Assembly (NCBI GenBank): GCA_016792765.1
Contig: JAEULD010000065.1
Span: 1-63,894, forward strand
Reading direction: 5' to 3'
Source: Candidatus Odyssella sp.
GTDB taxonomy: Bacteria; Pseudomonadota; Alphaproteobacteria; Bin65
DNA: 63,894 nucleotides
Positions 1-63,894 of this stretch are shown here, one piece after another. Under the pieces are notes generated by a model. The model did not search any database. It was not told the origin of the DNA and saw only the letters and a list, made by a program, of their open reading frames with translations. Numbering within the stretch: the stretch's first letter is position 1; every line of letters starts with the position of its first letter. The translations under genes were made by a program, and so were the position numbers.

Positions 1-410
1 TTGGCCGAAAGCCAGTCGCGGATCGCGGCGCGATCCGGCGCCGGATTCCGCGCCAGCAGCGCCCTGGCCGAGAGGATCATGCCCGGCGTGCAATAGCCGC
101 ACTGGAACGCGCTCCTGGCCTTGAACGCTTCCTGCACCGGATCGAGCGCGCCGCCCGCGGCGAGGCCTTCGATCGTCGTCACCGCGGCGCCGTCCGCCTG
201 CCATGCGAAGGTGGCGCAGGCGGCCATCGGCGCGCCGTCGACGAGGACCGTGCAGGCGCCGCACGTCGCCTGATCGCAGCCGATCTTGGTTCCGGTCAGG
301 CCCCACTGGTCGCGCAGCAGGTCGGCGAGCAGCATCTGCGGCGCCACGCTCGCCCGCAGCGCGCGGCCGTTCAGCGTCAGCGCGATCGCGATCGGTTCCG
401 GTTGGTTCAT
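1..410 (-). CDS. Molybdenum hydroxylase [2Fe-2S] subunit (CoxS/XdhA type), C-terminus cut by window
   Basis: Small iron-sulfur subunit of a xanthine dehydrogenase/CO dehydrogenase-type enzyme, which passes electrons from the molybdenum centre of the large subunit to the FAD subunit. The visible 136 residues carry the plant-ferredoxin cluster (Cys45-x4-Cys50-x2-Cys53, then Cys65) and the start of the second cluster domain (FQCGYCTPG). The matching C-x-C pair would lie beyond the window edge. The start is the ATG whose reverse complement is at 408-410; it overlaps the stop of the FAD-subunit gene in an ATGA junction, so the two are translationally coupled. The catalytic large subunit should follow to the left of position 1. 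The substrate cannot be read from this subunit; nearby aromatic genes suggest an aromatic or N-heterocyclic compound (inference). Confidence 0.9.
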   Translation of the reverse strand, partial: MNQPEPIAIALTLNGRALRASVAPQMLLADLLRDQWGLTGTKIGCDQATCGACTVLVDGAPMAACATFAWQADGAAVTTIEGLAAGGALDPVQEAFKARSAFQCGYCTPGMILSARALLARNPAPDRAAIRDWLSA

Positions 411-1195
411 GGGCGGCCCAGGGATTGCAATTGGCGCGCGAGCAGCACGCGCGCGAGCTTGCGCCGGTAGGCGCCGCCGGCGATCCAGTCCGAGACCGGC
501 TCCGGCAGCGCGTCGGCGATCGCGGCGGCCAGCGCTTCGGCGTCGCCGGGCGCGAACGTGCGGACCAGCGGGCGCTCGAAGGCGCAGCCGAACGCCGCGC
601 GCACCCGGCCGCCGGCGGCGGCGACCGCGACGCTGATCACCGGCTTGAAGCCGCGCTCGAACCGGAAGCGCCCCTCCGGCACCAGCGGAATGTCGATGAA
701 GGCGAGCAAGTCCGCCGGCCAGCGCTCGGCCGAGGCCGGCACCGCCTGCTGCCGTCCGTCCGCGCCGGCGAAGACGAGCGTCGCGTCGAGCGCCATCAGC
801 GCCGGCAGCATGTCGTAGAGCGGATTGGCGGCCATCAGATTGCCGCCGATCGTCGCCGCGTGGCGCACGCGCACGTTGGCCACGCCGCGCCAGACCGCGG
901 CGAGATCGGGCAGTGCGCCGGCGATCGCGCGGTCGGCCGCCAGCTGCGCATAGGTGACGCCGGCGCCCACGCGCAGCACGCCGTCGCGCCGCTCGATCGC
1001 CTTCAGTTCGCCGATGCCGCCGAGCGAGACGATCTCGTCGACGCGGCGCCCGGCGCGCAGCGCCGGCACGAGATCCACGCCGCCGGCGAGGCACACGGCG
1101 CCCGCCGCCAGCGCCGCCGCCGCGTCCGCGATGCGCGACGGCCGCTTCAGGCGGAACGGCGCGATCGCGCTGTGCGAGCCGTAAACTGTCTGCAT
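407..1195 (-). CDS. Molybdenum hydroxylase FAD-binding subunit (CoxM type)
   Basis: Medium flavoprotein subunit of the same molybdenum hydroxylase. It takes electrons from the [2Fe-2S] subunit and delivers them to the final acceptor. The 262-residue protein has the two FAD-binding loops of the CoxM/PCMH fold: AGGVDLVPALR near residue 38 and TIGGNLMAANP near residue 115. It is slightly short for the family (about 270-290). It is the first gene of a leftward operon and is divergent from the MarR regulator at 1465, so the 1196-1464 region should hold both promoters and probably the MarR operator. The arrangement suggests, but does not prove, that MarR controls it. Confidence 0.9.
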   Translation of the reverse strand: MQTVYGSHSAIAPFRLKRPSRIADAAAALAAGAVCLAGGVDLVPALRAGRRVDEIVSLGGIGELKAIERRDGVLRVGAGVTYAQLAADRAIAGALPDLAAVWRGVANVRVRHAATIGGNLMAANPLYDMLPALMALDATLVFAGADGRQQAVPASAERWPADLLAFIDIPLVPEGRFRFERGFKPVISVAVAAAGGRVRAAFGCAFERPLVRTFAPGDAEALAAAIADALPEPVSDWIAGGAYRRKLARVLLARQLQSLGRP

Positions 1196-1464
1196 GTCTC
1201 CCTCGCCGCCATCATGCCGCGCGAGCGCGAAGCGTCAAGCGACGCGGGGTTTGAGGGGCGAAACGCGCGCTGCTGCGCCCGGCTCGCCGCTGCCGCGCGC
1301 CGCGGCGGCGACGGCGAGCGGCAGCGGTTATGTTGCAATCACAATCAATTGTCGGGCGAAGATATCGTCCTACGCCGTCTTTCATGCAAGGATGGCGATT
1401 CCATTACTTGCAAACACAGGCTTCTGGCGCTAGCGTTCTGCGGTCGAACGGCGGAGCGGCATCG

Positions 1465-2028
1465 GTGGCGGAATCGAGATCGCAGCGCGCACGCAAGCCG
1501 GCGGGCCGGAAGCCCGCGGCGCTGACGGCCGTCGCGGCCGGCGCCGGGCGGCCGCAGGCGATCCCGTTCGACCACGAGCGCCATCTTTTCTATTGGTTCA
1601 CGCAGGTGATCGGCCGGCGCGACCGGCATTTGAATCAGGCGCTGCGCCCCTACGGCGTGCGCGTGCCGGAATGGCGGGTGCTCGGCCTGCTGCACAGCCG
1701 GCGCGGCCTCTCGATGTCGGAAGTGGCCGACGCCGCCGCCATCGACCCCACGACGCTGAGCCGCACCGTGGCGCAGCTCGTCAAGGAGGGGCTCGTCGTG
1801 CGGCTCTCGCCGGTCGGCGACAAGCGCGTCACGCGGCTCGCGCTCACGGCCGCCGGCCTGCGCCTCGTCGAGCGCATCCTGCCGATCGTCTTCCGCTTGA
1901 ACGAGATCGCGTTCGCCGGCCTGCCGGCCGGCGTGGTCGAGCTCATGCAATGGGCGTTCGGCCGGATGCGGCACAATCTCGACGCTAACCTCGCGGACGC
2001 GCCGGCGCGCGACACCGCTCGGAACTGA
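1465..2028 (+). CDS. MarR family transcriptional regulator (first copy)
   Basis: Winged-helix regulator that typically represses catabolic genes until an aromatic effector binds. The MarR core (HERHLFYWFTQ through the wing sequence VGDKRVTRLAL) occupies the C-terminal 150 residues, with the recognition-helix segment IDPTTLSRTVAQL. I chose the GTG at 1465 (187 residues) because a GGAG lies 9 bases upstream. The frame is open back to an ATG at 1330, but the extra 45 residues look like translated leader. It closely resembles the second MarR protein at 7391-7885 (shared pattern of HxFYxF, IxGRRDxxL, LRPxG, WRVL, TTLSRT), so the two probably arose by duplication and bracket the dioxygenase-transporter block. 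It reads into the dioxygenase genes with a 40-bp gap. Confidence 0.85.
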   Translation: MAESRSQRARKPAGRKPAALTAVAAGAGRPQAIPFDHERHLFYWFTQVIGRRDRHLNQALRPYGVRVPEWRVLGLLHSRRGLSMSEVADAAAIDPTTLSRTVAQLVKEGLVVRLSPVGDKRVTRLALTAAGLRLVERILPIVFRLNEIAFAGLPAGVVELMQWAFGRMRHNLDANLADAPARDTARN

Positions 2029-2068
2029 TCCACGGCAGAAGGCCCCAGGGCGGGCTCGGGAGGAGACG

Positions 2069-3382
2069 ATGGCACGATACGGCATCAACGAACTGCGCGG
2101 CATGGTCGAGCCCGACCGGGTGCATCGCGCGACCTACGGCGATCCCGAGATCTTCGAGCTGGAGATGGAGCGGATCTTCAACCGCGTCTGGACCTATGTC
2201 GGCCACGAGAGCCAGGTGAAGAAGCCGGGCGACTATTGGACGGTCACCATCGGCCGCCAGCCGATGATCATGATCCGCGGCGAAGACGGGAAGGTGCACG
2301 TCCTCTTCAACTGCTGCCCGCACCGCGGAAACCTCCTGATCGGAGACCGCTCGGGCAACGTCGAGAAGAGCATCGTCTGCTCCTACCACGCGTGGCAGTT
2401 CAACTACGACGGCTCGCCGAAGGCGATCCCGCTCGCGAAGGGCTACGAGGGCACCAAGCTCGATCCCTCGGGGCGCGCCTGCGCGGTCAGGCGCGCGCCG
2501 CGCCAGGACAGCTATCGCGGCTTCGTGTTCGCGAGCCTCGCCGACAGCGGGCCCTCGCTGCTCGACTGGCTCGGCGCCAGCCGGGTGGCGTTCGACCAGA
2601 TGTGCGACCGCGCGCCCGACGGCGAGGTGGAGGTGGTGCCCACCTGCTTCCGCGTGCTGCAGCGGTCGAACTGGAAGTTCTTCCTCGAGAACCAGCTCGA
2701 CGTCGCGCACGCGGTGGTCACGCACGAATCGACCGGCCGCGCGGCGATGGACGTGGAAGAGCAGGTGAAGGCCAAGAGCGGCAGCGCGCCGTTCGACTAT
2801 CACTTCCTCTCCGGCTTCACGATGCCGCTCGGCGCCTGGGACAAGATGACGACCGTGAACTATCCGCACGGCCATTCGGTGCTCGAGGGCTACATGAGCC
2901 TGAGGCCGAAGGACCCGATCTCGCTGGAGTACGAAGCCGTCATGAAGGCGAAATACGGCGAGGCGCGCACCAACGAGATCCTCGACAAGAACATCCATCA
3001 CGTCATCTGCTGGCCGGGCCTCTCGATCCAGCCGCCGCTGCAGCAGCTGCGCGCGATCCGCCCGCTCGCGCACGACCAGACGCTCACCGAGCTCTGGCAC
3101 TTCCGCCTCAAGGGGGCGCCCGAGCCGATCTACCGGCGCGCGCTCGGCTATTTCAACCTCGTCAACTCGCCGTCCACGATGGTGAACGCCGACGATCTCT
3201 GGAATTTCCGCAAGCAGCACGAGGGGCTGCGGTCCGAGGGCAGCGAGTGGGTGAGCCTGCACCGCTACCTCGGGCAGGACGACGAAGCCGGCGGCGTCGT
3301 CCGCACGCGCATCGGCACCAGCGAGGCGCCGCTGCGCAACTATTTCAAGGCCTGGGCCGAATACATGACGGCGGGGAACTGA
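2069..3382 (+). CDS. Aromatic ring-hydroxylating dioxygenase, alpha subunit (Rieske)
   Basis: Catalytic large subunit of a Rieske non-heme iron dioxygenase, which adds both atoms of O2 to an aromatic ring to give a cis-dihydrodiol. The 437-residue length is normal. The N-terminal Rieske domain has Cys83-Pro-His85 and Cys104-Ser-Tyr-His107. The catalytic domain has the mononuclear iron motif ENQLDVAHAVVTH (Asp, His and His in D-x2-H-x4-H spacing). A strong ribosome-binding site (GGGAGGAGACG) precedes the ATG. It is followed 2 bp later by its beta subunit. Overall pattern suggests the benzoate/terephthalate/anthranilate branch, but the substrate cannot be assigned. No ferredoxin or reductase gene is adjacent. 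Confidence 0.92.
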   Translation: MARYGINELRGMVEPDRVHRATYGDPEIFELEMERIFNRVWTYVGHESQVKKPGDYWTVTIGRQPMIMIRGEDGKVHVLFNCCPHRGNLLIGDRSGNVEKSIVCSYHAWQFNYDGSPKAIPLAKGYEGTKLDPSGRACAVRRAPRQDSYRGFVFASLADSGPSLLDWLGASRVAFDQMCDRAPDGEVEVVPTCFRVLQRSNWKFFLENQLDVAHAVVTHESTGRAAMDVEEQVKAKSGSAPFDYHFLSGFTMPLGAWDKMTTVNYPHGHSVLEGYMSLRPKDPISLEYEAVMKAKYGEARTNEILDKNIHHVICWPGLSIQPPLQQLRAIRPLAHDQTLTELWHFRLKGAPEPIYRRALGYFNLVNSPSTMVNADDLWNFRKQHEGLRSEGSEWVSLHRYLGQDDEAGGVVRTRIGTSEAPLRNYFKAWAEYMTAGN

Positions 3383-3384
3383 CC

Positions 3385-3933
3385 ATGCTGACCGTGACCG
3401 CACCGGCGCCGCTCGCAGCTCCCAAGCCCGGCGCCGCCCGCGCCTCCGTTCCGCTCGACGTCCAGCGCGACGTCGAGCAGTTCCTCTATCGCCAGGCCGA
3501 TCTGCTCGACGGCAAGGCCTGGCAGGACTACATCGACTGCTTCGCGCCCGACGGCGTCTATTGGATGCCGGCGCATCCCCACCAGACGTCCGGCGACGGC
3601 GTGCCCAGCATCTTCTTCGAGGATCGCAATCTGATGACGATCCGCATGAAGCGCATGCTGCATCCGCGCGCGTGGTCGCAGAAGACGCAATGGGGCACGA
3701 GCCACGTCGTCGGAAACGTCGCGATCGAATCGCACGATCCGAAGAGCGGCGCCGTCGTCTGCCGCTCGCGCTTCCACATGCTGGATTTCCGCCGCGACCA
3801 GAGCCGCCACTTCGCCGGCTCCTACGTGCACCGGCTGGCGAAGACCGGCGACGGGTATCGCATCGCGCTGCAGCGCGTCGACATGGTCAACGGCGAGGGT
3901 ATGTACGAATACGTGTTGCAAGCCTGGGTCTGA
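3385..3933 (+). CDS. Aromatic ring-hydroxylating dioxygenase, beta subunit
   Basis: Small structural subunit of the Rieske dioxygenase (alpha3beta3 type). The 182-residue NTF2-like cone fold of the family is recognisable from the opening QFLYRQADLLD..W..YIDCFAPDGVYWMP and the closing HRLAKTGDGYRIALQRVDMVN. The ATG lies 2 bp after the alpha-subunit stop, so the pair is co-translated. Its presence places the alpha subunit among two-subunit dioxygenases of the benzoate/naphthalene kind rather than single-subunit demethylases. Confidence 0.9.
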   Translation: MLTVTAPAPLAAPKPGAARASVPLDVQRDVEQFLYRQADLLDGKAWQDYIDCFAPDGVYWMPAHPHQTSGDGVPSIFFEDRNLMTIRMKRMLHPRAWSQKTQWGTSHVVGNVAIESHDPKSGAVVCRSRFHMLDFRRDQSRHFAGSYVHRLAKTGDGYRIALQRVDMVNGEGMYEYVLQAWV

Positions 3934-4140
3934 GTCGAATAGGTGAGAATGCACATAAGTTAGGCGGAGGAGGCCGCGGGAACGCCCCGTCCCGCATCGC
4001 GACCGGCGACGGCGCGACGCGGGGCGGGGCGGGCCTGTTTTGCCGGTGAAACGCGGGCGCGGAGGCGAGAAATGCCTTGCCCGCGCCGCGCACCGCTCTA
4101 ATTTCGGCCGGTCGCGTTTCGAGCGCGCGCGGGGGGAGCG

Positions 4141-5013
4141 TTGGAGCTCGTCAATTTCCTCGGCATTCAGCTGCTGAACGCGCTGTGGCTTTCGGCGCTG
4201 CTGTTCATGCTCGCGGTCGGGCTCTCGGTCGTGTTCGGCCTGCTCGACGTGCTCAACCTCGCGCATTGCACGCTCTACATGATCGGGGCCTATATCGGCT
4301 TCACGATCGCGAACTGGCTCGGCTCCTACTGGCTGGCGCTCGCGGTGGCGCCGGTCGCGGTCACCGTCGTCGGCGCCGTACTCTACGTCGCGCTGCTGCG
4401 CCGCCTGCGCGGCAACCACCTGATCCAGGCGCTGGTCACGTTCGGGCTGCTGTTCGTCGGCTACGACGCGGCGCGCATGATCTGGGGCGTCGATCAGTTC
4501 CGCATGGCCGAGCCGGCGCTGCTCTCGGGCAGCTTCCCGGTCTTCGGGCAGGGCTACCCGGTCTACCGCCTGTTCGTGTTCGCGGTCGGCCTCGTCACCG
4601 CGGTGGCGCTCTATCTCGGGCTCGAGCGCACGCGCCTCGGCGCCGTCGTGCGCGCCGGCGTCGACGACCGCGAGACGGCGGCGGTGCTCGGCATCAACAT
4701 CGACCGCGCGTTCTTCATCGTGTTCTGCATCGGCACCGCGCTGGCCGGCTTCGCCGGCGTGCTGGCGGCGCCGATCCGCACGGTCGAGCCGGGCATGGAC
4801 GTGGAGATCCTCATCCCGGCGCTCGTCGTCGTCGTGATCGGCGGGCCGGGCAGCTTGAAGGGCGCCGTGCTCGGCGCGCTCATCATCGGCACCGCCGACA
4901 CGTTCGGCCCGGTGCTCCTGCCCGAATTTTCCTCTTTCACGATGTACGCGGTCATGGCGGCGATCCTGCTCGTGCGGCCGCAGGGCCTGCTGCCCGTGAA
5001 GCCCGCGCACTGA
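4141..5013 (+). CDS. livH: Branched-chain amino acid-type ABC transporter permease (LivH family)
   Basis: Integral membrane permease of the HAAT family, 290 residues, with about eight hydrophobic helices. Typical LivH features are the opening NFLGIQLLNALWLSALLFMLAVGLS, GLLDVLNLAHC, and the cytoplasmic loop GAVVRAGVDDRETAAVLGIN that docks to the ATPases. The start is TTG at 4141, preceded by GGGGGGAGC. It heads livHMGF, separated by 207 bp from the dioxygenase genes. In relatives this family also imports aromatic acids, and the surrounding ring-hydroxylating genes suggest that here (inference). Confidence 0.9.
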   Translation: MELVNFLGIQLLNALWLSALLFMLAVGLSVVFGLLDVLNLAHCTLYMIGAYIGFTIANWLGSYWLALAVAPVAVTVVGAVLYVALLRRLRGNHLIQALVTFGLLFVGYDAARMIWGVDQFRMAEPALLSGSFPVFGQGYPVYRLFVFAVGLVTAVALYLGLERTRLGAVVRAGVDDRETAAVLGINIDRAFFIVFCIGTALAGFAGVLAAPIRTVEPGMDVEILIPALVVVVIGGPGSLKGAVLGALIIGTADTFGPVLLPEFSSFTMYAVMAAILLVRPQGLLPVKPAH

Positions 5014-5978
5014 TGCCGGCGCGCGATCCGCTCTCGCTGCCGGTCCTCGCGCTGCTGTTCGGCGGCGTGCTGGCCGCGGCGCTGTTCGTCGACGCCTATC
5101 GCCTCACGATCGTGATCGAGATCGCGATCCTCGTGATCTTCGTGTTGAGCCTCGATTTCCTCGTCGGCTATGCGGGCCTCGTCAGCTTCGGCCACGCCGG
5201 CTTCATGGGCGTCGGCGCCTACGCGCTCGCCTATCTCGCGCACTTCCAGGGCTGGCCCTCCGGCGTCGCGATCCTGGCCGGCGTCGCCTGCGGCGCGCTC
5301 TCCGGCATCGCGATCGGCGCGCTGGTCACGCGCGTCTCGGGCGTGTTCTTCATCATGGTCACGCTCGCGGTCAGCATGATGTTCTGGGCCTGGGCCTCGA
5401 AGGCGCGCAAGTTCGGCGCCGACGACGGGCTCGGCGGCCTGAAGCGCATGGACCTGAAGCCGCTCGGGCTCGATCTCAACGACGATCGCACCTTCGCCGT
5501 CGTCTGCGTCGTGCTCGCGGTGCTGGCCTATCTGCTGTTCCGCTGGCTGGTGCGCTCGCCGTTCGGCCAGACGCTCAAGGCGATCAAGCAGAACGAGAAC
5601 CGCGCCCGCGCGCTCGGCTGCCCGGTGCAGCGCTACAAGGTGGCGGCGTTCGCGATCGCCGGCGCCGTCGCCGCTTTCGCCGGCGCGCTGCACCTCCAGA
5701 ACACGAAATTCGTCCATCCCGAGGTCGCGCACTGGATCCGCTCGGGCGAGGGGCTCATCGTCGTCATCGTCGGCGGCGCCGGCACGCTCACCGGCCCGGT
5801 GATCGGCGGCTTCCTGTTCGTGCTGTTCCACCGCATCGTCGAGAGCTTCACGACGCACTGGCAGATCTGGATGGGCCTGCTGTTCGTCGCGATCGTGCTG
5901 GCGGCGCCGGACGGCATTTTCGGCCGGCTGCTCTCGCTCGTCCGGCGCAAGGCGCCGAAGGGCCCGGGCGATGCTTGA
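5013..5978 (+). CDS. livM: Branched-chain amino acid-type ABC transporter permease (LivM family)
   Basis: Second membrane permease of the HAAT transporter, 321 residues. It shows LivM signatures: LDFLVGYAGLVSFGHAGFMGVGAYA in the first third and the EAA-like loop (GQTLKAIKQNENRARALGCPV) around residue 190. The ATG overlaps the livH stop (TGATG at 5011-5015), so it is translationally coupled. It ends inside the start of livG, an 8-bp overlap. Confidence 0.9.
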   Translation: MPARDPLSLPVLALLFGGVLAAALFVDAYRLTIVIEIAILVIFVLSLDFLVGYAGLVSFGHAGFMGVGAYALAYLAHFQGWPSGVAILAGVACGALSGIAIGALVTRVSGVFFIMVTLAVSMMFWAWASKARKFGADDGLGGLKRMDLKPLGLDLNDDRTFAVVCVVLAVLAYLLFRWLVRSPFGQTLKAIKQNENRARALGCPVQRYKVAAFAIAGAVAAFAGALHLQNTKFVHPEVAHWIRSGEGLIVVIVGGAGTLTGPVIGGFLFVLFHRIVESFTTHWQIWMGLLFVAIVLAAPDGIFGRLLSLVRRKAPKGPGDA

Positions 5979-6708
5979 GGTCGCCGGCCTGCGCAAGAGC
6001 TTCGGCTCGCTGCTCGTCACCGACGACGTGTCGCTTTCGCTGGCGGCCGGGGCGCGCGAGGCGGTGATCGGCCCCAACGGCGCCGGCAAGACGACGCTGT
6101 TCAACCTCCTGAGCGGCGAATTGCGCCCCGATGCGGGCACGATCCGGCTCGCCGGGCGCGACGTCACGCGGCTGCCGCCCGACCGGCGCGTGACGGCCGG
6201 CCTCGCGCGGAGCTTCCAGCGCAACAATCTGTTCCTCGGCATGACGGTCGCGGAAAGCCTGGCCACGGCCGTGGCGCTGCGCCGCGGCGAGAGCCGCGTG
6301 TTCTGGCGCCCGTTCGCGGGGGCGCGGGCCCTGCACGAGCGCGCGGCGCGGCTCGCCGAATCGGTCGGCCTCGCCGAGCGGCTGCAGACCGACGTCCGCC
6401 ATCTCTCCTACGGCAGCCAGCGCCAGCTCGAGATCGCGCTGGCGCTCGCCGCGGAGCCGCGCCTGCTGCTGCTCGACGAGCCCACCGCCGGCATGAGCCC
6501 GGAAGAGACGAAGACGATGCAGCGCCTGATCGCCGGCCTGCCGCGCGATCTCACGCTGCTGCTGATCGAGCACGACATGGACGTGGTGTTCGAGATGGCC
6601 GAGCGCATCACGGTGCTCGATTACGGCCGGGTGCTCGTGCAGGGGACGCCCGACGAGATCCGTCGCTCGGCCGTCGTGAAGCAGATCTACCTCGGCGAGG
6701 CCGGGTGA
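5971..6708 (+). CDS. livG: HAAT-family ABC transporter ATP-binding protein (LivG)
   Basis: First of two ATPases that energise the LivHM permease. The 245-residue protein has Walker A GPNGAGKTT (near residue 35), a signature LSYGSQRQLEIALAL and Walker B LLLLDEPTAGM. The signature is slightly degenerate (SYGSQ for SGGQQ), as is usual for LivG. It overlaps livM by 8 bp and livF by 1 bp. Confidence 0.93.
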   Translation: MLEVAGLRKSFGSLLVTDDVSLSLAAGAREAVIGPNGAGKTTLFNLLSGELRPDAGTIRLAGRDVTRLPPDRRVTAGLARSFQRNNLFLGMTVAESLATAVALRRGESRVFWRPFAGARALHERAARLAESVGLAERLQTDVRHLSYGSQRQLEIALALAAEPRLLLLDEPTAGMSPEETKTMQRLIAGLPRDLTLLLIEHDMDVVFEMAERITVLDYGRVLVQGTPDEIRRSAVVKQIYLGEAG

Positions 6709-7406
6709 TGCCGGCGCTGCTCGAAGTCGAGGATCTCCACGCCTATTACGGCGAAAGCCACGTTCTCCAGGGCATCAGCCTCGCCGTGCCGAAGGGCGAG
6801 GTGGTGGCGCTGATGGGCCGGAACGGCGCCGGCAAGACGACGACGATGCGCGCGATCGTCGGCCTGGTGACGCCGCGCCGCGGCGCCGTGCGCTTCGCGG
6901 GCAGGCCGCTCGCGGGCCTGCGCACCTACGAGATCGCGCAGGGCGGCGTGGCGCTCGTGCCCGAGACGCGCGGCATCTTTCCCTCGCTCACCGTGCTCGA
7001 AAACCTCACCGTGGCCGCGCGCGGCGCGGGGCCGTGGACGCTGCGGCGCGTGTTCGAGACGTTTCCGCGCCTCGAGCAGCGCCGGAAGAATCTCGGCGGC
7101 CAGCTCTCGGGCGGCGAGCAGCAGATGCTCTCGATCGCGCGCGCGCTGATGACGCATCCCGAGCTCCTGATGCTCGACGAGCCGGGCGAAGGCTTGGCGC
7201 CGATCATCGTGCAGGATATCCATCGCATCCTCGCGAACCTCAAGGACGAGGGGGTGACGATGCTGCTGGTCGAGAAGAGCTTCGCCTTCGCCACCAGCCT
7301 CGCCGACACGGTCTATGTGATCGGCAAGGGCCAGGTGCGGTGGCAGGGGCCGGCCGAAGGCCTCAAGGCGGCCGAAGACGTGAAGTCGACATGGCTCGGC
7401 GTCTAG
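6708..7406 (+). CDS. livF: HAAT-family ABC transporter ATP-binding protein (LivF)
   Basis: Second ATPase of the importer, 232 residues. Walker A is GRNGAGKTT, signature LSGGEQQMLSIARAL and Walker B LLMLDEPGEGL, where Gly-Glu replaces the more usual SxGL of LivF. The ATG at 6708 shares its A with the livG stop (TGATG); a GTG at 6705 is a less likely start. Its 3' end overlaps the second MarR gene by 16 bp, so regulator and transporter are one transcript. Confidence 0.92.
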   Translation: MPALLEVEDLHAYYGESHVLQGISLAVPKGEVVALMGRNGAGKTTTMRAIVGLVTPRRGAVRFAGRPLAGLRTYEIAQGGVALVPETRGIFPSLTVLENLTVAARGAGPWTLRRVFETFPRLEQRRKNLGGQLSGGEQQMLSIARALMTHPELLMLDEPGEGLAPIIVQDIHRILANLKDEGVTMLLVEKSFAFATSLADTVYVIGKGQVRWQGPAEGLKAAEDVKSTWLGV

Positions 7407-7885
7407 GCGCGCGGCGCGGCGCGGCGCGCCCGCCGGGCGATGCGCTGGCCTTCGATCTCGATCGCCACATCTTCTACCTGTTCGGCCAGATCTACGGCCG
7501 CCGCGACCAGCAGCTCGCGAAGAGCCTCCGGCCGTTCGGCCTGTCGGTGCCGCAATGGCGCGTTCTGGCCGCGCTGGTCGATCGCGGCGCGTGCACGATC
7601 AACCGCCTGTCGGACCTCACCGTCGTCGACCGCACGACCCTGAGCCGCACGCTCGATCGCATGGAGAAGAACGGCCTCGTGGCGCGCCGGCGCGTCGAGG
7701 CCGACAAGCGCAGCTACGAGATCCGCCTCGCCGCCGCGGGGCGCGCCATGCTGCGGCGCATCTGGCCGGTGATGTCGTACCACAATGCGCGCGCGGTCGC
7801 CGGGATCGCGCCGCGCGAGCTGGCGCAGCTCCGCGCGGTCATCGAGAAGATGATCGCCAACGTCGCCGTGCCGCCGGAGATGTAG
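7391..7885 (+). CDS. MarR family transcriptional regulator (second copy)
   Basis: 164-residue winged-helix regulator, last gene of the liv operon. It shows the same architecture as the first MarR copy: LDRHIFYLFGQ, IYGRRDQQLAKSLRPFG, WRVLAALVD, recognition helix VVDRTTLSRTLDRM and wing VEADKRSYEIRLAAAG. The ATG at 7391 lies within the end of livF. Placement at the end of the transporter operon suggests autoregulation or control of the divergently placed Rieske oxygenase gene; no operator is evident. Confidence 0.85.
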   Translation: MARRLGARRGAARPPGDALAFDLDRHIFYLFGQIYGRRDQQLAKSLRPFGLSVPQWRVLAALVDRGACTINRLSDLTVVDRTTLSRTLDRMEKNGLVARRRVEADKRSYEIRLAAAGRAMLRRIWPVMSYHNARAVAGIAPRELAQLRAVIEKMIANVAVPPEM

Positions 7886-7904
7886 GCGGCGGCGCCTCGT
7901 TCGC

Positions 7905-8031
7905 GTCCGTCCTTCGAGGCGCGACGAACGCAAGAGCGTTCGACGCGCACCTCAGGACGAGGCGGCATTTGCTCCAACAACTACGGCCTCATCCTGAGGT
8001 GCGGCCCTCTTGGGCCGCCTCGAAGGATGGA
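7905..8031. repeat. Two inverted copies of a palindromic intergenic repeat
   Basis: Copy one spans about 7905-7963 and copy two about 7985-8031, in opposite orientation. Both share an outer GTCCxTCCTTCGAGGC arm and an inner CACCTCAGGA(C/T)GAGGC arm with different centres. Copy two has a hairpin with 7-bp arms 8001-8007 and 8012-8018. The element resembles the dispersed GCCTCATCCTGAGG...CTCGAAGGATG repeats common between genes in Hyphomicrobiales and relatives (from memory). It lies between convergent genes and could fold as a long hairpin ending both transcripts. Confidence 0.75.
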
Positions 8032-8048
8032 CGCGCGTACAGCGCCGG

Positions 8049-9092
8049 CTACTCCGCCGCCCGCGCGGCCGCCGCCGCCTCGGCCTCGATCCGCCCCGTC
8101 ACCATGCGCCGCGCGAGGATCGTGCCCTGGTCGGCGTTGACGTCGACGACCTTGCGGCCGGGATTGCGCTTCATCACCGCATGCACGGCCTCGCACGCCG
8201 CGCGGTCTTCCTCGAAGATCTTGGCGATCGTCTCGACCAGCTTGTCCGACAGTGCGGCGTCGTCGCGGCTGAACTTGCGCGCGAAGCCCCAGAAATACCA
8301 GGTCGAGTCTTCGGTCTCGGGCGTGATCGCGTTGGTGTTGCAGCCCTCCACGCCTTCGCCGCGCGGCCGGCCGGCCGGCGTCACGCCGACGTCGAGCACC
8401 AGATTGGCCGGCGGCTCGAAGTGGATGATCTGCCAGCGGTCGGCGTTGACGTGCTTGCCGAGCTTCCGGAACAGGTTCGCCTTCCAGAACGGCGCCGGCT
8501 CGTGATCGGGAATGAGCCGCTGCACGACGACCTTGTCCGCATCGCTCTTGGTCGCGATCGGGTGCTCGACGACGGCCTGGTTCCCGAGCGACGAGCGGTG
8601 GATGTAGGTCTCGTGCGTGAGATCGAGCAGGTTGTCGCTGATGAGCTGATAGTGGCACTTGACGTAGGTGGTGCCGCCGCAGGCCGTCCAGTCCGGATGG
8701 TCCATGCGCTGGAAGATCGCGGGAATCGACGCGGGGTCGGCTTTCGCAGCGTCGCCGGGCCACACCCAGAGCCAGCCGTACCGCTCGACGAGCGGGAAGG
8801 CGCGCACGCGCGCGCGCGGCGGGACGTTGGGCTGGCCCGGGATCTCGACGCATTTCCCGCGCCCGTCGAAGCGCAGTCCGTGATAGCTGCAGCGCACGGT
8901 GCCGCCCTCGATCCAGCCCATGGCGAGCGGCATCTCGCGGTGGCAGCAGCGGTCTTCGAGCGCCACGGCGGTTCCGGCCTCGTCGCGAAACAGCACCATC
9001 GGCTCGTTGCAGATCGTGCGCGCCAGGATCTTCCCGGCTTCGACCTCGCGCGGCCACGCGGCCACGTACCACGCATTCATGATGAACGGCAT
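8049..9092 (-). CDS. Rieske aromatic oxygenase, single-subunit (VanA-like O-demethylase family)
   Basis: 347-residue Rieske non-heme iron oxygenase of the vanillate O-demethylase/phenoxybenzoate dioxygenase branch. The Rieske ligands are Cys49-Cys-His51 and Cys68-Ser-Tyr-His71 (CSYHGLRFDG). The iron site is DNLLDLTHETYIH near residue 155. No VanB-type reductase is adjacent. The opening MNAWYVAAWPREV is typical of this clade. Likely work is O-demethylation or hydroxylation of a methoxylated or substituted benzoate (inference). It is a single-gene leftward unit, 139 bp upstream of the binding-protein terminator. Confidence 0.9.
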   Translation of the reverse strand: MPFIMNAWYVAAWPREVEAGKILARTICNEPMVLFRDEAGTAVALEDRCCHREMPLAMGWIEGGTVRCSYHGLRFDGRGKCVEIPGQPNVPPRARVRAFPLVERYGWLWVWPGDAAKADPASIPAIFQRMDHPDWTACGGTTYVKCHYQLISDNLLDLTHETYIHRSSLGNQAVVEHPIATKSDADKVVVQRLIPDHEPAPFWKANLFRKLGKHVNADRWQIIHFEPPANLVLDVGVTPAGRPRGEGVEGCNTNAITPETEDSTWYFWGFARKFSRDDAALSDKLVETIAKIFEEDRAACEAVHAVMKRNPGRKVVDVNADQGTILARRMVTGRIEAEAAAAARAAE

Positions 9093-9184
9093 CGCCCGCC
9101 TCCCTCACGGCCGGGGGAAGGCTAGGCCCGCGCTTCGCGGCCTGTCAACCGCGAAAAGTGCAAACGCACATATCGGCCGGCACG

Positions 9185-9210
9185 AAAAAGGGGGCCGTTC
9201 GGCCCCCTTT
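9185..9210 (-). terminator. Rho-independent terminator of the binding-protein gene
   Basis: A perfect 10-bp stem (AAAGGGGGCC at 9187-9196 and GGCCCCCTTT at 9201-9210, loop GTTC) is followed, in the leftward direction, by a run of five T. It lies 22 bp past the stop of the binding-protein gene ending at 9232. Confidence 0.88.
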
Positions 9211-9231
9211 CCGTCGCCGCCGCCGCGGCGG

Positions 9232-10407
9232 CTACATGTTGCAGCCGCTCGGCGGATCCTGCACGTCCTTGAGCGTGTCGAGCACCACATGGGTGGGCTT
9301 GCCGCCCACGTCCTTCACTTCGATCATGTAGATGTTCTGCACGATGTTGTTGGTCTTGGGGTCGATGCGCAGCGGGCCGCGCGGGCCGTTGTATTGGGCC
9401 TTGCGGATCGCCTCCATCATCGCCTTCTTGTCGTCGGTCTTGCCGCCGACGGCCTTGAGGCCGAGCGCGATCATGTGGATCGCGTCGTAGCCGTTGATCG
9501 CCACCTCGTCGGGGTCGCGCCCGCCCGAGCGCTTCCGGAACTCGGCGACGAACTTCTTGTTCGCGTCGTTGTCGAGCGTCGGCACGTAGTTGATCGGACC
9601 GAGGAAGCCCACCGCGGACTTGCCCTGCTTGTCGATGAACAGCGGGCCCACGGTCCAGGCCGGGCCGCTCAGCGGGATCTGCCCCTTGAGGCCGAACTTG
9701 TCGTACTCGACGACGTACTGGATGCCCATGCCGCCCGGGAAGAACACGTAGACGATGTCGGGCTTGGCGGCCTTCGCCTGGGCGAGATAGGGCCCGAAAT
9801 CCTTCGTCGAGAACGGCGGATAGGCCTCGCCGACCACCTTGCCGCCGGACTTCGTGAACTCGCGCTTGAAGATCTCGATGATCTCGCGCCCGCCGGCATA
9901 GTCGGCGGCCATGCCGAACGCGGTCTTGTAGCCCTTCTTGAACAGCCAGGCGCCGCTGTCGCGGATGATCTGCTCGTTCGAGAAGGAGACGCGCATCACC
10001 CACGGGCTGCAGTCCTTGCCGGTGATGTTGCCGGCGCCCGCGTTGATGATGATCGTCGGCTGCTGCGCCGCCACCGCTTCCTGGTGGATCGGAATCCCGA
10101 GATTGGACGCGAGCCCGCCGAGGATGACGTCGGCCTTGTCGCTGCCGACCAGCTTCTTGAACTTGGCGATGGCCTGCGGTGGCTTGTTCTCGTCGTTCTC
10201 GACGATCAGCTCGATCTTGCGCCCGGCGATGGCGCCGCCGATCTCGTCGATCGCCATCTTGATCGTGATCTCCATCGATTTCGAATAGATCTCGAACGGC
10301 GGCGCGAACGGCAGCACCACGCCGATCTTGATCGGGCCGCTCTGCGCCATGGCCGGCGCGGCCACGAGCATCATCGCGGGCAACAGCCCGCAAAGCCTGC
10401 GTCTCAT
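9232..10407 (-). CDS. ABC transporter substrate-binding protein (LivK-type, periplasmic binding protein family 6)
   Basis: 391-residue periplasmic receptor of the HAAT importer family. It has a Sec signal peptide (MRRRLCGLLPAMMLVAAPAMAQ, cleavage after AMA) followed by the typical first strand IKIGVVLPFAPP. The repeated domain architecture runs to the C-terminus, with a single late Cys in the tail PPSGC. The ATG has a GGTTAGAG ribosome-binding site. It is not inside the liv operon but is the only HAAT receptor in the window, and the liv operon lacks one, so the two probably work together. Ligand unknown; HAAT receptors in aromatic clusters bind phenylpropanoids or benzoates. Confidence 0.9.
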   Translation of the reverse strand: MRRRLCGLLPAMMLVAAPAMAQSGPIKIGVVLPFAPPFEIYSKSMEITIKMAIDEIGGAIAGRKIELIVENDENKPPQAIAKFKKLVGSDKADVILGGLASNLGIPIHQEAVAAQQPTIIINAGAGNITGKDCSPWVMRVSFSNEQIIRDSGAWLFKKGYKTAFGMAADYAGGREIIEIFKREFTKSGGKVVGEAYPPFSTKDFGPYLAQAKAAKPDIVYVFFPGGMGIQYVVEYDKFGLKGQIPLSGPAWTVGPLFIDKQGKSAVGFLGPINYVPTLDNDANKKFVAEFRKRSGGRDPDEVAINGYDAIHMIALGLKAVGGKTDDKKAMMEAIRKAQYNGPRGPLRIDPKTNNIVQNIYMIEVKDVGGKPTHVVLDTLKDVQDPPSGCNM

Positions 10408-10671
10408 CTCTAACCTCCCTCGTTGGCGACACGTACGGAGCGATGATAGCGCGCCGGCGCCGGCGCACAAAGCGGAGTCCGGCGCGCTTCGGCCCCGCGG
10501 CTTGCTCCGGCGCATGGTTCCTTGATAGATTTTGCGAAAGGGGTCCGGCGGGCCGCGATGCGGCGATGACCGACGCGCGAAGGCGCTGCGGCACCAGCGA
10601 TATTTGCCGAAAGAGCCATCTCGGGGCCTACTCGCACCCTTCCGTACCGGTCCGTTCCGGCACGCAGTCGA

Positions 10672-12213
10672 ATGCGCAATGCGGGGGCGATGGGAAGCGA
10701 TCGCGAATCCGAAACGCCGGCCGTGTGGCTGGAAGCCGTGATGGAGGCGGCGGTCGACGGCATCATCGCGATCGATGCCCGCGGGATCGTGCAGATCTAC
10801 AACAAGGCGTGCGAGCGCATCTTCGGCCACGCCGCCGCCGAGGTCCTCGGCCGCAACGTCAGCATGCTGATGCCGTCGCCCGACCGCGAGCGGCACGACG
10901 CCTACATCGGCGACTACCGGCGCACCGGCGTGCGCAAGATCGTCGGCATCGGCCGCGAGGTGACGGGCCTGCGCAAGGACGGCGCCACGTTCCCGATGGA
11001 GCTGTCCGTCGCCGAAGTGCACCGCGACGGCGAGCCCGCGTTCGTCGGCATCGTTCGCGACATCACCGCCCGCAAGGCCGCCGAGGCGGAGCTGCGCGAG
11101 CGCGAGACCCGGCTCCGCACCATTCTCGACACGGCCGCGGACGCCATCATCGTCATCGACGAGCGCGGCACGATCGAATCGTTCAGCGCCTCCGCGGTCC
11201 GCCTGTTCGGCTACGAGCCGAAAGAGGCGATCGGACGGAACGTCGGCGCGCTGATGCCGTCGCCGTATCGCGAGGAGCACGACCGCTACCTCCGCCGCTA
11301 TCTCGAAACCGGCGAACGCCGCATCATCGGCACCGGCCGCATCGTCGTCGGCCGCCGCAAGGACGGAACCACGTTTCCGATGGAGCTGTCGGTGGGCGAA
11401 AGCCGCCTCGCCGACCGGCGCGTGTTCACCGGCTTCATTCGCGACGTCTCCGAGCGCCAGCTGGCCGAGCGCCGCCTCCAGGAACTGCAGGCGCAGCTCG
11501 TTCACGTGTCGCGGGTCAGCGCGATGGGGGCCATGGCCTCGGCCTTCGCGCACGAGCTGAACCAGCCGCTCGGCGCCGCGATGAACTATCTCAGCGCCGT
11601 CCGGCGCTGGCTCGAGGAGAGCACCGAGGCGCGCGCGCCCAAGATGCTCGAGGGCACGCAGCGCGCGGCGGCCGAGATCGCGCGCGCCGCGCAGATCATC
11701 CAGCGCCTGCGCCAGTTCATCCAGAAAGGCCGCACCGATCGCGCGTGGGAGAAAGTCGGCACCGTCATCGAAGAGGCGGCCGCGCTGGCGCTGGTGGGGG
11801 CCGCCGACCGCAACATCGGCATCCACATCGAGATCGCGCCGAACCTGCCCGAGGCGATGATGGACAAGGTGCAGATCCAGCAGGTGCTGACGAACCTCAT
11901 CCGCAACGCGGTGGAGGCGATGGCCAACGCGCCGAAGCGGCGCCTCACCATCACCGGCCGGCAGACCGCGCCCGACGCGATCGAGATCGCGGTCGCCGAC
12001 AGCGGCCCCGGCATCGCGCCGCAGGTGGCCAGAGACCTGTTCAAGCCTTTCGTCACCACGAAACCCACCGGCATGGGCGTCGGCCTCTCGATCTGCCGGT
12101 CGATCGTGCAGAGCCACGGCGGCGAGCTGAAGCTGGAGCCGAATCCCGAAGGCGGCAGCATCTTCCGCTTCACGCTGCCGCTGAACGCGTCCGAGGCGCA
12201 GCCCGATGTCTGA
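10672..12213 (+). CDS. fixL: Oxygen sensor histidine kinase FixL with two heme-type PAS domains
   Basis: 513-residue soluble sensor kinase that phosphorylates FixJ when its heme loses O2. PAS1 spans about residues 17-135 and PAS2 about 140-262. Both carry the FixL heme signature, with the proximal His in a HDxY motif (His75, His203) and a distal Arg exactly 20 residues later in the FG loop (Arg95, Arg223). The kinase core follows: phosphoacceptor His294 in FAHELNQPL, N box IRNAVEAM and G boxes DSGPGIAP and MGVGLSI. No membrane segment is present. The start at 10672 has a poor ribosome-binding site; the ATG at 10690 (MGSDRES) is an alternative. It overlaps fixJ by 8 bp. Strong resemblance to Bradyrhizobium FixL from PAS2 onward. 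Confidence 0.93.
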   Translation: MRNAGAMGSDRESETPAVWLEAVMEAAVDGIIAIDARGIVQIYNKACERIFGHAAAEVLGRNVSMLMPSPDRERHDAYIGDYRRTGVRKIVGIGREVTGLRKDGATFPMELSVAEVHRDGEPAFVGIVRDITARKAAEAELRERETRLRTILDTAADAIIVIDERGTIESFSASAVRLFGYEPKEAIGRNVGALMPSPYREEHDRYLRRYLETGERRIIGTGRIVVGRRKDGTTFPMELSVGESRLADRRVFTGFIRDVSERQLAERRLQELQAQLVHVSRVSAMGAMASAFAHELNQPLGAAMNYLSAVRRWLEESTEARAPKMLEGTQRAAAEIARAAQIIQRLRQFIQKGRTDRAWEKVGTVIEEAAALALVGAADRNIGIHIEIAPNLPEAMMDKVQIQQVLTNLIRNAVEAMANAPKRRLTITGRQTAPDAIEIAVADSGPGIAPQVARDLFKPFVTTKPTGMGVGLSICRSIVQSHGGELKLEPNPEGGSIFRFTLPLNASEAQPDV

Positions 12214-12838
12214 TGCGGCGCGCGTCTTCGTCGTCGACGACGACCAGAGCATGCGCGAATCGCTGCGCTTCCTGCTCGAAGCCGCGGGCTTCGCGGTGGA
12301 AACCTTCGCCTCGGCGCGCGCTTTCCTCGATGCCGGCGGCGCGGCCAAGTCCGGCTGCCTCGTCGCCGACGTCCGCATGCCGGAAATGAACGGACTGGCG
12401 TTGCAGGAAAAGCTGGCGGCCGACGGATCGCGCCTGCCGGTCATCCTGATGACCGGCCATGCCGACGTGCCGATGGCGGTGAGCGCGATGCGGGCCGGCG
12501 CGGCCGATTTCATCGAGAAGCCGTTCGCCGACGAGGCGCTGATCGCCAGCATCCGCCGCGCGCTGGCGAGGGCGCCGGAGCGGGAACGGCCGGCGGCGCC
12601 CGCCGCCGTCCCGGCCGAGGTCGCGGAACGCATGGCCCGGCTCACGCCGCGCGAACGGGAGGTGCTCGATCACCTCGTGCGCGGCAGCCAGCACAAGGTC
12701 ATCGCGCACGAGCTCGGGATCAGCCCGCGCACGATCGAGGTGCATCGCGCGCACATCATGCAGAAGATGGAGGCGCGCAATCTCGCGCACCTCGTCCGGC
12801 TCGTGCTGTCCGGCGACGACGAGGCCGGCAAAGGTTGA
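12206..12838 (+). CDS. fixJ: Two-component response regulator FixJ
   Basis: 210-residue regulator that activates fixK-type promoters when phosphorylated by FixL. The receiver domain has the acidic triad DDD near residue 11, phosphoacceptor Asp55 (VADVRMPEMNG), Thr in LMTGHAD and Lys in IEKPF. The C-terminal LuxR-type HTH reads LTPREREVLDHLVRG..KVIAHELGISPRTIEVHRAHIMQKM, the standard FixJ output domain. It overlaps fixL by 8 bp, so they form one operon. Confidence 0.95.
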   Translation: MSDAARVFVVDDDQSMRESLRFLLEAAGFAVETFASARAFLDAGGAAKSGCLVADVRMPEMNGLALQEKLAADGSRLPVILMTGHADVPMAVSAMRAGAADFIEKPFADEALIASIRRALARAPERERPAAPAAVPAEVAERMARLTPREREVLDHLVRGSQHKVIAHELGISPRTIEVHRAHIMQKMEARNLAHLVRLVLSGDDEAGKG

Positions 12839-12984
12839 CGCCGCGCCGGGCCGTACGGGCAGGCCCCAATGGCCGCGCAAAGCTCTTTGCTCTATCCCGC
12901 TACCCGCCGGAACTGCGGCACCCTGTGGTCGGCAGACAAGGGTGGGCGCGCAGCGGCTGGCCGCGCAGCGAGCGGAGCAGGAGC

Positions 12985-13374
12985 GTGCCGTACAGCGGCT
13001 TCAGGATCATCGTCGTCGAGGACGATCCCGGCATGCGCGGTTCGCTCGAATTCCTGCTCGAGGCGCACGGCTTCGCCGTGGCGGCGTTCGCCGCGCTGGA
13101 CCACGTGCCGGAAGACCTCGTGCAGGGCTGGAGCTGCGCGATCCTCGACGTACATCTCGCCGGCGCCAACGGCATGGCGGTGTACGAGGTGTTGCGCGCC
13201 CGCGGCGGCGCGCTGCCGGCCATCTTCATCACGGGCCAGGCCGACGAAGCGATGCGCTTCCATGCCCGCCGCCTGAAGGCCGTCGCGCTGCTGGAAAAGC
13301 CCTTCTCGGACGACGCGCTGCTGGAAGCGGTCGGCCGCGCCCTGGCGGCCGCGGCAACGCCCGCCGCCGGCTGA
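12985..13374 (+). CDS. Single-domain response regulator (CheY-like) downstream of fixLJ
   Basis: 129-residue stand-alone receiver with no output domain: acidic pair EDD near residue 13, Asp55 (AILDVHLAG), Thr in FITGQAD and Lys in LLEKPF. It is most like the FixJ receiver (LEFLLEAHGFAV versus LRFLLEAAGFAV), so it probably arose by duplication of it. The start is the GTG at 12985, preceded by AGCAGGAGC; the frame is open to 12835 but the extra 50 residues lack family character. Possible roles are a phosphate sink or modulator of FixL, as described for single receivers in Caulobacter and rhizobia (inference). Confidence 0.82.
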   Translation: MPYSGFRIIVVEDDPGMRGSLEFLLEAHGFAVAAFAALDHVPEDLVQGWSCAILDVHLAGANGMAVYEVLRARGGALPAIFITGQADEAMRFHARRLKAVALLEKPFSDDALLEAVGRALAAAATPAAG

Positions 13375-13451
13375 CCGGCGCGGCCTCGACGCGATACTTC
13401 GCCGCATCCCCGTGGGCGCGCGCGGCCGGGCCCGGCGCCGGCCCAACCGCA

Positions 13452-13467
13452 TAAGGGCAATCCCTTA
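13452..13467. promoter_or_regulatory. Perfect palindrome upstream of fixK, candidate FixJ operator
   Basis: TAAGGG-CAAT-CCCTTA is an exact inverted repeat centred 94 bp upstream of the fixK start and just downstream of the fixLJ operon. Position and symmetry fit an activator site; assignment to FixJ is inference from gene order. Confidence 0.5.
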
Positions 13468-13553
13468 CGGTGCAAACCGAATATTGCCCGCGTCGGCCGC
13501 GGCATAGCGTTGCCGTCGAGCCGCGTATCGCGACGCAAGACAGGGAGCCGATC

Positions 13554-14255
13554 ATGCATGCGTACACCAACTCGGCAGTCTCCGCAGCCCGCGCTCCGAT
13601 GGCGATGCACCTTCAGCCGGTTTCGGCCGCCGCGCCGAGAGCCGGCGCGGACCCGCTCGAGCGGCTCGGCACCGCCGCGAAATTCGGGCGCAATCACACG
13701 ATCTATTTCGAAGGCGACGAGGCCGGGCACTGCTACCGGGTGAAAAGCGGCACCGTGCGCCTCTGCAAGGTCACCGAAGACGGGCGGCGCCAGATCGCGG
13801 CGTTCCTCACCGCCGGCGACCTGTTCGGCTGGACCGACCACGGCGGGTACGGCTTCTCGGCCGAGGCGGTGACCGACGTGACGCTCGAGAAATTCAGCCG
13901 CGCCCGCATCGAGGATGCGGTGAAGGCATTTCCGGCGCTGGGCCGCCACGTGCTGGCGCTGCTCTCCACCCAGCTCGCCTCGGCGCACGGGCACCTGCTG
14001 CTGCTCGGCCGCATGACGGCCGCCGAGCGCATCGCGAATTTCCTGCTGGAGCTCGGCCGCCGCCAGCGCAACGACGGCGCCGTCGCGCTGGCGATGTGCC
14101 GCAAGGACATCGCCGACTATCTCGGCCTCACCGTCGAAACCGTGAGCCGCACGATGAACGCGCTGAAGCGCGAGGGCATCATCGCCTTCGCCGAGCCGGA
14201 AAACGTGCGGCTGAAGCAGAGCGCCGCGCTCGAGCGCCTGGCGATGGCGGCCTGA
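13554..14255 (+). CDS. fixK: Crp/Fnr family regulator, FixK type
   Basis: 233-residue regulator with an N-terminal cyclic-nucleotide-fold domain (IYFEGDEAGHCYRVKSGTVRL) and a C-terminal HTH. The recognition helix LTVETVSRTMNALK has the E-x2-S-R pattern that reads TTGAT half-sites. There is no N-terminal cysteine cluster, so it cannot sense O2 through an iron-sulfur centre; this and its position after fixLJ identify it as FixK rather than FNR. The ATG at 13554 has AGGGAGCC upstream; an in-frame ATG exists at 13470 but overlaps the palindromic region. Predicted targets are the TTGAy-N4-rTCAA sites upstream of hemN, fnrN, boxB and ccoN. Confidence 0.88.
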   Translation: MHAYTNSAVSAARAPMAMHLQPVSAAAPRAGADPLERLGTAAKFGRNHTIYFEGDEAGHCYRVKSGTVRLCKVTEDGRRQIAAFLTAGDLFGWTDHGGYGFSAEAVTDVTLEKFSRARIEDAVKAFPALGRHVLALLSTQLASAHGHLLLLGRMTAAERIANFLLELGRRQRNDGAVALAMCRKDIADYLGLTVETVSRTMNALKREGIIAFAEPENVRLKQSAALERLAMAA

Positions 14256-14266
14256 ACGCGGCGCCG

Positions 14267-15058
14267 CTAGGCGCTGAACAGCAGGATGCTGGTGCCGCCG
14301 TCGACGTAGAGCACCTGGCCGTTGACGTAGCTGCTGGCGGCGGAGGCGAGGAAGATCGCGGCGCCGGCGAGTTCCGCCGGCTCGGCCCAGCGCTTGAGCG
14401 GAACGCTGCGCTCGACGATGCCCTTCCATTGCGGGCTGTCGGCGATGGCGCGGTTCATCTCCGAGCGCACCGTGCCGGGCGCGATGCCGTTCACGTTGAT
14501 GCCGCGCTCGCCCAGCTCCACCGCCAGCGAGCGCACGAGCCCGGCGAGCCCCGCCTTGGTCGCGGGGTAGGCGATGTCGCCCGCCATCGCGAAACGGTCG
14601 GCGAGCGAGGTGACGAAAATGAGCCGCCCGGCGCCGCGCTGCAGCATGTGGCGCGCAGCGCTTCGGGCGAGGTGGTAGGGCGCCACGAGATTCGTCTCGA
14701 GCAGCGCGCGGAACTCCTTCGTCTCCACTCGCTCGAGCGAACGCCGGTCGCGCGCGCCCGCGTTGCAGACGAGGCCGTCGAGGCGCCCGTGCGACTTCGC
14801 GACGTCGGCGAGCGCCGCTTCGCCGGCGGCGAGATCGCCCACGTCGAACGGCACCACGAAGCTGCGCGGAATGCCCTTGGCGCGCGCCTCGAGGTTCGCG
14901 CGGTTCCGGCTGTTGAGCCCGACGACGGCGCCGGCCGCGGCGAGGCCCTCGGCGATGGCGAGACCGATGCCGGAGGAGGCGCCGGTGACGACCCACACCT
15001 GGTCCTTCAGCGAGAAGAGATCGAGGCCGCGCGGCATCGGATCGGGGGCGGAACTCAT
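14267..15058 (-). CDS. SDR family NAD(P)-dependent oxidoreductase
   Basis: 263-residue classical short-chain dehydrogenase. It has the cofactor motif TGASSGIG at residues 25-32, NAGA, the catalytic Ser in VTSLADR and Tyr-x3-Lys in YPATK, plus the C-terminal GQVLYVDGGT. The ATG is preceded by GAGGAC. Similar to gluconate/3-oxoacyl reductase-like SDRs; substrate not assignable. It converges on fixK with an 11-bp gap and is divergent from pfkB, which makes membership of the low-oxygen island possible but unproven. Confidence 0.88.
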   Translation of the reverse strand: MSSAPDPMPRGLDLFSLKDQVWVVTGASSGIGLAIAEGLAAAGAVVGLNSRNRANLEARAKGIPRSFVVPFDVGDLAAGEAALADVAKSHGRLDGLVCNAGARDRRSLERVETKEFRALLETNLVAPYHLARSAARHMLQRGAGRLIFVTSLADRFAMAGDIAYPATKAGLAGLVRSLAVELGERGINVNGIAPGTVRSEMNRAIADSPQWKGIVERSVPLKRWAEPAELAGAAIFLASAASSYVNGQVLYVDGGTSILLFSA

Positions 15059-15285
15059 GCGTCCTCGTCGGTGTTCGCGGCCGCGCCTGCGGGCGCGGCC
15101 GGCGGCGCGTGAGAGTGCAGAAGCGCGCGGCCGCGCGCAAGCAGGGCCGCGGCATGGCCGCCGCGCGGCGGCGGAGCCGTGCGCGGATGCGTATTCGGCG
15201 CGACGCGGTTCCGGCTTTCGCGCGCACCGGCGCTCGGGCACAGTGGCGCGGATCGATCGCCGCAGCACCGGGACGCCGCCGCTTC

Positions 15286-16245
15286 ATGGCACTTTCGCCG
15301 CCCGTCGCGACCCTCACGCTCAATCCCTCGGCGGACATTTCCGTCGAGGTCGGCCGCTGGCGCCCCGGCGAGAAGATCCGGGCCAAGGTCGTGCGCTGGG
15401 ACCCGGGCGGCGGCGGCCTCAACGTGGCCCGCGTGATGCGCGCGCTCGGCCTCGATTGCCTCGCGATCCACACCGCCGGCGGCCCCGAGGGCGACAAGCT
15501 CCAGCACGCGCTCGACCGCGCCGGGCTGCATCACCGCGCGATCGCGATCCAGGATGTCACGCGCATCAGCATCATGATCGCCGACCGCAAGACCAGCGAC
15601 CGCTACACGCTCACCTTTCCGGGCCCCACCCTGACCGCCGACGAATGCGCCGCCTGCCTCGCCGCCGTCGAGGCGAGCGGGGCCACGCGCGGCACGCTCG
15701 TCGCGAGCGGCAGCCTGCCGCCCGGCGCGCCGAACGATTTCTACGCGCAGGCGGCGCGTCTCGTCGCCGCGGGCGGCGGCAGCTTCGTCCTCGATACGAG
15801 CGGCGCCGCGCTCAAGCCGGCGCTCGGCGAGCCGATCTTCCTCGCGAAGCTCAACCACGGCGAACTCGTCGATCTCGCCGGCGCGCCGCTCGAAGGCCGC
15901 GACGCGGTGATCGCGTTCGCGCGCGACCTGATCGGCCGCCGGCAGCTCGAGAACGTCGCGGTGACGCTGGGCGCCGAGGGCGCGCTGCTGGTCACGCGCC
16001 GCGGCGTGCACTATTCGCCTTCGCCGCGCATCGACGCGCGCTCTCCGGTCGGGGCCGGCGACAGCTTCCTGGCCGCGCTCGTCGTCGGCATGTTCAACGG
16101 CGAGCCGCTCGATCGGGCGCTGCGCATCGCGGTGTGCGCCGGCGCCGCGGCGGCCTCGGGCGAGGGAACGTCGCTGGTCCAGCCGCGGGCGGCCGCCGAC
16201 ATCCTCAAGCTGTTCGAGCGCCAGCTCGGCCCGGCCGAGGCCTAG
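15286..16245 (+). CDS. pfkB: 6-phosphofructokinase of the PfkB (ribokinase) family
   Basis: 319-residue sugar kinase. Strong agreement with E. coli Pfk-2 features: TLTLNPSADIS at the N-terminus, PGGGGLNVARVMRALG, TFPGPTLTADE, SGSLPPG, the catalytic GAGDSFLAAL with its Asp, and a final GTSLVQP. It phosphorylates fructose 6-phosphate or a close analogue, committing carbon to glycolysis. In several alphaproteobacteria and in actinobacterial dormancy regulons pfkB travels with universal stress proteins and Crp/Fnr regulators, as here. No FNR box is visible upstream. Confidence 0.88.
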   Translation: MALSPPVATLTLNPSADISVEVGRWRPGEKIRAKVVRWDPGGGGLNVARVMRALGLDCLAIHTAGGPEGDKLQHALDRAGLHHRAIAIQDVTRISIMIADRKTSDRYTLTFPGPTLTADECAACLAAVEASGATRGTLVASGSLPPGAPNDFYAQAARLVAAGGGSFVLDTSGAALKPALGEPIFLAKLNHGELVDLAGAPLEGRDAVIAFARDLIGRRQLENVAVTLGAEGALLVTRRGVHYSPSPRIDARSPVGAGDSFLAALVVGMFNGEPLDRALRIAVCAGAAAASGEGTSLVQPRAAADILKLFERQLGPAEA

Positions 16246-16279
16246 CCGGCGGAAGCGCGCGCGAGCGTTTCGCGCGCCT

Positions 16280-17194
16280 TCACTTGTCGCGCGCGATCTC
16301 CTCGCCGAGCCACTTGCGGAACAGCTGCACGCGGCGCAGCGCGCTGCGCGCCGGCGGGGCCACGAAGTAGTAGGCGAACTGGATCGGCTGCTTCACGTTG
16401 AACAGCGTCGCGAGGCGGCCCGCGCGGATGTCGTCGGCGGCGAGCCGCGCCTTGGCCAGCGCCACGCCGCGGCCCGAGATCGCCGCCTCGACGACGAGGC
16501 TCGACTGGTTGAAGCGCAGCCCGCGCCGCGCGCCCACATGCTCGATGCCGGCCGCGCGCAGCCACATGCGCCAGTCGGGGCAGGAGGGGTCCTGGTCCGG
16601 GCTGTCGTCGTGCAGCAGCGTGAATTCCTTGAGGTCCGCCGCCGTCCTGAGCTTGCGGTCCTTCAGCAGCGCGGGGCTGCACACCGGCACCACGCTCTCG
16701 GCCATCAGCTTCTCGGTGACCAGGCCCGCATAGCGGCCGGCGCCGTAGCGGATCGCGCAATCGATGCCTTCGGCGCCGAAATCGGCCAGCGCCATCGAGG
16801 CCGAGACGAGCACGTCGATCTCGGGATGCAGCGCGGTGAAGCGGTCGAGCCGCGGCACCAGCCATTTCGACGCGAACGACGGCGCCACCGAAACCGTGAG
16901 GCGGCCGTCCTGGCCCACATTGCCGATCGCCTGCAGCGCGTCGTGCATGCGCTCGAACGCCTCGGCGAGGCCGGGCAGGATCGCCTGGCCCTCGTCGGTC
17001 AGCAGCATCTGCCGGTTCGTGCGGCGGAAGAGCGCGCAGCCGAGATGGTCTTCGAGCTGCTTGATCTGCTGGCTCACCGCGCCCGGCGTCACGGCCAGCT
17101 CGTCCGCGGCCTTGGCGAGCGACAGGTGCCGCGCCGCGGCGACGAAGGCGCGCAGCGAATTCAGCGGCGGAAGGCGTTTCGGAGGAACGGCCAC
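16280..17194 (-). CDS. LysR family transcriptional regulator (GcvA-like)
   Basis: 304-residue LysR protein. The N-terminal HTH reads LNSLRAFVAAARHLSLAKAADELAVTPGAVSQQIKQLEDHLGCALFRR and is followed by a type-2 periplasmic-binding-like effector domain. GcvA clade features are LPPLNSLRAF and DCAIRYGAG. The start is the GTG at 17194, chosen to match family length; the frame is open further upstream. It shares its 5' region, including the FNR box at 17300-17313, with hemN. Confidence 0.85.
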   Translation of the reverse strand: MAVPPKRLPPLNSLRAFVAAARHLSLAKAADELAVTPGAVSQQIKQLEDHLGCALFRRTNRQMLLTDEGQAILPGLAEAFERMHDALQAIGNVGQDGRLTVSVAPSFASKWLVPRLDRFTALHPEIDVLVSASMALADFGAEGIDCAIRYGAGRYAGLVTEKLMAESVVPVCSPALLKDRKLRTAADLKEFTLLHDDSPDQDPSCPDWRMWLRAAGIEHVGARRGLRFNQSSLVVEAAISGRGVALAKARLAADDIRAGRLATLFNVKQPIQFAYYFVAPPARSALRRVQLFRKWLGEEIARDK

Positions 17195-17299
17195 GGCGGA
17201 ACTGAAGAAGGGGCGTCGGAGAGCCCGATTTGCGTTCGAGGAAGTGGCGTCTCGCGCGCGCGCCGTCAAGGCGCGCGCCGCGGCGCACCGCGGCGGCGT

Positions 17300-17313
17300 T
17301 TGATCCAGGTCAA
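17300..17313. promoter_or_regulatory. FNR/FixK box between the LysR gene and hemN
   Basis: TTGAT-CCAG-GTCAA fits TTGAy-N4-rTCAA. Its centre (17306.5) is 41.5 bp before the hemN ATG and 113 bp before the LysR start. Class II spacing would put the hemN transcription start on the start codon itself. Confidence 0.8.
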
Positions 17314-17347
17314 GGGCAGGCGCCACCCGCCGGGGTTGATTGGCGGC

Positions 17348-18700
17348 ATGACGCCCGACCTCGTCCGCAAATACGCCAAGGCGGTGCCGCGGTATACGAG
17401 CTACCCGACGGCGCCGCATTTCCGCGCCGGCTTCGGCGCCGCGCGCGCCGGGCAGTGGCTCGAGGCGCTGCCGGCGCAGAGCCGGCTATCGCTCTATTTT
17501 CACGTCCCGTTCTGCCGCAGCCTGTGCTGGTTCTGCGGCTGCCATACCAAGGTCACCAACCGCGCGGCGCCGCTCGCGCGCTACCTCGACACGCTGCTGG
17601 CGGAGGTCGCGCTGGTGACGGCGCGCCTCGGCCGCGGCCGCCCGGTCGCGCACATCCATTTCGGCGGCGGCTCGCCCAGCCTGCTGTCGCCCGACGAGCT
17701 GAAGCGGCTGGCCGAGGCCCTGCATCGCAGCTTCGCGATCCTGCCGGGCGCCGAATTCGCGATCGAGATCGATCCGCGCAACATCGACGAAGGCCGCGCG
17801 CGGGCGCTGGCCGAGATCGGCGTCAATCGCGCGAGCCTCGGCGTGCAGGATTTCGACCCCGCCGTGCAGCGCGCGGTCAACCGCGTGCAGCCGCTCGAGC
17901 TGACCGCGCGGGTGGCGGGCCTGCTGCGCGGCAACGGCATCGCGCGGCTCAACCTCGATCTCATGTACGGCCTGCCGCTGCAGACGATCGGCGGATTCGT
18001 CGAGACCGTCGAGCGCGCGCTGGCGCTGGCCCCGGACCGGTTCGCGCTGTTCGGCTACGCGCACGTGCCGTGGATGAAGAAGCACCAGTCGCTGATCGAT
18101 GCGGCCGCGCTGCCCGATGCGTGGCAGCGCTGGTGCCAGGCGCGCGCCGCCGAACGCCGGCTCGCGGCGGCCGGCTACGCCGCGATCGGGCTCGATCACT
18201 TCGCGCGGCCCGAGGATCCGCTGGCGCGCGCCGCCGCCGCCGGCACGCTGCGCCGCAACTTCCAGGGCTACACCGCCGATCCCGCCGACGCGCTGATCGG
18301 CTTCGGCGCCTCGGCGATCGGCGCGCTGCCGCAGGGCTACCTGCAGAACGAGAGCGACCTCAAGGCCTATGCCGAAGCCGTCGCGGCGGGGCGCCCGGCG
18401 ATGGCGCGCGGAATCGCGTTCGCGCCCGAGGATCGCCTGCGCGCCGCGGTCATCGAAAAGCTGATGACGGCGCTCGCGGCCGATACCGGCGCGCTCTGCC
18501 GCGCGCACGGCTATCCCGAGGCGCATCTCGACGGGGCCTTCGCCGCGGTCGACGCGCTCGCCGCCGACGGCTTGGCCGAACGGCACGGGCGGGTCGTGTC
18601 GATCCCGCCCGAGGCCCGCCTGTTCATGCGCGCCGTCGCCGCGTGTTTCGACGCCTATCTCGCCCCCACCGCGGAGCCGCGCCACGCCCAGGCGGTGTAG
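17348..18700 (+). CDS. hemN: Oxygen-independent coproporphyrinogen III oxidase HemN
   Basis: 450-residue radical SAM enzyme that decarboxylates coproporphyrinogen III to protoporphyrinogen IX without O2, supplying heme when oxygen is scarce. The SAM-cluster cysteines are Cys56-x3-Cys60-x2-Cys63 followed by Cys65, exactly the HemN arrangement. Other landmarks are the opening VPRYTSYPTAPHF, IHFGGGSPSLL, EIDPR and LMYGLPLQT. The start is ATG 17348, the only start before the conserved N-terminus; it has no clear ribosome-binding site. The FNR box 41.5 bp upstream implies induction at low oxygen. Confidence 0.95.
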   Translation: MTPDLVRKYAKAVPRYTSYPTAPHFRAGFGAARAGQWLEALPAQSRLSLYFHVPFCRSLCWFCGCHTKVTNRAAPLARYLDTLLAEVALVTARLGRGRPVAHIHFGGGSPSLLSPDELKRLAEALHRSFAILPGAEFAIEIDPRNIDEGRARALAEIGVNRASLGVQDFDPAVQRAVNRVQPLELTARVAGLLRGNGIARLNLDLMYGLPLQTIGGFVETVERALALAPDRFALFGYAHVPWMKKHQSLIDAAALPDAWQRWCQARAAERRLAAAGYAAIGLDHFARPEDPLARAAAAGTLRRNFQGYTADPADALIGFGASAIGALPQGYLQNESDLKAYAEAVAAGRPAMARGIAFAPEDRLRAAVIEKLMTALAADTGALCRAHGYPEAHLDGAFAAVDALAADGLAERHGRVVSIPPEARLFMRAVAACFDAYLAPTAEPRHAQAV

Positions 18701-18712
18701 CGCGCCGCCGCC

Positions 18713-19537
18713 TCAGTGCGACATCAGCACCGGCGCGGTCATGTGGCGGAAAATGCTGTGCGTGGCGCCGCCGAGGATCAGTTCGCGCAGCCGCGAGCGG
18801 CCATAGGCGCCCATCACGATGAGATCGGCCGAAAGATCGGCCGCGGCCGACAGCAACACGTCGCCCACCTCGATGTCATGGGTGTGCGCGACGCGCGTCT
18901 TGGCGTTCACGCCGTGCTCGCCGAGCCAGCGCTTGATGTCCGCTTCCATCGCCGCCGTCTCGCCGTGCGGGTTCACGGTGAGCACCGTCACGTCGCTGGA
19001 GGCGCCGAGGAACGGGAGCGCGTCGGCCAGCGCGCGCGCCGATTCGCGCGTGCCGCTCCAGGCCGCCAGCACGCGCTTGCCCACATCCGGGAAATTGCCG
19101 GCATAGGGCACGATCAGCACGGGGCGGCCCGCGCCCATCACGATCTCGGCCGGCGAATCGTAGTCGGTGGCGGCGTCGGTCTCTTCGGGCGCCGGCTGCG
19201 CGACGATGGTCAGGTCCGCATAACGGGCGCGCGCCAGCACGGCGTCGGCGGTCATGCCCTCGACCTGCGTCCAGATCGCCTTGCCCTGCGGCACCGCCAC
19301 GCCGGCGAACGCCTTCTTCGCCGCTTCGGCGCGCTGCTTGTAGATGTTCTGCTGCGCCTCGATGATCTGCGGCGTCAGCATCCCGTCGATCGAGGCGGGG
19401 ACGAACGGCGGCACGCTGGCGAACACGCCTTCGAGCGCGGCGCCGAAGCGCCCCGCCAGCGTGCCCGAAAGCTTGAGGACGGCGGCGTCGTGGGCGCCGC
19501 CCTCGAGATGGGCGACGATGTGCTTGATCCCCGTCAT
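18713..19537 (-). CDS. Universal stress protein with two UspA domains
   Basis: 274-residue tandem universal stress protein. The C-terminal domain keeps the ATP-binding motif G-x2-G-x9-G-S/T (GAYGRSRLRELILGGAT). The N-terminal domain is more divergent and lacks it, as is common. It converges on hemN with 12 bp between. In relatives such tandem Usp genes belong to Fnr/FixK regulons next to hemN and cco genes; it lies just downstream of the GNAT gene that shares an FNR box, so read-through from that promoter is likely. Confidence 0.88.
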   Translation of the reverse strand: MTGIKHIVAHLEGGAHDAAVLKLSGTLAGRFGAALEGVFASVPPFVPASIDGMLTPQIIEAQQNIYKQRAEAAKKAFAGVAVPQGKAIWTQVEGMTADAVLARARYADLTIVAQPAPEETDAATDYDSPAEIVMGAGRPVLIVPYAGNFPDVGKRVLAAWSGTRESARALADALPFLGASSDVTVLTVNPHGETAAMEADIKRWLGEHGVNAKTRVAHTHDIEVGDVLLSAAADLSADLIVMGAYGRSRLRELILGGATHSIFRHMTAPVLMSH

Positions 19538-19543
19538 AGGTCC

Positions 19544-20068
19544 TTACCTCGCGCTGGTTCGTGGCCGGCACGCCTGCTTGGCGGGGGCCGGGACGCGCAT
19601 CTTACCGGCGGGAAGCGAGCGCCGTCGACGGAAACTCAGCGACTCCAGCGCATACCCGGCCCGAAACAGCGCGCCCTCGCAGCCCACCGCCTCGGCATTG
19701 AGCGGATCGCCGGTCGCGGGCAGCACGACGCGGACCCACTTGCACCCGCGCTCCAGCGCGAGGCCGTCGGCGGCCTCGAGCAGCGCCTTGGCCGGGGTCG
19801 CATAGCGCGGCATGTCCGCGACCACGAACGGATCGCACACCAGCGCGGCGCCGCCCTGGTCGTGCCGGTTGGCCTGGTAGAACAGCAGTCCGGCCACGTA
19901 GCCGTGCTGGGTTTCGGCCGCGATCGCGCCCGAATCCGGCGAGCCCACATAGCTCGCGACGAAGGCGCGCCAGCGGGCAAGATCGCAGATACCGAGCGCC
20001 TGGGCGAACGGAAAGCTCTTCTCGACGAGCGCGCCGGTCAGCGGCCTGATCGCGTAGTCGCGGTGCAT
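19544..20068 (-). CDS. GNAT-like N-acetyltransferase
   Basis: 174-residue protein with the alternation of a GNAT acetyltransferase fold: an N-terminal IRPLTGALVEKSFPFAQA, a central strand GYVAGLLFYQAN, the loop VADMPRYATPAKALLEAADGLALERGCKWVRVVLP and a final FRAGYALESLSF. The acetyl-CoA loop (Q/R-x2-G-x-G/A) is not clear, so the assignment is moderate. It lies 6 bp upstream of the usp gene in one operon and 65 bp from the divergent FNR box at 20133-20146. The start ATG at 20068 is preferred over longer in-frame options that run through the regulatory box. Confidence 0.6.
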   Translation of the reverse strand: MHRDYAIRPLTGALVEKSFPFAQALGICDLARWRAFVASYVGSPDSGAIAAETQHGYVAGLLFYQANRHDQGGAALVCDPFVVADMPRYATPAKALLEAADGLALERGCKWVRVVLPATGDPLNAEAVGCEGALFRAGYALESLSFRRRRSLPAGKMRVPAPAKQACRPRTSAR

Positions 20069-20132
20069 CTCGATAACTCGAATGCGATTTCCGATCCCCG
20101 GCCATGCATATTCGGCTAGGCCCGCCCGGGCC

Positions 20133-20146
20133 TTGATCTGCGTCAA
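20133..20146. promoter_or_regulatory. FNR/FixK box between the GNAT-usp operon and fnrN
   Basis: TTGAT-CTGC-GTCAA matches the FNR consensus. With class II spacing it would give leaders of about 40 nt for fnrN and 30 nt for the GNAT gene, so it may serve both directions and make fnrN autoregulated or FixK-controlled. Confidence 0.8.
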
Positions 20147-20220
20147 AATGCGACGTGCCGCGCTGCAGCAAGGCACCCAGATTGGCATTAAGGTCGTGAC
20201 TGGCGCGGGGTGTGCGGTCC

Positions 20221-20991
20221 ATGTCGAACGTCGTAGCAAAACAGCTCGTTCAGCCGTTGCAGCGCGGCGTCGTGGCCGAGAACAATCCGTGCGCGGCCTG
20301 CCAGGTGCGCGATCTCAGCATCTGCGGCGCCATCGAGCCCGAGCACCTCGGCAAGCTCGACGCGATCGTCGTGCACAAGAAGCTGGTGCCGGGCGAGATC
20401 CTGTTCTTCGAGGGCGACCGCTCCGACAGCCTCTACATCATCACCGAGGGCTGCGTGCGCCTGTCCAAGATGCTGGCCGACGGGCGCCGCCAGATCACCG
20501 GCTTCCTGTTCCCGTCGGATTTCCTCGGGCTCGCGCTGCGCGAGCGCTATGCCTACAGCGCCGAGGCGGTGGATCCGGTGTTGCTCTGCCGCTATCCCAA
20601 GAACCGGCTCGAGGCGCTGCTCGACCAGTTCCCGGCGATGGAGCGGCGCCTGCTCGCCGTCGCCTCCAACGAGCTGGCGGCGGCGCAGGACCAGATGCTG
20701 CTGCTCGGGCGCAAGACGGCGCTGGAGCGCGTCGCCTCGTTCCTGATGATCCTGATGCGCCGCATGCAGCTCAAGGGCCGGCAGGACACCGTCTCGCTGC
20801 CGATGACGCGCACCGACATCGGCGACTATCTCGGCCTCACCATCGAAACGGTGAGCCGCAGCCTCTCGAAGCTGAAGCGCGACCGCATCGTGCGTTTCCT
20901 GACCGCGCAGGACATGCAGATCGTCGATCCGAAGCGCCTCGCCCAGCTCGCCGGCGCCGACGACGAGTGGAAGCCGACGACGACGCTGTGA
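20221..20991 (+). CDS. fnrN: Crp/Fnr family oxygen-sensing regulator, FnrN/FnrL type
   Basis: 256-residue FNR homologue that binds a [4Fe-4S] cluster and dimerises without O2. Cys24-x2-Cys27-x7-Cys35 at the N-terminus and Cys123 (LLCRYP) in the sensor domain form the cluster ligands. The HTH helix LTIETVSRSLSKLK reads TTGAT half-sites, the same as FixK. ATG 20221 is preferred; a GTG at 20212 is possible. Having both FixK (without cluster) and FnrN (with cluster) means low oxygen is sensed twice, through heme in FixL and through iron-sulfur here. Confidence 0.93.
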   Translation: MSNVVAKQLVQPLQRGVVAENNPCAACQVRDLSICGAIEPEHLGKLDAIVVHKKLVPGEILFFEGDRSDSLYIITEGCVRLSKMLADGRRQITGFLFPSDFLGLALRERYAYSAEAVDPVLLCRYPKNRLEALLDQFPAMERRLLAVASNELAAAQDQMLLLGRKTALERVASFLMILMRRMQLKGRQDTVSLPMTRTDIGDYLGLTIETVSRSLSKLKRDRIVRFLTAQDMQIVDPKRLAQLAGADDEWKPTTTL

Positions 20992-21007
20992 GCGCCGCCG
21001 CGCGGCG

Positions 21008-22264
21008 CTAATACGTCTCCACGTGATAGCGCCCGCTGCGGCGCAGCTCGACCTTCACCTCGCGCCAGTTCAGCCCGGCGCCCTCGCAGATGGCGGCGAA
21101 CGCAGCCTCGACGCCTTCTTCCATGCGCTTGTGGCCGCACAGATAGAAATAGGCGTTGTCGTCGGCGAGCAGCCCGGCGAGGTCGCCGGCGCGGGCGCGC
21201 AGGCGGTCCTGCACATAGGCCTTGGGCCGCGCCGTGTCGCGCGAGAACGCGAACTCGACGTCGATGAAGTCGCGCGGCAGGCGCGTGAGCGGGCCGAAAT
21301 AGGGCAGCTCGCCCGGCGTGCGCGCGCCGAAGAACAGCATCAGCCTGCCGCCCGAGCCGTCGCCGCGCGCCCATTTGCGGCGCCGGCGCTCGGTCATCGC
21401 GCGCATCGGCGCCGCGCCGGTGCCGGTGCAGATCATGACGACGTGCGCGCCGGGATGGTTCGGCATCAGGTACGTCGTGCCGTAGGGGCCGATCAGCCTC
21501 ACCGTGTCGCCCTTGGCGAGATCGCAGAGGTAGTTCGAGGCGACGCCGCGCACCGGCCGGCCGTCGTGATCCTCGGTCACGCGCTTCACGGTCAGCGCGA
21601 GATTGTTCTTGCCCGGCCGTTCGCCCTCGCGCGGGCTCGCCACCGAATAGAGCCGCACGCGGTGCGGCCTGCCGTCGGCGTCGAGGCCGGGCGGCAGCAC
21701 GCCGATCGACTGGCCCTCGAGCAGCGGCAGCGCGGTGATGCCGAGGTCGAGCACGATGTGATGGATGTCGCTGGAGGCGCCCGGCTCGGTGAGGCGGAGA
21801 TTGCCGGAAACCGTCGCCGTCACCGGGCGGTCCGGCGCGTAGAGATTGACGTAGGGGTGCGCGGCGGACCACGGCGGCACCGCGCGGCCCTCTTCGGCCG
21901 CGGTCGCGACGGCGGTGATCGTCGCCACCTCGGCGGGCAGCGCGGCCTCGCCCGCGGCCACGGGCTCGCCGGGCGGGGCGGCCTCGCGCTCGCCGGGCGC
22001 CTGGTCGGGCGGCAGCGTCTCCCAGCCGAGCTGCTCGGCGACGGTCCACGGCCGCGCGACCTGGCGATAATTGTCGATCGCGCCGGTCGGGCAGGGCGGC
22101 AGGCAGTCGCCGCAGAAATTGCAGAGTGCGAAGTCGACGACGTAGTTGACGCCGTTGTGGCTGATCGCGCGCACGCCGCACACTTCCTCGCAGGTGTTGC
22201 AGCGGATGCACACCTCGGGGTCGATCAGGTGCTGGCGGCGCAATCCGGTCGTGGTTCCGTGCAT
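21008..22264 (-). CDS. boxA: Benzoyl-CoA 2,3-epoxidase reductase subunit BoxA
   Basis: 418-residue NADPH-dependent reductase that feeds electrons to BoxB for epoxidation of benzoyl-CoA in the aerobic box pathway. The N-terminus has two [4Fe-4S] motifs of C-x2-C-x2-C-x3-C form (Cys19/22/25/29 and Cys48/51/54/58). A variable Ala/Pro-rich linker covers about residues 65-130. The C-terminal ferredoxin-NADP reductase domain has the FAD motif RLYSVAS, the nucleotide motif [12 protein letters not shown] and a terminal [13 protein letters not shown]. It lies 173 bp downstream of boxB on the same strand. BoxC and benzoate-CoA ligase are not in the window. Confidence 0.93.
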
Positions 22265-22293
22265 GCGCGGCGGCCTTCGTGCGGGAGTAGGGC

Positions 22294-22420
22294 GGGCGGG
22301 AGCGCGGGGGATCCGGCGGCGCTCCCGCCCATCGCTCGCTTCGGCCTATGCGGCCGGGGCGGGCGAGTCCGGCGAAAGGGCGGGACGGGAGCGCGGGGGA
22401 TCCGGCGGCGCCCCCGTCCC
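22294..22420. repeat. Two tandem hairpin repeats between boxB and boxA
   Basis: Copies at 22294-22330 and 22382-22420 share a near-identical core (GGGAGCGCGGGGGATCCGGC). Each has inverted arms: 12 bp perfect in the first (22294-22305 with 22319-22330), 13 bp with one mismatch in the second. They lie in the leader of boxA after boxB, where stable hairpins could process or partly terminate the message. Confidence 0.75.
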
Positions 22421-22437
22421 TGCGTTCGTCGACTTAT

Positions 22438-23862
22438 TCAGTCGACTCGCGCATAGGCGAACTCGATCGGCTGGTTGTTGATCCCGCGCGCCGGCGGCGC
22501 GATCCAGCTCGCGAATTTTCCGGGCTCGGTGACCGGCTTCATCAGCGACTGCACGAAGGCGTGATCCGCGTCGCCCGGCAGCCAGTCGGCGTGATGGCGC
22601 GTCCACTCCGCCTCGGTCAGCACGCGGCCCTCCGGGCTCACATGCAGCTGGGCGAAGGTGCCGATCTGGCGGTGGAAGGCCTTGTGCGGCAGGCGCAGGC
22701 GCTGGTTGGTGCCGCCCTTCTCGAGCACCTTGTTCCAGCGGTCGACGCCCTTCTGGCAATCGACGATGTAGTCGTCGCGCAGGCGCTCGTTGAGCGCGGT
22801 CAGCGCCGGCGCCTCGCGCACGACGATGGCGTCGCCGGCGAGATCCGGCACCGGATAGGTGGCGGTGGCGAGCCGGTGATCGTCCTTGAGCTTGGTTTCC
22901 TCGAAGCGCCCCTTGAGGCCCATCGTGAACGCGTTGGCGGCGTTGGTGGAAATCTCGCTGCCGTAGAGGTCCTCGGTCACGCTGATGTGGAAGTTGAGGT
23001 ATTTCTGGATCGTCGGGATGTCGATCGCGCCCTCGGACCGCACCTTCGCGGGATCGTCGGAGTTGATGCGCTTCATCACCTCGCAGGTCTTCTGGAGGAT
23101 GCGGCCGATGCCGGTTTCGCCGACGAAGAGGTGATGCGCCTCCTCGGTGAGCATGAACCGGCACGAGCGCGAGAGCGGATCGAAGCCCGATTCGGCGAGC
23201 GAGGCGAGCTGATACTTGCCGTCGCGGTCGGTCAGCATCGTGAAGAAGAAGAACGACAGCCAATCCGGCGTCTTCTCGTTGAAGGCGCCGAGGATGCGCG
23301 GGCGGTCGCTGTCGCCCGAGCGGCGCTCGAGCAGGCCCTCCGCCTCCTCGCGGCCGTCGCGGCCGAAATGCTTCATCAGCAGATAGACCATCGCCCAGAG
23401 ATGGCGGCCTTCCTCGACGTTCACCTGGAAGAGATTCCGCAGGTCGTAGAGCGAGGGGCAGGTGCGCCCGAGCTGGCGCTGCTGCTCGACCGAGGCGGGC
23501 TCGGTATCGCCCTGCGTCACGACCAGCCGGCGCAGCAGCGAGCGGTATTCGCCGGGCACGTCCTGCCACGCCGCCTCGCCCTTGTGGTCGCCGAAGTTCA
23601 CCTGGCGGTCCTTCTCGGGCGGCGTGAGGAAGATGCCCCAGCGGTAGTCGGGCATTTTCACGTAGCCGTACTGCGCCCATCCCTGCGGATCGACGCTGAT
23701 CGCGGTACGCAGATATACGTCCTTCGATTGGAAGCCTTCCGGCCCCATCTCGCGCCACCAGTCGAGATATTTCGGCTGCCAGCGCTCGAGGGCGCGCTGC
23801 AACTGCTTGTCGTCCGATAGGCTGACGTTGTTCGGAATGCGCTCGTTGTAGTTGATCGTCAT
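22438..23862 (-). CDS. boxB: Benzoyl-CoA 2,3-epoxidase oxygenase subunit BoxB
   Basis: 474-residue di-iron monooxygenase that converts benzoyl-CoA to its 2,3-epoxide, the step that removes aromaticity in the box pathway. Di-iron ligands of the family are visible in the helices NVEEGRHLWAM and LTEEAHHLF (E..H pairs), with nearby VTQGDTEPASVE and PDWLSFFFFTML. The length equals known BoxB. The start ATG at 23862 follows comparison with family N-termini (MTINYNERIPNN). An FNR box lies about 90 bp upstream, giving class II spacing with a leader near 49 nt, so transcription is probably raised at low oxygen. Confidence 0.94.
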   Translation of the reverse strand: MTINYNERIPNNVSLSDDKQLQRALERWQPKYLDWWREMGPEGFQSKDVYLRTAISVDPQGWAQYGYVKMPDYRWGIFLTPPEKDRQVNFGDHKGEAAWQDVPGEYRSLLRRLVVTQGDTEPASVEQQRQLGRTCPSLYDLRNLFQVNVEEGRHLWAMVYLLMKHFGRDGREEAEGLLERRSGDSDRPRILGAFNEKTPDWLSFFFFTMLTDRDGKYQLASLAESGFDPLSRSCRFMLTEEAHHLFVGETGIGRILQKTCEVMKRINSDDPAKVRSEGAIDIPTIQKYLNFHISVTEDLYGSEISTNAANAFTMGLKGRFEETKLKDDHRLATATYPVPDLAGDAIVVREAPALTALNERLRDDYIVDCQKGVDRWNKVLEKGGTNQRLRLPHKAFHRQIGTFAQLHVSPEGRVLTEAEWTRHHADWLPGDADHAFVQSLMKPVTEPGKFASWIAPPARGINNQPIEFAYARVD

Positions 23863-23945
23863 GTGGATCCCTTGGTTCCCCAGCCCCCGGCGCAAGCGGC
23901 CGGCGGCCCGCGGTCGGAACCTGCGCGAGACGGCACGGGGAGGCT

Positions 23946-23959
23946 TTGACCTGAATCAA
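23946..23959. promoter_or_regulatory. FNR/FixK box upstream of boxB
   Basis: TTGAC-CTGA-ATCAA fits TTGAy-N4-rTCAA, centred 90.5 bp before the boxB ATG. The only other gene nearby ends rather than starts here, so boxB is the target. Confidence 0.8.
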
Positions 23960-23963
23960 AGAT

Positions 23964-23997
23964 CGCGCCTTTTCGCGGCCGGCCGCGAAAAGGCGCG
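23964..23997. repeat. 34-bp perfect palindrome next to the boxB FNR box
   Basis: An uninterrupted inverted repeat with arms 23964-23980 and 23981-23997 (GCGCCTTTTCGCGGCC half). No spacer separates the arms, unlike a normal terminator loop. It lies 5 bp from the FNR box, upstream of boxB. Confidence 0.85.
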
Positions 23998-24002
23998 CAA
24001 AC

Positions 24003-24031
24003 GAAAAGGGGGCGGGCTTGCGCCCGCCCCC
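24003..24031 (-). terminator. Rho-independent terminator after the small membrane protein gene
   Basis: Perfect 10-bp GC stem (GGGGGCGGGC at 24008-24017 with 24022-24031, loop TTGC), followed leftward by CCCC-free TTTTCG on the minus strand. It lies 33 bp past the stop at 24064 and isolates boxB from the upstream operon. Confidence 0.82.
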
Positions 24032-24063
24032 CGGCCTCGGGCCCTTTGCGTGCGCGGCCGGCG

Positions 24064-24252
24064 TCAGCCCTGTTCGGGCGGAACCGCCATCTTGCCGATC
24101 ATCCGGAACGAGAAGCCGACTCCGAACAGGAAGAACAGCCAGCCCGCCAGTTCCATGCCGAGATCGGCGCCTCGCGCCGCGAGCACGAGCCCCAGCAGCG
24201 CGACGATGACGGCGGCGCCCAGCGCGATCCAGTGCGAAAGACCGTAGTTCAT
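24064..24252 (-). CDS. Small membrane protein of unknown function, two predicted helices
   Basis: 62-residue hydrophobic protein. Helix one is about residues 8-27 (WIALGAAVIVALLGLVLAA) and helix two about 34-52 (LAGWLFFLFGVGFSFRMIG), joined by a short acidic loop; the tail is polar. The ATG has a GGAGAG ribosome-binding site. It follows the DUF2189 gene by 1 bp, so it belongs to the transcript that starts at the FNR box shared with ccoN. I do not recognise the family; location suggests a role connected with low-oxygen respiration. Confidence 0.72.
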   Translation of the reverse strand: MNYGLSHWIALGAAVIVALLGLVLAARGADLGMELAGWLFFLFGVGFSFRMIGKMAVPPEQG

Positions 24253-24253
24253 G

Positions 24254-25084
24254 TCACTCTCCGGGAGATGTTGGCGTTGAGGTGTCGCCCGCCGCGCCGT
24301 CGCGCGCGACGAGGTCGCGATAGGCATGCCAGGTGGCGTGCGCCACCAGCGGCAGCGTGAGGATCAGCCCGACGAGGCCGAGCAGCAGGCCGGAGCCGAT
24401 GAAGCAGCCGATGAGGAACGCCCACAGCAGCATCGCGCGCGGGTTGGCGCGCACGGCGGCGACGCTGGTGGCGATCGCGGTGAACGCGTTGTCGCTCTCG
24501 CGGTCGAGCAGCATCGGCAGCGAGACGGCGCTGATCGCGAAGACGACGAGCGCGAGGACGGCGCCGATCGCGCTGCCGATCACGAGAAACAGCGCGTTGG
24601 CGCCCGACAGGACGACCTGGCTCAGGAATTCGCCGGCGTTGAAGCCGCGCGCGCCGAAGAACCAGGCGAAGAGCAGCGTCGCGATCCGCATCCAGGCGAG
24701 GAAGACGAAGCCGAGCACGAATCCCACCACGCCGAGCTGGCTGGCATTGCGCCGCAGCGCCAGCAGCGGCGTCGCGAAGCTCACCTTCTCGCCGGCCTCG
24801 ATGCGGCGGCTCACTTCGTAGAGGCCGATCACGAGCACCGGCGCCAGCAGCGGGAAGCCCGCGGCGAGCGGCAGAACCGCCTCGTAGGCGCCGAGCAGCG
24901 CCGCGCCGCCGATCAGTGCCGCGCCCACCGCGACAAAAAGCGCACCCCACGCGAAGGACACGCGGCCCGCCCGCAGCATGTCTTCCCATCCACTGGCCAG
25001 CCAGATCCACGGGCGGTCGCCCGAGACCCGCCGAACGCGCGGCGAAGCTTCTGGAAAGACGGCGATTTCGGATTGGTCGAGCAT
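24254..25084 (-). CDS. DUF2189 family integral membrane protein
   Basis: 276-residue membrane protein with about six hydrophobic helices and a hydrophilic N-terminal 35 residues. Family features are DRPWIWLASGWEDMLRA, LYEVSRRIEAGEKVSF, SLPMLLDRESDNAFTAIATS and ATWHAYRDLV. The function is unknown; genes of this family are repeatedly found beside cbb3 oxidase or denitrification genes and have been loosely annotated as oxidase-related. It is divergent from ccoN and shares the FNR box at 25151-25164 (predicted leader about 32 nt). Confidence 0.82.
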   Translation of the reverse strand: MLDQSEIAVFPEASPRVRRVSGDRPWIWLASGWEDMLRAGRVSFAWGALFVAVGAALIGGAALLGAYEAVLPLAAGFPLLAPVLVIGLYEVSRRIEAGEKVSFATPLLALRRNASQLGVVGFVLGFVFLAWMRIATLLFAWFFGARGFNAGEFLSQVVLSGANALFLVIGSAIGAVLALVVFAISAVSLPMLLDRESDNAFTAIATSVAAVRANPRAMLLWAFLIGCFIGSGLLLGLVGLILTLPLVAHATWHAYRDLVARDGAAGDTSTPTSPGE

Positions 25085-25150
25085 GTCTCCCGCGGGGCGC
25101 CCGGGTTGCGGCGCTGGCGTGTTCTTTTACCGCGGAGAAACGGGCTCGCC

Positions 25151-25164
25151 TTGACGTAGGTCAA
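25151..25164. promoter_or_regulatory. FNR/FixK box between the DUF2189 gene and ccoN
   Basis: TTGAC-GTAG-GTCAA matches the FNR consensus. Class II spacing would give a 39-nt leader for ccoN (ATG 25238) and about 32 nt for the divergent gene, so one site can drive both. Confidence 0.85.
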
Positions 25165-25237
25165 TGATCGGCACGCGTCGCCGACCTATTCGGGGGCATG
25201 CGCGCAGGGACGGCGCGCATCTTTCGGAGTGTCAGGC

Positions 25238-26719
25238 ATGCAATTGGCGGGAACTCTCGGGTCGGCGCAAACCGCGGCCGGGGCGGGCGAGCGCGTCGCC
25301 TACGACTACGGCGTGGTGCGGCTGTTCACCATCGCGACGGTGTTCTGGGGCGTCGCGGCCTTCTTGGCCGGCGTCTACATCGCGCTTCAGCTCGCATTTC
25401 CGGTGCTGAACCTCGATTTCGAATTCACGAGCTTCGGGCGGCTGCGCCCGCTGCACACGTCGGCCGCGGTCTTCGCGTTCGGCGGCAACGCGCTGTTCGC
25501 GACGTCGCTCTACGTCGTCCAGCGCACCTGCCGGGCGCCGCTCTGGGGCGGCCCGGCGGCGGCCGAGTTCCTGTTCTGGGGCTATCAGCTTTTCATCGTG
25601 ATGGCCGCCACCGGATACGTGCTCGGCATCACGCAGGGCCGCGAATACGCCGAGCCCGAATGGTACGTCGATATCTGGCTCACCCTCGTCTGGGTGCTCT
25701 ATTTCGCGATCTTCGTCGGCACGATCGTGCGGCGCAACGAGCCGCATATCTACGTCGCGAATTGGTTCTTCCTTGCGTTCATCATCACCGTCGCGGTCCT
25801 GCACCTCGGCAACAATCTCGCCGTGCCGGTGTCTCTGCTCGGCGCGAAGAGCTACTCGGTCTTCTCGGGCGTCCAGGACGCGCTGACCCAGTGGTGGTAC
25901 GGCCACAACGCGGTCGGCTTCTTCCTCACCGCCGGCTTCCTCGGCATCATGTACTACTTCGTGCCGAAGCGGGCCGACCGGCCGATCTATTCCTACCGCC
26001 TCTCGATCGTGCATTTCTGGTCGCTGATCTTCCTCTACATCTGGGCCGGGCCACATCACCTTCACTACACGGCGCTGCCCGACTGGGCGCAGAGCCTCGG
26101 CATGATGTTCTCGGTCATGCTGTGGATGCCGTCGTGGGGCGGCATGATCAACGGCCTGATGACGCTCTCGGGCGCGTGGGACAAGCTGCGCACCGATCCC
26201 GTGCTGCGCTTCATGGTCGCCTCCGTGGGATTCTACGGAATGAGCACGTTCGAGGGCCCGGTCATGTCGATCAAGGCCGTGAACGCGCTCAGCCACTACA
26301 CCGACTGGACGGTCGGCCACGTGCATTCGGGCGCGCTCGGCTGGGTCGCCTTCATCAGCTTCGGGGCCGTGTACTTCCTCGTGCCGAAGCTGTGGGGCAA
26401 GCGCGAACTGTGGTCGCTGAAGCTCGTCAGCTACCACTTCTGGATCTCGACGATCGGCATCGTGCTCTACATCACCGCGATGTGGGTGAGCGGCATCATG
26501 CAGGGCCTGATGTGGCGCGCCTACGACAAGCTCGGCTTCCTGCAGTACTCGTTCGCCGAGACCGTGGCCGCGATGCATCCCTACTACGTGATCCGCGCGA
26601 TGGGCGGCGTCCTGTTCCTGCTGGGCGCGCTGATCATGATCTACAACCTCGTCAAGACCGTTCGCGCCGGCGAGCCCGCGCGCGAGGAAGCGCCGGCGCC
26701 GGCGCCGGCGGCGGCCTGA
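25238..26719 (+). CDS. ccoN: cbb3-type cytochrome c oxidase subunit I (CcoN)
   Basis: 493-residue catalytic subunit with about 12-14 membrane helices, which holds the low-spin and high-spin hemes b and CuB and reduces O2 with very high affinity. Metal-ligand regions include [51 protein letters not shown], and [17 protein letters not shown]. The ATG at 25238 has a well-spaced GGAGTG; a GTG at 25229 is in frame but worse spaced. First gene of ccoNOQPGHIS. An Ala/Pro tail closes the protein. Confidence 0.97.
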
Positions 26720-26732
26720 AGGAGCCCGAGCC

Positions 26733-27458
26733 ATGAAGTTCAAGCACGCGCTCCTCGAGCGGAACGTCGTCCTCCTCGCGATCGGCATCGTCGTCACGAT
26801 CGCCATCGGCGGCCTCGTCGAAATCGTTCCGCTGCACACGATCAAGTCGACGATCGAGCCGGTGCAGGGCGTGCGGCCCTACACGCCGCTCGAGCTCGCC
26901 GGCCGCAACATCTACATGCGCGAGGGCTGCTACAACTGCCACAGCCAGATGGTGCGGCCGTTCCGCGACGAGGTCGAGCGCTACGGCCATTACAGCCTCG
27001 CCGCGGAGAGCATGTACGACCATCCGTTCCAATGGGGGTCGAAGCGCACCGGGCCCGATCTCGCCCGCGTCGGCGGCAAGTACTCGAACGAATGGCACGT
27101 CGCGCATTTCAAGGACCCGCGCGCGGTGGTGCCCGAATCGATCATGCCGACCTACGGCTTCCTCGCGCGGCGCGATCTCGCCATCAAGGACATCGCCGCG
27201 CACCTCAAGGCGTTGCGCGCGGTCGGCGTTCCCTACACCGACGACATGGTCAAGAACGCGGCCGCCGACCTCGCGGCGCAGGCCGATCCCGAGGCCGACA
27301 CCAAGGGGCTGACCGACCGCTACCCCAAGGCCGCGCTCGGCGATTTCGACGGCGATCCCAAGCGTCTCACCGAGATGGACGCGATCATCGCCTACATGCA
27401 GATCCTGGGCCGCATGGTCGATTTCAAGACCGTGAAGCCCGAGCAGTTGCGGCAGTAG
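26733..27458 (+). CDS. ccoO: cbb3-type cytochrome c oxidase subunit II (CcoO)
   Basis: 241-residue membrane-anchored monoheme cytochrome c. One N-terminal helix (about residues 11-33) and the heme site Cys66-Tyr-Asn-Cys69-His70; the axial Met is probably in the segment around IMPTYGFL. It relays electrons from CcoP to CcoN. It follows ccoN by 13 bp. Confidence 0.96.
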
Positions 27459-27467
27459 GGGCGCGCC

Positions 27468-27662
27468 ATGGCCGAATTCTACGCCGACATCAAATCGCTC
27501 TGGGTCGTCTGGCTCATGGGCGCCTTCCTCGCCATCGCGGTGTGGGCCTACTGGCCGCGCAACAAGGGCCGGCTCCAGGCGCATGCGCGCATTCCGCTGG
27601 ACGACGACGAGCGACAGCCGGGCGCTCTTCCCGTCGCGCCGCCGCACAACGCAAAGCCTTAA
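27468..27662 (+). CDS. ccoQ: cbb3-type oxidase small subunit CcoQ
   Basis: 64-residue single-helix protein with the CcoQ pattern: a short N-terminus, a helix at about residues 11-29 (WVVWLMGAFLAIAVWAYWP) and a charged tail. It stabilises the CcoNOP complex. It lies 9 bp after ccoO and 10 bp before ccoP. Confidence 0.93.
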   Translation: MAEFYADIKSLWVVWLMGAFLAIAVWAYWPRNKGRLQAHARIPLDDDERQPGALPVAPPHNAKP

Positions 27663-27672
27663 GGCCGCCGCC

Positions 27673-28548
27673 ATGCCGACGAAAACCGAGAAAGAGCTCT
27701 ATCAGGGCAAGCCCACCACCGGACACGAGTGGGACGGCATCCGGGAGCTCGACACGCCGCTGCCGAAATGGTGGGTCTACGTGCTCTATGCGTCGATCGC
27801 GTGGGCCGTGGTCTATTTCATCCTCTATCCGTCGGTGCCGTGGTTCACCGGCTACTTCAAGGGCGTGCTGGGGTGGAACTCGCGCGCCGAGGTGGCCGAG
27901 AAGATCGACGAGGCGAAGCGCGGCCAGTCGCGCTACCTCGACCGCATCAAGACCCAGTCGGCCGACGAGATCCGCCGCGAGCCCGACCTGCTGAACTTCG
28001 CGCTGGCCGGCGGCAAGGCCGCGTTCGCCGACAATTGCGCGCCGTGCCACGGCGCGGGCGGCGCGGGCACCAAGGGCTTCCCCTCGCTGGCCGACGACCT
28101 CTGGATCTGGGGCGGCAAGCTGGCGGACATCGAGCAGACGCTCCGCTTCGGCATCCGGAGCGGCCACGAGAAGGCGCGCAGCAGCCAGATGCCGGCCTAC
28201 GGCACCGACGGCGCGCTGAAGCCCGATCAGATCGGCGACGTGGCGGAATACGTATTGTCGCTCACCGGCCGCAGCGCCGACAAGGCGGCGGCCGAGCGCG
28301 GCGCCAAGATCTTCGCCGAGGAAGACAAGTGCATCTCGTGCCACGGCAAGGACGGGGTCGGTAAGGCCGATCTCGGCGCGCCGCCGCTCAACACGCGCAT
28401 CTTCCTCTACGGCGGCAGCAAGGCCGAAATCGTCCGGCAGGTGACGAAGCCGCAGCACGGCGTCATGCCGGCCTGGGCGGGTCGCCTCGACGACGAGACG
28501 ATCAAGATGCTGACGCTCTACGTCCACGCGCTGGGCGGCGGAAAGTAG
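27673..28548 (+). CDS. ccoP: cbb3-type cytochrome c oxidase subunit III (CcoP)
   Basis: 291-residue diheme cytochrome c that accepts electrons from soluble cytochromes. It has a cytoplasmic N-terminus with the family TTGHEWDGIRELDTPLPKWW motif, a membrane helix at about residues 35-53, then two heme sites, Cys122-x2-Cys125-His126 and Cys220-x2-Cys223-His224. The ATG at 27673 agrees with family N-termini. It ends 2 bp before ccoG. Confidence 0.96.
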   Translation: MPTKTEKELYQGKPTTGHEWDGIRELDTPLPKWWVYVLYASIAWAVVYFILYPSVPWFTGYFKGVLGWNSRAEVAEKIDEAKRGQSRYLDRIKTQSADEIRREPDLLNFALAGGKAAFADNCAPCHGAGGAGTKGFPSLADDLWIWGGKLADIEQTLRFGIRSGHEKARSSQMPAYGTDGALKPDQIGDVAEYVLSLTGRSADKAAAERGAKIFAEEDKCISCHGKDGVGKADLGAPPLNTRIFLYGGSKAEIVRQVTKPQHGVMPAWAGRLDDETIKMLTLYVHALGGGK

Positions 28549-28550
28549 CG

Positions 28551-30053
28551 ATGGACGGCAGCGCGACCCGCGCACAGGCGAGACCGGTGGAAGACGAAGA
28601 GGTCAAATCGGTCCGGCAGCAGATCAAGGCGATCGCCGAGCAAGGCGATTCGCTCTACGTCGATCGCGTGCGCGTCTACCCGAAGCAGGTGAGCGGGCGG
28701 TTCCGCGCGCTGAAATGGCGGGCGCTCGGCCTCCTGCTGGTCGTGTACTACGCGCTGCCGTGGATTCGCTGGGACCGCGGCCCGAACGCGCCCGACCAGG
28801 CCGTGCTGATCGACATGACGAACCGGCGCGGCTACTTCTTCTTCATCGAGATCTGGCCGCAGGAGGTGTTCTACCTCACCGGCCTCCTGATCCTCGCCGC
28901 GGTCGGGCTCTTCCTCGTCACCAGCCTCGCCGGGCGGGTGTGGTGCGGCTATGCCTGCCCGCAGACGGTGTGGACCGACCTCTTCATGTGGGTCGAGCGC
29001 CGCATCGAGGGCGACCGCAACGCGCGCATCAAGCTCGACAAGGCGCCGTGGACGGGCGCCAAGTGGTCGAAGAAGATCGCCAAGCACGCGGCCTGGCTCG
29101 CCATCGCGTTCGCGACCGGCGGCGCCTGGATCATGTACTTCGTCGACGCGCCCACCGTCGCCGCGAACTTCTTCACCGGCCGCGCCGACTACTACACCTA
29201 CTTCTTCGTCGGGCTGTTCGCGGCCACGACGTATCTGCTCGCCGGTTGGGCGCGCGAGCAGGTGTGCACCTACATGTGCCCGTGGCCGCGCTTCCAGTCG
29301 GCGATGTTCGACGAGGACACGCTGATCGTCACCTACCAGAAGTCGCGCGGCGAGCCGCGCGGCAAGGCCGCCAAGGGCGCGGTCGGCAACGAGGGCACGG
29401 GCGACTGCGTGGATTGCGGGCAGTGCGTGGCCGTGTGCCCGATGGGCATCGACATTCGCGACGGCAACCAGCTCGAATGCATCGGCTGCGCGCTGTGCAT
29501 CGACGCCTGCAGGCCGGTGATGGCCAAGCTCGGCCGCGCGCCGGACCTCATCGGCTACGACACCGAGCGCCGCATCGCCGCGCGCGCCAAGGGCGAGCCG
29601 CTGCGCTATCGCATCCTGCGCCCGCGCACGCTGCTTTACGGCCTCATCTTCGCCGCGGTCGGCCTCGCGATGGTCGCCGTGCTGGCGACGCGCAGCGACG
29701 CCGACATCAACGTGCTGCACGACCGCAACCCGCTGTTCGTCTCGCTGTCCAACGGCTCCGTGCGCAACGGCTATACGGTGAAGATCCTCAACAAGGAGCG
29801 CACCGAGCGCATCTTCCGTCTCGAGTTCAAGGGCATCGCCGGCGCCACCATGCGCGTCGTCGGCCTCGTCGAGACCGCGAGCTGGATCGAACTGCGCGCC
29901 GATCCCGACACCGTCACCACCTACCAGATCTACGTCTCCACCGATCGCGCGAACGTCCGGGCCGAGCGCACCGACGTCAGCTTCGTGCTGACCGACATCA
30001 CGAACCTCGACACGGCCACCCGCAGCACCTGGTTCTACGGACCCAAGCCATGA
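28551..30053 (+). CDS. ccoG: cbb3 oxidase assembly iron-sulfur protein CcoG (FixG/RdxA)
   Basis: 500-residue polytopic membrane protein that reduces Cu(II) for oxidase assembly. N-terminal QIKAIAEQGDSLYVDRVRVYPK motif, about five helices, cysteine pairs such as WCGYACPQTVW and CTYMCPWPRFQ, then a cytoplasmic two-cluster ferredoxin (CVDCGQCVAVCP and CIGCALCIDACR) and an Ig-like C-terminal domain. Full family length. It overlaps ccoH by 4 bp (ATGA). Confidence 0.96.
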   Translation: MDGSATRAQARPVEDEEVKSVRQQIKAIAEQGDSLYVDRVRVYPKQVSGRFRALKWRALGLLLVVYYALPWIRWDRGPNAPDQAVLIDMTNRRGYFFFIEIWPQEVFYLTGLLILAAVGLFLVTSLAGRVWCGYACPQTVWTDLFMWVERRIEGDRNARIKLDKAPWTGAKWSKKIAKHAAWLAIAFATGGAWIMYFVDAPTVAANFFTGRADYYTYFFVGLFAATTYLLAGWAREQVCTYMCPWPRFQSAMFDEDTLIVTYQKSRGEPRGKAAKGAVGNEGTGDCVDCGQCVAVCPMGIDIRDGNQLECIGCALCIDACRPVMAKLGRAPDLIGYDTERRIAARAKGEPLRYRILRPRTLLYGLIFAAVGLAMVAVLATRSDADINVLHDRNPLFVSLSNGSVRNGYTVKILNKERTERIFRLEFKGIAGATMRVVGLVETASWIELRADPDTVTTYQIYVSTDRANVRAERTDVSFVLTDITNLDTATRSTWFYGPKP

Positions 30054-30547
30054 CCGCTCTCGCCGCCCGCGCAGCGCCCCGCCGCAGCCGCTGGATTCCC
30101 TGGGTCTTCGTCGGGGGATTCCTGGTCGTCGTCGCCGCCAACGCCACGATGGTGGTCTTCGCCGTCGGCAGCTTCACGGGCCTCACCACGACCGAGCCCT
30201 ACACGAAAGGCCTGCGTTTCAACGACCGGATCCGCGAAGCCGAGGCGCAGCGGCGGCTCGGCTGGCAGCTCGCGGCGCGGTTCGATGCGCCGGGCGCACG
30301 GCATGGCGCCGTCGAGATCAGGCTGACCGACCGCGGCGGCGCGCCGATCTCCGACGCCGCGATCGCCGTCACGTTCGCGCGCCCGGTCGAAAAGGGCCAC
30401 GATTTCACGATCGCGCTGCGCGCGGGCGGCGCCGGCCGCTATGCGGCCGCGGCCGAATTCCCGCTGCCCGGCATCTGGGACGTGACGTACCGCATCGAGC
30501 GCGGCGCCGATTCGCTGACGGCGCGCGAACGGGTCCGGGTCGAATGA
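30050..30547 (+). CDS. ccoH: cbb3 oxidase assembly protein CcoH (FixH)
   Basis: 165-residue protein with one N-terminal helix (about residues 18-40, IPWVFVGGFLVVVAANATMVV) and a periplasmic Ig-like domain. The family motif YTKGLRFNDRIREAEAQRRLGW follows the helix. It is needed for stable assembly of the oxidase. Coupled at both ends by ATGA overlaps with ccoG and ccoI. Confidence 0.93.
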   Translation: MTALAARAAPRRSRWIPWVFVGGFLVVVAANATMVVFAVGSFTGLTTTEPYTKGLRFNDRIREAEAQRRLGWQLAARFDAPGARHGAVEIRLTDRGGAPISDAAIAVTFARPVEKGHDFTIALRAGGAGRYAAAAEFPLPGIWDVTYRIERGADSLTARERVRVE

Positions 30548-32799
30548 CGGCCGCCGCCACGCTCGCGCGCGCCGGGGCGCCGCCGCCGGCCCTGGCCGCG
30601 TCCGCGCCCGCCGGCGAGGCCGCGTTCTACGCGCGGCGCGAAGCCGACGGCGCGATGACGCTCAACGCGATGGTGGAAGGCATCCATTGCGGCGGCTGCG
30701 TCGCCAAGATCGAGCGCGCGCTCGGCCAGCACCCCGCCGTGGTCTCGGCGCGCGTCAACCTCTCCACGCGCCGGCTCGCCCTGCGCTGGAACGGCGCCGC
30801 CGAGCTCGCCGAAGCGCTCGCCGCCCGGGTGAACGCCCTCGGCTTCAAGTTCGTGCCTTACGATCCCGCACGCCTCGCCGCCGGCGACAGGGCCGCGGAA
30901 AGCAGGTTGCTGCGCGCGCTCGCGGTGGCCGGCTTCGCGGCCGCGAACGTGATGCTGATGTCGGTCGCGATCTGGGCGGGCCGCGTCGAGGGCATGGAGC
31001 CGGCGACGCGCGACATGCTGCACTGGTTCTCGGCGCTGATCGCGCTGCCGGCGCTGATCTATTCGGCGCGGCCGTTCGTGCATTCCGCCTGGGGCGCGCT
31101 CCGGCGCCGCTCGGTGAACATGGACGTCCCGATCGCGGTCGGGGTGGCGCTCACCGCCGGCATGAGCCTGTTCGAGACGATCAACGGCGCGGATCACGCC
31201 TATTTCGATTCGGCGGTCTCGCTCGTGTTCTTCCTGCTGCTCGGGCGCTATCTCGATCTGCGCGCGCGGGGCCAGGCGCGCTCGGCGGCCGAGCGGCTGC
31301 TCGCGCTGAACGCGCGCTCGGTCACGGTCGTCGGCAGAGACGGCGCGGCGGCGAGCGTCCCCGCCGAGCGCGTGACGCCCGGCGCCGTCGTGCTCGTGGC
31401 CTCGGGCGAGCGCATCGGCGTCGACGGGACGATCGCCGATGGCCGCTCGGAGGTCGATACGAGCCTCATCACCGGCGAATCGGTGCCGGCGCCGGTGAAG
31501 CCCGGCGATCTCGTCTATGCCGGCGCCGTCAATCTCGGCCCGGCGCTGCGCGTCACCGCGCGCGCGGCCGGCGAGAACACGCTGCTCGCCGAGATCGTGC
31601 GGCTCATGGAAGCCGCCGAGCAGAAGAAGAGCCGCTACATCGCGCTGGCCGACCGCGTTTCGCGCCTCTACGCGCCGGTGGTCCACCTCATGGCGCTCGC
31701 CACCTTCGCCGGCTGGTGGCTGCTGATGGGCGAGACGTGGCAGCATTCGCTCGTCTACGCGATCGCCGTTCTCATCGTCACCTGCCCGTGCGCGCTCGGC
31801 CTCGCCGTGCCGGCGGTGCAGGTGATCGCCACCGGCCGCCTGATGCGCCGCGGCATCCTGCTGAAATCCGGCACGGCGCTCGAGCGTCTCGCCACCGCCG
31901 ACACCGTCGTGTTCGACAAGACCGGCACGCTGACGCTCGGCCGCCCCGCGCTCGCCGATGCGGACACGTTCGACGCCGAAACGCTGCGCCTCGCCGCCGG
32001 CATGGCGCGCAACAGCGCGCACCCGCTCGCCCGCGCGCTCGCGCAGGCGGCGCCGGACGCGCCCGCGCTCGACGGCACGCGCGAGATCGCCGGCTGCGGC
32101 CTCGCATGGCCGCGGCCCGGCGGCGAGATCCGGCTCGGCAGCCGCGCCTGGTGCGGGATCGACGAAGACGCCGCGCTCGAAGGCGACGAGCGCGCGAGTG
32201 CCATGGAAATGTGGCTCGCGCGGCCCGGCCTGGCGCCGGTGCGCTTCGCGTTCGCCGACGCGCCGCGGCCCGACGCGGCCGGCGTGATCGGCGCGCTCAA
32301 GCGGCGCGGCTATGCGGTGAAGCTCGTTTCGGGCGACCGCGCCCCGGCGGTGGCCGCGGTCGCCGAGGCGCTCGGCATCGACGACTGGCGCGCGCGCGTG
32401 ACGCCGGCCGACAAGACCGCGTTCCTCGCCGGCCTCGCGCGCGAGGGCCGCCGCGTGCTGATGGTCGGCGACGGCCTCAACGACGCGCCGGCGCTGGCCG
32501 CCGCCCACGTCTCGGTCTCGCCGTCGAGCGCCGCCGACATCAGCCAGACCGCGGCCGACGCCGTGTTCCAGGGCGAGCGCCTCGGCGCAGTGCTCGAGCT
32601 GATCGACACCGCCCGCGCCGCGCGCCGGCTCGTGCGCGAGAACATCGGCGCGGCGATCGTGTACAATTTCGTCGCCGTGCCGATCGCGGTGCTCGGCGTC
32701 CTCACGCCGTTCCTCGCCGCGATCGCCATGTCGGGCTCGTCGCTGGCCGTGGTCGGCAACGCGCTGCGCCTCGCGCGGCGGAGGTCGTCATGGACGTGA
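30544..32799 (+). CDS. ccoI: Copper-translocating P1B-type ATPase CcoI (FixI)
   Basis: 751-residue copper pump of the CopA2/FixI type that exports Cu(I) for insertion into CcoN. It has an N-terminal heavy-metal domain (GIHCGGCVAKIE), a phosphatase loop TGES, the metal-binding CPCALGLAVP in helix six, the phosphorylated DKTGTLT and the hinge MVGDGLNDAPAL. Length and order are complete. It overlaps ccoS by 10 bp. Confidence 0.96.
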   Translation: MTAAATLARAGAPPPALAASAPAGEAAFYARREADGAMTLNAMVEGIHCGGCVAKIERALGQHPAVVSARVNLSTRRLALRWNGAAELAEALAARVNALGFKFVPYDPARLAAGDRAAESRLLRALAVAGFAAANVMLMSVAIWAGRVEGMEPATRDMLHWFSALIALPALIYSARPFVHSAWGALRRRSVNMDVPIAVGVALTAGMSLFETINGADHAYFDSAVSLVFFLLLGRYLDLRARGQARSAAERLLALNARSVTVVGRDGAAASVPAERVTPGAVVLVASGERIGVDGTIADGRSEVDTSLITGESVPAPVKPGDLVYAGAVNLGPALRVTARAAGENTLLAEIVRLMEAAEQKKSRYIALADRVSRLYAPVVHLMALATFAGWWLLMGETWQHSLVYAIAVLIVTCPCALGLAVPAVQVIATGRLMRRGILLKSGTALERLATADTVVFDKTGTLTLGRPALADADTFDAETLRLAAGMARNSAHPLARALAQAAPDAPALDGTREIAGCGLAWPRPGGEIRLGSRAWCGIDEDAALEGDERASAMEMWLARPGLAPVRFAFADAPRPDAAGVIGALKRRGYAVKLVSGDRAPAVAAVAEALGIDDWRARVTPADKTAFLAGLAREGRRVLMVGDGLNDAPALAAAHVSVSPSSAADISQTAADAVFQGERLGAVLELIDTARAARRLVRENIGAAIVYNFVAVPIAVLGVLTPFLAAIAMSGSSLAVVGNALRLARRRSSWT

Positions 32800-32954
32800 T
32801 CGTCTACCTGATCCCGATCGCGATCCTGCTCGGCGGCGCGGGCCTCGCCGCGTTCTTCTGGTCGCTCCGGAACGGCCAGTTCGACGATCCCGACGGCGCC
32901 GCCCAGCGCATCCTGTTCGACGACGACGACGAGCCCGCCGCGCCGCGCAAGTAG
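32790..32954 (+). CDS. ccoS: cbb3 oxidase maturation protein CcoS (FixS)
   Basis: 54-residue single-helix protein. The pattern IPIAILLGGAGLAAFFWSLRNGQFDDPDGAAQRIL is diagnostic: a helix at about residues 5-24, then the conserved FDD-GA-RIL cytoplasmic tail. It is required for cofactor insertion into the oxidase. It is the last gene of the ccoNOQPGHIS run; no clear terminator hairpin follows. Confidence 0.95.
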   Translation: MDVIVYLIPIAILLGGAGLAAFFWSLRNGQFDDPDGAAQRILFDDDDEPAAPRK

Positions 32955-33118
32955 CGCGAAGCGGCCGCGCTTTCTTGCGCTGGCGGCACATCGGTTGCGC
33001 ATGCCGCCAACGACTCCGCCCGGCGCAAGGCCGGCCTGCGCGATTCCGCTTTGGCGCCGCGCGCTCTCTTGTTAGCGTCGCGGTCCGCGCCGCCGCGTGC
33101 GCGCCCAGGGAGGACCGA

Positions 33119-33892
33119 TTGAAAACGAGCGTGATCAAGCTCGCGGGAGTCGACGTCGAGGTGTTCGAGGCCGGCAGCGGCAATCCGCTGCTCTGGCTGC
33201 ACGGCGCCAACGGCTTCGCGCCCGCGCATCCATTCGTGAAGCCGTTCGCCGAGCGCCGGCGCCTCGTCGTTCCCTCGCATCCGGGGTTCGGCAAGTCGGA
33301 CCTGCCGCTCTGGATCGACCGGCCCGACGACATCGCCGTCATGTATCTCGAGCTGCTCGACCGGCTCGGCATCGCCAAGACCGAGATCGTCGGCTGCTCG
33401 CTCGGCGGCTGGATCGCGGCCGAGATGGCGTCGATGGCGCCGGAGCGCTTCGCCAAGATCGTGCTCGTGGCGCCCGCCGGCGTGAAGGTGGGGCCGGGCG
33501 ACAAGCTCGACATCCCCGATATCTGGGCGCTGCCGCAGGAGGAGGTGAACAAGCTCGTCTTCCACGACCCGGCGAAGATGGCGGTGGATCCCGCGAAGCT
33601 CTCCGACGAGCAGCTCACGATCATGCTGCGCAACCGGGAGACCACGGCGCTGCTCACCTGGGAGCCGTGGATGCACAATCCGAAGCTCAAGCACCGGCTG
33701 CACCGCGTGAAGGCGCCGACGCTGTTCGTGCGCGGCGTCAGCGACGGGATGATGTCGGCCGCCTACGTCGACGCCTACGCGAAGCTCGTTCCGGGCGCGC
33801 GCACGGCCACGATCGCCGCGGCCGGACACGCGCCGCAGCTCGAGCAGCCGGCGGCGTTCGCCGCCACCGTCCTACCGTTCCTCGACGGCTGA
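33119..33892 (+). CDS. Alpha/beta hydrolase, ring-cleavage-product hydrolase-like
   Basis: 257-residue alpha/beta hydrolase. Oxyanion motif LLWLHGANGF, nucleophile elbow GCSLGG with Ser94, late acid in RGVSDGMM and catalytic His in AAGHAPQLEQ. Such enzymes hydrolyse C-C or ester bonds, for example of meta-cleavage products. The start is TTG at 33119, with AGGGAGGA upstream; longer in-frame translations lack homology character. It precedes the luciferase-like gene by 13 bp, forming a two-gene operon. Confidence 0.85.
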   Translation: MKTSVIKLAGVDVEVFEAGSGNPLLWLHGANGFAPAHPFVKPFAERRRLVVPSHPGFGKSDLPLWIDRPDDIAVMYLELLDRLGIAKTEIVGCSLGGWIAAEMASMAPERFAKIVLVAPAGVKVGPGDKLDIPDIWALPQEEVNKLVFHDPAKMAVDPAKLSDEQLTIMLRNRETTALLTWEPWMHNPKLKHRLHRVKAPTLFVRGVSDGMMSAAYVDAYAKLVPGARTATIAAAGHAPQLEQPAAFAATVLPFLDG

Positions 33893-33905
33893 GGGAGAGC
33901 GCGAC

Positions 33906-35123
33906 ATGCGAGCCTGGCACTTCAGCGAGAACGCCTACCCCTATCTGCCGCCGGCAGACACCTATTCCTCGATCCGCGTCACGCTGCCGAACAAGGTCTA
34001 CGATCCGGCCAAGGGCGCGGACCTCTACCACCGCTACATCGACGAATGGCTGATCGCCGAGGAGGCCGGCCTCGACATCATGCTCAACGAGCACCATCAG
34101 ACGGCCACCTGCGTCGATCCCGCCGCGCCGCTGATGCTCGCGATCCTCGCCCGGGCCTCGACGAAGGCGCGGCTGCTGATCCTCGGCAATCCGATCTCCA
34201 ACCGGCGCCAGCCGGTGCGCATCGCCGAGGAGATGGCGATGGTCGACGTGATCTCGAAAGGCCGGCTCGAGGCCGGCTTCGTGCGCGGCGTGCCCTACGA
34301 GATCCTGCCCGCCAACAGCAATCCGGTGCGCATGAACGAGCGGCACTGGGAAGCGCTCGATCTGATCGTCAAGGCGTGGACGACGCAGGACGGGCCGTTC
34401 TCGTGGGAGGGCAACTTCTTCCACCATCGCTCGGTCAACATCTGGCCGCGCCCCTGGCAACAGCCGCATCCGCCGATCTGGGTCAGCACGACGAGCCCAT
34501 CGGGCGCGTTCGCCGTCGGCGAGCGCGGCTACGTGCAGGCCACGTTCCTCACCGGCTTCGAAGGCACGCGCCAGGTGTTCGACGGCTACCGCCGCGGCTG
34601 GCAGAAGGCCGGGCGCAAGGGCCCGGTGCCGATCGACCGGCTCGCCTACGCGGCGCTGGTCTATACCGCGCCGACGCAGAAAGAGGCCTATGCCGGCGCC
34701 GAGAAGCTCTTGTGGTACGTCACCGCCAACAAGGTGCCGCCGCACATCGCCAATCCGCCCGGCTACGTGCCGGTCGCGGCCAATCTCGCGATGATGCGCG
34801 GCGCCGAGCACCCGCTCTCCGGCTTCAAGAAGAACGCGAGCGTGGAGGCCGCGATCGAGTCCGGCCTCATGTTCGCCGGCACGCCCGATCAGGTCGCGGC
34901 GCAGTTCAAGAAGGTCTACGACTACGTCGGCGGCTTCGGCCACCTGCTGATCATGGGCCAGGCCGGCTTCCTCGAGCACGCGGATACCGTGCTGGGCATC
35001 AAGACCTTCGCGCGCGAAGTCTATCCGCGCCTCCAGGAGGCCTATCCGGATTCGACGCCGTCCTACACGCCGAAGGCGGCCGACGGCACCGGCAAGTTCG
35101 CCGGCGCCTATTCGGGTCCGTAA
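33906..35123 (+). CDS. LLM-class flavin-dependent oxidoreductase
   Basis: 405-residue luciferase-like TIM-barrel monooxygenase that uses FMNH2 supplied by a separate reductase. The family motif EHHQTA appears near residue 60, with LGNPISNRRQPVRIAEEMAMVD and KGRLEAGFVRGV after it. Paired with an alpha/beta hydrolase, it may oxidise a cyclic ketone, aldehyde or ester-forming substrate that the hydrolase then opens (inference). A GC hairpin follows at 35131-35159. Confidence 0.88.
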   Translation: MRAWHFSENAYPYLPPADTYSSIRVTLPNKVYDPAKGADLYHRYIDEWLIAEEAGLDIMLNEHHQTATCVDPAAPLMLAILARASTKARLLILGNPISNRRQPVRIAEEMAMVDVISKGRLEAGFVRGVPYEILPANSNPVRMNERHWEALDLIVKAWTTQDGPFSWEGNFFHHRSVNIWPRPWQQPHPPIWVSTTSPSGAFAVGERGYVQATFLTGFEGTRQVFDGYRRGWQKAGRKGPVPIDRLAYAALVYTAPTQKEAYAGAEKLLWYVTANKVPPHIANPPGYVPVAANLAMMRGAEHPLSGFKKNASVEAAIESGLMFAGTPDQVAAQFKKVYDYVGGFGHLLIMGQAGFLEHADTVLGIKTFAREVYPRLQEAYPDSTPSYTPKAADGTGKFAGAYSGP

Positions 35124-35130
35124 GACGCCG

Positions 35131-35159
35131 CGGCGCGCCCGGAATCACCGGGCGCGCCG
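35131..35159. terminator. Bidirectional hairpin between convergent genes
   Basis: Perfect 12-bp stem (35131-35142 with 35148-35159, loop AATCA) lying between the LLM gene and the convergent flavoprotein gene. No T-run follows on either strand, so termination may need Rho. Confidence 0.6.
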
Positions 35160-35168
35160 GCAGCGGCT

Positions 35169-36410
35169 TCACGCCAGCACGTTCTTGGACGGAAGCGCGA
35201 TCGGCGAACGATCGAACGCCAGGAAGCGGCGATCGACGCTCGTGTCGAAGCCGATCGTCTGGCCGGTGATCTCCTGCGCGATCAGCGAGCCGATCGCCGG
35301 CGCGAGCTTGAAGCCGTGCCCGCTGAAGCCGTTGGCCACGTAGAAGCCTTGGAGCGGCGTCGCGCCGACCACCGGATGCACGTCGCTCCGGTTCATCGTG
35401 TAGAGGCCGCTATAGCCGCGCACGCCGCTCGGCCGCGCACCGGTCGGAATGCGGTGCTGCAGCAGATAGAGCTTGGCCCGCACGAAATCGTCGTCGGCGT
35501 AGGTGGGGAAATCGTCGGGGTCGGCGACTTGCTCCTGTTCGTCTTCCTCCCGCACCGAGCCGACGATGAGCTGCTGGCCGCGATTCTGCGTCCGGAAATA
35601 GATGCCGCCGGTGGGATCGGCGCAAACCGGGATGTCGCCCGCAACGTCGCCCGCGCGGTCGACGACGGCCATCTGGATTCGCGTCGGCTGCAGCGGCCAC
35701 GGGCAGGGCAGCCCGGCCAGCGCGAACACGGCGTTGCACCACGGGCCGGCCGCATTGACGAGATGGGCGCAGGCGAGCCGCGTTCCGTCGGCGAGAACGA
35801 CGCCCTTGGCGGCGCCATGCTCGACCGGAATGCCCGCGACCCTGGCGCGGAATCGGACCTCGACGCCGCGCGCGCGCGCCGCCGCGATCAGGTCCTGCAG
35901 CGCGTCGACCGGATCGACGTAGCCGCCGTCGGGCTCGAACAGGTGGCGGCCGCCGCCGCGGCACGCGTGCGGCGCGGCCGAGGCGACGTCGGGAGGCTCG
36001 ACGCAGGCGCTGAGCGCGGGGAACCGCGCCGCGAGCGCGCGATCGTCGAGCACGGCGGCGCGGATGCCGAGGGATTGCAGCCGCTGCGCTTCGCGGTCCG
36101 GCCACTCCGAATCCAGGCCGCCGAACCACAGCACGCCGTGATCGTGAAATCGCGCGACGGGATCGCGCAGCTCGAGAAACTCGGGCCAATGCCGGTAGGC
36201 GAAGATGCCGTCCCGGGCCAGGGTCGTGGTTTCCGTGCGCGTGTAGCGGTGCCGGCACACCGCCGACGATGCCCCGGTCGAGCCTTCGCCGGGCCCGAGC
36301 CCCTTGTCCACGACGACGATGCGCGCCCGCGTGCGCCGCGCCAACTGCAGCGCGATCGACATGCCGATGATGCCCGCTCCGACGACGACGATATCGGCTG
36401 TGTCGGCCAT
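35169..36410 (-). CDS. FAD-dependent oxidoreductase of the glycine/D-amino acid oxidase (DAO) family
   Basis: 413-residue flavoprotein with the N-terminal FAD motif VVVGAGIIGMS (residues 8-18), the GxGS-like segment GEGSTGASSAVCRH that marks sarcosine-oxidase-beta-like members, and the C-terminal VANGFSGHGFKLAPAIG that closes the FAD site. It oxidises an amine or amino acid, usually an N-methyl or D-amino acid. It follows the MetE-like gene by 16 bp on the same strand; together they could demethylate an amine and capture the one-carbon unit (inference). Confidence 0.88.
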   Translation of the reverse strand: MADTADIVVVGAGIIGMSIALQLARRTRARIVVVDKGLGPGEGSTGASSAVCRHRYTRTETTTLARDGIFAYRHWPEFLELRDPVARFHDHGVLWFGGLDSEWPDREAQRLQSLGIRAAVLDDRALAARFPALSACVEPPDVASAAPHACRGGGRHLFEPDGGYVDPVDALQDLIAAARARGVEVRFRARVAGIPVEHGAAKGVVLADGTRLACAHLVNAAGPWCNAVFALAGLPCPWPLQPTRIQMAVVDRAGDVAGDIPVCADPTGGIYFRTQNRGQQLIVGSVREEDEQEQVADPDDFPTYADDDFVRAKLYLLQHRIPTGARPSGVRGYSGLYTMNRSDVHPVVGATPLQGFYVANGFSGHGFKLAPAIGSLIAQEITGQTIGFDTSVDRRFLAFDRSPIALPSKNVLA

Positions 36411-36426
36411 GGCCTCGCGTTCCGGG

Positions 36427-37542
36427 TCAGGCGGTGCCCCAGACCGCGCGGGCGAGGTCGACGACGAGGCGCAGCTTGGCCCACTGGCCCTGCATCTCGA
36501 TGTCGTTGCCCTCGACGGTGCTGGCGAAGCCGCATTGCGGGCTCACCGCGCAGTTGGCGAGCGGGAAATGGCGCGCGGCGTCGTCGAGGCGGCGCTTCAG
36601 CACGTCGGCGTTCTCGAGCGTGCCGTGCTTGGTCGTCACGAGGCCGAGCACCACCTTCCTGTCGCGCGGAATCAGCGTGAGCGGCACGAAATCGCCGGAG
36701 CGCTCGTCGTCGTATTCGAGCAGATACGCATCGACGGCGAGATGCGGGAAGATGATCTCGGCGATCGGCGCATAGCCGCCCGCGGCCGCCCAGGCGTTGC
36801 GCGCATTGCCGCGGCAGATGTGGATCGCCGCGGTCGTGTCGGGCCGGCGCCCGGCGATCATCTCGTTGACGACGCGCACATAGAGCGCCAGCGTCTCGTC
36901 CGGGTCCTCGCCGCGCGCGCGCAGCTTCGCGCGCATCGGCTCCTGCAGGAAATAGCTCATCACCGGATCGTCGATCTGGATGTAGCGGCAGCCCAGCGCC
37001 TCGAGCGCCGCGATCTCCGCGCGGTAGATCGCCACGATGTCGGCCCAGAACGCGTCGAGATCGGGGTAGGCCTTGCGGTCCACGGCATCGCGCCCGCCGT
37101 GGAAATGGATGCGGCTCGGGGAGGGGATCGTCACCTTCGGCAGCACGCGCGCGGCGCCGGCGATCGTCTTGTAGTCGTGCTCCATGATCGGCGCGGCGCG
37201 CGCGAGCTTCGCATTCGTCAGCACGATCTTCGGCGCGTAGCCGGGATCGGCGCCGCCCGCGGCCTTGAACGCCGCGCTGTCGTCCGGGCCTCCCAGCGCG
37301 GTGCCCTCGATCTTGAAGATGAAATCGCCCCACCACACGGCGCGGCGGAACTCGCCGTCGGTCACGACCGGCAGCCCGGCCTCTTCCTGCTGGCGCACGG
37401 CCTCGCGGATCGCGGCATCCTCGGCCGCGCGCAGCTGCTCGCGCGCGATCTCGCGCTTGGCGAATTTCGCGCGCGCGTCGAGCAGCGCCTTGGGGCGCAG
37501 CAGGCTCCCCACGTGATCGGCGCGGAAGAATGGCCTGTTCAT
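36427..37542 (-). CDS. MetE C-terminal-family zinc methyltransferase-like protein (first copy)
   Basis: 371-residue protein with only the catalytic barrel of cobalamin-independent methionine synthase. It has RADHVGSLLRP at the N-terminus, DGEFRRAVWWGDF, and the zinc ligand pair His-x-Cys in HICRGN with a late Cys in SPQCGF. The folate-binding N-terminal half of MetE is missing. Family relatives include core-MetE methionine synthases and epoxyalkane:CoM transferases, so methionine synthesis should not be assumed. The ATG lies in CTGTTCATCG context without a strong ribosome-binding site. It lies in a leftward run with the PrpF-like and DAO genes. Confidence 0.85.
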   Translation of the reverse strand: MNRPFFRADHVGSLLRPKALLDARAKFAKREIAREQLRAAEDAAIREAVRQQEEAGLPVVTDGEFRRAVWWGDFIFKIEGTALGGPDDSAAFKAAGGADPGYAPKIVLTNAKLARAAPIMEHDYKTIAGAARVLPKVTIPSPSRIHFHGGRDAVDRKAYPDLDAFWADIVAIYRAEIAALEALGCRYIQIDDPVMSYFLQEPMRAKLRARGEDPDETLALYVRVVNEMIAGRRPDTTAAIHICRGNARNAWAAAGGYAPIAEIIFPHLAVDAYLLEYDDERSGDFVPLTLIPRDRKVVLGLVTTKHGTLENADVLKRRLDDAARHFPLANCAVSPQCGFASTVEGNDIEMQGQWAKLRLVVDLARAVWGTA

Positions 37543-37595
37543 CGAAATCCTCTCATTGCCGTCGCCGCGAAAGCGGGGGCGACGAGGCCTGCAGC

Positions 37596-38690
37596 TTACC
37601 CCCCATCCCACACGCCTCGCGGCACCAGCACGTTGCCGTCGAACAGCCGCCGCGCGGTGCGCAGCAGCGCGGCGCGCCTGATTTCGATGCCGCCCGCACC
37701 CTGCACCGTTTCGAGCTGCACCGTGAATTCGCCGGTCGGGTGTTCCACCGACAGCACCTTCGTCGTGCCCGCCGGCACGGCTGCGATGCCTTCGGTGGCC
37801 GAGCCCGGCAGCACGCATGCGGTCGCGACCGAGACGGCGCCGAGCACGCCGATCGCCTCGTGGCAGACATGCGGAATGAAGGTGCGCGTGGCCACGGCGC
37901 CGCCCTCGCGCGCAGGCGCGATCAGCGTCATCTTCGGCACGACCTTCTTCGTCACGTCGCCGAGCTTCATCATCGGCCCGGCCCTGAGGCGGATCGCCTC
38001 GATGCGCGCCTTGGCCTCCATATCGGCGTTGAGCGCGGCCGGCGTCTCGTAGCCGGTGCGGCCCACATCCTTGGCCGCGAACACGACGACCGGCATGCCG
38101 TTGTCGATGCAGGTGACCGGCACGCCCTCGATCGTGTCGCGCGCGTTGCCGGTGGGCAGCAGCGCGCCGCAGGAGGAGCCGGCGATGCCCTCGAAATCGA
38201 GCAGGATCGGCGCCGCGGTGCCGGGCACGCCGGCGATGCGCGTCTCGCCCTCGTAGCTCACCTCGCCGCCGGGCGTCTTCACGGTCGCGGTGCAGAGCGA
38301 TTTCGTGTTCACCATGTAGATGCGCACGCGCGTCTCGCCCGCCGCCGGCTTCACGAGGCCGGCCTCGATCGCGAACGGCCCGACGCCGGCGAGGATGTTG
38401 CCGCAGGCGGGCGAGACGTCGACCTTCGGCTCGTTCACCACCACCTGGGCGAACAGGTAGTCGATGTCGGCGTCGGCGCGCTGCGACTTGGAAACGATCG
38501 CGACCTTGCTGGTCAGCGGGTGCGCGCCGCCCATGCCGTCGATCTGGCGCGCGTCCGGCGAGCCCATCGCCGCGAGCAGGACGCGGTCGCGCACCGCGGC
38601 ATCGGCGGGCAGGTCGCGGGCGAGGAAATAGGCGCCCTTCGAGGTGCCGCCGCGCATCATCACACAGGGAATTTTCGTCTGGCCGGCCAT
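37596..38690 (-). CDS. PrpF family isomerase, probable 4-oxalomesaconate tautomerase
   Basis: 364-residue PrpF/GalD-type protein of the diaminopimelate-epimerase fold. N-terminal MMRGGTSKGAYF and GMGGAHPLTSKVAIV are characteristic, as are the paired catalytic regions SPACGNI and GSSCGALLPTG with cysteines. PrpF isomerises aconitates; GalD tautomerises 4-oxalomesaconate. Its divergence from ligJ, the 4-oxalomesaconate hydratase, favours the tautomerase role, which converts the keto product to the enol substrate of LigJ. Confidence 0.82.
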   Translation of the reverse strand: MAGQTKIPCVMMRGGTSKGAYFLARDLPADAAVRDRVLLAAMGSPDARQIDGMGGAHPLTSKVAIVSKSQRADADIDYLFAQVVVNEPKVDVSPACGNILAGVGPFAIEAGLVKPAAGETRVRIYMVNTKSLCTATVKTPGGEVSYEGETRIAGVPGTAAPILLDFEGIAGSSCGALLPTGNARDTIEGVPVTCIDNGMPVVVFAAKDVGRTGYETPAALNADMEAKARIEAIRLRAGPMMKLGDVTKKVVPKMTLIAPAREGGAVATRTFIPHVCHEAIGVLGAVSVATACVLPGSATEGIAAVPAGTTKVLSVEHPTGEFTVQLETVQGAGGIEIRRAALLRTARRLFDGNVLVPRGVWDGG

Positions 38691-38827
38691 CGTCGGGGCT
38701 TTCGCGGGGGGCGCATCGGGTCGCGGTTCGACTGTCTTATAGCGCCGCCCGTGCCCGGCCTGCCACTTCTCCTTCGCCGCGCGTTGTGCCCATATGCGCC
38801 CGAGCCCGACCGACCGCCACGACAGCC

Positions 38828-39850
38828 ATGATCATCGATTGCCACGGCCACTACACGACGGCGCCCGAGGCGCACCAGCTCTTCCGGAAGGCGCAGCTTG
38901 CCCATTTCGCGAAGCCCGCCGGCGCGGCGCCCAGGCCCGCCGCGATCGGCGACGACGAGATCCGCGAATCGATCGAGGGCAACCAGCTCCGGCTGCTCAA
39001 GGAGCGCGGCGCGGACCTGACGCTGTTCTCGCCGCGCGCCTCGGCGATGGCCCATCACGAGGGCGACGAGGCCGTCTCGCAATCGTGGACGCGCGCCTGC
39101 AACGATCTCATCAAGCGCGTCGTCGACCTCTATCCCGCGAATTTCGCGGCCGTGTGCCAGCTCCCGCAGTCGCCGGGCGCGCCGGTCGCCCATTCCGTCG
39201 CGGAGCTGAAGCGCTGCGTGCTGGAGATGGGCTTCGTCGGCTGCAACCTCAATCCCGATCCCTCCGGCGGGCACTGGACCGCGCAGCCGCTGACCGACCG
39301 CTCGTGGTATCCGTTCTACGAGGCGATGGTCGAGCTCGACGTGCCGGCGATGATCCACGTCTCGAGCAGCTGCAACGCGAATTTCCACGCCACCGGCGCG
39401 CACTACATCAACGCCGACACCACGGCGTTCATGCAGTTCATCGAGGGCGACCTGTTCAAGGATTTCCCGACGCTGCGCTTCGTGATCCCGCATGGCGGCG
39501 GCGCGGTGCCCTATCACTGGGGCCGCTACCGCGGGCTCGCCGACATGCTGAAGCGGCCGCCGCTCGCCAGGCACGTCATGAAGAACGTCTGGTTCGACAC
39601 CTGCGTCTATCACCAACCGGGCATCGACCTGCTGTTCGAGGTCATCCACATCGACAACATCCTGTTCGGCTCCGAAATGGTGGGCGCGGTGCGCGGCATC
39701 GACCCCGAGACCGGGCACCACTTCGACGACACCAAGCGCTATATCGACGCGCTCGGCCTGTCCGCCGACGACCGGCGCAAGGTGTTCGAGCTGAACGCGC
39801 GCCGCGTCTATCCGCGTCTCGACAAGGCGCTCGCGACCGCCGGCCGGTAG
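38828..39850 (+). CDS. ligJ: 4-oxalomesaconate hydratase LigJ
   Basis: 340-residue amidohydrolase-superfamily hydratase of the protocatechuate 4,5-cleavage pathway; it forms 4-carboxy-4-hydroxy-2-oxoadipate. Metal ligands begin with MIIDCHGHYTTAPEA, and HGGGAVPYHWGR and LFGSEMVGAVRG complete the LigJ pattern. The length is that of Sphingobium LigJ. First gene of ligJKAB. Confidence 0.93.
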   Translation: MIIDCHGHYTTAPEAHQLFRKAQLAHFAKPAGAAPRPAAIGDDEIRESIEGNQLRLLKERGADLTLFSPRASAMAHHEGDEAVSQSWTRACNDLIKRVVDLYPANFAAVCQLPQSPGAPVAHSVAELKRCVLEMGFVGCNLNPDPSGGHWTAQPLTDRSWYPFYEAMVELDVPAMIHVSSSCNANFHATGAHYINADTTAFMQFIEGDLFKDFPTLRFVIPHGGGAVPYHWGRYRGLADMLKRPPLARHVMKNVWFDTCVYHQPGIDLLFEVIHIDNILFGSEMVGAVRGIDPETGHHFDDTKRYIDALGLSADDRRKVFELNARRVYPRLDKALATAGR

Positions 39851-39988
39851 GCGCCTGCCCACCCGTGGGCAAGCGCGCGCTTCCGCGCGGTTTCCCGCCG
39901 GCGGAAATCGCACTAATCTTGCCGCCCGTCGCAATCAGGGGGCTGAACGCATGGCCGCCGGACCGCAGGAACGCAGGGAGGCGCGCGG

Positions 39989-40711
39989 ATGAGCATCGCC
40001 GAACGCGGAATCGCGGTGCGCCACATCGAGCGCGCCGAGCATAGCCAGATCGCGGCGCTCGCGGAGATGGGCGTCTCCACCGTGCACGAAGCGCAGGCGC
40101 GCCTCGGCCTGATGAAGCCCTACATGCGGCCGATCTGGCCCGGCGCGCGCATCGCCGGCAGCGCCGTCACGGCGCTGTGCGCGCCCGGCGACAACTGGAT
40201 GATCCACGTCGCGATCGAGATGCTGCGCGCCGGCGACATCCTCGTCGTGGCCGTCACCAGCGACTGCACCGACGGCTATTTCGGCGAGCTGCTCGCCACC
40301 TCGCTGCAGGCGCACGGCGCGCGCGGCATCGTGCTCGATTGCGGGTGCCGCGACGTGCGCGAGCTCGCCGAGATGAAGTTTCCGGTGTGGTCGCGCGCGG
40401 TTTCGGCGCAGGGCACGATCAAGGCCGCGGTGGGCGCGGTGAACGTGCCGGTGGTCTGCGCCGGCGCGTCGGTGGTTCCGGGCGACGTGATCGTGGCCGA
40501 CGACGACGGCGTGGTCGTGGTGCCGCGCGAAGCCGCGGGCAAGGTCGTCGAGGCGGGCCGGGCGCGCCTCGTGCGCGAAGAGGCGCGCCGCAAGCGCCTC
40601 GCCGCGGGCGAGCTCGGCATCGACATGGACGGCGCGCGGCCCGAGCTGGAGAAGAAGGGCTTGAAATACGTCGACGGGCCGGTCGCGTGGCGCCGGCCGG
40701 TGCAGGGGTGA
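39989..40711 (+). CDS. ligK: 4-carboxy-4-hydroxy-2-oxoadipate aldolase LigK (RraA family)
   Basis: 240-residue class II aldolase that splits CHA into pyruvate and oxaloacetate, the last step of the pathway. The RraA core [21 protein letters not shown], the metal/pyruvate site [11 protein letters not shown] (with the Arg-Asp pair) and the [15 protein letters not shown] strand are clear. An extended C-terminal helix ([19 protein letters not shown]) is typical for LigK/ProA. It sits 2 bp before ligA. Confidence 0.93.
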
Positions 40712-40713
40712 CG

Positions 40714-41139
40714 ATGGACAGCAAGACGCAGGCGGGCGGCCGGCCGCGCTGGGAGACCGAGGTCGAGATCCTGCCGATCAAGAGCCGGCTGATCGATTTC
40801 GAGCATCCGCCGGCGGGCACCTATCTCGTCACCGGCCGCCGCGCGCAGCGCGGCTACCGGTTCTCGAAATTCTGCATGTCGTTCATGAAGCCCGACGTGC
40901 GCGCGAAATGGAAGGACGACGCGGAAGGCTACATGCGCGATTTCGGCCTCTCCGAGTACGAGAAGGGCCTCATCCGCGAGCAGAACTGGATCGGCATGGT
41001 CCGCTACGGCATCAGCCCGTTCATGATCTTCAAGCTCTCGGCCGCGTTCGGGGTCGGCCAGAACCGCACCGGCGCCGCGATGCGCGGCGAGAGCTACGAG
41101 GAGTTCATGAAGACGCGCAACGTGAAGGACGCCTCGTGA
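40714..41139 (+). CDS. ligA: Protocatechuate 4,5-dioxygenase alpha subunit LigA
   Basis: 141-residue small subunit that caps the LigB active site. The helical LigA domain reads YRFSKFCMSFMKPDVRAKW and GLSEYEKGLI-type motifs (here FGLSEYEKGLIREQNW) followed by GIGMV-like IGMVRYG. Its stop overlaps the ligB start (TGATG). Present with ligB, it shows the ring is cleaved extradiol at the 4,5 bond. Confidence 0.94.
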   Translation: MDSKTQAGGRPRWETEVEILPIKSRLIDFEHPPAGTYLVTGRRAQRGYRFSKFCMSFMKPDVRAKWKDDAEGYMRDFGLSEYEKGLIREQNWIGMVRYGISPFMIFKLSAAFGVGQNRTGAAMRGESYEEFMKTRNVKDAS

Positions 41140-42011
41140 TGGCAAGGGGCCGCATCATCGGCGGGCTCGGCTCGCCGCACGCGCCGTCGATCGGCGTCGC
41201 CTACAACACCGGCAAGCACGAAACGCCGGCCTGGAAGCCGCTGTTCGACGGCTATTGGCCGATGCAGAGATGGCTCGCGGCGAAGCAGCCCGATCTCATC
41301 GTCATCGTCGCCAACGACCACGCGAACTCGTTCTTCTTCGACCGCTACCCGACGTTCGCGATGAGCGTGGCGGCCGAGCACGAGATCGCCGACGAGGGCT
41401 GGGGCAAGTGGCCGCTGCCGCCGGTGCCGGGCCATCCGGACTTCGCCTGGCAGCTCGCGCATTCGCTCGTCGACCAGGAATTCGACATGGCCGTGTGCCA
41501 GGAGTTCCCGCTCGATCACGGGTGCCTGACGCCGCTCACCTGCTTCTTCCCGCCCGAGCGGCGCTGGTCGGTGCCGGTGATCCCGATCATCGTCAACGTG
41601 CTGCAGCCGCCGATTCCCTCGGCCAAGCGCTGCTACGATCTCGGGCGCGCGATCCGCCGCACGGTTGAGGCGTGGCCCGGAAAGCTCGACGTGGTCGTGG
41701 TCGGCACCGGCGGGCTTTCGCACCAGCTCGGCGGCGAGCGCTTCGGCTTCAACGACACGAAATGGGACAACGAGTTCCTCGATCTCGTCGAAACCGATCC
41801 CGAGCGCCTCGCGCGCATGACGCATCAGCAGTTCATGGAGAAGGGCGGAGCCGAGAGCGTCGAGGAGATCCTGTGGCTGGTCATGCGCGGCGCGCTCTCG
41901 CCGAAGGTGCGCCGCGTGCACCGCAACTACTATCTGCCGATGGTCACCGGCTTCGCGCAGGTGATCTTCGAGGATCTCGGCGGCGAGGCCGGGGCGCTCG
42001 AGGCCGCCTGA
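41139..42011 (+). CDS. ligB: Protocatechuate 4,5-dioxygenase beta subunit LigB
   Basis: 290-residue catalytic subunit of the class III extradiol dioxygenase that opens protocatechuate to 4-carboxy-2-hydroxymuconate semialdehyde. Iron ligands are in GSPHAPSIG (His), VANDHANSFF (His) and the downstream Glu of the VPVIPIIVN region; the catalytic base His is in TGGLSHQLGG. Coupled to ligA by a 1-bp overlap. Confidence 0.94.
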   Translation: MARGRIIGGLGSPHAPSIGVAYNTGKHETPAWKPLFDGYWPMQRWLAAKQPDLIVIVANDHANSFFFDRYPTFAMSVAAEHEIADEGWGKWPLPPVPGHPDFAWQLAHSLVDQEFDMAVCQEFPLDHGCLTPLTCFFPPERRWSVPVIPIIVNVLQPPIPSAKRCYDLGRAIRRTVEAWPGKLDVVVVGTGGLSHQLGGERFGFNDTKWDNEFLDLVETDPERLARMTHQQFMEKGGAESVEEILWLVMRGALSPKVRRVHRNYYLPMVTGFAQVIFEDLGGEAGALEAA

Positions 42012-42021
42012 GCGCGCCGCG

Positions 42022-42762
42022 ATGAGCGAGGTTCCGTTCCTGCTGCTGCCGGGCCTGATGTGCGACCGCGCGGCGTGGAGCGACGCGATCGCGGCCCTGC
42101 CCGCGGGGCCCGGCGCCGTCGTCGCCGACTACGGCGAGGCCGATTCGCTGGCCGCGATGGCCGGGCGCGCCCTGGCGGCGGCGCCGCCGCGCTTCGCGGC
42201 GGCCGGCCATTCGATGGGCGGCCGCGTCGCGCTCGAGATTTTCCGCCGCGCGCCCGAGCGCGTCGCCGGGCTGGCGCTGCTCGACACCAACTACACGCCG
42301 CGCGCCGCGGGCGAGGCCGGTGCCCGCGAAGAGCGCGAGCGCATGGCGCTGCTGGCGATCGCGCGGCGCTCCGGCACGCGCGCGATGGCCGAGAGCTGGG
42401 TCAAGGGCATGGTGCATCCGAGCCGCCTCGCCGACGCGGCGCTGATCGGCGCGATCCTCGACATGTTCGCCCGCAAATCGGCCGACGTTTTCGCGGCGCA
42501 GATTCGCGCGCTGCTCGCGCGGCCCGACGCCGCGCCGCTGCTCGCCGCCGTCCGCTGCCCCGCCCTCGTCTTGTGCGGCCGGGAAGACAGCTGGGCCCCG
42601 GCCGCCCGCCACGAAGAGATGGCGGCCATGATCGCCGGCGGCGAGCTCGTGCTCGTCGGGCAGTGCGGGCACATGGCGCCGATGGAGCGGCCGCGCGAGG
42701 TGGCCGCGGCGCTCGCGCGCTGGCACGCCCGCATCGGCGCGCGCCCCGCCGCCGCGGCCTGA
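42022..42762 (+). CDS. Alpha/beta hydrolase
   Basis: 246-residue alpha/beta hydrolase: LLLPGLMCDRAAW oxyanion region, nucleophile elbow GHSMGG with Ser64, acid in CGREDSWAP and His in GQCGHMAPME. Located 10 bp after ligB in the same operon. It may act on an ester or lactone entering the protocatechuate route; the substrate is not assignable. Confidence 0.85.
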   Translation: MSEVPFLLLPGLMCDRAAWSDAIAALPAGPGAVVADYGEADSLAAMAGRALAAAPPRFAAAGHSMGGRVALEIFRRAPERVAGLALLDTNYTPRAAGEAGAREERERMALLAIARRSGTRAMAESWVKGMVHPSRLADAALIGAILDMFARKSADVFAAQIRALLARPDAAPLLAAVRCPALVLCGREDSWAPAARHEEMAAMIAGGELVLVGQCGHMAPMERPREVAAALARWHARIGARPAAAA

Positions 42763-42781
42763 GCGAAAACGGGAGAAGCAC

Positions 42782-43753
42782 ATGGCGCCCGCGTTCAAGA
42801 CGACCGCGATCATCGGCTTCGGCGAGGCCGGCGGCATCCTCGGCGCCGAACTGGCCAAGCAGGGCCAGGCCGTCCGGACCTACGATATCCTCCTCGACGA
42901 TGCGGCGGCCCGCGACGCGATGCGGCGCAAGGCGGCGGCCGCCGGCGTCGCCGCGGCGCCGTCCCACGCGGCGGCGGTCGCGGGCGCCGATCTCGTGATC
43001 TCGGCCGTCACCGCGGCTTCGGCGGTCGCGGTCGCGACGACGTTCGCGCCGCATGCCCGGCGCGGCCAGGTGTTCCTCGACCTCAACTCGATCTCGCCCG
43101 AGGCCAAGCGCGCCAATGCGCGCGCGGTCGAGGCGGGCGGCGCGGACTACGTCGAGGCCGCGGTCATGGCCGCGGTGCCGCCCAAGCGCCTGAAGGTGCC
43201 GATGCTGCTGGGCGGCGCGCGCGCGGCCGACGTTTCCGCGGCGCTCAACGCGATCGGCTTCGCGACCGAGCCGGTCGCCGACCGCGTCGGGGTCGCTTCG
43301 GCGATCAAGATGTGCCGCAGCGTGATGATCAAGGGGCTCGAGGCGCTGACGCTCGAATGCCTGATGGGCGCGCGGCGCTACGGCGCGGAGAAGGAGGTGC
43401 TCGCTTCCCTCGCCGGCACCTTCCCCGGCATGGGCTGGGACAAGGAATTGCCCGACTATCTCATCGGCCGCATCGCCGAGCACGGCCGCCGCCGCGCCGC
43501 CGAGATGCGCGAGGTCGCGCAGACCTTGGTCGATGGCGGCATCGCGCCGCGCCTGGCGGCGCCCACGGCGGAACTGCACGACTGGTTCGTCGATGCGCTC
43601 GCCGCCGCCGGCGCCGCGTGGAAGGCCGACGCGGCGTTCGACTGGCGCACGGCGGTGGATGCGTTGCTGACTCGCATCGAACGTTGCGATGAACCGCGAA
43701 GCGGTTCCGGCCCAAAGCCCAGGGTTGCCCGAGCGGGCAACCCTGGGGAATAG
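42782..43753 (+). CDS. NAD(P)-dependent dehydrogenase with DUF1932 domain (6PGDH/HIBADH superfamily)
   Basis: 323-residue protein with an N-terminal Rossmann motif IIGFGEAGGILG and a C-terminal DUF1932 helical domain (KMCRSVMIKGLEALTLECL). Members occur in aromatic catabolic operons; the CHMS dehydrogenase LigC is of a different fold, and no LigC is in the window, so this gene is a candidate to fill or bypass that step (inference). The last roughly 22 residues (from CDEPRSGSG) are encoded by palindromic repeat DNA and look like an accidental extension. Confidence 0.82.
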   Translation: MAPAFKTTAIIGFGEAGGILGAELAKQGQAVRTYDILLDDAAARDAMRRKAAAAGVAAAPSHAAAVAGADLVISAVTAASAVAVATTFAPHARRGQVFLDLNSISPEAKRANARAVEAGGADYVEAAVMAAVPPKRLKVPMLLGGARAADVSAALNAIGFATEPVADRVGVASAIKMCRSVMIKGLEALTLECLMGARRYGAEKEVLASLAGTFPGMGWDKELPDYLIGRIAEHGRRRAAEMREVAQTLVDGGIAPRLAAPTAELHDWFVDALAAAGAAWKADAAFDWRTAVDALLTRIERCDEPRSGSGPKPRVARAGNPGE

Positions 43754-43819
43754 GGCGGCAAATCCGATCAACCCCGAAGGGGTCGTGGCGCGGTGCGAGG
43801 CCGGAACCCCTTCGGGGAT
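43692..43819. repeat. Cluster of four palindromic hairpins overlapping the end of the DUF1932 gene
   Basis: AACCGC-GAA-GCGGTT at 43692-43706; a 13-bp perfect stem CCCAGGGTTGCCC with loop GAGC at 43718-43747; ACCCC-GAA-GGGGT at 43771-43783; and AACCCC-TTC-GGGG at 43805-43817. The layout suggests a mosaic of small extragenic palindromes. It may also terminate the ligJKAB operon. Confidence 0.75.
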
Positions 43820-43859
43820 TGCCGAACAGCGTGATACCCGTGTGGCCGCGGCGGCACGA

Positions 43860-45005
43860 CTATTTCCACAGCCGCTTCGACGCGATCCTGGCACCCTCCG
43901 CCAGCGCTCCGAGCTTCTTGTAGCTGATCTCCGGATCCATCTTGCCGAAGCCGGCGAAGGTGCCGAAGCCGCAATCGGTGCCGGCGATCACGCGCTCGCG
44001 GCCGACGATGCCGGCATAGCGCTCGATGCGCTGCGCGACGAGTTCGGGGTGCTCGACGTAGTTCGAGGTCGAGGCGATCACGCCCGGCACCAGCACCTTG
44101 TCGGCGGGAATCTTCGCGTCGCGCCAGGCCGCCCATTCGTGCTCGTGGCGCGGATTGGCGGCCTCGAACAGGATCGCCTGCGGCTTCGCCTTGAGCACGA
44201 TGCCCATCACCTTCTCGACCGCGATGTCGTGGTCGTGTGGGCCCTCGTAATTGCCCCAGCAGATGTGCATGCGCAGCTTCTCGGCCGGAATGCCCGCGAG
44301 CGCGTGGTTCATCGCCTCGACGTGGAATTCGGCGCGCTTCAGGAATTCGGACTCGCTCAGATCCTGGAAGCCGGTGTGCCTGGCCATCGCGAGATCGGGG
44401 CAATCGAGCTGCAGCAGGAATCCGGCGTCGACGATGGCCCGGTATTCCTCGCGCATCGCGGCGGCGATCGCCTCGATATAGGCCTCGTGCGTCTTGTAGT
44501 ACCGGTTGGGCTGAAACGCCGAGACGAGTCCCGGCGAGGCGGAGTTGAGGAACCCCTCGGCCACGGCCGCCCCGGCCAAGGCCGCGCGGAAATTCGCGAT
44601 GTCGCGTTCGAGCGGGGCCCAGTCCTTGACCGTGATCGGCGCGACGCAGGCGGCGCGCGTGAACGCCTGCACCCCGGTCACCCGCGCCATCTTCTCGCGG
44701 AACGCCGGATAGTCGACGAGGTCGAGCGCGATCTTGCGCTCGTTGTGGCCGGCGAAGCCGTTCAGGCGTTCCTGCATGTAGGTCGCGTAGCCGATCTTGC
44801 CGGTCTCGCCGTCGCTGACCACGTCGAGGCCCGCGGCGGCCTGCCGCGTGACCACCTCGGCCACCGCCGCTTTGACCGCGGCCGCGAACTGGGCGGTGTC
44901 GTAGGTCTCGCCCTTCTCCTTCTTCATCAGGAATTCGACCACGCCGGGCGGCCGCGGCAGGCTGCCGACATGGGTGGTGAGAATGCGATCGGTACTGCGT
45001 TTCAT
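43860..45005 (-). CDS. MetE C-terminal-family zinc methyltransferase-like protein (second copy)
   Basis: 381-residue catalytic-barrel MetE relative. It has TTHVGSLPRP, SDGETGKIGYATYMQERL, the zinc pair HICWGNYEGPH and the late Cys in GTDCGFGTF. It lacks the MetE N-terminal half. It belongs to a different subfamily from the copy at 36427-37542 (few shared residues outside motifs). In related organisms these genes travel with aromatic and amine catabolism; a methyl or alkyl transfer to a thiol is likely, with the acceptor unknown. Single leftward gene, divergent from the sensor kinase. Confidence 0.85.
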   Translation of the reverse strand: MKRSTDRILTTHVGSLPRPPGVVEFLMKKEKGETYDTAQFAAAVKAAVAEVVTRQAAAGLDVVSDGETGKIGYATYMQERLNGFAGHNERKIALDLVDYPAFREKMARVTGVQAFTRAACVAPITVKDWAPLERDIANFRAALAGAAVAEGFLNSASPGLVSAFQPNRYYKTHEAYIEAIAAAMREEYRAIVDAGFLLQLDCPDLAMARHTGFQDLSESEFLKRAEFHVEAMNHALAGIPAEKLRMHICWGNYEGPHDHDIAVEKVMGIVLKAKPQAILFEAANPRHEHEWAAWRDAKIPADKVLVPGVIASTSNYVEHPELVAQRIERYAGIVGRERVIAGTDCGFGTFAGFGKMDPEISYKKLGALAEGARIASKRLWK

Positions 45006-45251
45006 GAGGCGTGCCCTTGTCCCGCCGCGGCGCAGCGGACACTAGGCACGCGGCCGGCGGGCATCAAGCACGGCGCGGAAGGGCGCCGCTCCGGCGGGTC
45101 CGCCGGCGGCGCGCCCCTTGCGCCCAGGCCGCATCGGGCCGTCATTCGCCGCGCTTCTGCAATAAGCGGCGGTCCTGTACGTTAGTGGGCAGGCGATTGT
45201 GCCGCGCGCGGAGACCGCGCACTGTGGGTCCCGCCGCCGCCGAGGAGTGGC

Positions 45252-47054
45252 ATGCCCGAAGGCTCCCCGAAGCAGGACGAGGTGCGCGTGGCGCCCGAGG
45301 CCAAGCGTGCGCCGGGCGAGCCCAAGCGGCTGCCCTGGGACACGCTGCGCGGCCGCCTGCTGTTCGTGCTGGCGCTGGCCAATCTGCCGCTGATCGCGAT
45401 CACGCTGGGCCTCGCCATCGAACGCGCGGAATACGACCGCGAGCAGGCCGAACGCGCGCTGCGCGCCGAGGTGCGCCAGGCCTCGGGCGCGCTCAAGGAG
45501 GTGCTCGAGGGCGTGCGCCAGCTTCTGTTCGCCGTCGCGCACTCGCCGGTGCTCAAGGCCAAGGACGCGGTGCGCTGCACCGCCTACCTCAAGAGCATGC
45601 AGCCGCGGCTGGGCGAGCGCTACGCCAACATCTGGTTCGCCGATGCCGAGGGCCGCACCGTGTGCAGCGCGCTGCCCATCGACGGCAAGCTGCGCTTCGA
45701 CGACCGCGAATGGTTCCGCGACGCGCGCGACTCGCGCGATTTCTCGATCGGCAAGATCGTCGAGGGCGTGGCCTCGGGCCAGCAGGTCGTCTCGGCGAGC
45801 TACCCGGTGCTCGACGACGGCAAGCTGGTGGGCGTCGTCGGCGCCGCGCTGAGCGTGCGCTGGCTCGCCAACGCCGTCACGACACGCGCGGCCTCGGGCG
45901 ATGCCGTCACGATCACGTTCATGGACGGCAAGGGCGAAGTCGTGATCGCCGACAAGGGCAAGATCGCGCAGGGTCTGCTGCCGGCCACGCGCCTCGAGCC
46001 CGCGCAGGCGCGCGGCTCGATCGTCGAGGCGATGGGCCGCGACGGGCAACCGCACATCTACGTGCTCGAGCGCCTGTTCGCCGACGATCTCTTCATGGTC
46101 GGCATCGCCCCCGCCAACACGCTCTACGGCCGCGCGCTCGAGGCCTTCAGCGCGCTCATCGTGCCGGTGATCCTGATCGTGGTGGTCACGTTCGCCGTGG
46201 TCGGCATCGGCGTCTACCGCTCGGTGCTGCAGCCGCTCTCGGCCTTCGCCCAGGCGGTGCGCGCCTATCGCGCCGGCGACTTCACGATCCGGCCCAATCC
46301 GGGCCGCGCGCCCTCCGAGATCCACGATCTCGCCGCGCAGTTCGGCAAGATGGCGCGCGCGATCGCGCAGCGCGAACGCCGGCTCGAGCGCGTGATCGCG
46401 CACCGCGACGCGCTGATCGCCGAGATCCATCACCGCGTGAAGAACAATCTCCAGATGGTGGCGAGCCTGTTGAGCCTGCAGGCCGGGCGCGTGCGCTCCG
46501 AAGAGGCGCGCGAGGCGCTCAATTCGGCGCGGCGGCGCGTGCTCTCGCTGTCGGTCCTGCACAAGCACCTGTTCGAGCGCGACGACGCGGAGAACGTCGA
46601 GGTCGGCAAGTTCCTCGAAGACCTCTGCGTGCAGCTGCGCGGCTCGCATGTCGGCTCCTACGACGCGCGCATCCGCATCGCGTGCGAATCCGATCCGCTG
46701 ATCCTGCCGACCCGCGACGCGATCGCGCTCGGCCTCATCGTCACCGAGGCGGTGACCAACGCCACCAAATACGCGTTTCCGGGCAGGCGCTCGGGCACGA
46801 TCGGCGTGCGGCTGGCCGTGCGCGAGGACCGCGTGGCGCTGTCGATCAAGGACGACGGCATCGGCGCCACCGGCGAGGGCGACCCGGCGCTCTCGGGCGG
46901 CCTCGGCCGGTCGCTGATGGAAGGGCTGGCGGGCCAGCTCGCGGGCGCGCTCTCGGTCCGCCACGAGCAGGGAACCGAGGTCGTGGTCGAATTCCAGATC
47001 GACCGCGTCACCCAGATGAAATCCAAGGCGATCGAGCCGGCGGCCGAAGACTAG
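45252..47054 (+). CDS. Membrane sensor histidine kinase, HisKA_2 family
   Basis: 600-residue kinase. A first helix lies at about residues 37-55, followed by a large periplasmic sensor of Cache type (to about residue 285), a second helix (ALIVPVILIVVVTFAVVGIGV), a HAMP domain, then the HisKA_2 phosphoacceptor EIHHRVKNNLQMVASLLSLQ near residue 395 and an ATPase domain with VTEAVTNATKYAF and DDGIGA. HisKA_2/HWE kinases commonly act on PhyR or single receivers; phyR lies 2.6 kb downstream, so a PhyK-like role is plausible. GAGGAGTGGC precedes the ATG. Confidence 0.88.
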   Translation: MPEGSPKQDEVRVAPEAKRAPGEPKRLPWDTLRGRLLFVLALANLPLIAITLGLAIERAEYDREQAERALRAEVRQASGALKEVLEGVRQLLFAVAHSPVLKAKDAVRCTAYLKSMQPRLGERYANIWFADAEGRTVCSALPIDGKLRFDDREWFRDARDSRDFSIGKIVEGVASGQQVVSASYPVLDDGKLVGVVGAALSVRWLANAVTTRAASGDAVTITFMDGKGEVVIADKGKIAQGLLPATRLEPAQARGSIVEAMGRDGQPHIYVLERLFADDLFMVGIAPANTLYGRALEAFSALIVPVILIVVVTFAVVGIGVYRSVLQPLSAFAQAVRAYRAGDFTIRPNPGRAPSEIHDLAAQFGKMARAIAQRERRLERVIAHRDALIAEIHHRVKNNLQMVASLLSLQAGRVRSEEAREALNSARRRVLSLSVLHKHLFERDDAENVEVGKFLEDLCVQLRGSHVGSYDARIRIACESDPLILPTRDAIALGLIVTEAVTNATKYAFPGRRSGTIGVRLAVREDRVALSIKDDGIGATGEGDPALSGGLGRSLMEGLAGQLAGALSVRHEQGTEVVVEFQIDRVTQMKSKAIEPAAED

Positions 47055-47141
47055 GCCGGGAACGGCGGCATTTCTCTCGCGATTATCGAGCACATGGCCG
47101 GCGCGATCGGCGCGCCCGCCGCTCGATTGCGGAGACATGCG

Positions 47142-47219
47142 ATGCGCTATGCGCCCTGGCAGCTGCTCGGAAGTCGGATCCCGGCTCTGATCCTGCTGGC
47201 CGTGTTCGAGGTGATCTGA
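47142..47219 (+). CDS. Possible 25-residue hydrophobic peptide
   Basis: Reading frame MRYAPWQLLGSRIPALILLAV-FEVI with a GGAG 7 bp upstream of its ATG. The second half is hydrophobic enough for a short membrane helix. It sits 87 bp after the sensor kinase and downstream of a GGAAC-N16-CGAT sequence. No family is recognised; it could be chance. Confidence 0.25.
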   Translation: MRYAPWQLLGSRIPALILLAVFEVI

Positions 47220-47240
47220 AGCGGCGGCGGATCCGGGGCC

Positions 47241-47285
47241 CGAAAAAGAAATGAGGATGCCGGCCCGGGGAAGCCGGCATCCTCA
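47241..47285 (-). terminator. Rho-independent terminator of the sodB/AI-2E operon
   Basis: Perfect 13-bp stem (TGAGGATGCCGGC at 47252-47264 with 47273-47285) followed leftward by TTTCTTTTTCG on the minus strand. It is oriented to stop leftward transcripts from the gene ending at 47504, leaving a 3' leader of about 220 nt. Confidence 0.8.
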
Positions 47286-47503
47286 GTGTTGTCGCGGAAC
47301 AACGCTTCATCGGGCGGCAGGGGCAAGGGGGAGGGGTTGCCGCCCAGCGATCGCCCCGCGACAATCTCGTCAACTCCTTGAAATCGAAGCGTTTCGGGGA
47401 GACGCTCCAATCTCGACGTGTAAAAGAACGCCGGTTCGCCGATTGAGTTCCGGGCCAATGAAAAAAATTTTGCCGAGGCGCAGCCGGGCGCGAACGCCCC
47501 GGA

Positions 47504-48703
47504 TCAGGCGGCGCCGACCGGCGGGACGACGGCGCTCGCCGTCGCCACCGGAGCGGCCGGGGCGTCCGGCGCCGCGGCCTTGGCCGCGGCGCTTTCCTTG
47601 GCGGCCTCCAGCGCCTTGGGCGGCGCGCGCAGCACGTAGGCGCGCCAGGCGGCAACGGTGAACAGCAGCACCGGCACGGACAGCAGCGCGCCGCCGATCC
47701 CCCACAGCCAGGTTCCGAGCAGCAGCGCCACGACGACGAGGAACGGATCGAGCGTGAGCCGCCGGCCGAGGATCGCCGGCGTCGCGAAATTCGTCTCGAA
47801 GGTGTGCACCGCGGCCACGATGCCGGGCGCGATCAGCGCGGCGCCGAAGCTCTCGAAGCTCGCGAGGCCGGCCACCAGCGTGAGGATCACGCTCGCCACC
47901 GGTCCCAGCAGCGGAATGAAATTGAGCAGGCCGACCATCGCGCCCAGCACGATGCCGCCGGGCAGGCCGATGAAATGGAACGCCGCCGCCAGCCCCGCGC
48001 CCACGGCGGCGTTGATCAGCGCCAGCGTCTGCAGGTAGCGGCCGAGATCGGCTTCCGCCTCGCGCACCGCGCGCCAGGCGCGGCGCCGCGCGGCGAATCC
48101 GTCGAGGAATCCGATCAGCGCGCGCTCCGGCGGCGATGCGCGCGCGAGCAGGTAGAACAGCAGCATCAGCGTCGCGGCGATGGAGACGACGAAATCCGAA
48201 AGCCCGCCGAACACGCGCTCGAGCAGGCTGCGCGGCTTGACCGTCACCTCCGGCGGGCCGGGCTGGCCGCCGTCGGGCAGCGCGATCTTCTCCACCTGGC
48301 CGGTCGCCTCGCGCATCTTCTCGACCGGGCGCATGAGCGCGTCGGCCTGCTGCTGGAGCCGCGCCACCATGGCCGGCGCCTTCTCGAGCCAGCCGCTGAC
48401 CGGGCCGGCGAGAAACGTGAAGCCCGCGAACAGAACCACCACGATGCCGGCCGGGGCCGCCGTGGCGATGAACAGCCGGTTCACGCCGTTGCGGTCGAGC
48501 CGCCGCTTCAGCGGGGCGAACAGGTAGTAGAGCATCACCGCGGCGACGAGCGGGATCAGCACCGGCGCCGCATAGGCGGCCACCGCGAATACCGCCGTCC
48601 CGGCCAGGATCCAGAGCGGCGCGGGCGTCTTGTTTTCCTTGCCCAGCGCGAGGCGCGGAAACGATGCGCCGAGGCCGAACGGCGATCTGCGCCAGCGGAA
48701 CAC
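47504..48703 (-). CDS. AI-2E family transporter (PerM/UPF0118)
   Basis: 399-residue membrane protein with about eight helices. Family features: TAVFAVAAYAAPVLIPLVAAVMLYYLFAPLKRRL, the amphipathic central region, GLPGGIVLGAMVGLLNFIPLLGP and the helix DPFLVVVALLLGTWLWGIGGALLSVPV. It exports or moves small molecules; only some members handle AI-2. The start GTG at 48703 lies 9 bp after the sodB stop. The C-terminal 45 residues are Ala/Pro-rich and disordered. Confidence 0.85.
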   Translation of the reverse strand: MFRWRRSPFGLGASFPRLALGKENKTPAPLWILAGTAVFAVAAYAAPVLIPLVAAVMLYYLFAPLKRRLDRNGVNRLFIATAAPAGIVVVLFAGFTFLAGPVSGWLEKAPAMVARLQQQADALMRPVEKMREATGQVEKIALPDGGQPGPPEVTVKPRSLLERVFGGLSDFVVSIAATLMLLFYLLARASPPERALIGFLDGFAARRRAWRAVREAEADLGRYLQTLALINAAVGAGLAAAFHFIGLPGGIVLGAMVGLLNFIPLLGPVASVILTLVAGLASFESFGAALIAPGIVAAVHTFETNFATPAILGRRLTLDPFLVVVALLLGTWLWGIGGALLSVPVLLFTVAAWRAYVLRAPPKALEAAKESAAAKAAAPDAPAAPVATASAVVPPVGAA

Positions 48704-48711
48704 CGCGAAAC

Positions 48712-49362
48712 CTAGGCGCGGAGCGCGGCGCCGGGCGCGGCCGGATCGAACGCCGTGGCGCGCGACGCCAGGCGCTGCGCGGCGAAGTCCCAATTGGCGA
48801 GGCGATCGAGGAACGCGGCGGTGAATTGGTCGCGCCGGTTGCGGTAATCGACGTAGTAGGCGTGTTCCCACACGTCGAGCGTCAGCAACGGGCGGGACGC
48901 GCCGTCGGCGATCGGCGTGCCGGCGTTGGACAGCGCCAGGATCTCGAGCTTCCCCTTGCGCTCGGCGAGCCACACCCAGCCGCTGCCGAACAGCCCGGCC
49001 GCCGCCGCGGCGAACCTCTCGCGGAACCGCGCGAAGCCGCCGAAGTCGCGCTCCAGCCGCTGCGCGAGCGCGGCCGGCAGGCCGCCGCCGGCGGGCGCCA
49101 GCGATCGCCAGAAGAAGCCGTGATTCCAGAGCTGCGCCGCGTTGTCGAAGATCGCCTTCGGCTTGGCGCCGCGCGCCTTGGCGGTGCTGACGATGATCGT
49201 CTCGAGATCGAGATCGGCGAAGTCCGTGCCCGCGACCAGCGCCTGGAGCTTGTCGAAATAGGCCTTCTGGTGCTTGCCGTGATGCAGGCGGAGCGTCTCG
49301 GCGCTCATATGCGGCTCGAGCGCGTCGTCGGCGAAGGGCAGCGGCGGGCATTCGATGCGCAT
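48712..49362 (-). CDS. sodB: Superoxide dismutase, iron type (SodB)
   Basis: 216-residue Fe/Mn superoxide dismutase. Metal ligands are His27, His81, Asp163 and His167 (DVWEHAYY). Gln77 in AAQLWNH, and SNAGTPI rather than NQD in the later loop, mark it as the iron form. The start ATG at 49362 matches family N-termini (here MRIECPPLPF) though no clear ribosome-binding site precedes it. A GGAAC-N16-CGTA promoter lies about 48 bp upstream of it, tying oxidative-stress defence to the general stress sigma factor. Confidence 0.93.
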   Translation of the reverse strand: MRIECPPLPFADDALEPHMSAETLRLHHGKHQKAYFDKLQALVAGTDFADLDLETIIVSTAKARGAKPKAIFDNAAQLWNHGFFWRSLAPAGGGLPAALAQRLERDFGGFARFRERFAAAAAGLFGSGWVWLAERKGKLEILALSNAGTPIADGASRPLLTLDVWEHAYYVDYRNRRDQFTAAFLDRLANWDFAAQRLASRATAFDPAAPGAALRA

Positions 49363-49409
49363 GATCGATGCGGGTCCGTTCGGATTTCGCGGGAGGATGC
49401 TGCCGCTAG

Positions 49410-49434
49410 TACGGGCCGCCGGCCGCGAAGTTCC
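49410..49434 (-). promoter_or_regulatory. Candidate EcfG-type promoter of sodB
   Basis: On the minus strand GGAAC (49434-49430), 16 bases, then CGTA (49413-49410). This fits the alphaproteobacterial general stress consensus GGAAC-N16-CGTT with one mismatch, about 48 bp before the sodB start. Confidence 0.65.
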
Positions 49435-49447
49435 GGCACCGCGGGCC

Positions 49448-49472
49448 GGAACCAATTCGCCCGCCGGGCGTT
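49448..49472 (+). promoter_or_regulatory. Candidate EcfG-type promoter of phyR
   Basis: GGAAC (49448-49452), exactly 16 bases, then CGTT (49469-49472): a full consensus match. It lies back-to-back with the sodB promoter, 175 bp before phyR, implying a long leader that could hold a 27-codon frame (49502-49585). Confidence 0.7.
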
Positions 49473-49646
49473 TTCTCGTCTGCGCATTCGCGCGTTTTCC
49501 AATGATGGACAGCCTTGCCGCCACCGCGGACCGCACGGCCGCGGCCCCGCTCGGCGCGCTTTGCGCGGCCGGCGTCTTGGGATAGGAGTCATGCGATGCT
49601 GACGAGGGGCCTGGAGTCGGCGCACACGACAGAAAGAAGGACCGCG

Positions 49647-50432
49647 ATGCCCTATTCCACCGCCGAGATTGCCGCGAAGCTGCCCTATCTGCGCCGCTAC
49701 GCGCGCGCGCTCACGGGCAGCCAGGCGACCGGCGACGAATACGTGCGCACCTGCCTCGAGGTGATCGCCCGCGACCGGCTCAAGATCGCCGAAGACGTGG
49801 ATCTGCAGACCGAGCTGTTCCGGCTGTTCCACACGGTCTACGCCTCGGCCGATCCGCGGCTCTCGCAGTCGCGCGCCGCGGCGGGCGAGCCGGCGCTGCG
49901 CTCGGTGATGGCGCTGCCGCCGATCGAGCGCCAGGTGCTGCTGCTCTCCGCGCTCGAGCGCTATCCGTTCAACGACGTGGCCTACATCCTCGGCGTGCCC
50001 GAGGATGCGGTGCGCGATCTCTTCAACCGCGCGCAGGAATCGATGATGAGCCTCGCTTCGGCCAAGGTGCTGATCATCGAGGACGAGCCGGTCATCGCGC
50101 TGGAGCTGAAATCGATCGTCGAGAGCCTCGGCCACAGCGTCGTCGGCACCGCCGATCGCGAGAAGGAAGCCGTGGCCATCGCAGACCGCGCCGCGCCGAA
50201 CCTCGTGCTCGCCGACATCCAGCTGCGCGGGGAAGACAGCGGCATCGAAGCCGTGCGCCGCATTCTCGAGAAGCACACCGTGCCCGTCATCTTCATCACG
50301 GCCTATCCGGAGCGCCTGCTCACCGGCAAGGGCGTGGAGCCGACCTTCATCATCTCCAAGCCCTACGATCCCAGCATGGTCCGCGCCGCGGTTTCGCAGG
50401 CGCTGCACGTCGCCGCCGCCGGAAACGCCTGA
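49647..50432 (+). CDS. phyR: General stress response regulator PhyR (sigma-like domain plus receiver)
   Basis: 261-residue anti-anti-sigma regulator. The N-terminal 135 residues imitate an ECF sigma factor (region 2-like LPYLRRYARALTG, region 4-like LPPIERQVLLLSALERYPFNDVAYILG). The receiver follows, with EDEP, phosphoacceptor Asp190 (LVLADIQLRGEDSGIEA), Thr in FITAYPE and Lys in ISKPYD. Phosphorylated PhyR sequesters NepR and frees EcfG. ATG 49647 has AGAAAGAAGG upstream. It is convergent with the nepR-like gene. Confidence 0.94.
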   Translation: MPYSTAEIAAKLPYLRRYARALTGSQATGDEYVRTCLEVIARDRLKIAEDVDLQTELFRLFHTVYASADPRLSQSRAAAGEPALRSVMALPPIERQVLLLSALERYPFNDVAYILGVPEDAVRDLFNRAQESMMSLASAKVLIIEDEPVIALELKSIVESLGHSVVGTADREKEAVAIADRAAPNLVLADIQLRGEDSGIEAVRRILEKHTVPVIFITAYPERLLTGKGVEPTFIISKPYDPSMVRAAVSQALHVAAAGNA

Positions 50433-50442
50433 GCGGCGGCCG

Positions 50443-50465
50443 CGGCCGGCCGTTCCGGCCGGCCG
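50443..50465. terminator. Hairpin between convergent phyR and the nepR-like gene
   Basis: CGGCCGGCCG-TTC-CGGCCGGCCG, 10-bp perfect stem at 50443-50452 and 50456-50465, in the 48-bp gap between the two stops. No T-run is present. Confidence 0.6.
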
Positions 50466-50480
50466 GGGCGGACGCCGGTC

Positions 50481-50714
50481 TCACTTGGTGAACTTGTCGA
50501 TCAGATCGAGCATTTCCTGGGGAATCGGCTCGTCGAGCACGCGCTTGCCGAACTCCTGCAGCTTCGAGGCCTGGCGGCGCAGCCGCGCGACTTCCTCGGC
50601 GAGGCGCGGGTCGCGGGCGAGCTGCTCCTCCACGCGCCGGCGCGCGGCCTCGTCGAGCCGGCCCTCGATGTAGTCCTGCAGATCGTCGTCGGTGATGGCG
50701 CGGCGATTCTTCAT
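50481..50714 (-). CDS. Small NepR/anti-sigma-like protein
   Basis: 77-residue, strongly charged protein. Residues about 6-45 (ITDDDLQDYIEGRLD through ARDPRLAEEVARLRRQ) match the N-terminal domain of membrane anti-sigma factors of the RsiW/ChrR-like kind but lack zinc ligands and a membrane helix. Residues about 50-75 (LQEFGKRVLDEPIPQEMLDLI) match the core of NepR, which has an EPxPxxxxxLL-type motif. Position between phyR and an ECF gene supports a NepR function, holding the sigma factor inactive. ATG at 50714; a GGAAC-N16-CGTC sequence lies at 50780-50804. Confidence 0.7.
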   Translation of the reverse strand: MKNRRAITDDDLQDYIEGRLDEAARRRVEEQLARDPRLAEEVARLRRQASKLQEFGKRVLDEPIPQEMLDLIDKFTK

Positions 50715-50779
50715 GCGGGCCTCAGCGACGCGGGGTCGGGCGTCCCTGCTCTCGGGCGGAGGATGGCGGCCTCTCCAAT

Positions 50780-50804
50780 GACGCCGCCGGCGTTGCTCGG
50801 TTCC
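50780..50804 (-). promoter_or_regulatory. Candidate EcfG-type promoter of the nepR-like gene
   Basis: Minus strand GGAAC (50804-50800), 16 bases, CGTC (50783-50780), about 66 bp before the nepR-like start; one mismatch to the consensus. It would let the sigma factor induce its own inhibitor. Confidence 0.5.
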
Positions 50805-50862
50805 GGCGCGCCGCCTTTTATGAACCGATCCGGCCGAGGCTGCCAAGACATTACCGATGCAC

Positions 50863-51387
50863 TCATTGCGGGGCCCATTCCTTCAGCATCGTGCGCGCCC
50901 GCGACAGGCGCGAGCGCACCGTTCCGACCGGGACGCCCAGAATCGCCGCGGCTTCCTCGTAGTCGAAACCTTCTACGCCGCACAGCATCAGCACCTCGCG
51001 AAAGCGCGGCGGCAGCCGCCGGATCGCCGCCGCCAGCTCGGCCAGCGACGCGCTCTCGAGCTGGCCGCCGCTCCTGGCCGGCTCGGGCGCGCTGTCGAAC
51101 GCGACGTCGTGCCGGACCGGGCTGCGCCGCCGCCGCCGCCACTCGCCGCGCAGCACGTTCTGCAGGATCGTGAACAGCCAGGCGCGCAGATTTCCGGCCG
51201 GATCGAGCTGCGGCAGCGCGCCGAGCGCGCGGATCAGGGTTTCCTGGACCAGGTCGTCGGCATGGTCGGCATCCCGGGCCAAATACCGGGCGAATCTTCT
51301 AAGCCCTGGAATTTGCTCGATGATTTTTGCCTTCAGGGCGTCGGTCAAGGGGCCGTCCCGGCGGGAACCAATGGCGCTGACCGGCAT
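50863..51387 (-). CDS. ECF sigma factor, EcfG-like (first copy)
   Basis: 174-residue sigma factor. Region 2 reads LRRFARYLARDADHADDLVQETLIRAL with GNLRAWLFTILQNV, region 4 LPPRFREVLMLCGVEGFDYEEAAAILGVPVGTVRSRLSRAR. The RAWLFTIL-N segment is a close match to EcfG, and its position two genes from phyR fits the general stress sigma factor. ATG at 51387. It is divergent from a second ECF gene. A degenerate promoter (CGAAC-N17-CGTT, 51441-51416 on the minus strand) lies just before it. Confidence 0.87.
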   Translation of the reverse strand: MPVSAIGSRRDGPLTDALKAKIIEQIPGLRRFARYLARDADHADDLVQETLIRALGALPQLDPAGNLRAWLFTILQNVLRGEWRRRRRSPVRHDVAFDSAPEPARSGGQLESASLAELAAAIRRLPPRFREVLMLCGVEGFDYEEAAAILGVPVGTVRSRLSRARTMLKEWAPQ

Positions 51388-51552
51388 ATAGCCTGAGGTA
51401 GCGTCATGCGAGGTTAACGAGCAGCCCGCGGCATCGGTTCGCAGCGATCCTTTCCGTTCCGACCACACTACGACCCGTGCACCGCGCCGGCGGGCAAGAT
51501 CGAGCACCGGACGATCCGAACGTTTCCGCAAACGACGAACGGAGGCAAGAGC

Positions 51553-52092
51553 ATGGAGACGACGACCGAGTTCCGCGAGCTTCTGATCGCCGCCCTTCCG
51601 CACATGCGCGCCTACGCGCGCTCGCTGACCGGAAGCGCCGACCAGGCCGACGATCTCGTGCAGGATACCGCTTTGCGCCTGATGGGGGCACAGGAGCAGT
51701 ATCGTCAAGGCACGAACTTCAGAGCCTGGGCGATCGCCGCGCTGCGCAACCGGTTCATCGATCTCCGCCGCCGCGCGCGCTTCCACGGCGGCTCGATCGA
51801 CGACATCGACACCTCGCTGTTCGCGCATCCGGCGTCGCAGGAGACGATCGTCTATTTCGAAGAGACCGCGCGCGAATTCTGGCGCCTCACGCCGGCCCAT
51901 CGCGAGATCATCACGATGGTCGGCATCAACGGCATGAGCTACGAGCAGGTGGCGCAGGTGCTCGGCTGCCCGATCGGCACGGTGCGCTCGCGCCTCGCGC
52001 GCGCCCGCGCCGAACTGCAGGCCGCGATCGACGGCAGGGAAGCCGCCGCGGCCAAGCCGGCCGCCCGCGAGCGCGCCCGCCGCGCCGCCTGA
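51553..52092 (+). CDS. ECF sigma factor, EcfG-like (second copy)
   Basis: 179-residue sigma factor. Region 2: PHMRAYARSLTGSADQADDLVQDTALRLM with GTNFRAWAIAALRN; region 4: LTPAHREIITMVGINGMSYEQVAQVLGCPIGTVRSRLARARAEL; Ala-rich tail. It is the same general type as the divergent copy but the two differ along the whole length, so they are old paralogues. ATG 51553 has AACGGAGG. A hairpin follows at 52111-52140. Confidence 0.87.
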   Translation: METTTEFRELLIAALPHMRAYARSLTGSADQADDLVQDTALRLMGAQEQYRQGTNFRAWAIAALRNRFIDLRRRARFHGGSIDDIDTSLFAHPASQETIVYFEETAREFWRLTPAHREIITMVGINGMSYEQVAQVLGCPIGTVRSRLARARAELQAAIDGREAAAAKPAARERARRAA

Positions 52093-52110
52093 TCTCCGGT
52101 TCCGCCGCGA

Positions 52111-52140
52111 CCGGAAGCCGGGCGCTCCCGCGCCCGGCTT
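52111..52140 (+). terminator. Hairpin after the second ECF sigma gene
   Basis: Perfect 12-bp stem GGAAGCCGGGCG (52111-52122) with 52129-52140, loop CTCCCG, 18 bp past the stop. The following CGCGTTTCG gives only a weak T-run. Confidence 0.6.
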
Positions 52141-52234
52141 CCCGCGTTTCGCAGTCCCGCGCGCCGGCGTCGTTTACTCCGGACAGGGCGCGCGCTAGGA
52201 CATCTCCCCGCCGAACGCCGCGAGGGAGGGAACC

Positions 52235-53017
52235 GTGCTGTCCGAAGCCGAACGCCAGAAGGCCTGCGAAATCCTGCTCGAAGCCGAGCGCATCAAGAAG
52301 CCGGCGCTCCAGCTCTCGAAAACCTTCCCCGGCATCACGATCGAAGACGCCTATGCGATCCAGAGCCTCGTCAACGAGGCGAAGGTGAAGGCGGGCTCGA
52401 AGGTGATCGGCAACAAGATCGGCCTCACCTCGAAGGCGATGCAGCAATCGTCGCAGATCGACGAGCCCGATTACGGCGTGCTGCACGACTACATGGTGAT
52501 CGAAGACGGCGCCAAGGTGCCGTTCGAGCGCTTCATCGTGCCGCGCGTCGAGATCGAGCTGGTGTTCGTGCTCGGCAAGGCGCTGAAGGGCCCGGGCATC
52601 GGCCTGCTCGACGTGCTGCGCGCCACCGAATACGTCGTGCCCGCGATCGAGATCATCGACGCGCGCGTGCAGAACCCGCGCAAGATCACCGACACGGTGT
52701 CCGACAACGGCGCCGCCGCCGGGCTCATCGTCGGCGGCCGCGCGGTCGGCCCGATGGACATCGACCTCCGCTGGGTCGGCGGCCTGCTCTACCGCAACGC
52801 CGACATCGAGGAGACCGGCGTCGCCGCCGGCGTGCTCGGCCATCCGGCGATGGGCATCGCGTGGCTCGCGAACAAGGTGGGGCGCTTCGGCACCGTGCTC
52901 GAGCCGGGGCGCGTGATGCTCTCGGGCTCGTTCATCCGCCCGGTGTGGGCGCAGAAGGGCGACACGCTGCGCGCCGATTTCGGCCCGCTCGGCAGCCTGG
53001 GCGTGCAGTTCGTCTAG
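52235..53017 (+). CDS. hpaH: 2-oxo-hept-4-ene-1,7-dioate hydratase (HpaH family)
   Basis: 260-residue hydratase of the FAH/MhpD superfamily. Strong agreement with E. coli HpaH: ITIEDAYAIQSLV, KIGLTSKAMQQSSQIDEPDYG, FIVPRVEIELVFVLGK, PAIEIIDARVQNPRKITDTVSDN and RWVGGLLYRN. It hydrates the dienoate produced in meta-cleavage of homoprotocatechuate or similar. GTG start, preceded by GGGAGGGAACC. The rest of an hpa cluster is absent; the LigA/LigB-like dioxygenase at 55910-57008 may supply its substrate. Confidence 0.88.
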   Translation: MLSEAERQKACEILLEAERIKKPALQLSKTFPGITIEDAYAIQSLVNEAKVKAGSKVIGNKIGLTSKAMQQSSQIDEPDYGVLHDYMVIEDGAKVPFERFIVPRVEIELVFVLGKALKGPGIGLLDVLRATEYVVPAIEIIDARVQNPRKITDTVSDNGAAAGLIVGGRAVGPMDIDLRWVGGLLYRNADIEETGVAAGVLGHPAMGIAWLANKVGRFGTVLEPGRVMLSGSFIRPVWAQKGDTLRADFGPLGSLGVQFV

Positions 53018-53093
53018 CGGCGGCCGGCGCGCATCCGCGCGGCGCCAGCGGTCTCGAGCCCGCCGCTCCGCGCAGCTGTGCTAGGGTCGGCGC

Positions 53094-54206
53094 ATGGCGG
53101 ACGAGTTCGACATCGCGGTGGTCGGGGGCGGGCTGGTCGGCGCGGCGCTCGCCTGGGGCGCGTCCGGCGCGGGGCGGCGCGTGGCGCTGCTCGACGAGGG
53201 CGATCTGGCGCTGCGCGCGGCGCGCGCCAATTTCGCGCTGGTGTGGGTGCAGGGCAAAGGCCTCGGCCTGCCGGACTACGCGGCCTGGACCGCGCGCTCG
53301 GCCGCGGCATGGCCGGATCTCGCGGCCGCGCTGGGCGGCGAAACGGGCATCGATGTCCGCTACGGCCGGCCGGGCGGCCTGCATCTCGCCCTGTCGGAGG
53401 CCGAGCTCGAGCGGCGCGCGGCATGGCTCGGGCGCCTGCACAACCAGTCGCCGCCCTACACGGTGCGGATGCTCGATCGCGCCGAGACGGCGCGGCTGCT
53501 GCCCGCGATCGGGCCCGACGTCGTGGGCGCCAGCTTCTGCCCCGACGACGGGCATTGCGATTCGCTGCGCCTGTTCCGCGCGCTGCATGCGGGCTTCCAG
53601 CGGCGCGGCGGCCGTTATCGCGCGGACAGCGCCGTCGACGGCATCCGGCATGCCGGCGGCGAATTCCGCCTCGCCACGAAGCGCGGCGAGATCCGCGCGG
53701 CCAAGCTCGTGCTCGCGGCCGGGCTCGGCAACGCGCGGCTCGCGCCGATGGTCGGCCTCGCCGCACCGGTGCGGCCGCAGCGCGGGCACATCCTCGTCAC
53801 CGAGCGCGTGGCGCCGTTCCTCGCGCATCCGCTGGCCACGCTGCGCCAGACCGGCGAAGGCAGCGTCATGATCGGCGATTCGCAGGAAGAGGCGGGGTTC
53901 GACACCGGCGTGGACACCGGCGTCGCCGCCGCGATCGCCGCGCGCGCGGTGCGCGCGTTCCCGCTGCTCGCGCGCGCCAACGTGGTGCGAAGCTGGGCCG
54001 CGCTGCGCGTGATGACGGGCGACGGCTTCCCGATCTACGAGCAGTCGGCGGCGTGCCCCGGCGCGTTCCTGGCCACCTGCCATAGCGGCGTCACGCTCGC
54101 CGCCGCACACGCCACGGTGCTGGCGCCGCAGATCGCGGCCGGCGCGCTCGCGCCGGAGCTGGGCGTCTTCTCCGCGCGGCGGTTCGATGTTCCGGCGGCG
54201 GCCTGA
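53094..54206 (+). CDS. FAD-dependent amine oxidase subunit (DadA/HcnC family)
   Basis: 370-residue DAO-fold flavoprotein: AVVGGGLVGAALAWG near the N-terminus, central EEAGFDTGVDTG and C-terminal CHSGVTLAAAHATVLAPQIA at the FAD site. It overlaps the next gene by 20 bp. With the [2Fe-2S] and BFD-containing subunits it forms the three-part arrangement of hydrogen cyanide synthase, opine oxidase and D-hydroxyproline dehydrogenase. Confidence 0.87.
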   Translation: MADEFDIAVVGGGLVGAALAWGASGAGRRVALLDEGDLALRAARANFALVWVQGKGLGLPDYAAWTARSAAAWPDLAAALGGETGIDVRYGRPGGLHLALSEAELERRAAWLGRLHNQSPPYTVRMLDRAETARLLPAIGPDVVGASFCPDDGHCDSLRLFRALHAGFQRRGGRYRADSAVDGIRHAGGEFRLATKRGEIRAAKLVLAAGLGNARLAPMVGLAAPVRPQRGHILVTERVAPFLAHPLATLRQTGEGSVMIGDSQEEAGFDTGVDTGVAAAIAARAVRAFPLLARANVVRSWAALRVMTGDGFPIYEQSAACPGAFLATCHSGVTLAAAHATVLAPQIAAGALAPELGVFSARRFDVPAAA

Positions 54207-54480
54207 AGCGGCGCCGACGCTCGCGATCCGCGTCGACGGCGTCGCGGTGCCGGCGCGCGCCGGCGAGAGCGTCGCGGCGGCGATGCTGGCGGCGGGCCTC
54301 CTGCGCTTCCGCGATGCGCCGGCGGGCGGCGCGCCGCGCGGCCCCTATTGCATGATGGGCGCGTGCTTCGATTGCCTGGTGACGATCGACGGCGTCGGCA
54401 ATCGCCAGGCCTGCCTCGAAACGGTGCGCGAGGGCATGGCGGTCGAAACCCAGTCCGGCCCGCGGGCGCTCGCGCGATGA
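54187..54480 (+). CDS. [2Fe-2S] small subunit of an HcnA/opine-oxidase-like dehydrogenase
   Basis: 97-residue plant-type ferredoxin-like protein with GPYCMMGACFDCLVTIDG and a later Cys in RQACLET, giving the C-x4-C-x2-C...C cluster. It transfers electrons between the two flavoprotein subunits or to the quinone acceptor. It overlaps genes on both sides (20 bp, then ATGA). Confidence 0.88.
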   Translation: MFRRRPEAAPTLAIRVDGVAVPARAGESVAAAMLAAGLLRFRDAPAGGAPRGPYCMMGACFDCLVTIDGVGNRQACLETVREGMAVETQSGPRALAR

Positions 54481-55877
54481 CGATCCGCGACGCCTACGAC
54501 GCAGCGGTCGTCGGCGCCGGCCCTGCCGGGCTCGCGGCGGCGACGCTGTGCGCGCGGGCGGGGCTCGCCACCGTGCTGTTCGACGAGCAGCCGGCGGCGG
54601 GCGGGCAGATCTATCGCGCGGCCGGCACCACGCCGCTGCGGGCCGGGACAATTCTGGGCGACGACTACTGGCGGGGCCGGCGCCTCGTCGCGGATTTCGC
54701 GGCGAGCGGCGCGCAGCACGTGCCCGGCGCCGCGGTGTGGAGCCTTTCGCGCGAACGCGAGATCGGCGTTTCGCTGGGCGGCGCCGCGCGGCTCGTGCGC
54801 GCCGCGCGCGTGATCCTCGCCACCGGCGCGATCGAGCGGCCGTTCCCGATTCCGGGCTGGACGCTGCCCGGCGTGATGACGGCCGGCGCCGCGCAGATCC
54901 TGCTGAAATCGGCGGCGCTGGTGCCGGCGGGGCGCACGGTGCTCGCCGGCTCGGGCCCGCTGCTCTGGCTGCTCGCGCGCCAGTATCTCGAGGCCGGCGC
55001 GGAGATCGCGGCGATCCTCGACACGACGCCGCGCGCGAACCGGCGGCGCGCGCTGGCGCACGCGCCGGCCTTCCTCGCCTCGCCCTATTTCGCGAAAGGG
55101 CTGGCGCTGCTGCGCGCGGTGCGCCGCCGCGTGCGCGTGATCGGCGGCGTGGCGGCGCTGGCCGCAGAAGGCAGCGGCCGGCTCGAAGCGGTGCGTTACG
55201 CGGCCGCGCGCGGCGAGCAGCGGCTGCCCGCCGATCTGCTGCTGCTGCACCAGGGCGTGGTGCCCAACGTGAACCTCGCCATGGCCGCCGGCATTGCGCA
55301 TCGCTGGGACGAATCGCAGCTCTGCTTCGTGCCGGAGCGCGACGCCGCCGGCGCCACGGCCCTCGACGGCATCGCGATCGCCGGCGACGGCGGCGGCATC
55401 GGCGGCGCCGAGGCGGCGGCGGAGGAGGGCCGGCTCGCGGCCATCGCCGCGATCCGGGCGCTTCGTCCGGGCGCCGATCTCGGCGCCGAAGAGATCGCCG
55501 CGCGGCGGAGCCTCGCGCGCTGGCGGCGCGGGCGGCGCTTCCTCGACGCGCTGTTCCGACCGGCCTTCGTGCCGCCTGCGGACGAGACGATCGTCTGCCG
55601 CTGCGAAGCGGTCACCGCGGGCGAGATCGCGGCCGCCGTCGACCAGGGCTGCACGGGCCCCAACCAGCTCAAGGCCTTCACGCGCTGCGGCATGGGGCCG
55701 TGCCAGGGCCGCCTGTGCGGCCTCACGGTCACGCAGCTGATCGCCGCGCGGCGCGGCGTCTCGCCGGCCGAGGCGGGCCATTACCGCCTGCGCCCGCCGG
55801 TGAAGCCGCTGACCTTGGGTGAACTCGCGGGCCTCCCCGCGGGCAACGCTGCCATGAAGGCCGTCGCGCGCGATTGA
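54477..55877 (+). CDS. FAD/NAD-binding subunit with C-terminal BFD-type [2Fe-2S] domain (HcnB/OoxA family)
   Basis: 466-residue flavoprotein: FAD motif VVGAGPAGLAA, DEQPAAGGQIYR, second dinucleotide motif LAGSGPLLWLL and IAGDGGGIGGAEAA. The C-terminal domain has cysteines CRCEAVTAGEI and CGMGPCQGRLC (BFD-like cluster). It completes the three-subunit dehydrogenase. The typical substrates are opines, D-amino acids or glycine; which one cannot be read from sequence. Confidence 0.88.
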   Translation: MTIRDAYDAAVVGAGPAGLAAATLCARAGLATVLFDEQPAAGGQIYRAAGTTPLRAGTILGDDYWRGRRLVADFAASGAQHVPGAAVWSLSREREIGVSLGGAARLVRAARVILATGAIERPFPIPGWTLPGVMTAGAAQILLKSAALVPAGRTVLAGSGPLLWLLARQYLEAGAEIAAILDTTPRANRRRALAHAPAFLASPYFAKGLALLRAVRRRVRVIGGVAALAAEGSGRLEAVRYAAARGEQRLPADLLLLHQGVVPNVNLAMAAGIAHRWDESQLCFVPERDAAGATALDGIAIAGDGGGIGGAEAAAEEGRLAAIAAIRALRPGADLGAEEIAARRSLARWRRGRRFLDALFRPAFVPPADETIVCRCEAVTAGEIAAAVDQGCTGPNQLKAFTRCGMGPCQGRLCGLTVTQLIAARRGVSPAEAGHYRLRPPVKPLTLGELAGLPAGNAAMKAVARD

Positions 55878-55909
55878 GCAACGCCGCGCCGCCGTGGCAT
55901 GATGCGCGG

Positions 55910-56188
55910 ATGCGCGATTATTGGCTCAGCAAGCTGTTCTACGACGTGCAGTCGGCCGCGGCGGAATACCGCGCGGACCGCGCGAAGTTCCTCGCCCGCT
56001 ATCCGCTGCGGCCCGAGGTGAAGGAGGCGCTGCTCCGCGACGACGTGGCGTTCCTCGCCCCGCGCGTCAACGCCTATCTGCTGCGCTTCTACTTCGGTGC
56101 CGCCGGCATGAAGGACGAGGAGTTCATCCGCCGCCTGCGGGAAATCGCGCCCGCCAAGAGCGTCGCGGCCGAGGCGGCCCATGGCTGA
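55910..56188 (+). CDS. LigA-type small subunit of an extradiol dioxygenase
   Basis: 92-residue helical LigA-domain protein (residues such as YWLSKLFYDVQ, RADRAKFLARYPL, VNAYLLRFYFGAAGM). It is shorter and clearly different from LigA at 40714-41139. The ATG at 55910 is preferred; a TTG at 55874 overlapping the preceding stop would add 12 residues. It overlaps the dioxygenase gene by 8 bp. Confidence 0.85.
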   Translation: MRDYWLSKLFYDVQSAAAEYRADRAKFLARYPLRPEVKEALLRDDVAFLAPRVNAYLLRFYFGAAGMKDEEFIRRLREIAPAKSVAAEAAHG

Positions 56189-57008
56189 GCTCGTCGCGGT
56201 CATGGCCGCGAGCCACGGCCCGCTGATCCAGCGCGACTGGCACGCGGTGACGCCGGAGCACAAGCAGCGCCTCACGGCCGCGTTCGAGTCGCTCGGCGCG
56301 CGGCTCAACCGCGCGCGGGCCGACGTCGTCGTCGTCGTCTCGCCCGATCACTGGGTGAATTTCTTCATCGACAATCTGCCCGCGATCTGCATCGGCGTCG
56401 GCGAGGAGCACGACGGGCCGCCCGAGCCGTTCCTCAAGGACTTCCCGTGGCGCCCGGTGCCCGGCCATGCCGGCCTCGCGAACCACATCCATGCGACGGC
56501 GCTCGCCGACGAGTTCGAGCCTTCGGTCTCGCACCGCATGACGCTCGATCACGGCTTCTGCATTCCGCTCTGGCGCATGAAGCCCGATCCGCTGCCGCGC
56601 ATCGTGCCGATCGTCGTCAACACGCTCGAGCCGCCGATGCCGCGCGTCTCGCGCTGCCTCGCCTGGGGCAAGCTCGTCGCGAAGGCGGTGGCGTCGTATC
56701 CGGAAAAGCTGCGCGTGGCGGTGCTCGCCACCGGGGGCTTGAGCCACTCGATCGGCGAGCCGACGATGGGCGCCATCGACGAGGCGTTCGACCGGCGCTG
56801 CATCGCGGCGTTCGGCGACGGCCGCGAGGCGCCGCTGGCGGCGTTTCTCGAGGCCGAGATGGACGGCGCCGGCAACGGCTCGCACGAATGCCGCAACTGG
56901 GCGGTCGCGCACGGCGCCGCCGGCAGCCGCGGCTTCGCGCTGGTCGATTACGTCCCGGTGCCCGAAGTCTATGTCGGCTGCGGCTTCGCGGCGTGGGAGC
57001 TGCGGTAG
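56181..57008 (+). CDS. Class III extradiol ring-cleavage dioxygenase, LigB type (second copy)
   Basis: 275-residue LigB-family enzyme. Ligand motifs: MAASHGPLI (His), VSPDHWVNFF (His), IVPIVVNTLEPP with the Glu, and a catalytic His in TGGLSHSIGE. It is a paralogue of LigB at 41139. Its partner is the small LigA-like protein. The substrate is probably a different catechol (for example a gallate-, homoprotocatechuate- or substituted-catechol type); HpaH nearby favours the homoprotocatechuate-like route (inference). Confidence 0.88.
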   Translation: MAELVAVMAASHGPLIQRDWHAVTPEHKQRLTAAFESLGARLNRARADVVVVVSPDHWVNFFIDNLPAICIGVGEEHDGPPEPFLKDFPWRPVPGHAGLANHIHATALADEFEPSVSHRMTLDHGFCIPLWRMKPDPLPRIVPIVVNTLEPPMPRVSRCLAWGKLVAKAVASYPEKLRVAVLATGGLSHSIGEPTMGAIDEAFDRRCIAAFGDGREAPLAAFLEAEMDGAGNGSHECRNWAVAHGAAGSRGFALVDYVPVPEVYVGCGFAAWELR

Positions 57009-57027
57009 CGCGCCCCGACGTCGCCGG

Positions 57028-57411
57028 CTAATCCTTCTCCGATCCCGGCGCGCGCATCGCCCAGATCGCGCTCATCAGCAGGCCCTTGGCGCGCGGCAGC
57101 GTGAGGAAGGTGAGCGCCAGCGTCGAGCCGCACCACAGCACGAGCGACATCCACAGCGGCCAGGTGAGCTGCGGCTCGATCCACAGGATCGCCGGCGCCA
57201 GCACGTGCCCGACGACGAGAATCGTGAGCCACGGCGCCGCGTCGTCGGAGCGGATGTGCTTGTAGGCCTCGCCGCAGGCCGCGCAGCGGTCGACCTGCTT
57301 CAGATACGACGCGAACAGCCGCGCGCCGCCGCAATTCGGGCAGCGGCCCCGCAAGCCGCGCCGCAACGCCAGCATCAGCGGCGGCCGCTCTTCGTGCTCG
57401 GTCGAGTGCAT
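57028..57411 (-). CDS. DUF983 family membrane protein with zinc-ribbon cysteines
   Basis: 127-residue protein with an N-terminal ribbon (CPNCGG and CAACGE) and two hydrophobic helices at about residues 60-78 and 84-104. DUF983 proteins are widespread in alphaproteobacteria; function unknown. It converges on the dioxygenase operon, 19 bp from its stop. Confidence 0.82.
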   Translation of the reverse strand: MHSTEHEERPPLMLALRRGLRGRCPNCGGARLFASYLKQVDRCAACGEAYKHIRSDDAAPWLTILVVGHVLAPAILWIEPQLTWPLWMSLVLWCGSTLALTFLTLPRAKGLLMSAIWAMRAPGSEKD

Positions 57412-57494
57412 GGAATGTCCGCCTTGCCCGCGGCGAAGGATATGACACCGGCGCGTTGCCGGCGGAAGGGGGTGCGGCCGTTTCCCGCGGCGCG

Positions 57495-58775
57495 CTACAG
57501 CGTCACTCCAGGCAGCCACAGCGAGATGGCTGGAACGTAGGTGACGAGCAGGAGCACGATCACCATCGCCACGTAGAACGGCCAAATCTCGCGCGCGACC
57601 TGTTCGATCGTCACCTTGCCGACGGCGCAGCCCACGAACAGCGTCGATCCCACCGGCGGCGTCACGAGGCCGATGCCGAGATTGACCAGCATGATCATGC
57701 CGAAGTGCACCGGATCGACGCCGAACTTGATCACCACCGGCAGCAGGATCGGCGTGCAAATCAGGATCAGCGGCGCCATGTCCATCAGGCAGCCGAGCAC
57801 CAGCAGCATGATGTTGATCATCAGCAGGATGACGATCTTGTCTTCGGAGATGGTGAGGAAGAACGCCGTCACCTTCGCCGGCAGCTGCATCAGCGCCATG
57901 ATGTAGCCGAAGCTCGACGCGAACGCGATCAGCATCATCACCATCGCCACGGTCTTCGCCGTGCGGTGCACGAGATGCGGCAGGTCGCGCCAGCGGTAGT
58001 CGCGATAGATCAGCATGGTGACGAGAAACGCATAGACGCAGGCGACGGCGGCCGATTCGGTGGCGGTGAAGACGCCGCCCAAGATCCCGCCGAGAATGAT
58101 CACCATCGTGCCGAGGCCCCACAGCGCCTCGAGCGCCATCTTGACCGCCTGTCGGAACGGAACCGGCTCGCCGCGCGGGTAGCCGTGCCGCCGCGCCATG
58201 AGCAGGCAGAGCGCGATGAGGGACATCCCGAGCAGCAGGCCGGGGAAGACGCCGGCCACGAACAGGTGCGCGATCGAGATCGTTCCGCCCGCCGCCAACG
58301 AGTAGATGACCGCGTTGTGGCTCGGCGGAATCAAGATCGCCTGCACCGAGCCGCAGATCGTCACGTTGGTGGCGAACACGCGCGGATAGCCGGCCTTGAC
58401 CATGCGCGGGATCATCACCGAGCCGATCGAGGCGGTGTCGGCCACCGACGAGCCCGAGATCGCGCCGAAGAACGTGGAGGCGAGCACGTTGACGAGCGAG
58501 AGGCCGCCGCGGATGAAGCCGACGAGAACGTTGGCGAACGCCACGAGGCGGCGCGCCATCCCGCCCTCGGCCATGATCGCGCCGGCGAGCACGAAGAACG
58601 GAATCGCGAGCAGCGAGAACTTGCTCACGCCGTCCGAGATCTTGAGCATCACGGCTTCGAGCGGGAGGTCGATGTAGAGCGCGCCGGCCAGCGCGGCGAG
58701 ACCGAGCGCGTAGGCCACCGGCACGCGCAGCGCCAGGAAGACGAACAGGGCGCCAAGGAGAATGAAGCCTTCCAT
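57495..58775 (-). CDS. dctM: TRAP transporter large permease (DctM)
   Basis: 426-residue sodium-driven transport subunit with about 12 helices. DctM landmarks: GFILLGALFVFLALRVPVA at the N-terminus, PFFVLAGAIMAEGG, GSSVADTASIGSVMIPRM and GLVTPPVGSTLFVGCAVGK. It follows dctQ by 9 bp. Confidence 0.94.
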   Translation of the reverse strand: MEGFILLGALFVFLALRVPVAYALGLAALAGALYIDLPLEAVMLKISDGVSKFSLLAIPFFVLAGAIMAEGGMARRLVAFANVLVGFIRGGLSLVNVLASTFFGAISGSSVADTASIGSVMIPRMVKAGYPRVFATNVTICGSVQAILIPPSHNAVIYSLAAGGTISIAHLFVAGVFPGLLLGMSLIALCLLMARRHGYPRGEPVPFRQAVKMALEALWGLGTMVIILGGILGGVFTATESAAVACVYAFLVTMLIYRDYRWRDLPHLVHRTAKTVAMVMMLIAFASSFGYIMALMQLPAKVTAFFLTISEDKIVILLMINIMLLVLGCLMDMAPLILICTPILLPVVIKFGVDPVHFGMIMLVNLGIGLVTPPVGSTLFVGCAVGKVTIEQVAREIWPFYVAMVIVLLLVTYVPAISLWLPGVTL

Positions 58776-58784
58776 GGCCGTGCC

Positions 58785-59300
58785 TCAGTTCGCCTCGGCG
58801 GGTTCGCGGTACATGATCGAATCGAGTGGCGGCTTGCCGATCCAGGCGCGCTCGAGGATGAACAGCAGCGTGATCGCGCCGCCGAGCGGGATCGGCAGAT
58901 AGGTGACGCCGACCGACAGAAACGGGAACTCGGCGATGACCTGAGACCAGGTCGTCGCGACCAGCTGGAATCCCCAATAGACCATGAAAACCGCCAACAC
59001 CGCGACCGACAGCTCCGCGATGCCGTGGACGATGCGCCGGTAGGGCTGCCGCAGCGCATCGGCGAACAGCGCGACGCTGATGTGAATTCCCGCGCGATAG
59101 CAGGCGGCGCCGGCGAAGAAGGTGAACAGGATCATCAGCAGCACCGCCATCGGCTCGGGCCAGGCGGAACCGCGATTGAGCACGTAACGCGTATAGACGC
59201 CCCACGGGATGACGACGGTCATGATCGCGAGGGCGAGGCCCGCGACGATCATGCAGGCCAGATACAAGGCGTCCATCGCCCTGCGATACGCTGTCTTCAT
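58785..59300 (-). CDS. dctQ: TRAP transporter small permease (DctQ)
   Basis: 171-residue four-helix membrane protein with the DctQ pattern VYTRYVLNRGSAWPEPMAVLLM and a CYRAGIHISVAL segment after it. ATG at 59300, separated from dctP by a terminator-like hairpin. Confidence 0.9.
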   Translation of the reverse strand: MKTAYRRAMDALYLACMIVAGLALAIMTVVIPWGVYTRYVLNRGSAWPEPMAVLLMILFTFFAGAACYRAGIHISVALFADALRQPYRRIVHGIAELSVAVLAVFMVYWGFQLVATTWSQVIAEFPFLSVGVTYLPIPLGGAITLLFILERAWIGKPPLDSIMYREPAEAN

Positions 59301-59329
59301 CGCGAGTCGGCCCCCGGCGGGTCGCGAAT

Positions 59330-59366
59330 AAAAAGCCGGCTCGAACGGATCCCCGGTCGAGCCGGC
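59330..59366 (-). terminator. Intra-operon terminator/attenuator between dctP and dctQ
   Basis: On the minus strand GCCGGCTCGA, a 12-base loop, TCGAGCCGGC and then TTTTTATTC: perfect 10-bp stem (59335-59344 with 59357-59366) and T-run. It would stop most transcripts after the binding-protein gene. Confidence 0.88.
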
Positions 59367-59389
59367 CGGCTCGTGAAGCGCCCGGGCGG

Positions 59390-60385
59390 CTAGCTCACCG
59401 CGTTGATGCGCTTGATCAGGTCGGCGTATTTCGCGCCGTACTTGTCCCACACCGGCTTCACCGAGGCCTGGAACGCCTTCTTGTCGACGTCGGTGACCAG
59501 CGTGATTCCGGCGGCCTTGATCTTGTCCACCGCTTCCTTGACGCGCTCGTCCCACAGCTTGCGCTGCTCGAACTGCGCCTCGGTCGCGAGCTTCTGGATC
59601 AGCTCCTGATCGGCCTTCGGCATCGTCTCCCACACCTTGCGCGAGAAGACGAGAATTTCGGGAATGATGAGGTGCTGGGTCATCGAGAAGAACTTGGCCA
59701 CCTGGAAGTGGTTCTGGGCGATGAACGTCGGCTCGTTGTTCTCGGCGCCGTCCACCACCTTGGTCTGCATCGCGTTGTAGAGCTGGTCGAAGCCCATCGC
59801 GATGCCGTTGCCGCCCATCGCGTTCATCGTGTCGACGAAGATGGGGTTGCCCATCATGCGAATCTTGAGGCCCTTCAAGTCCTCGGGCTTGCGGATCGCC
59901 TTGTTGGTGTAGACGTTGCGCGAGCCCGCATCCATCCAGCAGAGGCAGATCAGGTTGGTGCGCGGGTTCGAATTGATCTTCGCGCGCATCTCCTTGCCGA
60001 TCTCGCCGTCGATCACCTTCCGCATGTGCGCCTCGTCGCGGAAGACGAACGGCATGTTGAAGACGTTGAGCTCGTCGACGATCGTGCCGACCGGGCCTAC
60101 GCTGATGCGCGCATAGTGGAGCGCGCCCACCTGCGCCTGCTCGATCATCTCCTTCTCGCCGCCGAGCTGCATCGACGGGAACATCTGGATCGAGAGCCGG
60201 CCCTGCGTGGCCTGCTCGAGCTTCTTGCCCATCCGCACCACGGCCTCGACCGTGGGATAGCCGAGCGGATGCACGTCGCTGGCCTTCATCACCAGCTTCT
60301 GCTGCGCGAAGGCCCGCGCGCCGAAGCCGACGGCGCCCGCCGCCGCGCTGGCCACGCCCATGCGAATGACATCACGACGCTTCAT
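59390..60385 (-). CDS. dctP: TRAP transporter substrate-binding protein (DctP)
   Basis: 331-residue periplasmic receptor. Signal peptide MKRRDVIRMGVASAAAGAVG with a twin-arginine-like KRRDVIR and cleavage after ARAFA. DctP features: HPLGYPTVEAVVRMGKKLEQATQGRL, the substrate-carboxylate Arg in LKIRMMGNPIF and DGAENNEPTF. ATG with GGGAGGAATCC. The linked uronate dehydrogenase suggests a uronate or related sugar acid ligand. Confidence 0.94.
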   Translation of the reverse strand: MKRRDVIRMGVASAAAGAVGFGARAFAQQKLVMKASDVHPLGYPTVEAVVRMGKKLEQATQGRLSIQMFPSMQLGGEKEMIEQAQVGALHYARISVGPVGTIVDELNVFNMPFVFRDEAHMRKVIDGEIGKEMRAKINSNPRTNLICLCWMDAGSRNVYTNKAIRKPEDLKGLKIRMMGNPIFVDTMNAMGGNGIAMGFDQLYNAMQTKVVDGAENNEPTFIAQNHFQVAKFFSMTQHLIIPEILVFSRKVWETMPKADQELIQKLATEAQFEQRKLWDERVKEAVDKIKAAGITLVTDVDKKAFQASVKPVWDKYGAKYADLIKRINAVS

Positions 60386-60529
60386 GAGGATTCCTCCCGT
60401 TTGTTTGCTCTTCGCGTTCGCCGTCCGCGTGTCGCGGCGGCCTCGCGGTTTGATTCGGTCCGGCTGGCCCTCCGCCCGCCAAGCCCGTAAGACTTGGCGT
60501 CGATTGACCCTTCGTCCATTTGCGTGATA

Positions 60530-60560
60530 GTCATCATACAATACGATGACCATACGTCAT
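60530..60560. promoter_or_regulatory. Candidate GntR operator overlapping the regulator start codon
   Basis: Three GTCAT/ATGAC half-sites: GTCATC-N9-GATGAC (60530-60550) and ATGAC-CATAC-GTCAT (60546-60560), sharing the middle arm. The site covers the start of the GntR gene and lies upstream of the divergent TRAP genes. Confidence 0.6.
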
Positions 60561-61322
60561 ACGAGCGTAGCATTGTCGCGATCCACTGACAAGCTTTCCC
60601 TGAGGCCGCTCTCGCCCCCGCGCAATCTCACGCGCGAGGCGGTGGACCGCCTTGCCGCCGAAATCACGAGCGGCAACCTGCAGCCCGGCGCGCGCCTCCC
60701 CACCGAGCAGGAAATGATGAGCGCGATGGGCGTGAGCCGCACGGTCGTGCGCGAGGCGGTGGCCGCGCTGCGCGCCGAGGGGCTCATCGTCACGCGCCAG
60801 GGCGTAGGCGCATTCGTGGCCGCCGGCGTATTGCGGCGGCCGTTCCGCATCGATCCCGAGGGGCTGCGCTCGCTGGCCGAGGTGCTGAACGTGATGGAGC
60901 TGCGGCTCGGCGTCGAAGTCGAATCGGCCGGGCTCGCCGCCGAGCGCGCCTCGCCGCCGCAACTGCGCGCGATCGGCGACGCGCTCAAGGCCATCGACCG
61001 CGCGATCGAGCGCAACGAGACCGCGATCGACGAGGATTATGCGCTGCACATGGCGATCGCCGAAGCCACCGGCAACGGGCACTTCGTCCGTTTCCTCGAA
61101 TATCTCGGCCGCTACATCATTCCGCGCCAGAGCGTGCGGGTGGAACCGGGCCGTGTCTCCGGCCAGCGCGCCTATCTCGAGAAGATCCAGGGCGAGCATC
61201 GCGCGATCGTCGCCGCGATCCGCGGCCGCGACGCGGCCGGCGCGCGCGAGGCGATGCGGCGCCACCTGACGAGCGGCCGCGAGCGCTACCGGAAGCTCGC
61301 CGCGGCGGAAGGCGAAGCATGA
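60546..61322 (+). CDS. GntR family regulator, FadR/FCD subgroup
   Basis: 258-residue regulator with an N-terminal winged HTH (LPTEQEMMSAMGVSRTVVREAVAALRAEGLI) and an FCD effector domain whose metal-type ligands are in DYALHMAIAEATGNGHF and HRAIVAAIRGRD. FCD regulators often respond to sugar acids. The ATG at 60546 lies inside the palindromic operator, so a later start is possible. It overlaps udh by 4 bp (ATGA). Confidence 0.88.
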   Translation: MTIRHTSVALSRSTDKLSLRPLSPPRNLTREAVDRLAAEITSGNLQPGARLPTEQEMMSAMGVSRTVVREAVAALRAEGLIVTRQGVGAFVAAGVLRRPFRIDPEGLRSLAEVLNVMELRLGVEVESAGLAAERASPPQLRAIGDALKAIDRAIERNETAIDEDYALHMAIAEATGNGHFVRFLEYLGRYIIPRQSVRVEPGRVSGQRAYLEKIQGEHRAIVAAIRGRDAAGAREAMRRHLTSGRERYRKLAAAEGEA

Positions 61323-62155
61323 CGGCGGCGAAGGCTCCCAAAGCGAAGCGCGTCTTGCTCACCGGCGCGGCCGGCGGCATCGGCACGATGCTTCGCCGGA
61401 AGCTCAAGGGCGCCTACGCCGAACTGCGCCTCAGCGACATCGCGGCGCCGAAAGGCCTCGGCCGGGACGAGACGTTCGTGCAGGCCGATCTTGCCGACTT
61501 GGCGGCGGTGGAGAAGATCGTCGAGGGCGTGGACGCGATCGTCCACCTGGGCGGCGTCTCGGTCGAGCAGCCGTGGGACGCGATCCACCGGGCCAACATC
61601 GTCGGCGGCTACAATCTGTTCGAGGCCGCGCGCCGGCACCGCGTGAAGCGCGTCGTGTTCGCCTCCTCGAACCACGCGGTCGGATTCTATCGCCGCAATC
61701 GCAGGATCGGAACCGGCGCGCCGGTGCGGCCCGACAGCCGCTACGGCGTGAGCAAGGCGTTCGGCGAGGCGCTGGCCGCGCTCTATGCCGACAAATACGG
61801 CCTGCGCGTCCTCTGCATCCGCATCGGCAACGTCACCGAGAAGCCGGCCGACGTGCGGCGCCTCTCGATCTGGATCAGCCCGGACGATCTCGCCCAGCTC
61901 GTCCGCATCGGCCTCGAGCATCCGTCGCTGACCTACGAGATCGTCTACGGCGCTTCCGACAATGCGCGCAGCTGGTGGGACAACGCCGCCGCGTTCCGGC
62001 TCGGCTACAGGCCCGCGGGCCGCGCCGAAGATCATCTCGCGCATGCGCTGGAGGGCCAGGCCAAGCTGCCGCCCGATCCGATCGGCGACCTGTTCGAGGG
62101 CGGCCCGTTCTGCAGCAGCGAATTCGCCGGCGACCCCGAAACGCGCGGCGGCTGA
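61319..62155 (+). CDS. udh: Uronate dehydrogenase
   Basis: 278-residue short-chain epimerase-family enzyme that oxidises galacturonate or glucuronate to the aldarolactone with NAD. Motifs: TGAAGGIG (residues 15-22), HLGGVSVEQPWDAI, ASSNHAVGFYRRN, catalytic YGVSK and WWDN near the C-terminus, all matching Agrobacterium Udh. Placed with a TRAP transporter, GntR regulator and amidohydrolase as in the oxidative uronate pathway. Confidence 0.9.
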   Translation: MTAAKAPKAKRVLLTGAAGGIGTMLRRKLKGAYAELRLSDIAAPKGLGRDETFVQADLADLAAVEKIVEGVDAIVHLGGVSVEQPWDAIHRANIVGGYNLFEAARRHRVKRVVFASSNHAVGFYRRNRRIGTGAPVRPDSRYGVSKAFGEALAALYADKYGLRVLCIRIGNVTEKPADVRRLSIWISPDDLAQLVRIGLEHPSLTYEIVYGASDNARSWWDNAAAFRLGYRPAGRAEDHLAHALEGQAKLPPDPIGDLFEGGPFCSSEFAGDPETRGG

Positions 62156-62165
62156 GCGCGCAGCG

Positions 62166-63164
62166 ATGCCGCCGGTCCGCGTCTTCCTCACGCACACGCC
62201 CGAGATGCGCGCGAACTATTACGGCAAGCGCGCGCTCGCCGCGCTGCGCGCCGTCGCCGAGGTGAGGCTCAACCCGCTCGACCGCGCGCTCGGCACGGCC
62301 GAGCTGATCGAGCGCGCGCAGGGCTGCGAGATCGTCATCTCCGACCGGCAGACCCCGGGCGAGGCGGCGGTGTTCGAAGGCCTGCCCGACCTCTGCGTCT
62401 TCGAGCGCGTCGCGGTCGACATCCGCAACATCGACGTCGCCGCGGCGAGCCGCGCCGGCGTCCTCGTCACGCGCGCGTCGCCGGGCTTCGTGCCCGCCGT
62501 GGCCGAGTGGATCGTCGGCGCGATGGTCGATGCCGGCCGCCACGTCTCGCACTACGCCGGCGCCTATCGCGCGGGCGCGGCGCCGCCGGCCGCGCGCATG
62601 GGCCGGCAGCTGCGCGGCGCCACGATCGGCATCGTCGGCTACGGCGCGATCGGCGCGCATCTCGCCGATCTCGCGCTGGCGCTCGGCATGCGCGTGCTGG
62701 TGCACGATCCCTACAAGACGGTGGCGCCGCCGCTGGTGCAGACCGCGCTCGCGGCGCTGCTGGGCGAAGCCGATTTCGTCGTGCCGCTCGCCGTCGCGAA
62801 CGAAGAGACCGAAAACCTCATCGATGCGGCCGCGCTGACGCAGATGAAGCGAACCGCGTGGCTCGTCAACGCCTCGCGCGGCAACCTGGTCGACGAGACG
62901 GCGCTGGAATGGGCCCTCGACGAGAAACGCATCGCCGGCGCCGCGCTCGACGTCGGCCGCGCGCCGGACCAGATGCCGTCGCCGCATCTCGCGCGCCGCG
63001 CCGACGTGATCGCGACGCCGCACATCGCCGGCCTCACGCCCGAGGCGATCGAGCACCAGGCGCTCGAAACCGCGCGGCAGGCGGCGGCGCTCATTCGTGG
63101 CGAGATCCCGCCCGGCGCGGTCAATGTCGGCCAGGCTACGAAGCTGGCGCGCCTCAAGCGCTAG
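62166..63164 (+). CDS. D-2-hydroxyacid dehydrogenase family protein
   Basis: 332-residue NAD-binding dehydrogenase: Rossmann GIVGYGAIGAHLADLA, catalytic Arg in NASRGNLVDE and His in ATPHIAGLT. The usual Glu-containing LDVFxxEP segment is replaced by LDVGRAPDQMPS, which seems characteristic of a subfamily. It lies 10 bp after udh. The role could be reduction of an oxo-acid intermediate such as tartronate semialdehyde or hydroxypyruvate (inference). Confidence 0.85.
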   Translation: MPPVRVFLTHTPEMRANYYGKRALAALRAVAEVRLNPLDRALGTAELIERAQGCEIVISDRQTPGEAAVFEGLPDLCVFERVAVDIRNIDVAAASRAGVLVTRASPGFVPAVAEWIVGAMVDAGRHVSHYAGAYRAGAAPPAARMGRQLRGATIGIVGYGAIGAHLADLALALGMRVLVHDPYKTVAPPLVQTALAALLGEADFVVPLAVANEETENLIDAAALTQMKRTAWLVNASRGNLVDETALEWALDEKRIAGAALDVGRAPDQMPSPHLARRADVIATPHIAGLTPEAIEHQALETARQAAALIRGEIPPGAVNVGQATKLARLKR

Positions 63165-63184
63165 CGTCACGAGGGAGAAACGCG

Positions 63185-63894
63185 ATGGCATCGCAAGGGA
63201 AACGCCCGCGCCTCACGGCGCCGCCGGGCGCGTGCGACACGCACATGCACGTCTACGACGAACGCTACGCGCTCGCGCCGACGGCGACGTTCCGGCCGCC
63301 GCATGCGCCGACCGCGGATTATCTGACGATGCGCCGGCGCATCGGCGTCGCGCGCACCGTCGTCGTGCAGCCGACCGCCTACGGCTGCGACAACGCCTGC
63401 ACGCTCGAAGCGATGGCGGCGATGGGCGGCAGCGCGCGCGGTATCGCCGTCGTGCCGCAGGACGTGACGGAGGCGGAACTCGATCGGCTCACCAAGGCCG
63501 GCATGCGCGGCATCCGCTATTTCATGCTGCCGGGCGGCGTGCTGCCGTGGGAGAGCCTCGATGCGATGGCGGCCAAGGTCGGCGCGTTCGGCTGGCACGT
63601 CCAGCTCCAGCTCGACGGGCGGCAGCTTCCCGAGCGCGAGGCCGCGCTGAAGCGCCTTCACGGCACGCTCGTCATCGACCACAACGGCAAGTTCCTGGAG
63701 CCGGTCGGCGTCGGCGATCCGGCGTTCAAGTGCCTGCTGCGCCTGCTCGAGAACGGCCGCACCTGGGTCAAGCTCTCGGCGCCCTACGAAACCTCCAAGA
63801 AAGGCCCGCCGCTCTATGCCGACGTCGGCGCGCTGGCGAAGGCGCTGGTCGAGGCCGCGCCGGACCGCTGCGTGTGGGCATCCAACTGGCCGCA
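63185..63894 (+). CDS. Amidohydrolase family protein, probable D-galactarolactone isomerase or 2-pyrone-4,6-dicarboxylate lactonase relative (cut by window)
   Basis: At least 236 residues of a COG3618-type amidohydrolase: GACDTHMHVYDERY with the first metal-site His pair near residue 20, then VVVQPTAYG, GIAVVPQDV, GMRGIRYFMLPGG, VIDHNGKF and WASNWPH at the edge. The family contains galactarolactone isomerase and the LigI lactonase. Adjacency to udh, whose product is a galactarolactone, favours the isomerase. ATG preceded by GAGGGAGAAA. Confidence 0.85.
   Translation, partial: MASQGKRPRLTAPPGACDTHMHVYDERYALAPTATFRPPHAPTADYLTMRRRIGVARTVVVQPTAYGCDNACTLEAMAAMGGSARGIAVVPQDVTEAELDRLTKAGMRGIRYFMLPGGVLPWESLDAMAAKVGAFGWHVQLQLDGRQLPEREAALKRLHGTLVIDHNGKFLEPVGVGDPAFKCLLRLLENGRTWVKLSAPYETSKKGPPLYADVGALAKALVEAAPDRCVWASNWP

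Follow-up and report, generated by a model that had tools for sequence, protein, structure and literature searches.

The textbook example of a heme oxygen sensor is FixL, which in Sinorhizobium meliloti is a membrane-anchored kinase with a single heme-PAS domain. Dual PAS-heme sensing of O2 is already known as a principle from Vibrio cholerae Aer2, a chemoreceptor with an MCP signalling domain that Greer-Phillips reportedly described in 2018 as a 'dual PAS-heme oxygen sensor'. Published work on FixL places its heme in PAS-B (PMC12116688, PMC8534201), which matches the premise of an earlier note on the DNA analysed here, that heme is confined to the second PAS domain of characterised FixL proteins. 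In the soluble, two-PAS FixL of Bradyrhizobium japonicum, O2 is sensed by the heme in PAS-B (PMC12116688). The contribution of the first PAS domain is unsettled in the FixL papers cited, and a natural class in which both domains are heme-type would let the question be asked directly.

The window, the whole 63,894-nucleotide stretch from Candidatus Odyssella sp. that was analysed, carries a fixL-type gene that translates into 513 aa with zero internal stops. Pfam identified two PAS domains, HisKA and HATPase_c, and from its sequence the protein is apparently soluble, without a membrane anchor. The features of the kinase are as follows:

10672-12213, plus strand: fixL-type sensor histidine kinase gene, 513 aa, PAS1-PAS2-DHp-CA
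10726-11085, plus strand: PAS1, predicted heme-type (aa 19-138; Pfam PAS, match to the BjFixL heme domain, AlphaFold2 and Foldseek)
10894-10896, plus strand: His75, predicted PAS1 proximal heme ligand, equivalent to BjFixL H200 by sequence alignment
10954-10956, plus strand: Arg95, predicted PAS1 distal Arg, equivalent to BjFixL R220 by sequence alignment
11065-11133, plus strand: predicted continuous helix linking PAS1 to PAS2 (aa 132-154; AlphaFold2 model and conserved His-His spacing)
11110-11469, plus strand: PAS2, predicted heme-type, in the canonical FixL PAS-B position (aa 147-266; Pfam PAS and alignment)
11278-11280, plus strand: His203, predicted PAS2 proximal heme ligand (sequence alignment)
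11338-11340, plus strand: Arg223, predicted PAS2 distal Arg (sequence alignment)
11551-11553, plus strand: His294, in AHELNQP, site of predicted autophosphorylation, at the canonical FixL spacing of 91 residues C-terminal to the PAS2 His
11863-12186, plus strand: HATPase_c catalytic domain (PF02518)

The heme-PAS adjoining the kinase is of FixL type (PAS2, H203/R223; SmFixL E = 2e-41, BjFixL E = 7e-41), FixL-type DHp (AHELNQP) and CA domains were both found, and the spacing of 91 between the PAS2 His and the kinase His is that of most single-heme and tandem FixLs. With B. japonicum FixL the protein shares its apparent solubility, two PAS domains, a heme-type second PAS, the same kinase, the PAS2-kinase spacing and a fixJ partner, and with S. 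meliloti FixL the heme-PAS signature and kinase. It differs from the former in that both PAS domains are heme-type, and from the latter in having two such domains and no apparent anchor. Like Aer2, it combines two PAS domains with heme-ligand signatures in one O2 sensor, heme being predicted here; its output is HisKA/HATPase, which puts it outside the Aer2 family despite a similar principle. The NCBIfam rhizobial FixL equivalog NF041777 scored 615.6 bits (best stretch aa 130-507) against a cut-off of 850, placing the protein outside that equivalog, and it is classed as FixL-type by other sequence criteria (heme-PAS, DHp/CA, spacing and adjacent fixJ).

The earlier note had proposed that both PAS domains keep a proximal His followed exactly 20 residues on by a distal Arg, within common MPSP and RKDG-x-TFPMELS surroundings. 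A script confirmed this numbering, and both stretches were located in both domains: the core reads MPSPDRERH75DAYIGDYRRTGVRKIVGIGR95EVTGLRKDGATFPMELS in PAS1 and MPSPYREEH203DRYLRRYLETGERRIIGTGR223IVVGRRKDGTTFPMELS in PAS2. Alignment with Bradyrhizobium FixL, a check proposed in that note, gave 55% identity to BjFixL PAS-B for PAS1 and 56% for PAS2. Searched by itself, PAS1 matched the BjFixL heme domain without gaps (E = 7e-36), a similarity far beyond chance, followed by the SmFixL and DosP heme domains. Against 8js5, a solved BjFixL construct with both PAS domains, PAS1 aligned with PAS-B only and not with PAS-A. Structure prediction, the second proposed check, agreed: AlphaFold2 modelled PAS1 with a pLDDT of 92.7, and the top 20 PDB matches of this model in Foldseek were all FixL PAS structures (rmsd 0.7-1.3 Å). 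By sequence, PAS1 thus reads as a genuine FixL heme-PAS rather than a standard PAS that happens to contain a His, and both domains have a complete FixL heme-PAS signature together with the predicted fold.

In the full-length model the His helices (residues 71-85 in PAS1, 199-213 in PAS2) lie in register 128 residues apart, and the Arg strands (95-100 and 223-228) follow the same register, while the PAS1 FG loop (89-93) was poorly modelled. The overall pTM was only 0.45, leaving the arrangement of the domains uncertain. A His-His spacing of 128-130 was found in 39 of 42 FixL-type pairs.

A weak point of PAS1 is Asp81, which takes the place of the heme-propionate Arg (BjFixL R206, SmFixL R200) and is rare among PAS1 domains; several other PAS1 consensus positions also deviate. 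The substitution appears tolerable, because SmFixL R200E has heme spectra like the wild type (PMC10765370) and the BjFixL structure 2cmn, with Ala at this position, is among the matches to the PAS1 model. As SmFixL R200 variants autoxidise in air (PMC10765370), Asp81 could make a PAS1 heme more easily oxidised.

These deviations would fit a protein that carries heme only in PAS2 in the cell, PAS1 being an inherited heme-PAS, now structural, dimerising or a relay, with its pocket empty or partly filled. A heme-free PAS is evidently workable in this place, since other FixLs (e.g. L031 and L167-L170) lack the His in the PAS preceding the heme PAS. The conservation of PAS1 bears on this possibility. 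In a domain tree, a PAS1-type clade of 67 tips (support 0.91) contained 37 tandem PAS1 domains, and His and Arg were both kept in 66 of the 67. Membership of this clade was defined by the tree and not by His/Arg, whereas the tandem set was picked by those residues, so that the 100% His/Arg within the tandem set is circular. The exception, L209, has lost the entire His segment, as might be expected if PAS1 can do without heme. Against this, the full PAS1 pocket signature is retained despite a divergence of about 40% from other PAS1 domains, and across many lineages. Some FixL-like kinases, moreover, have a member of this clade as their only heme-type PAS, and in L037, L060, L063 and L083 the PAS1-type domain is the intact one beside a PAS2 that has lost its His or both residues. 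We therefore consider an in-cell heme restricted to PAS2 unlikely.

Alternatively, a heme in PAS1 might report a signal other than that read by PAS2, such as NO, CO, redox or heme-supply state. Systematic differences between the domains (Asn44 versus Ser172, a Glu after the Arg, Ile127 versus Phe255) suggest different tuning, and Asp81 could favour autoxidation by comparison with the SmFixL R200 variants. However, the PAS1 clade keeps the O2-stabilising distal Arg of FixL as well as the distal Ile and Leu positions, and we regard a separate signal as quite improbable. The preferred reading is that two hemes per monomer are likely, as predicted from sequence.

PAS2 domains clustered with canonical FixL PAS-B in the domain tree. 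The two domains fall in separate clades, indicating that they are old and separately maintained. A recent duplication within the gene was rejected, as PAS1 and PAS2 are only 48% identical in protein (about 66% in DNA) and belong to different clades.

To place the kinase among its relatives, the His and Arg columns were read across all fetched loci with a heme-PAS domain profile. Most FixL kinases have a single His/Arg PAS, adjoining the kinase. About 40 FixL-type kinases have two adjacent ones, from Azospirillum, other Azospirillaceae and Rhodospirillales MAGs; the set includes 29 loci from genome family f52, further genomes of families f61 and f15, and named Azospirillum plasmids. Family f52 was taken as Azospirillaceae because its G441 locus is identical to plasmid pAB510b of Azospirillum sp. 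B510. The locus of G285, a genome of the same class as the window genome, is identical to that of a Rhodospirillales MAG. Among 385 genomes sampled across the class, at least 15 had a tandem, five of them FixL-type. The Azospirillum proteins (A. argentinense, A. lipoferum 4B, B510), annotated 'PAS domain-containing sensor histidine kinase', are about 56-57% identical to the window protein over their full length and have two heme-type PAS domains. Their genes are followed by a response regulator and a receiver, as in the window, with an HTH regulator also present in lipoferum and B510; they lie on large plasmids and do not group with the window FixL in a PAS2-kinase tree.

The window tandem is thus not unique. 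Recurrence of the layout across Azospirillum and several other groups suggests a real, not one-off, version of FixL. The earlier note's overall reading is borne out in part: sequence, model and relatives give good support for two heme-type PAS domains in tandem, but the arrangement recurs in Azospirillaceae and several other lineages and so does not set this gene apart. A literature search, most subscription journals lying outside its scope, found neither a description of a two-heme FixL nor a heme measurement for the window protein or its tandem relatives. A fixLJ-fixK cluster is reported for A. amazonense in passages that make no mention of two hemes (PMC3169532). The tandem heme-PAS FixL is apparently a form of this well-known sensor that has yet to be described.

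Tandem FixLs split into six groups in the PAS2-kinase tree, so repeated gain or loss of the architecture is probable. A single origin is unsupported, the strongly supported branches forcing at least three changes. The window protein stands apart from the Azospirillum proteins on a long branch, which makes its position unsure. None of ten genomes of the same genus and family (G001-G010, two of them only about 75% complete) had a FixL match at E <= 1e-40, so the locus has perhaps been gained or lost patchily.

The gene order at the locus is fixL-fixJ-receiver-fixK, and the predicted targets (cbb3 oxidase, hemN, fnrL and boxB), a setting that the earlier note leaves out, lie nearby on the same contig:

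12206-12838, plus strand: fixJ response regulator (REC-LuxR; NF006900, 277.1 bits, over the cut-off of 255)
12934-13374, plus strand: single-domain receiver, start uncertain (Response_reg; same place in related plasmid loci)
13554-14255, plus strand: fixK-type Crp/Fnr regulator, without the N-terminal Cys cluster (FNR cysteines)
17300-17313, plus strand: FixK/FNR box, about 35 bp upstream of the hemN start (17348)
17348-18700, plus strand: hemN, oxygen-independent coproporphyrinogen III oxidase (TIGR00538)
20133-20146, plus strand: FixK/FNR box upstream of fnrL
20221-20991, plus strand: FnrL-type Crp/Fnr regulator with a CxxC...C cluster
23946-23959, plus strand: FixK/FNR box upstream of boxB (boxB on the minus strand, 22438-23895)
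25151-25164, plus strand: FixK/FNR box, about 65 bp upstream of the ccoN ORF
25229-28548, plus strand: ccoN, ccoO and ccoP (cbb3 oxidase), then ccoG and a CcoI-like Cu ATPase, up to 32799

The fixL-fixJ-receiver order is kept on plasmids of Azospirillum, Methylobacterium, Sphingopyxis, Qipengyuania and Caulobacter, some with a nearby HTH regulator. The window receiver has weak similarity to FixT, an intact phosphoacceptor Asp and only one Cys, and could possibly act as a phosphate sink or feedback part. Four FixK/FNR boxes were found in the window against 0.04 expected, three of them preceding hemN, fnrL and ccoN; the boxes do not distinguish FixK from FnrL. Control of cco and hemN by FixK has been described in Alphaproteobacteria (PMC4999443). 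A role in nitrogen fixation was not supported, no nifH scoring above the cut-off in the window genome (92.8% complete), and the kinase is likely to control microaerobic respiration.

Taken together, the best explanation, which we hold to be probable, is a FixL-type O2-sensing kinase with two heme-PAS domains in series that controls low-oxygen respiration through FixJ and FixK. Each PAS would bind heme b, with His75 or His203 as the ligand, and bound O2 would be stabilised by Arg95 in PAS1 or Arg223 in PAS2. PAS2 is most likely the kinase switch, as in classical FixL, because its heme-His lies at the conserved distance of 91 from the phospho-His. PAS1 would most likely provide a second oxygen input through the connecting helix and in this way tune the affinity or cooperativity of the response. 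As O2 drops, the deoxy form would autophosphorylate on His294 and pass the phosphate to the adjacent FixJ, which would induce FixK; FixK would then act at the boxes of the cbb3 oxidase, hemN, fnrL and possibly boxB, setting up low-oxygen respiration. A widened or sharpened O2 response, as the earlier note envisaged, is conjecture that goes beyond what a sequence can tell. We propose tentatively, at somewhat less than even odds, that a widespread, undescribed FixL class in Azospirillum and relatives controls microaerobic respiration and carries two hemes per monomer whose O2 affinities differ between PAS1 and PAS2, so that the kinase would read oxygen more broadly or more cooperatively than classical FixL does. 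Such a two-site class offers a way to ask whether serial sensors shift the threshold or the steepness of an oxygen response, and Azospirillum is a tractable plant-associated genus in which to do so.

Two further sets of observations were made. First, boxB encodes a benzoyl-CoA 2,3-epoxidase, and the FixK/FNR-type box directly upstream suggests that an aromatic pathway which uses oxygen could be controlled by low oxygen. Second, heme-type PAS arrays varied among the fetched loci. Many hybrid kinases share the tandem, and tandem or triple heme-type PAS domains were seen in hybrid as well as other kinases (L110, L117, L201-L206, L212, L250), with three in a row in the kinases at L117 4001-5134 (Andreprevotia lacus) and L250 (same phylum, other class). 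The FixL-like kinase of L191 has a pair of heme-type PAS domains with 87% identity to each other, apparently through a recent independent duplication. An L022 ORF from about 1405 (plus strand, 305 aa) has two heme-type PAS domains without a kinase and is possibly frameshifted or truncated. Finally, the FixL-type proteins of L060, L063, L083 and L037 keep the heme signature intact in PAS1 and have lost it from PAS2 (His or both residues), the reverse of classical FixL.
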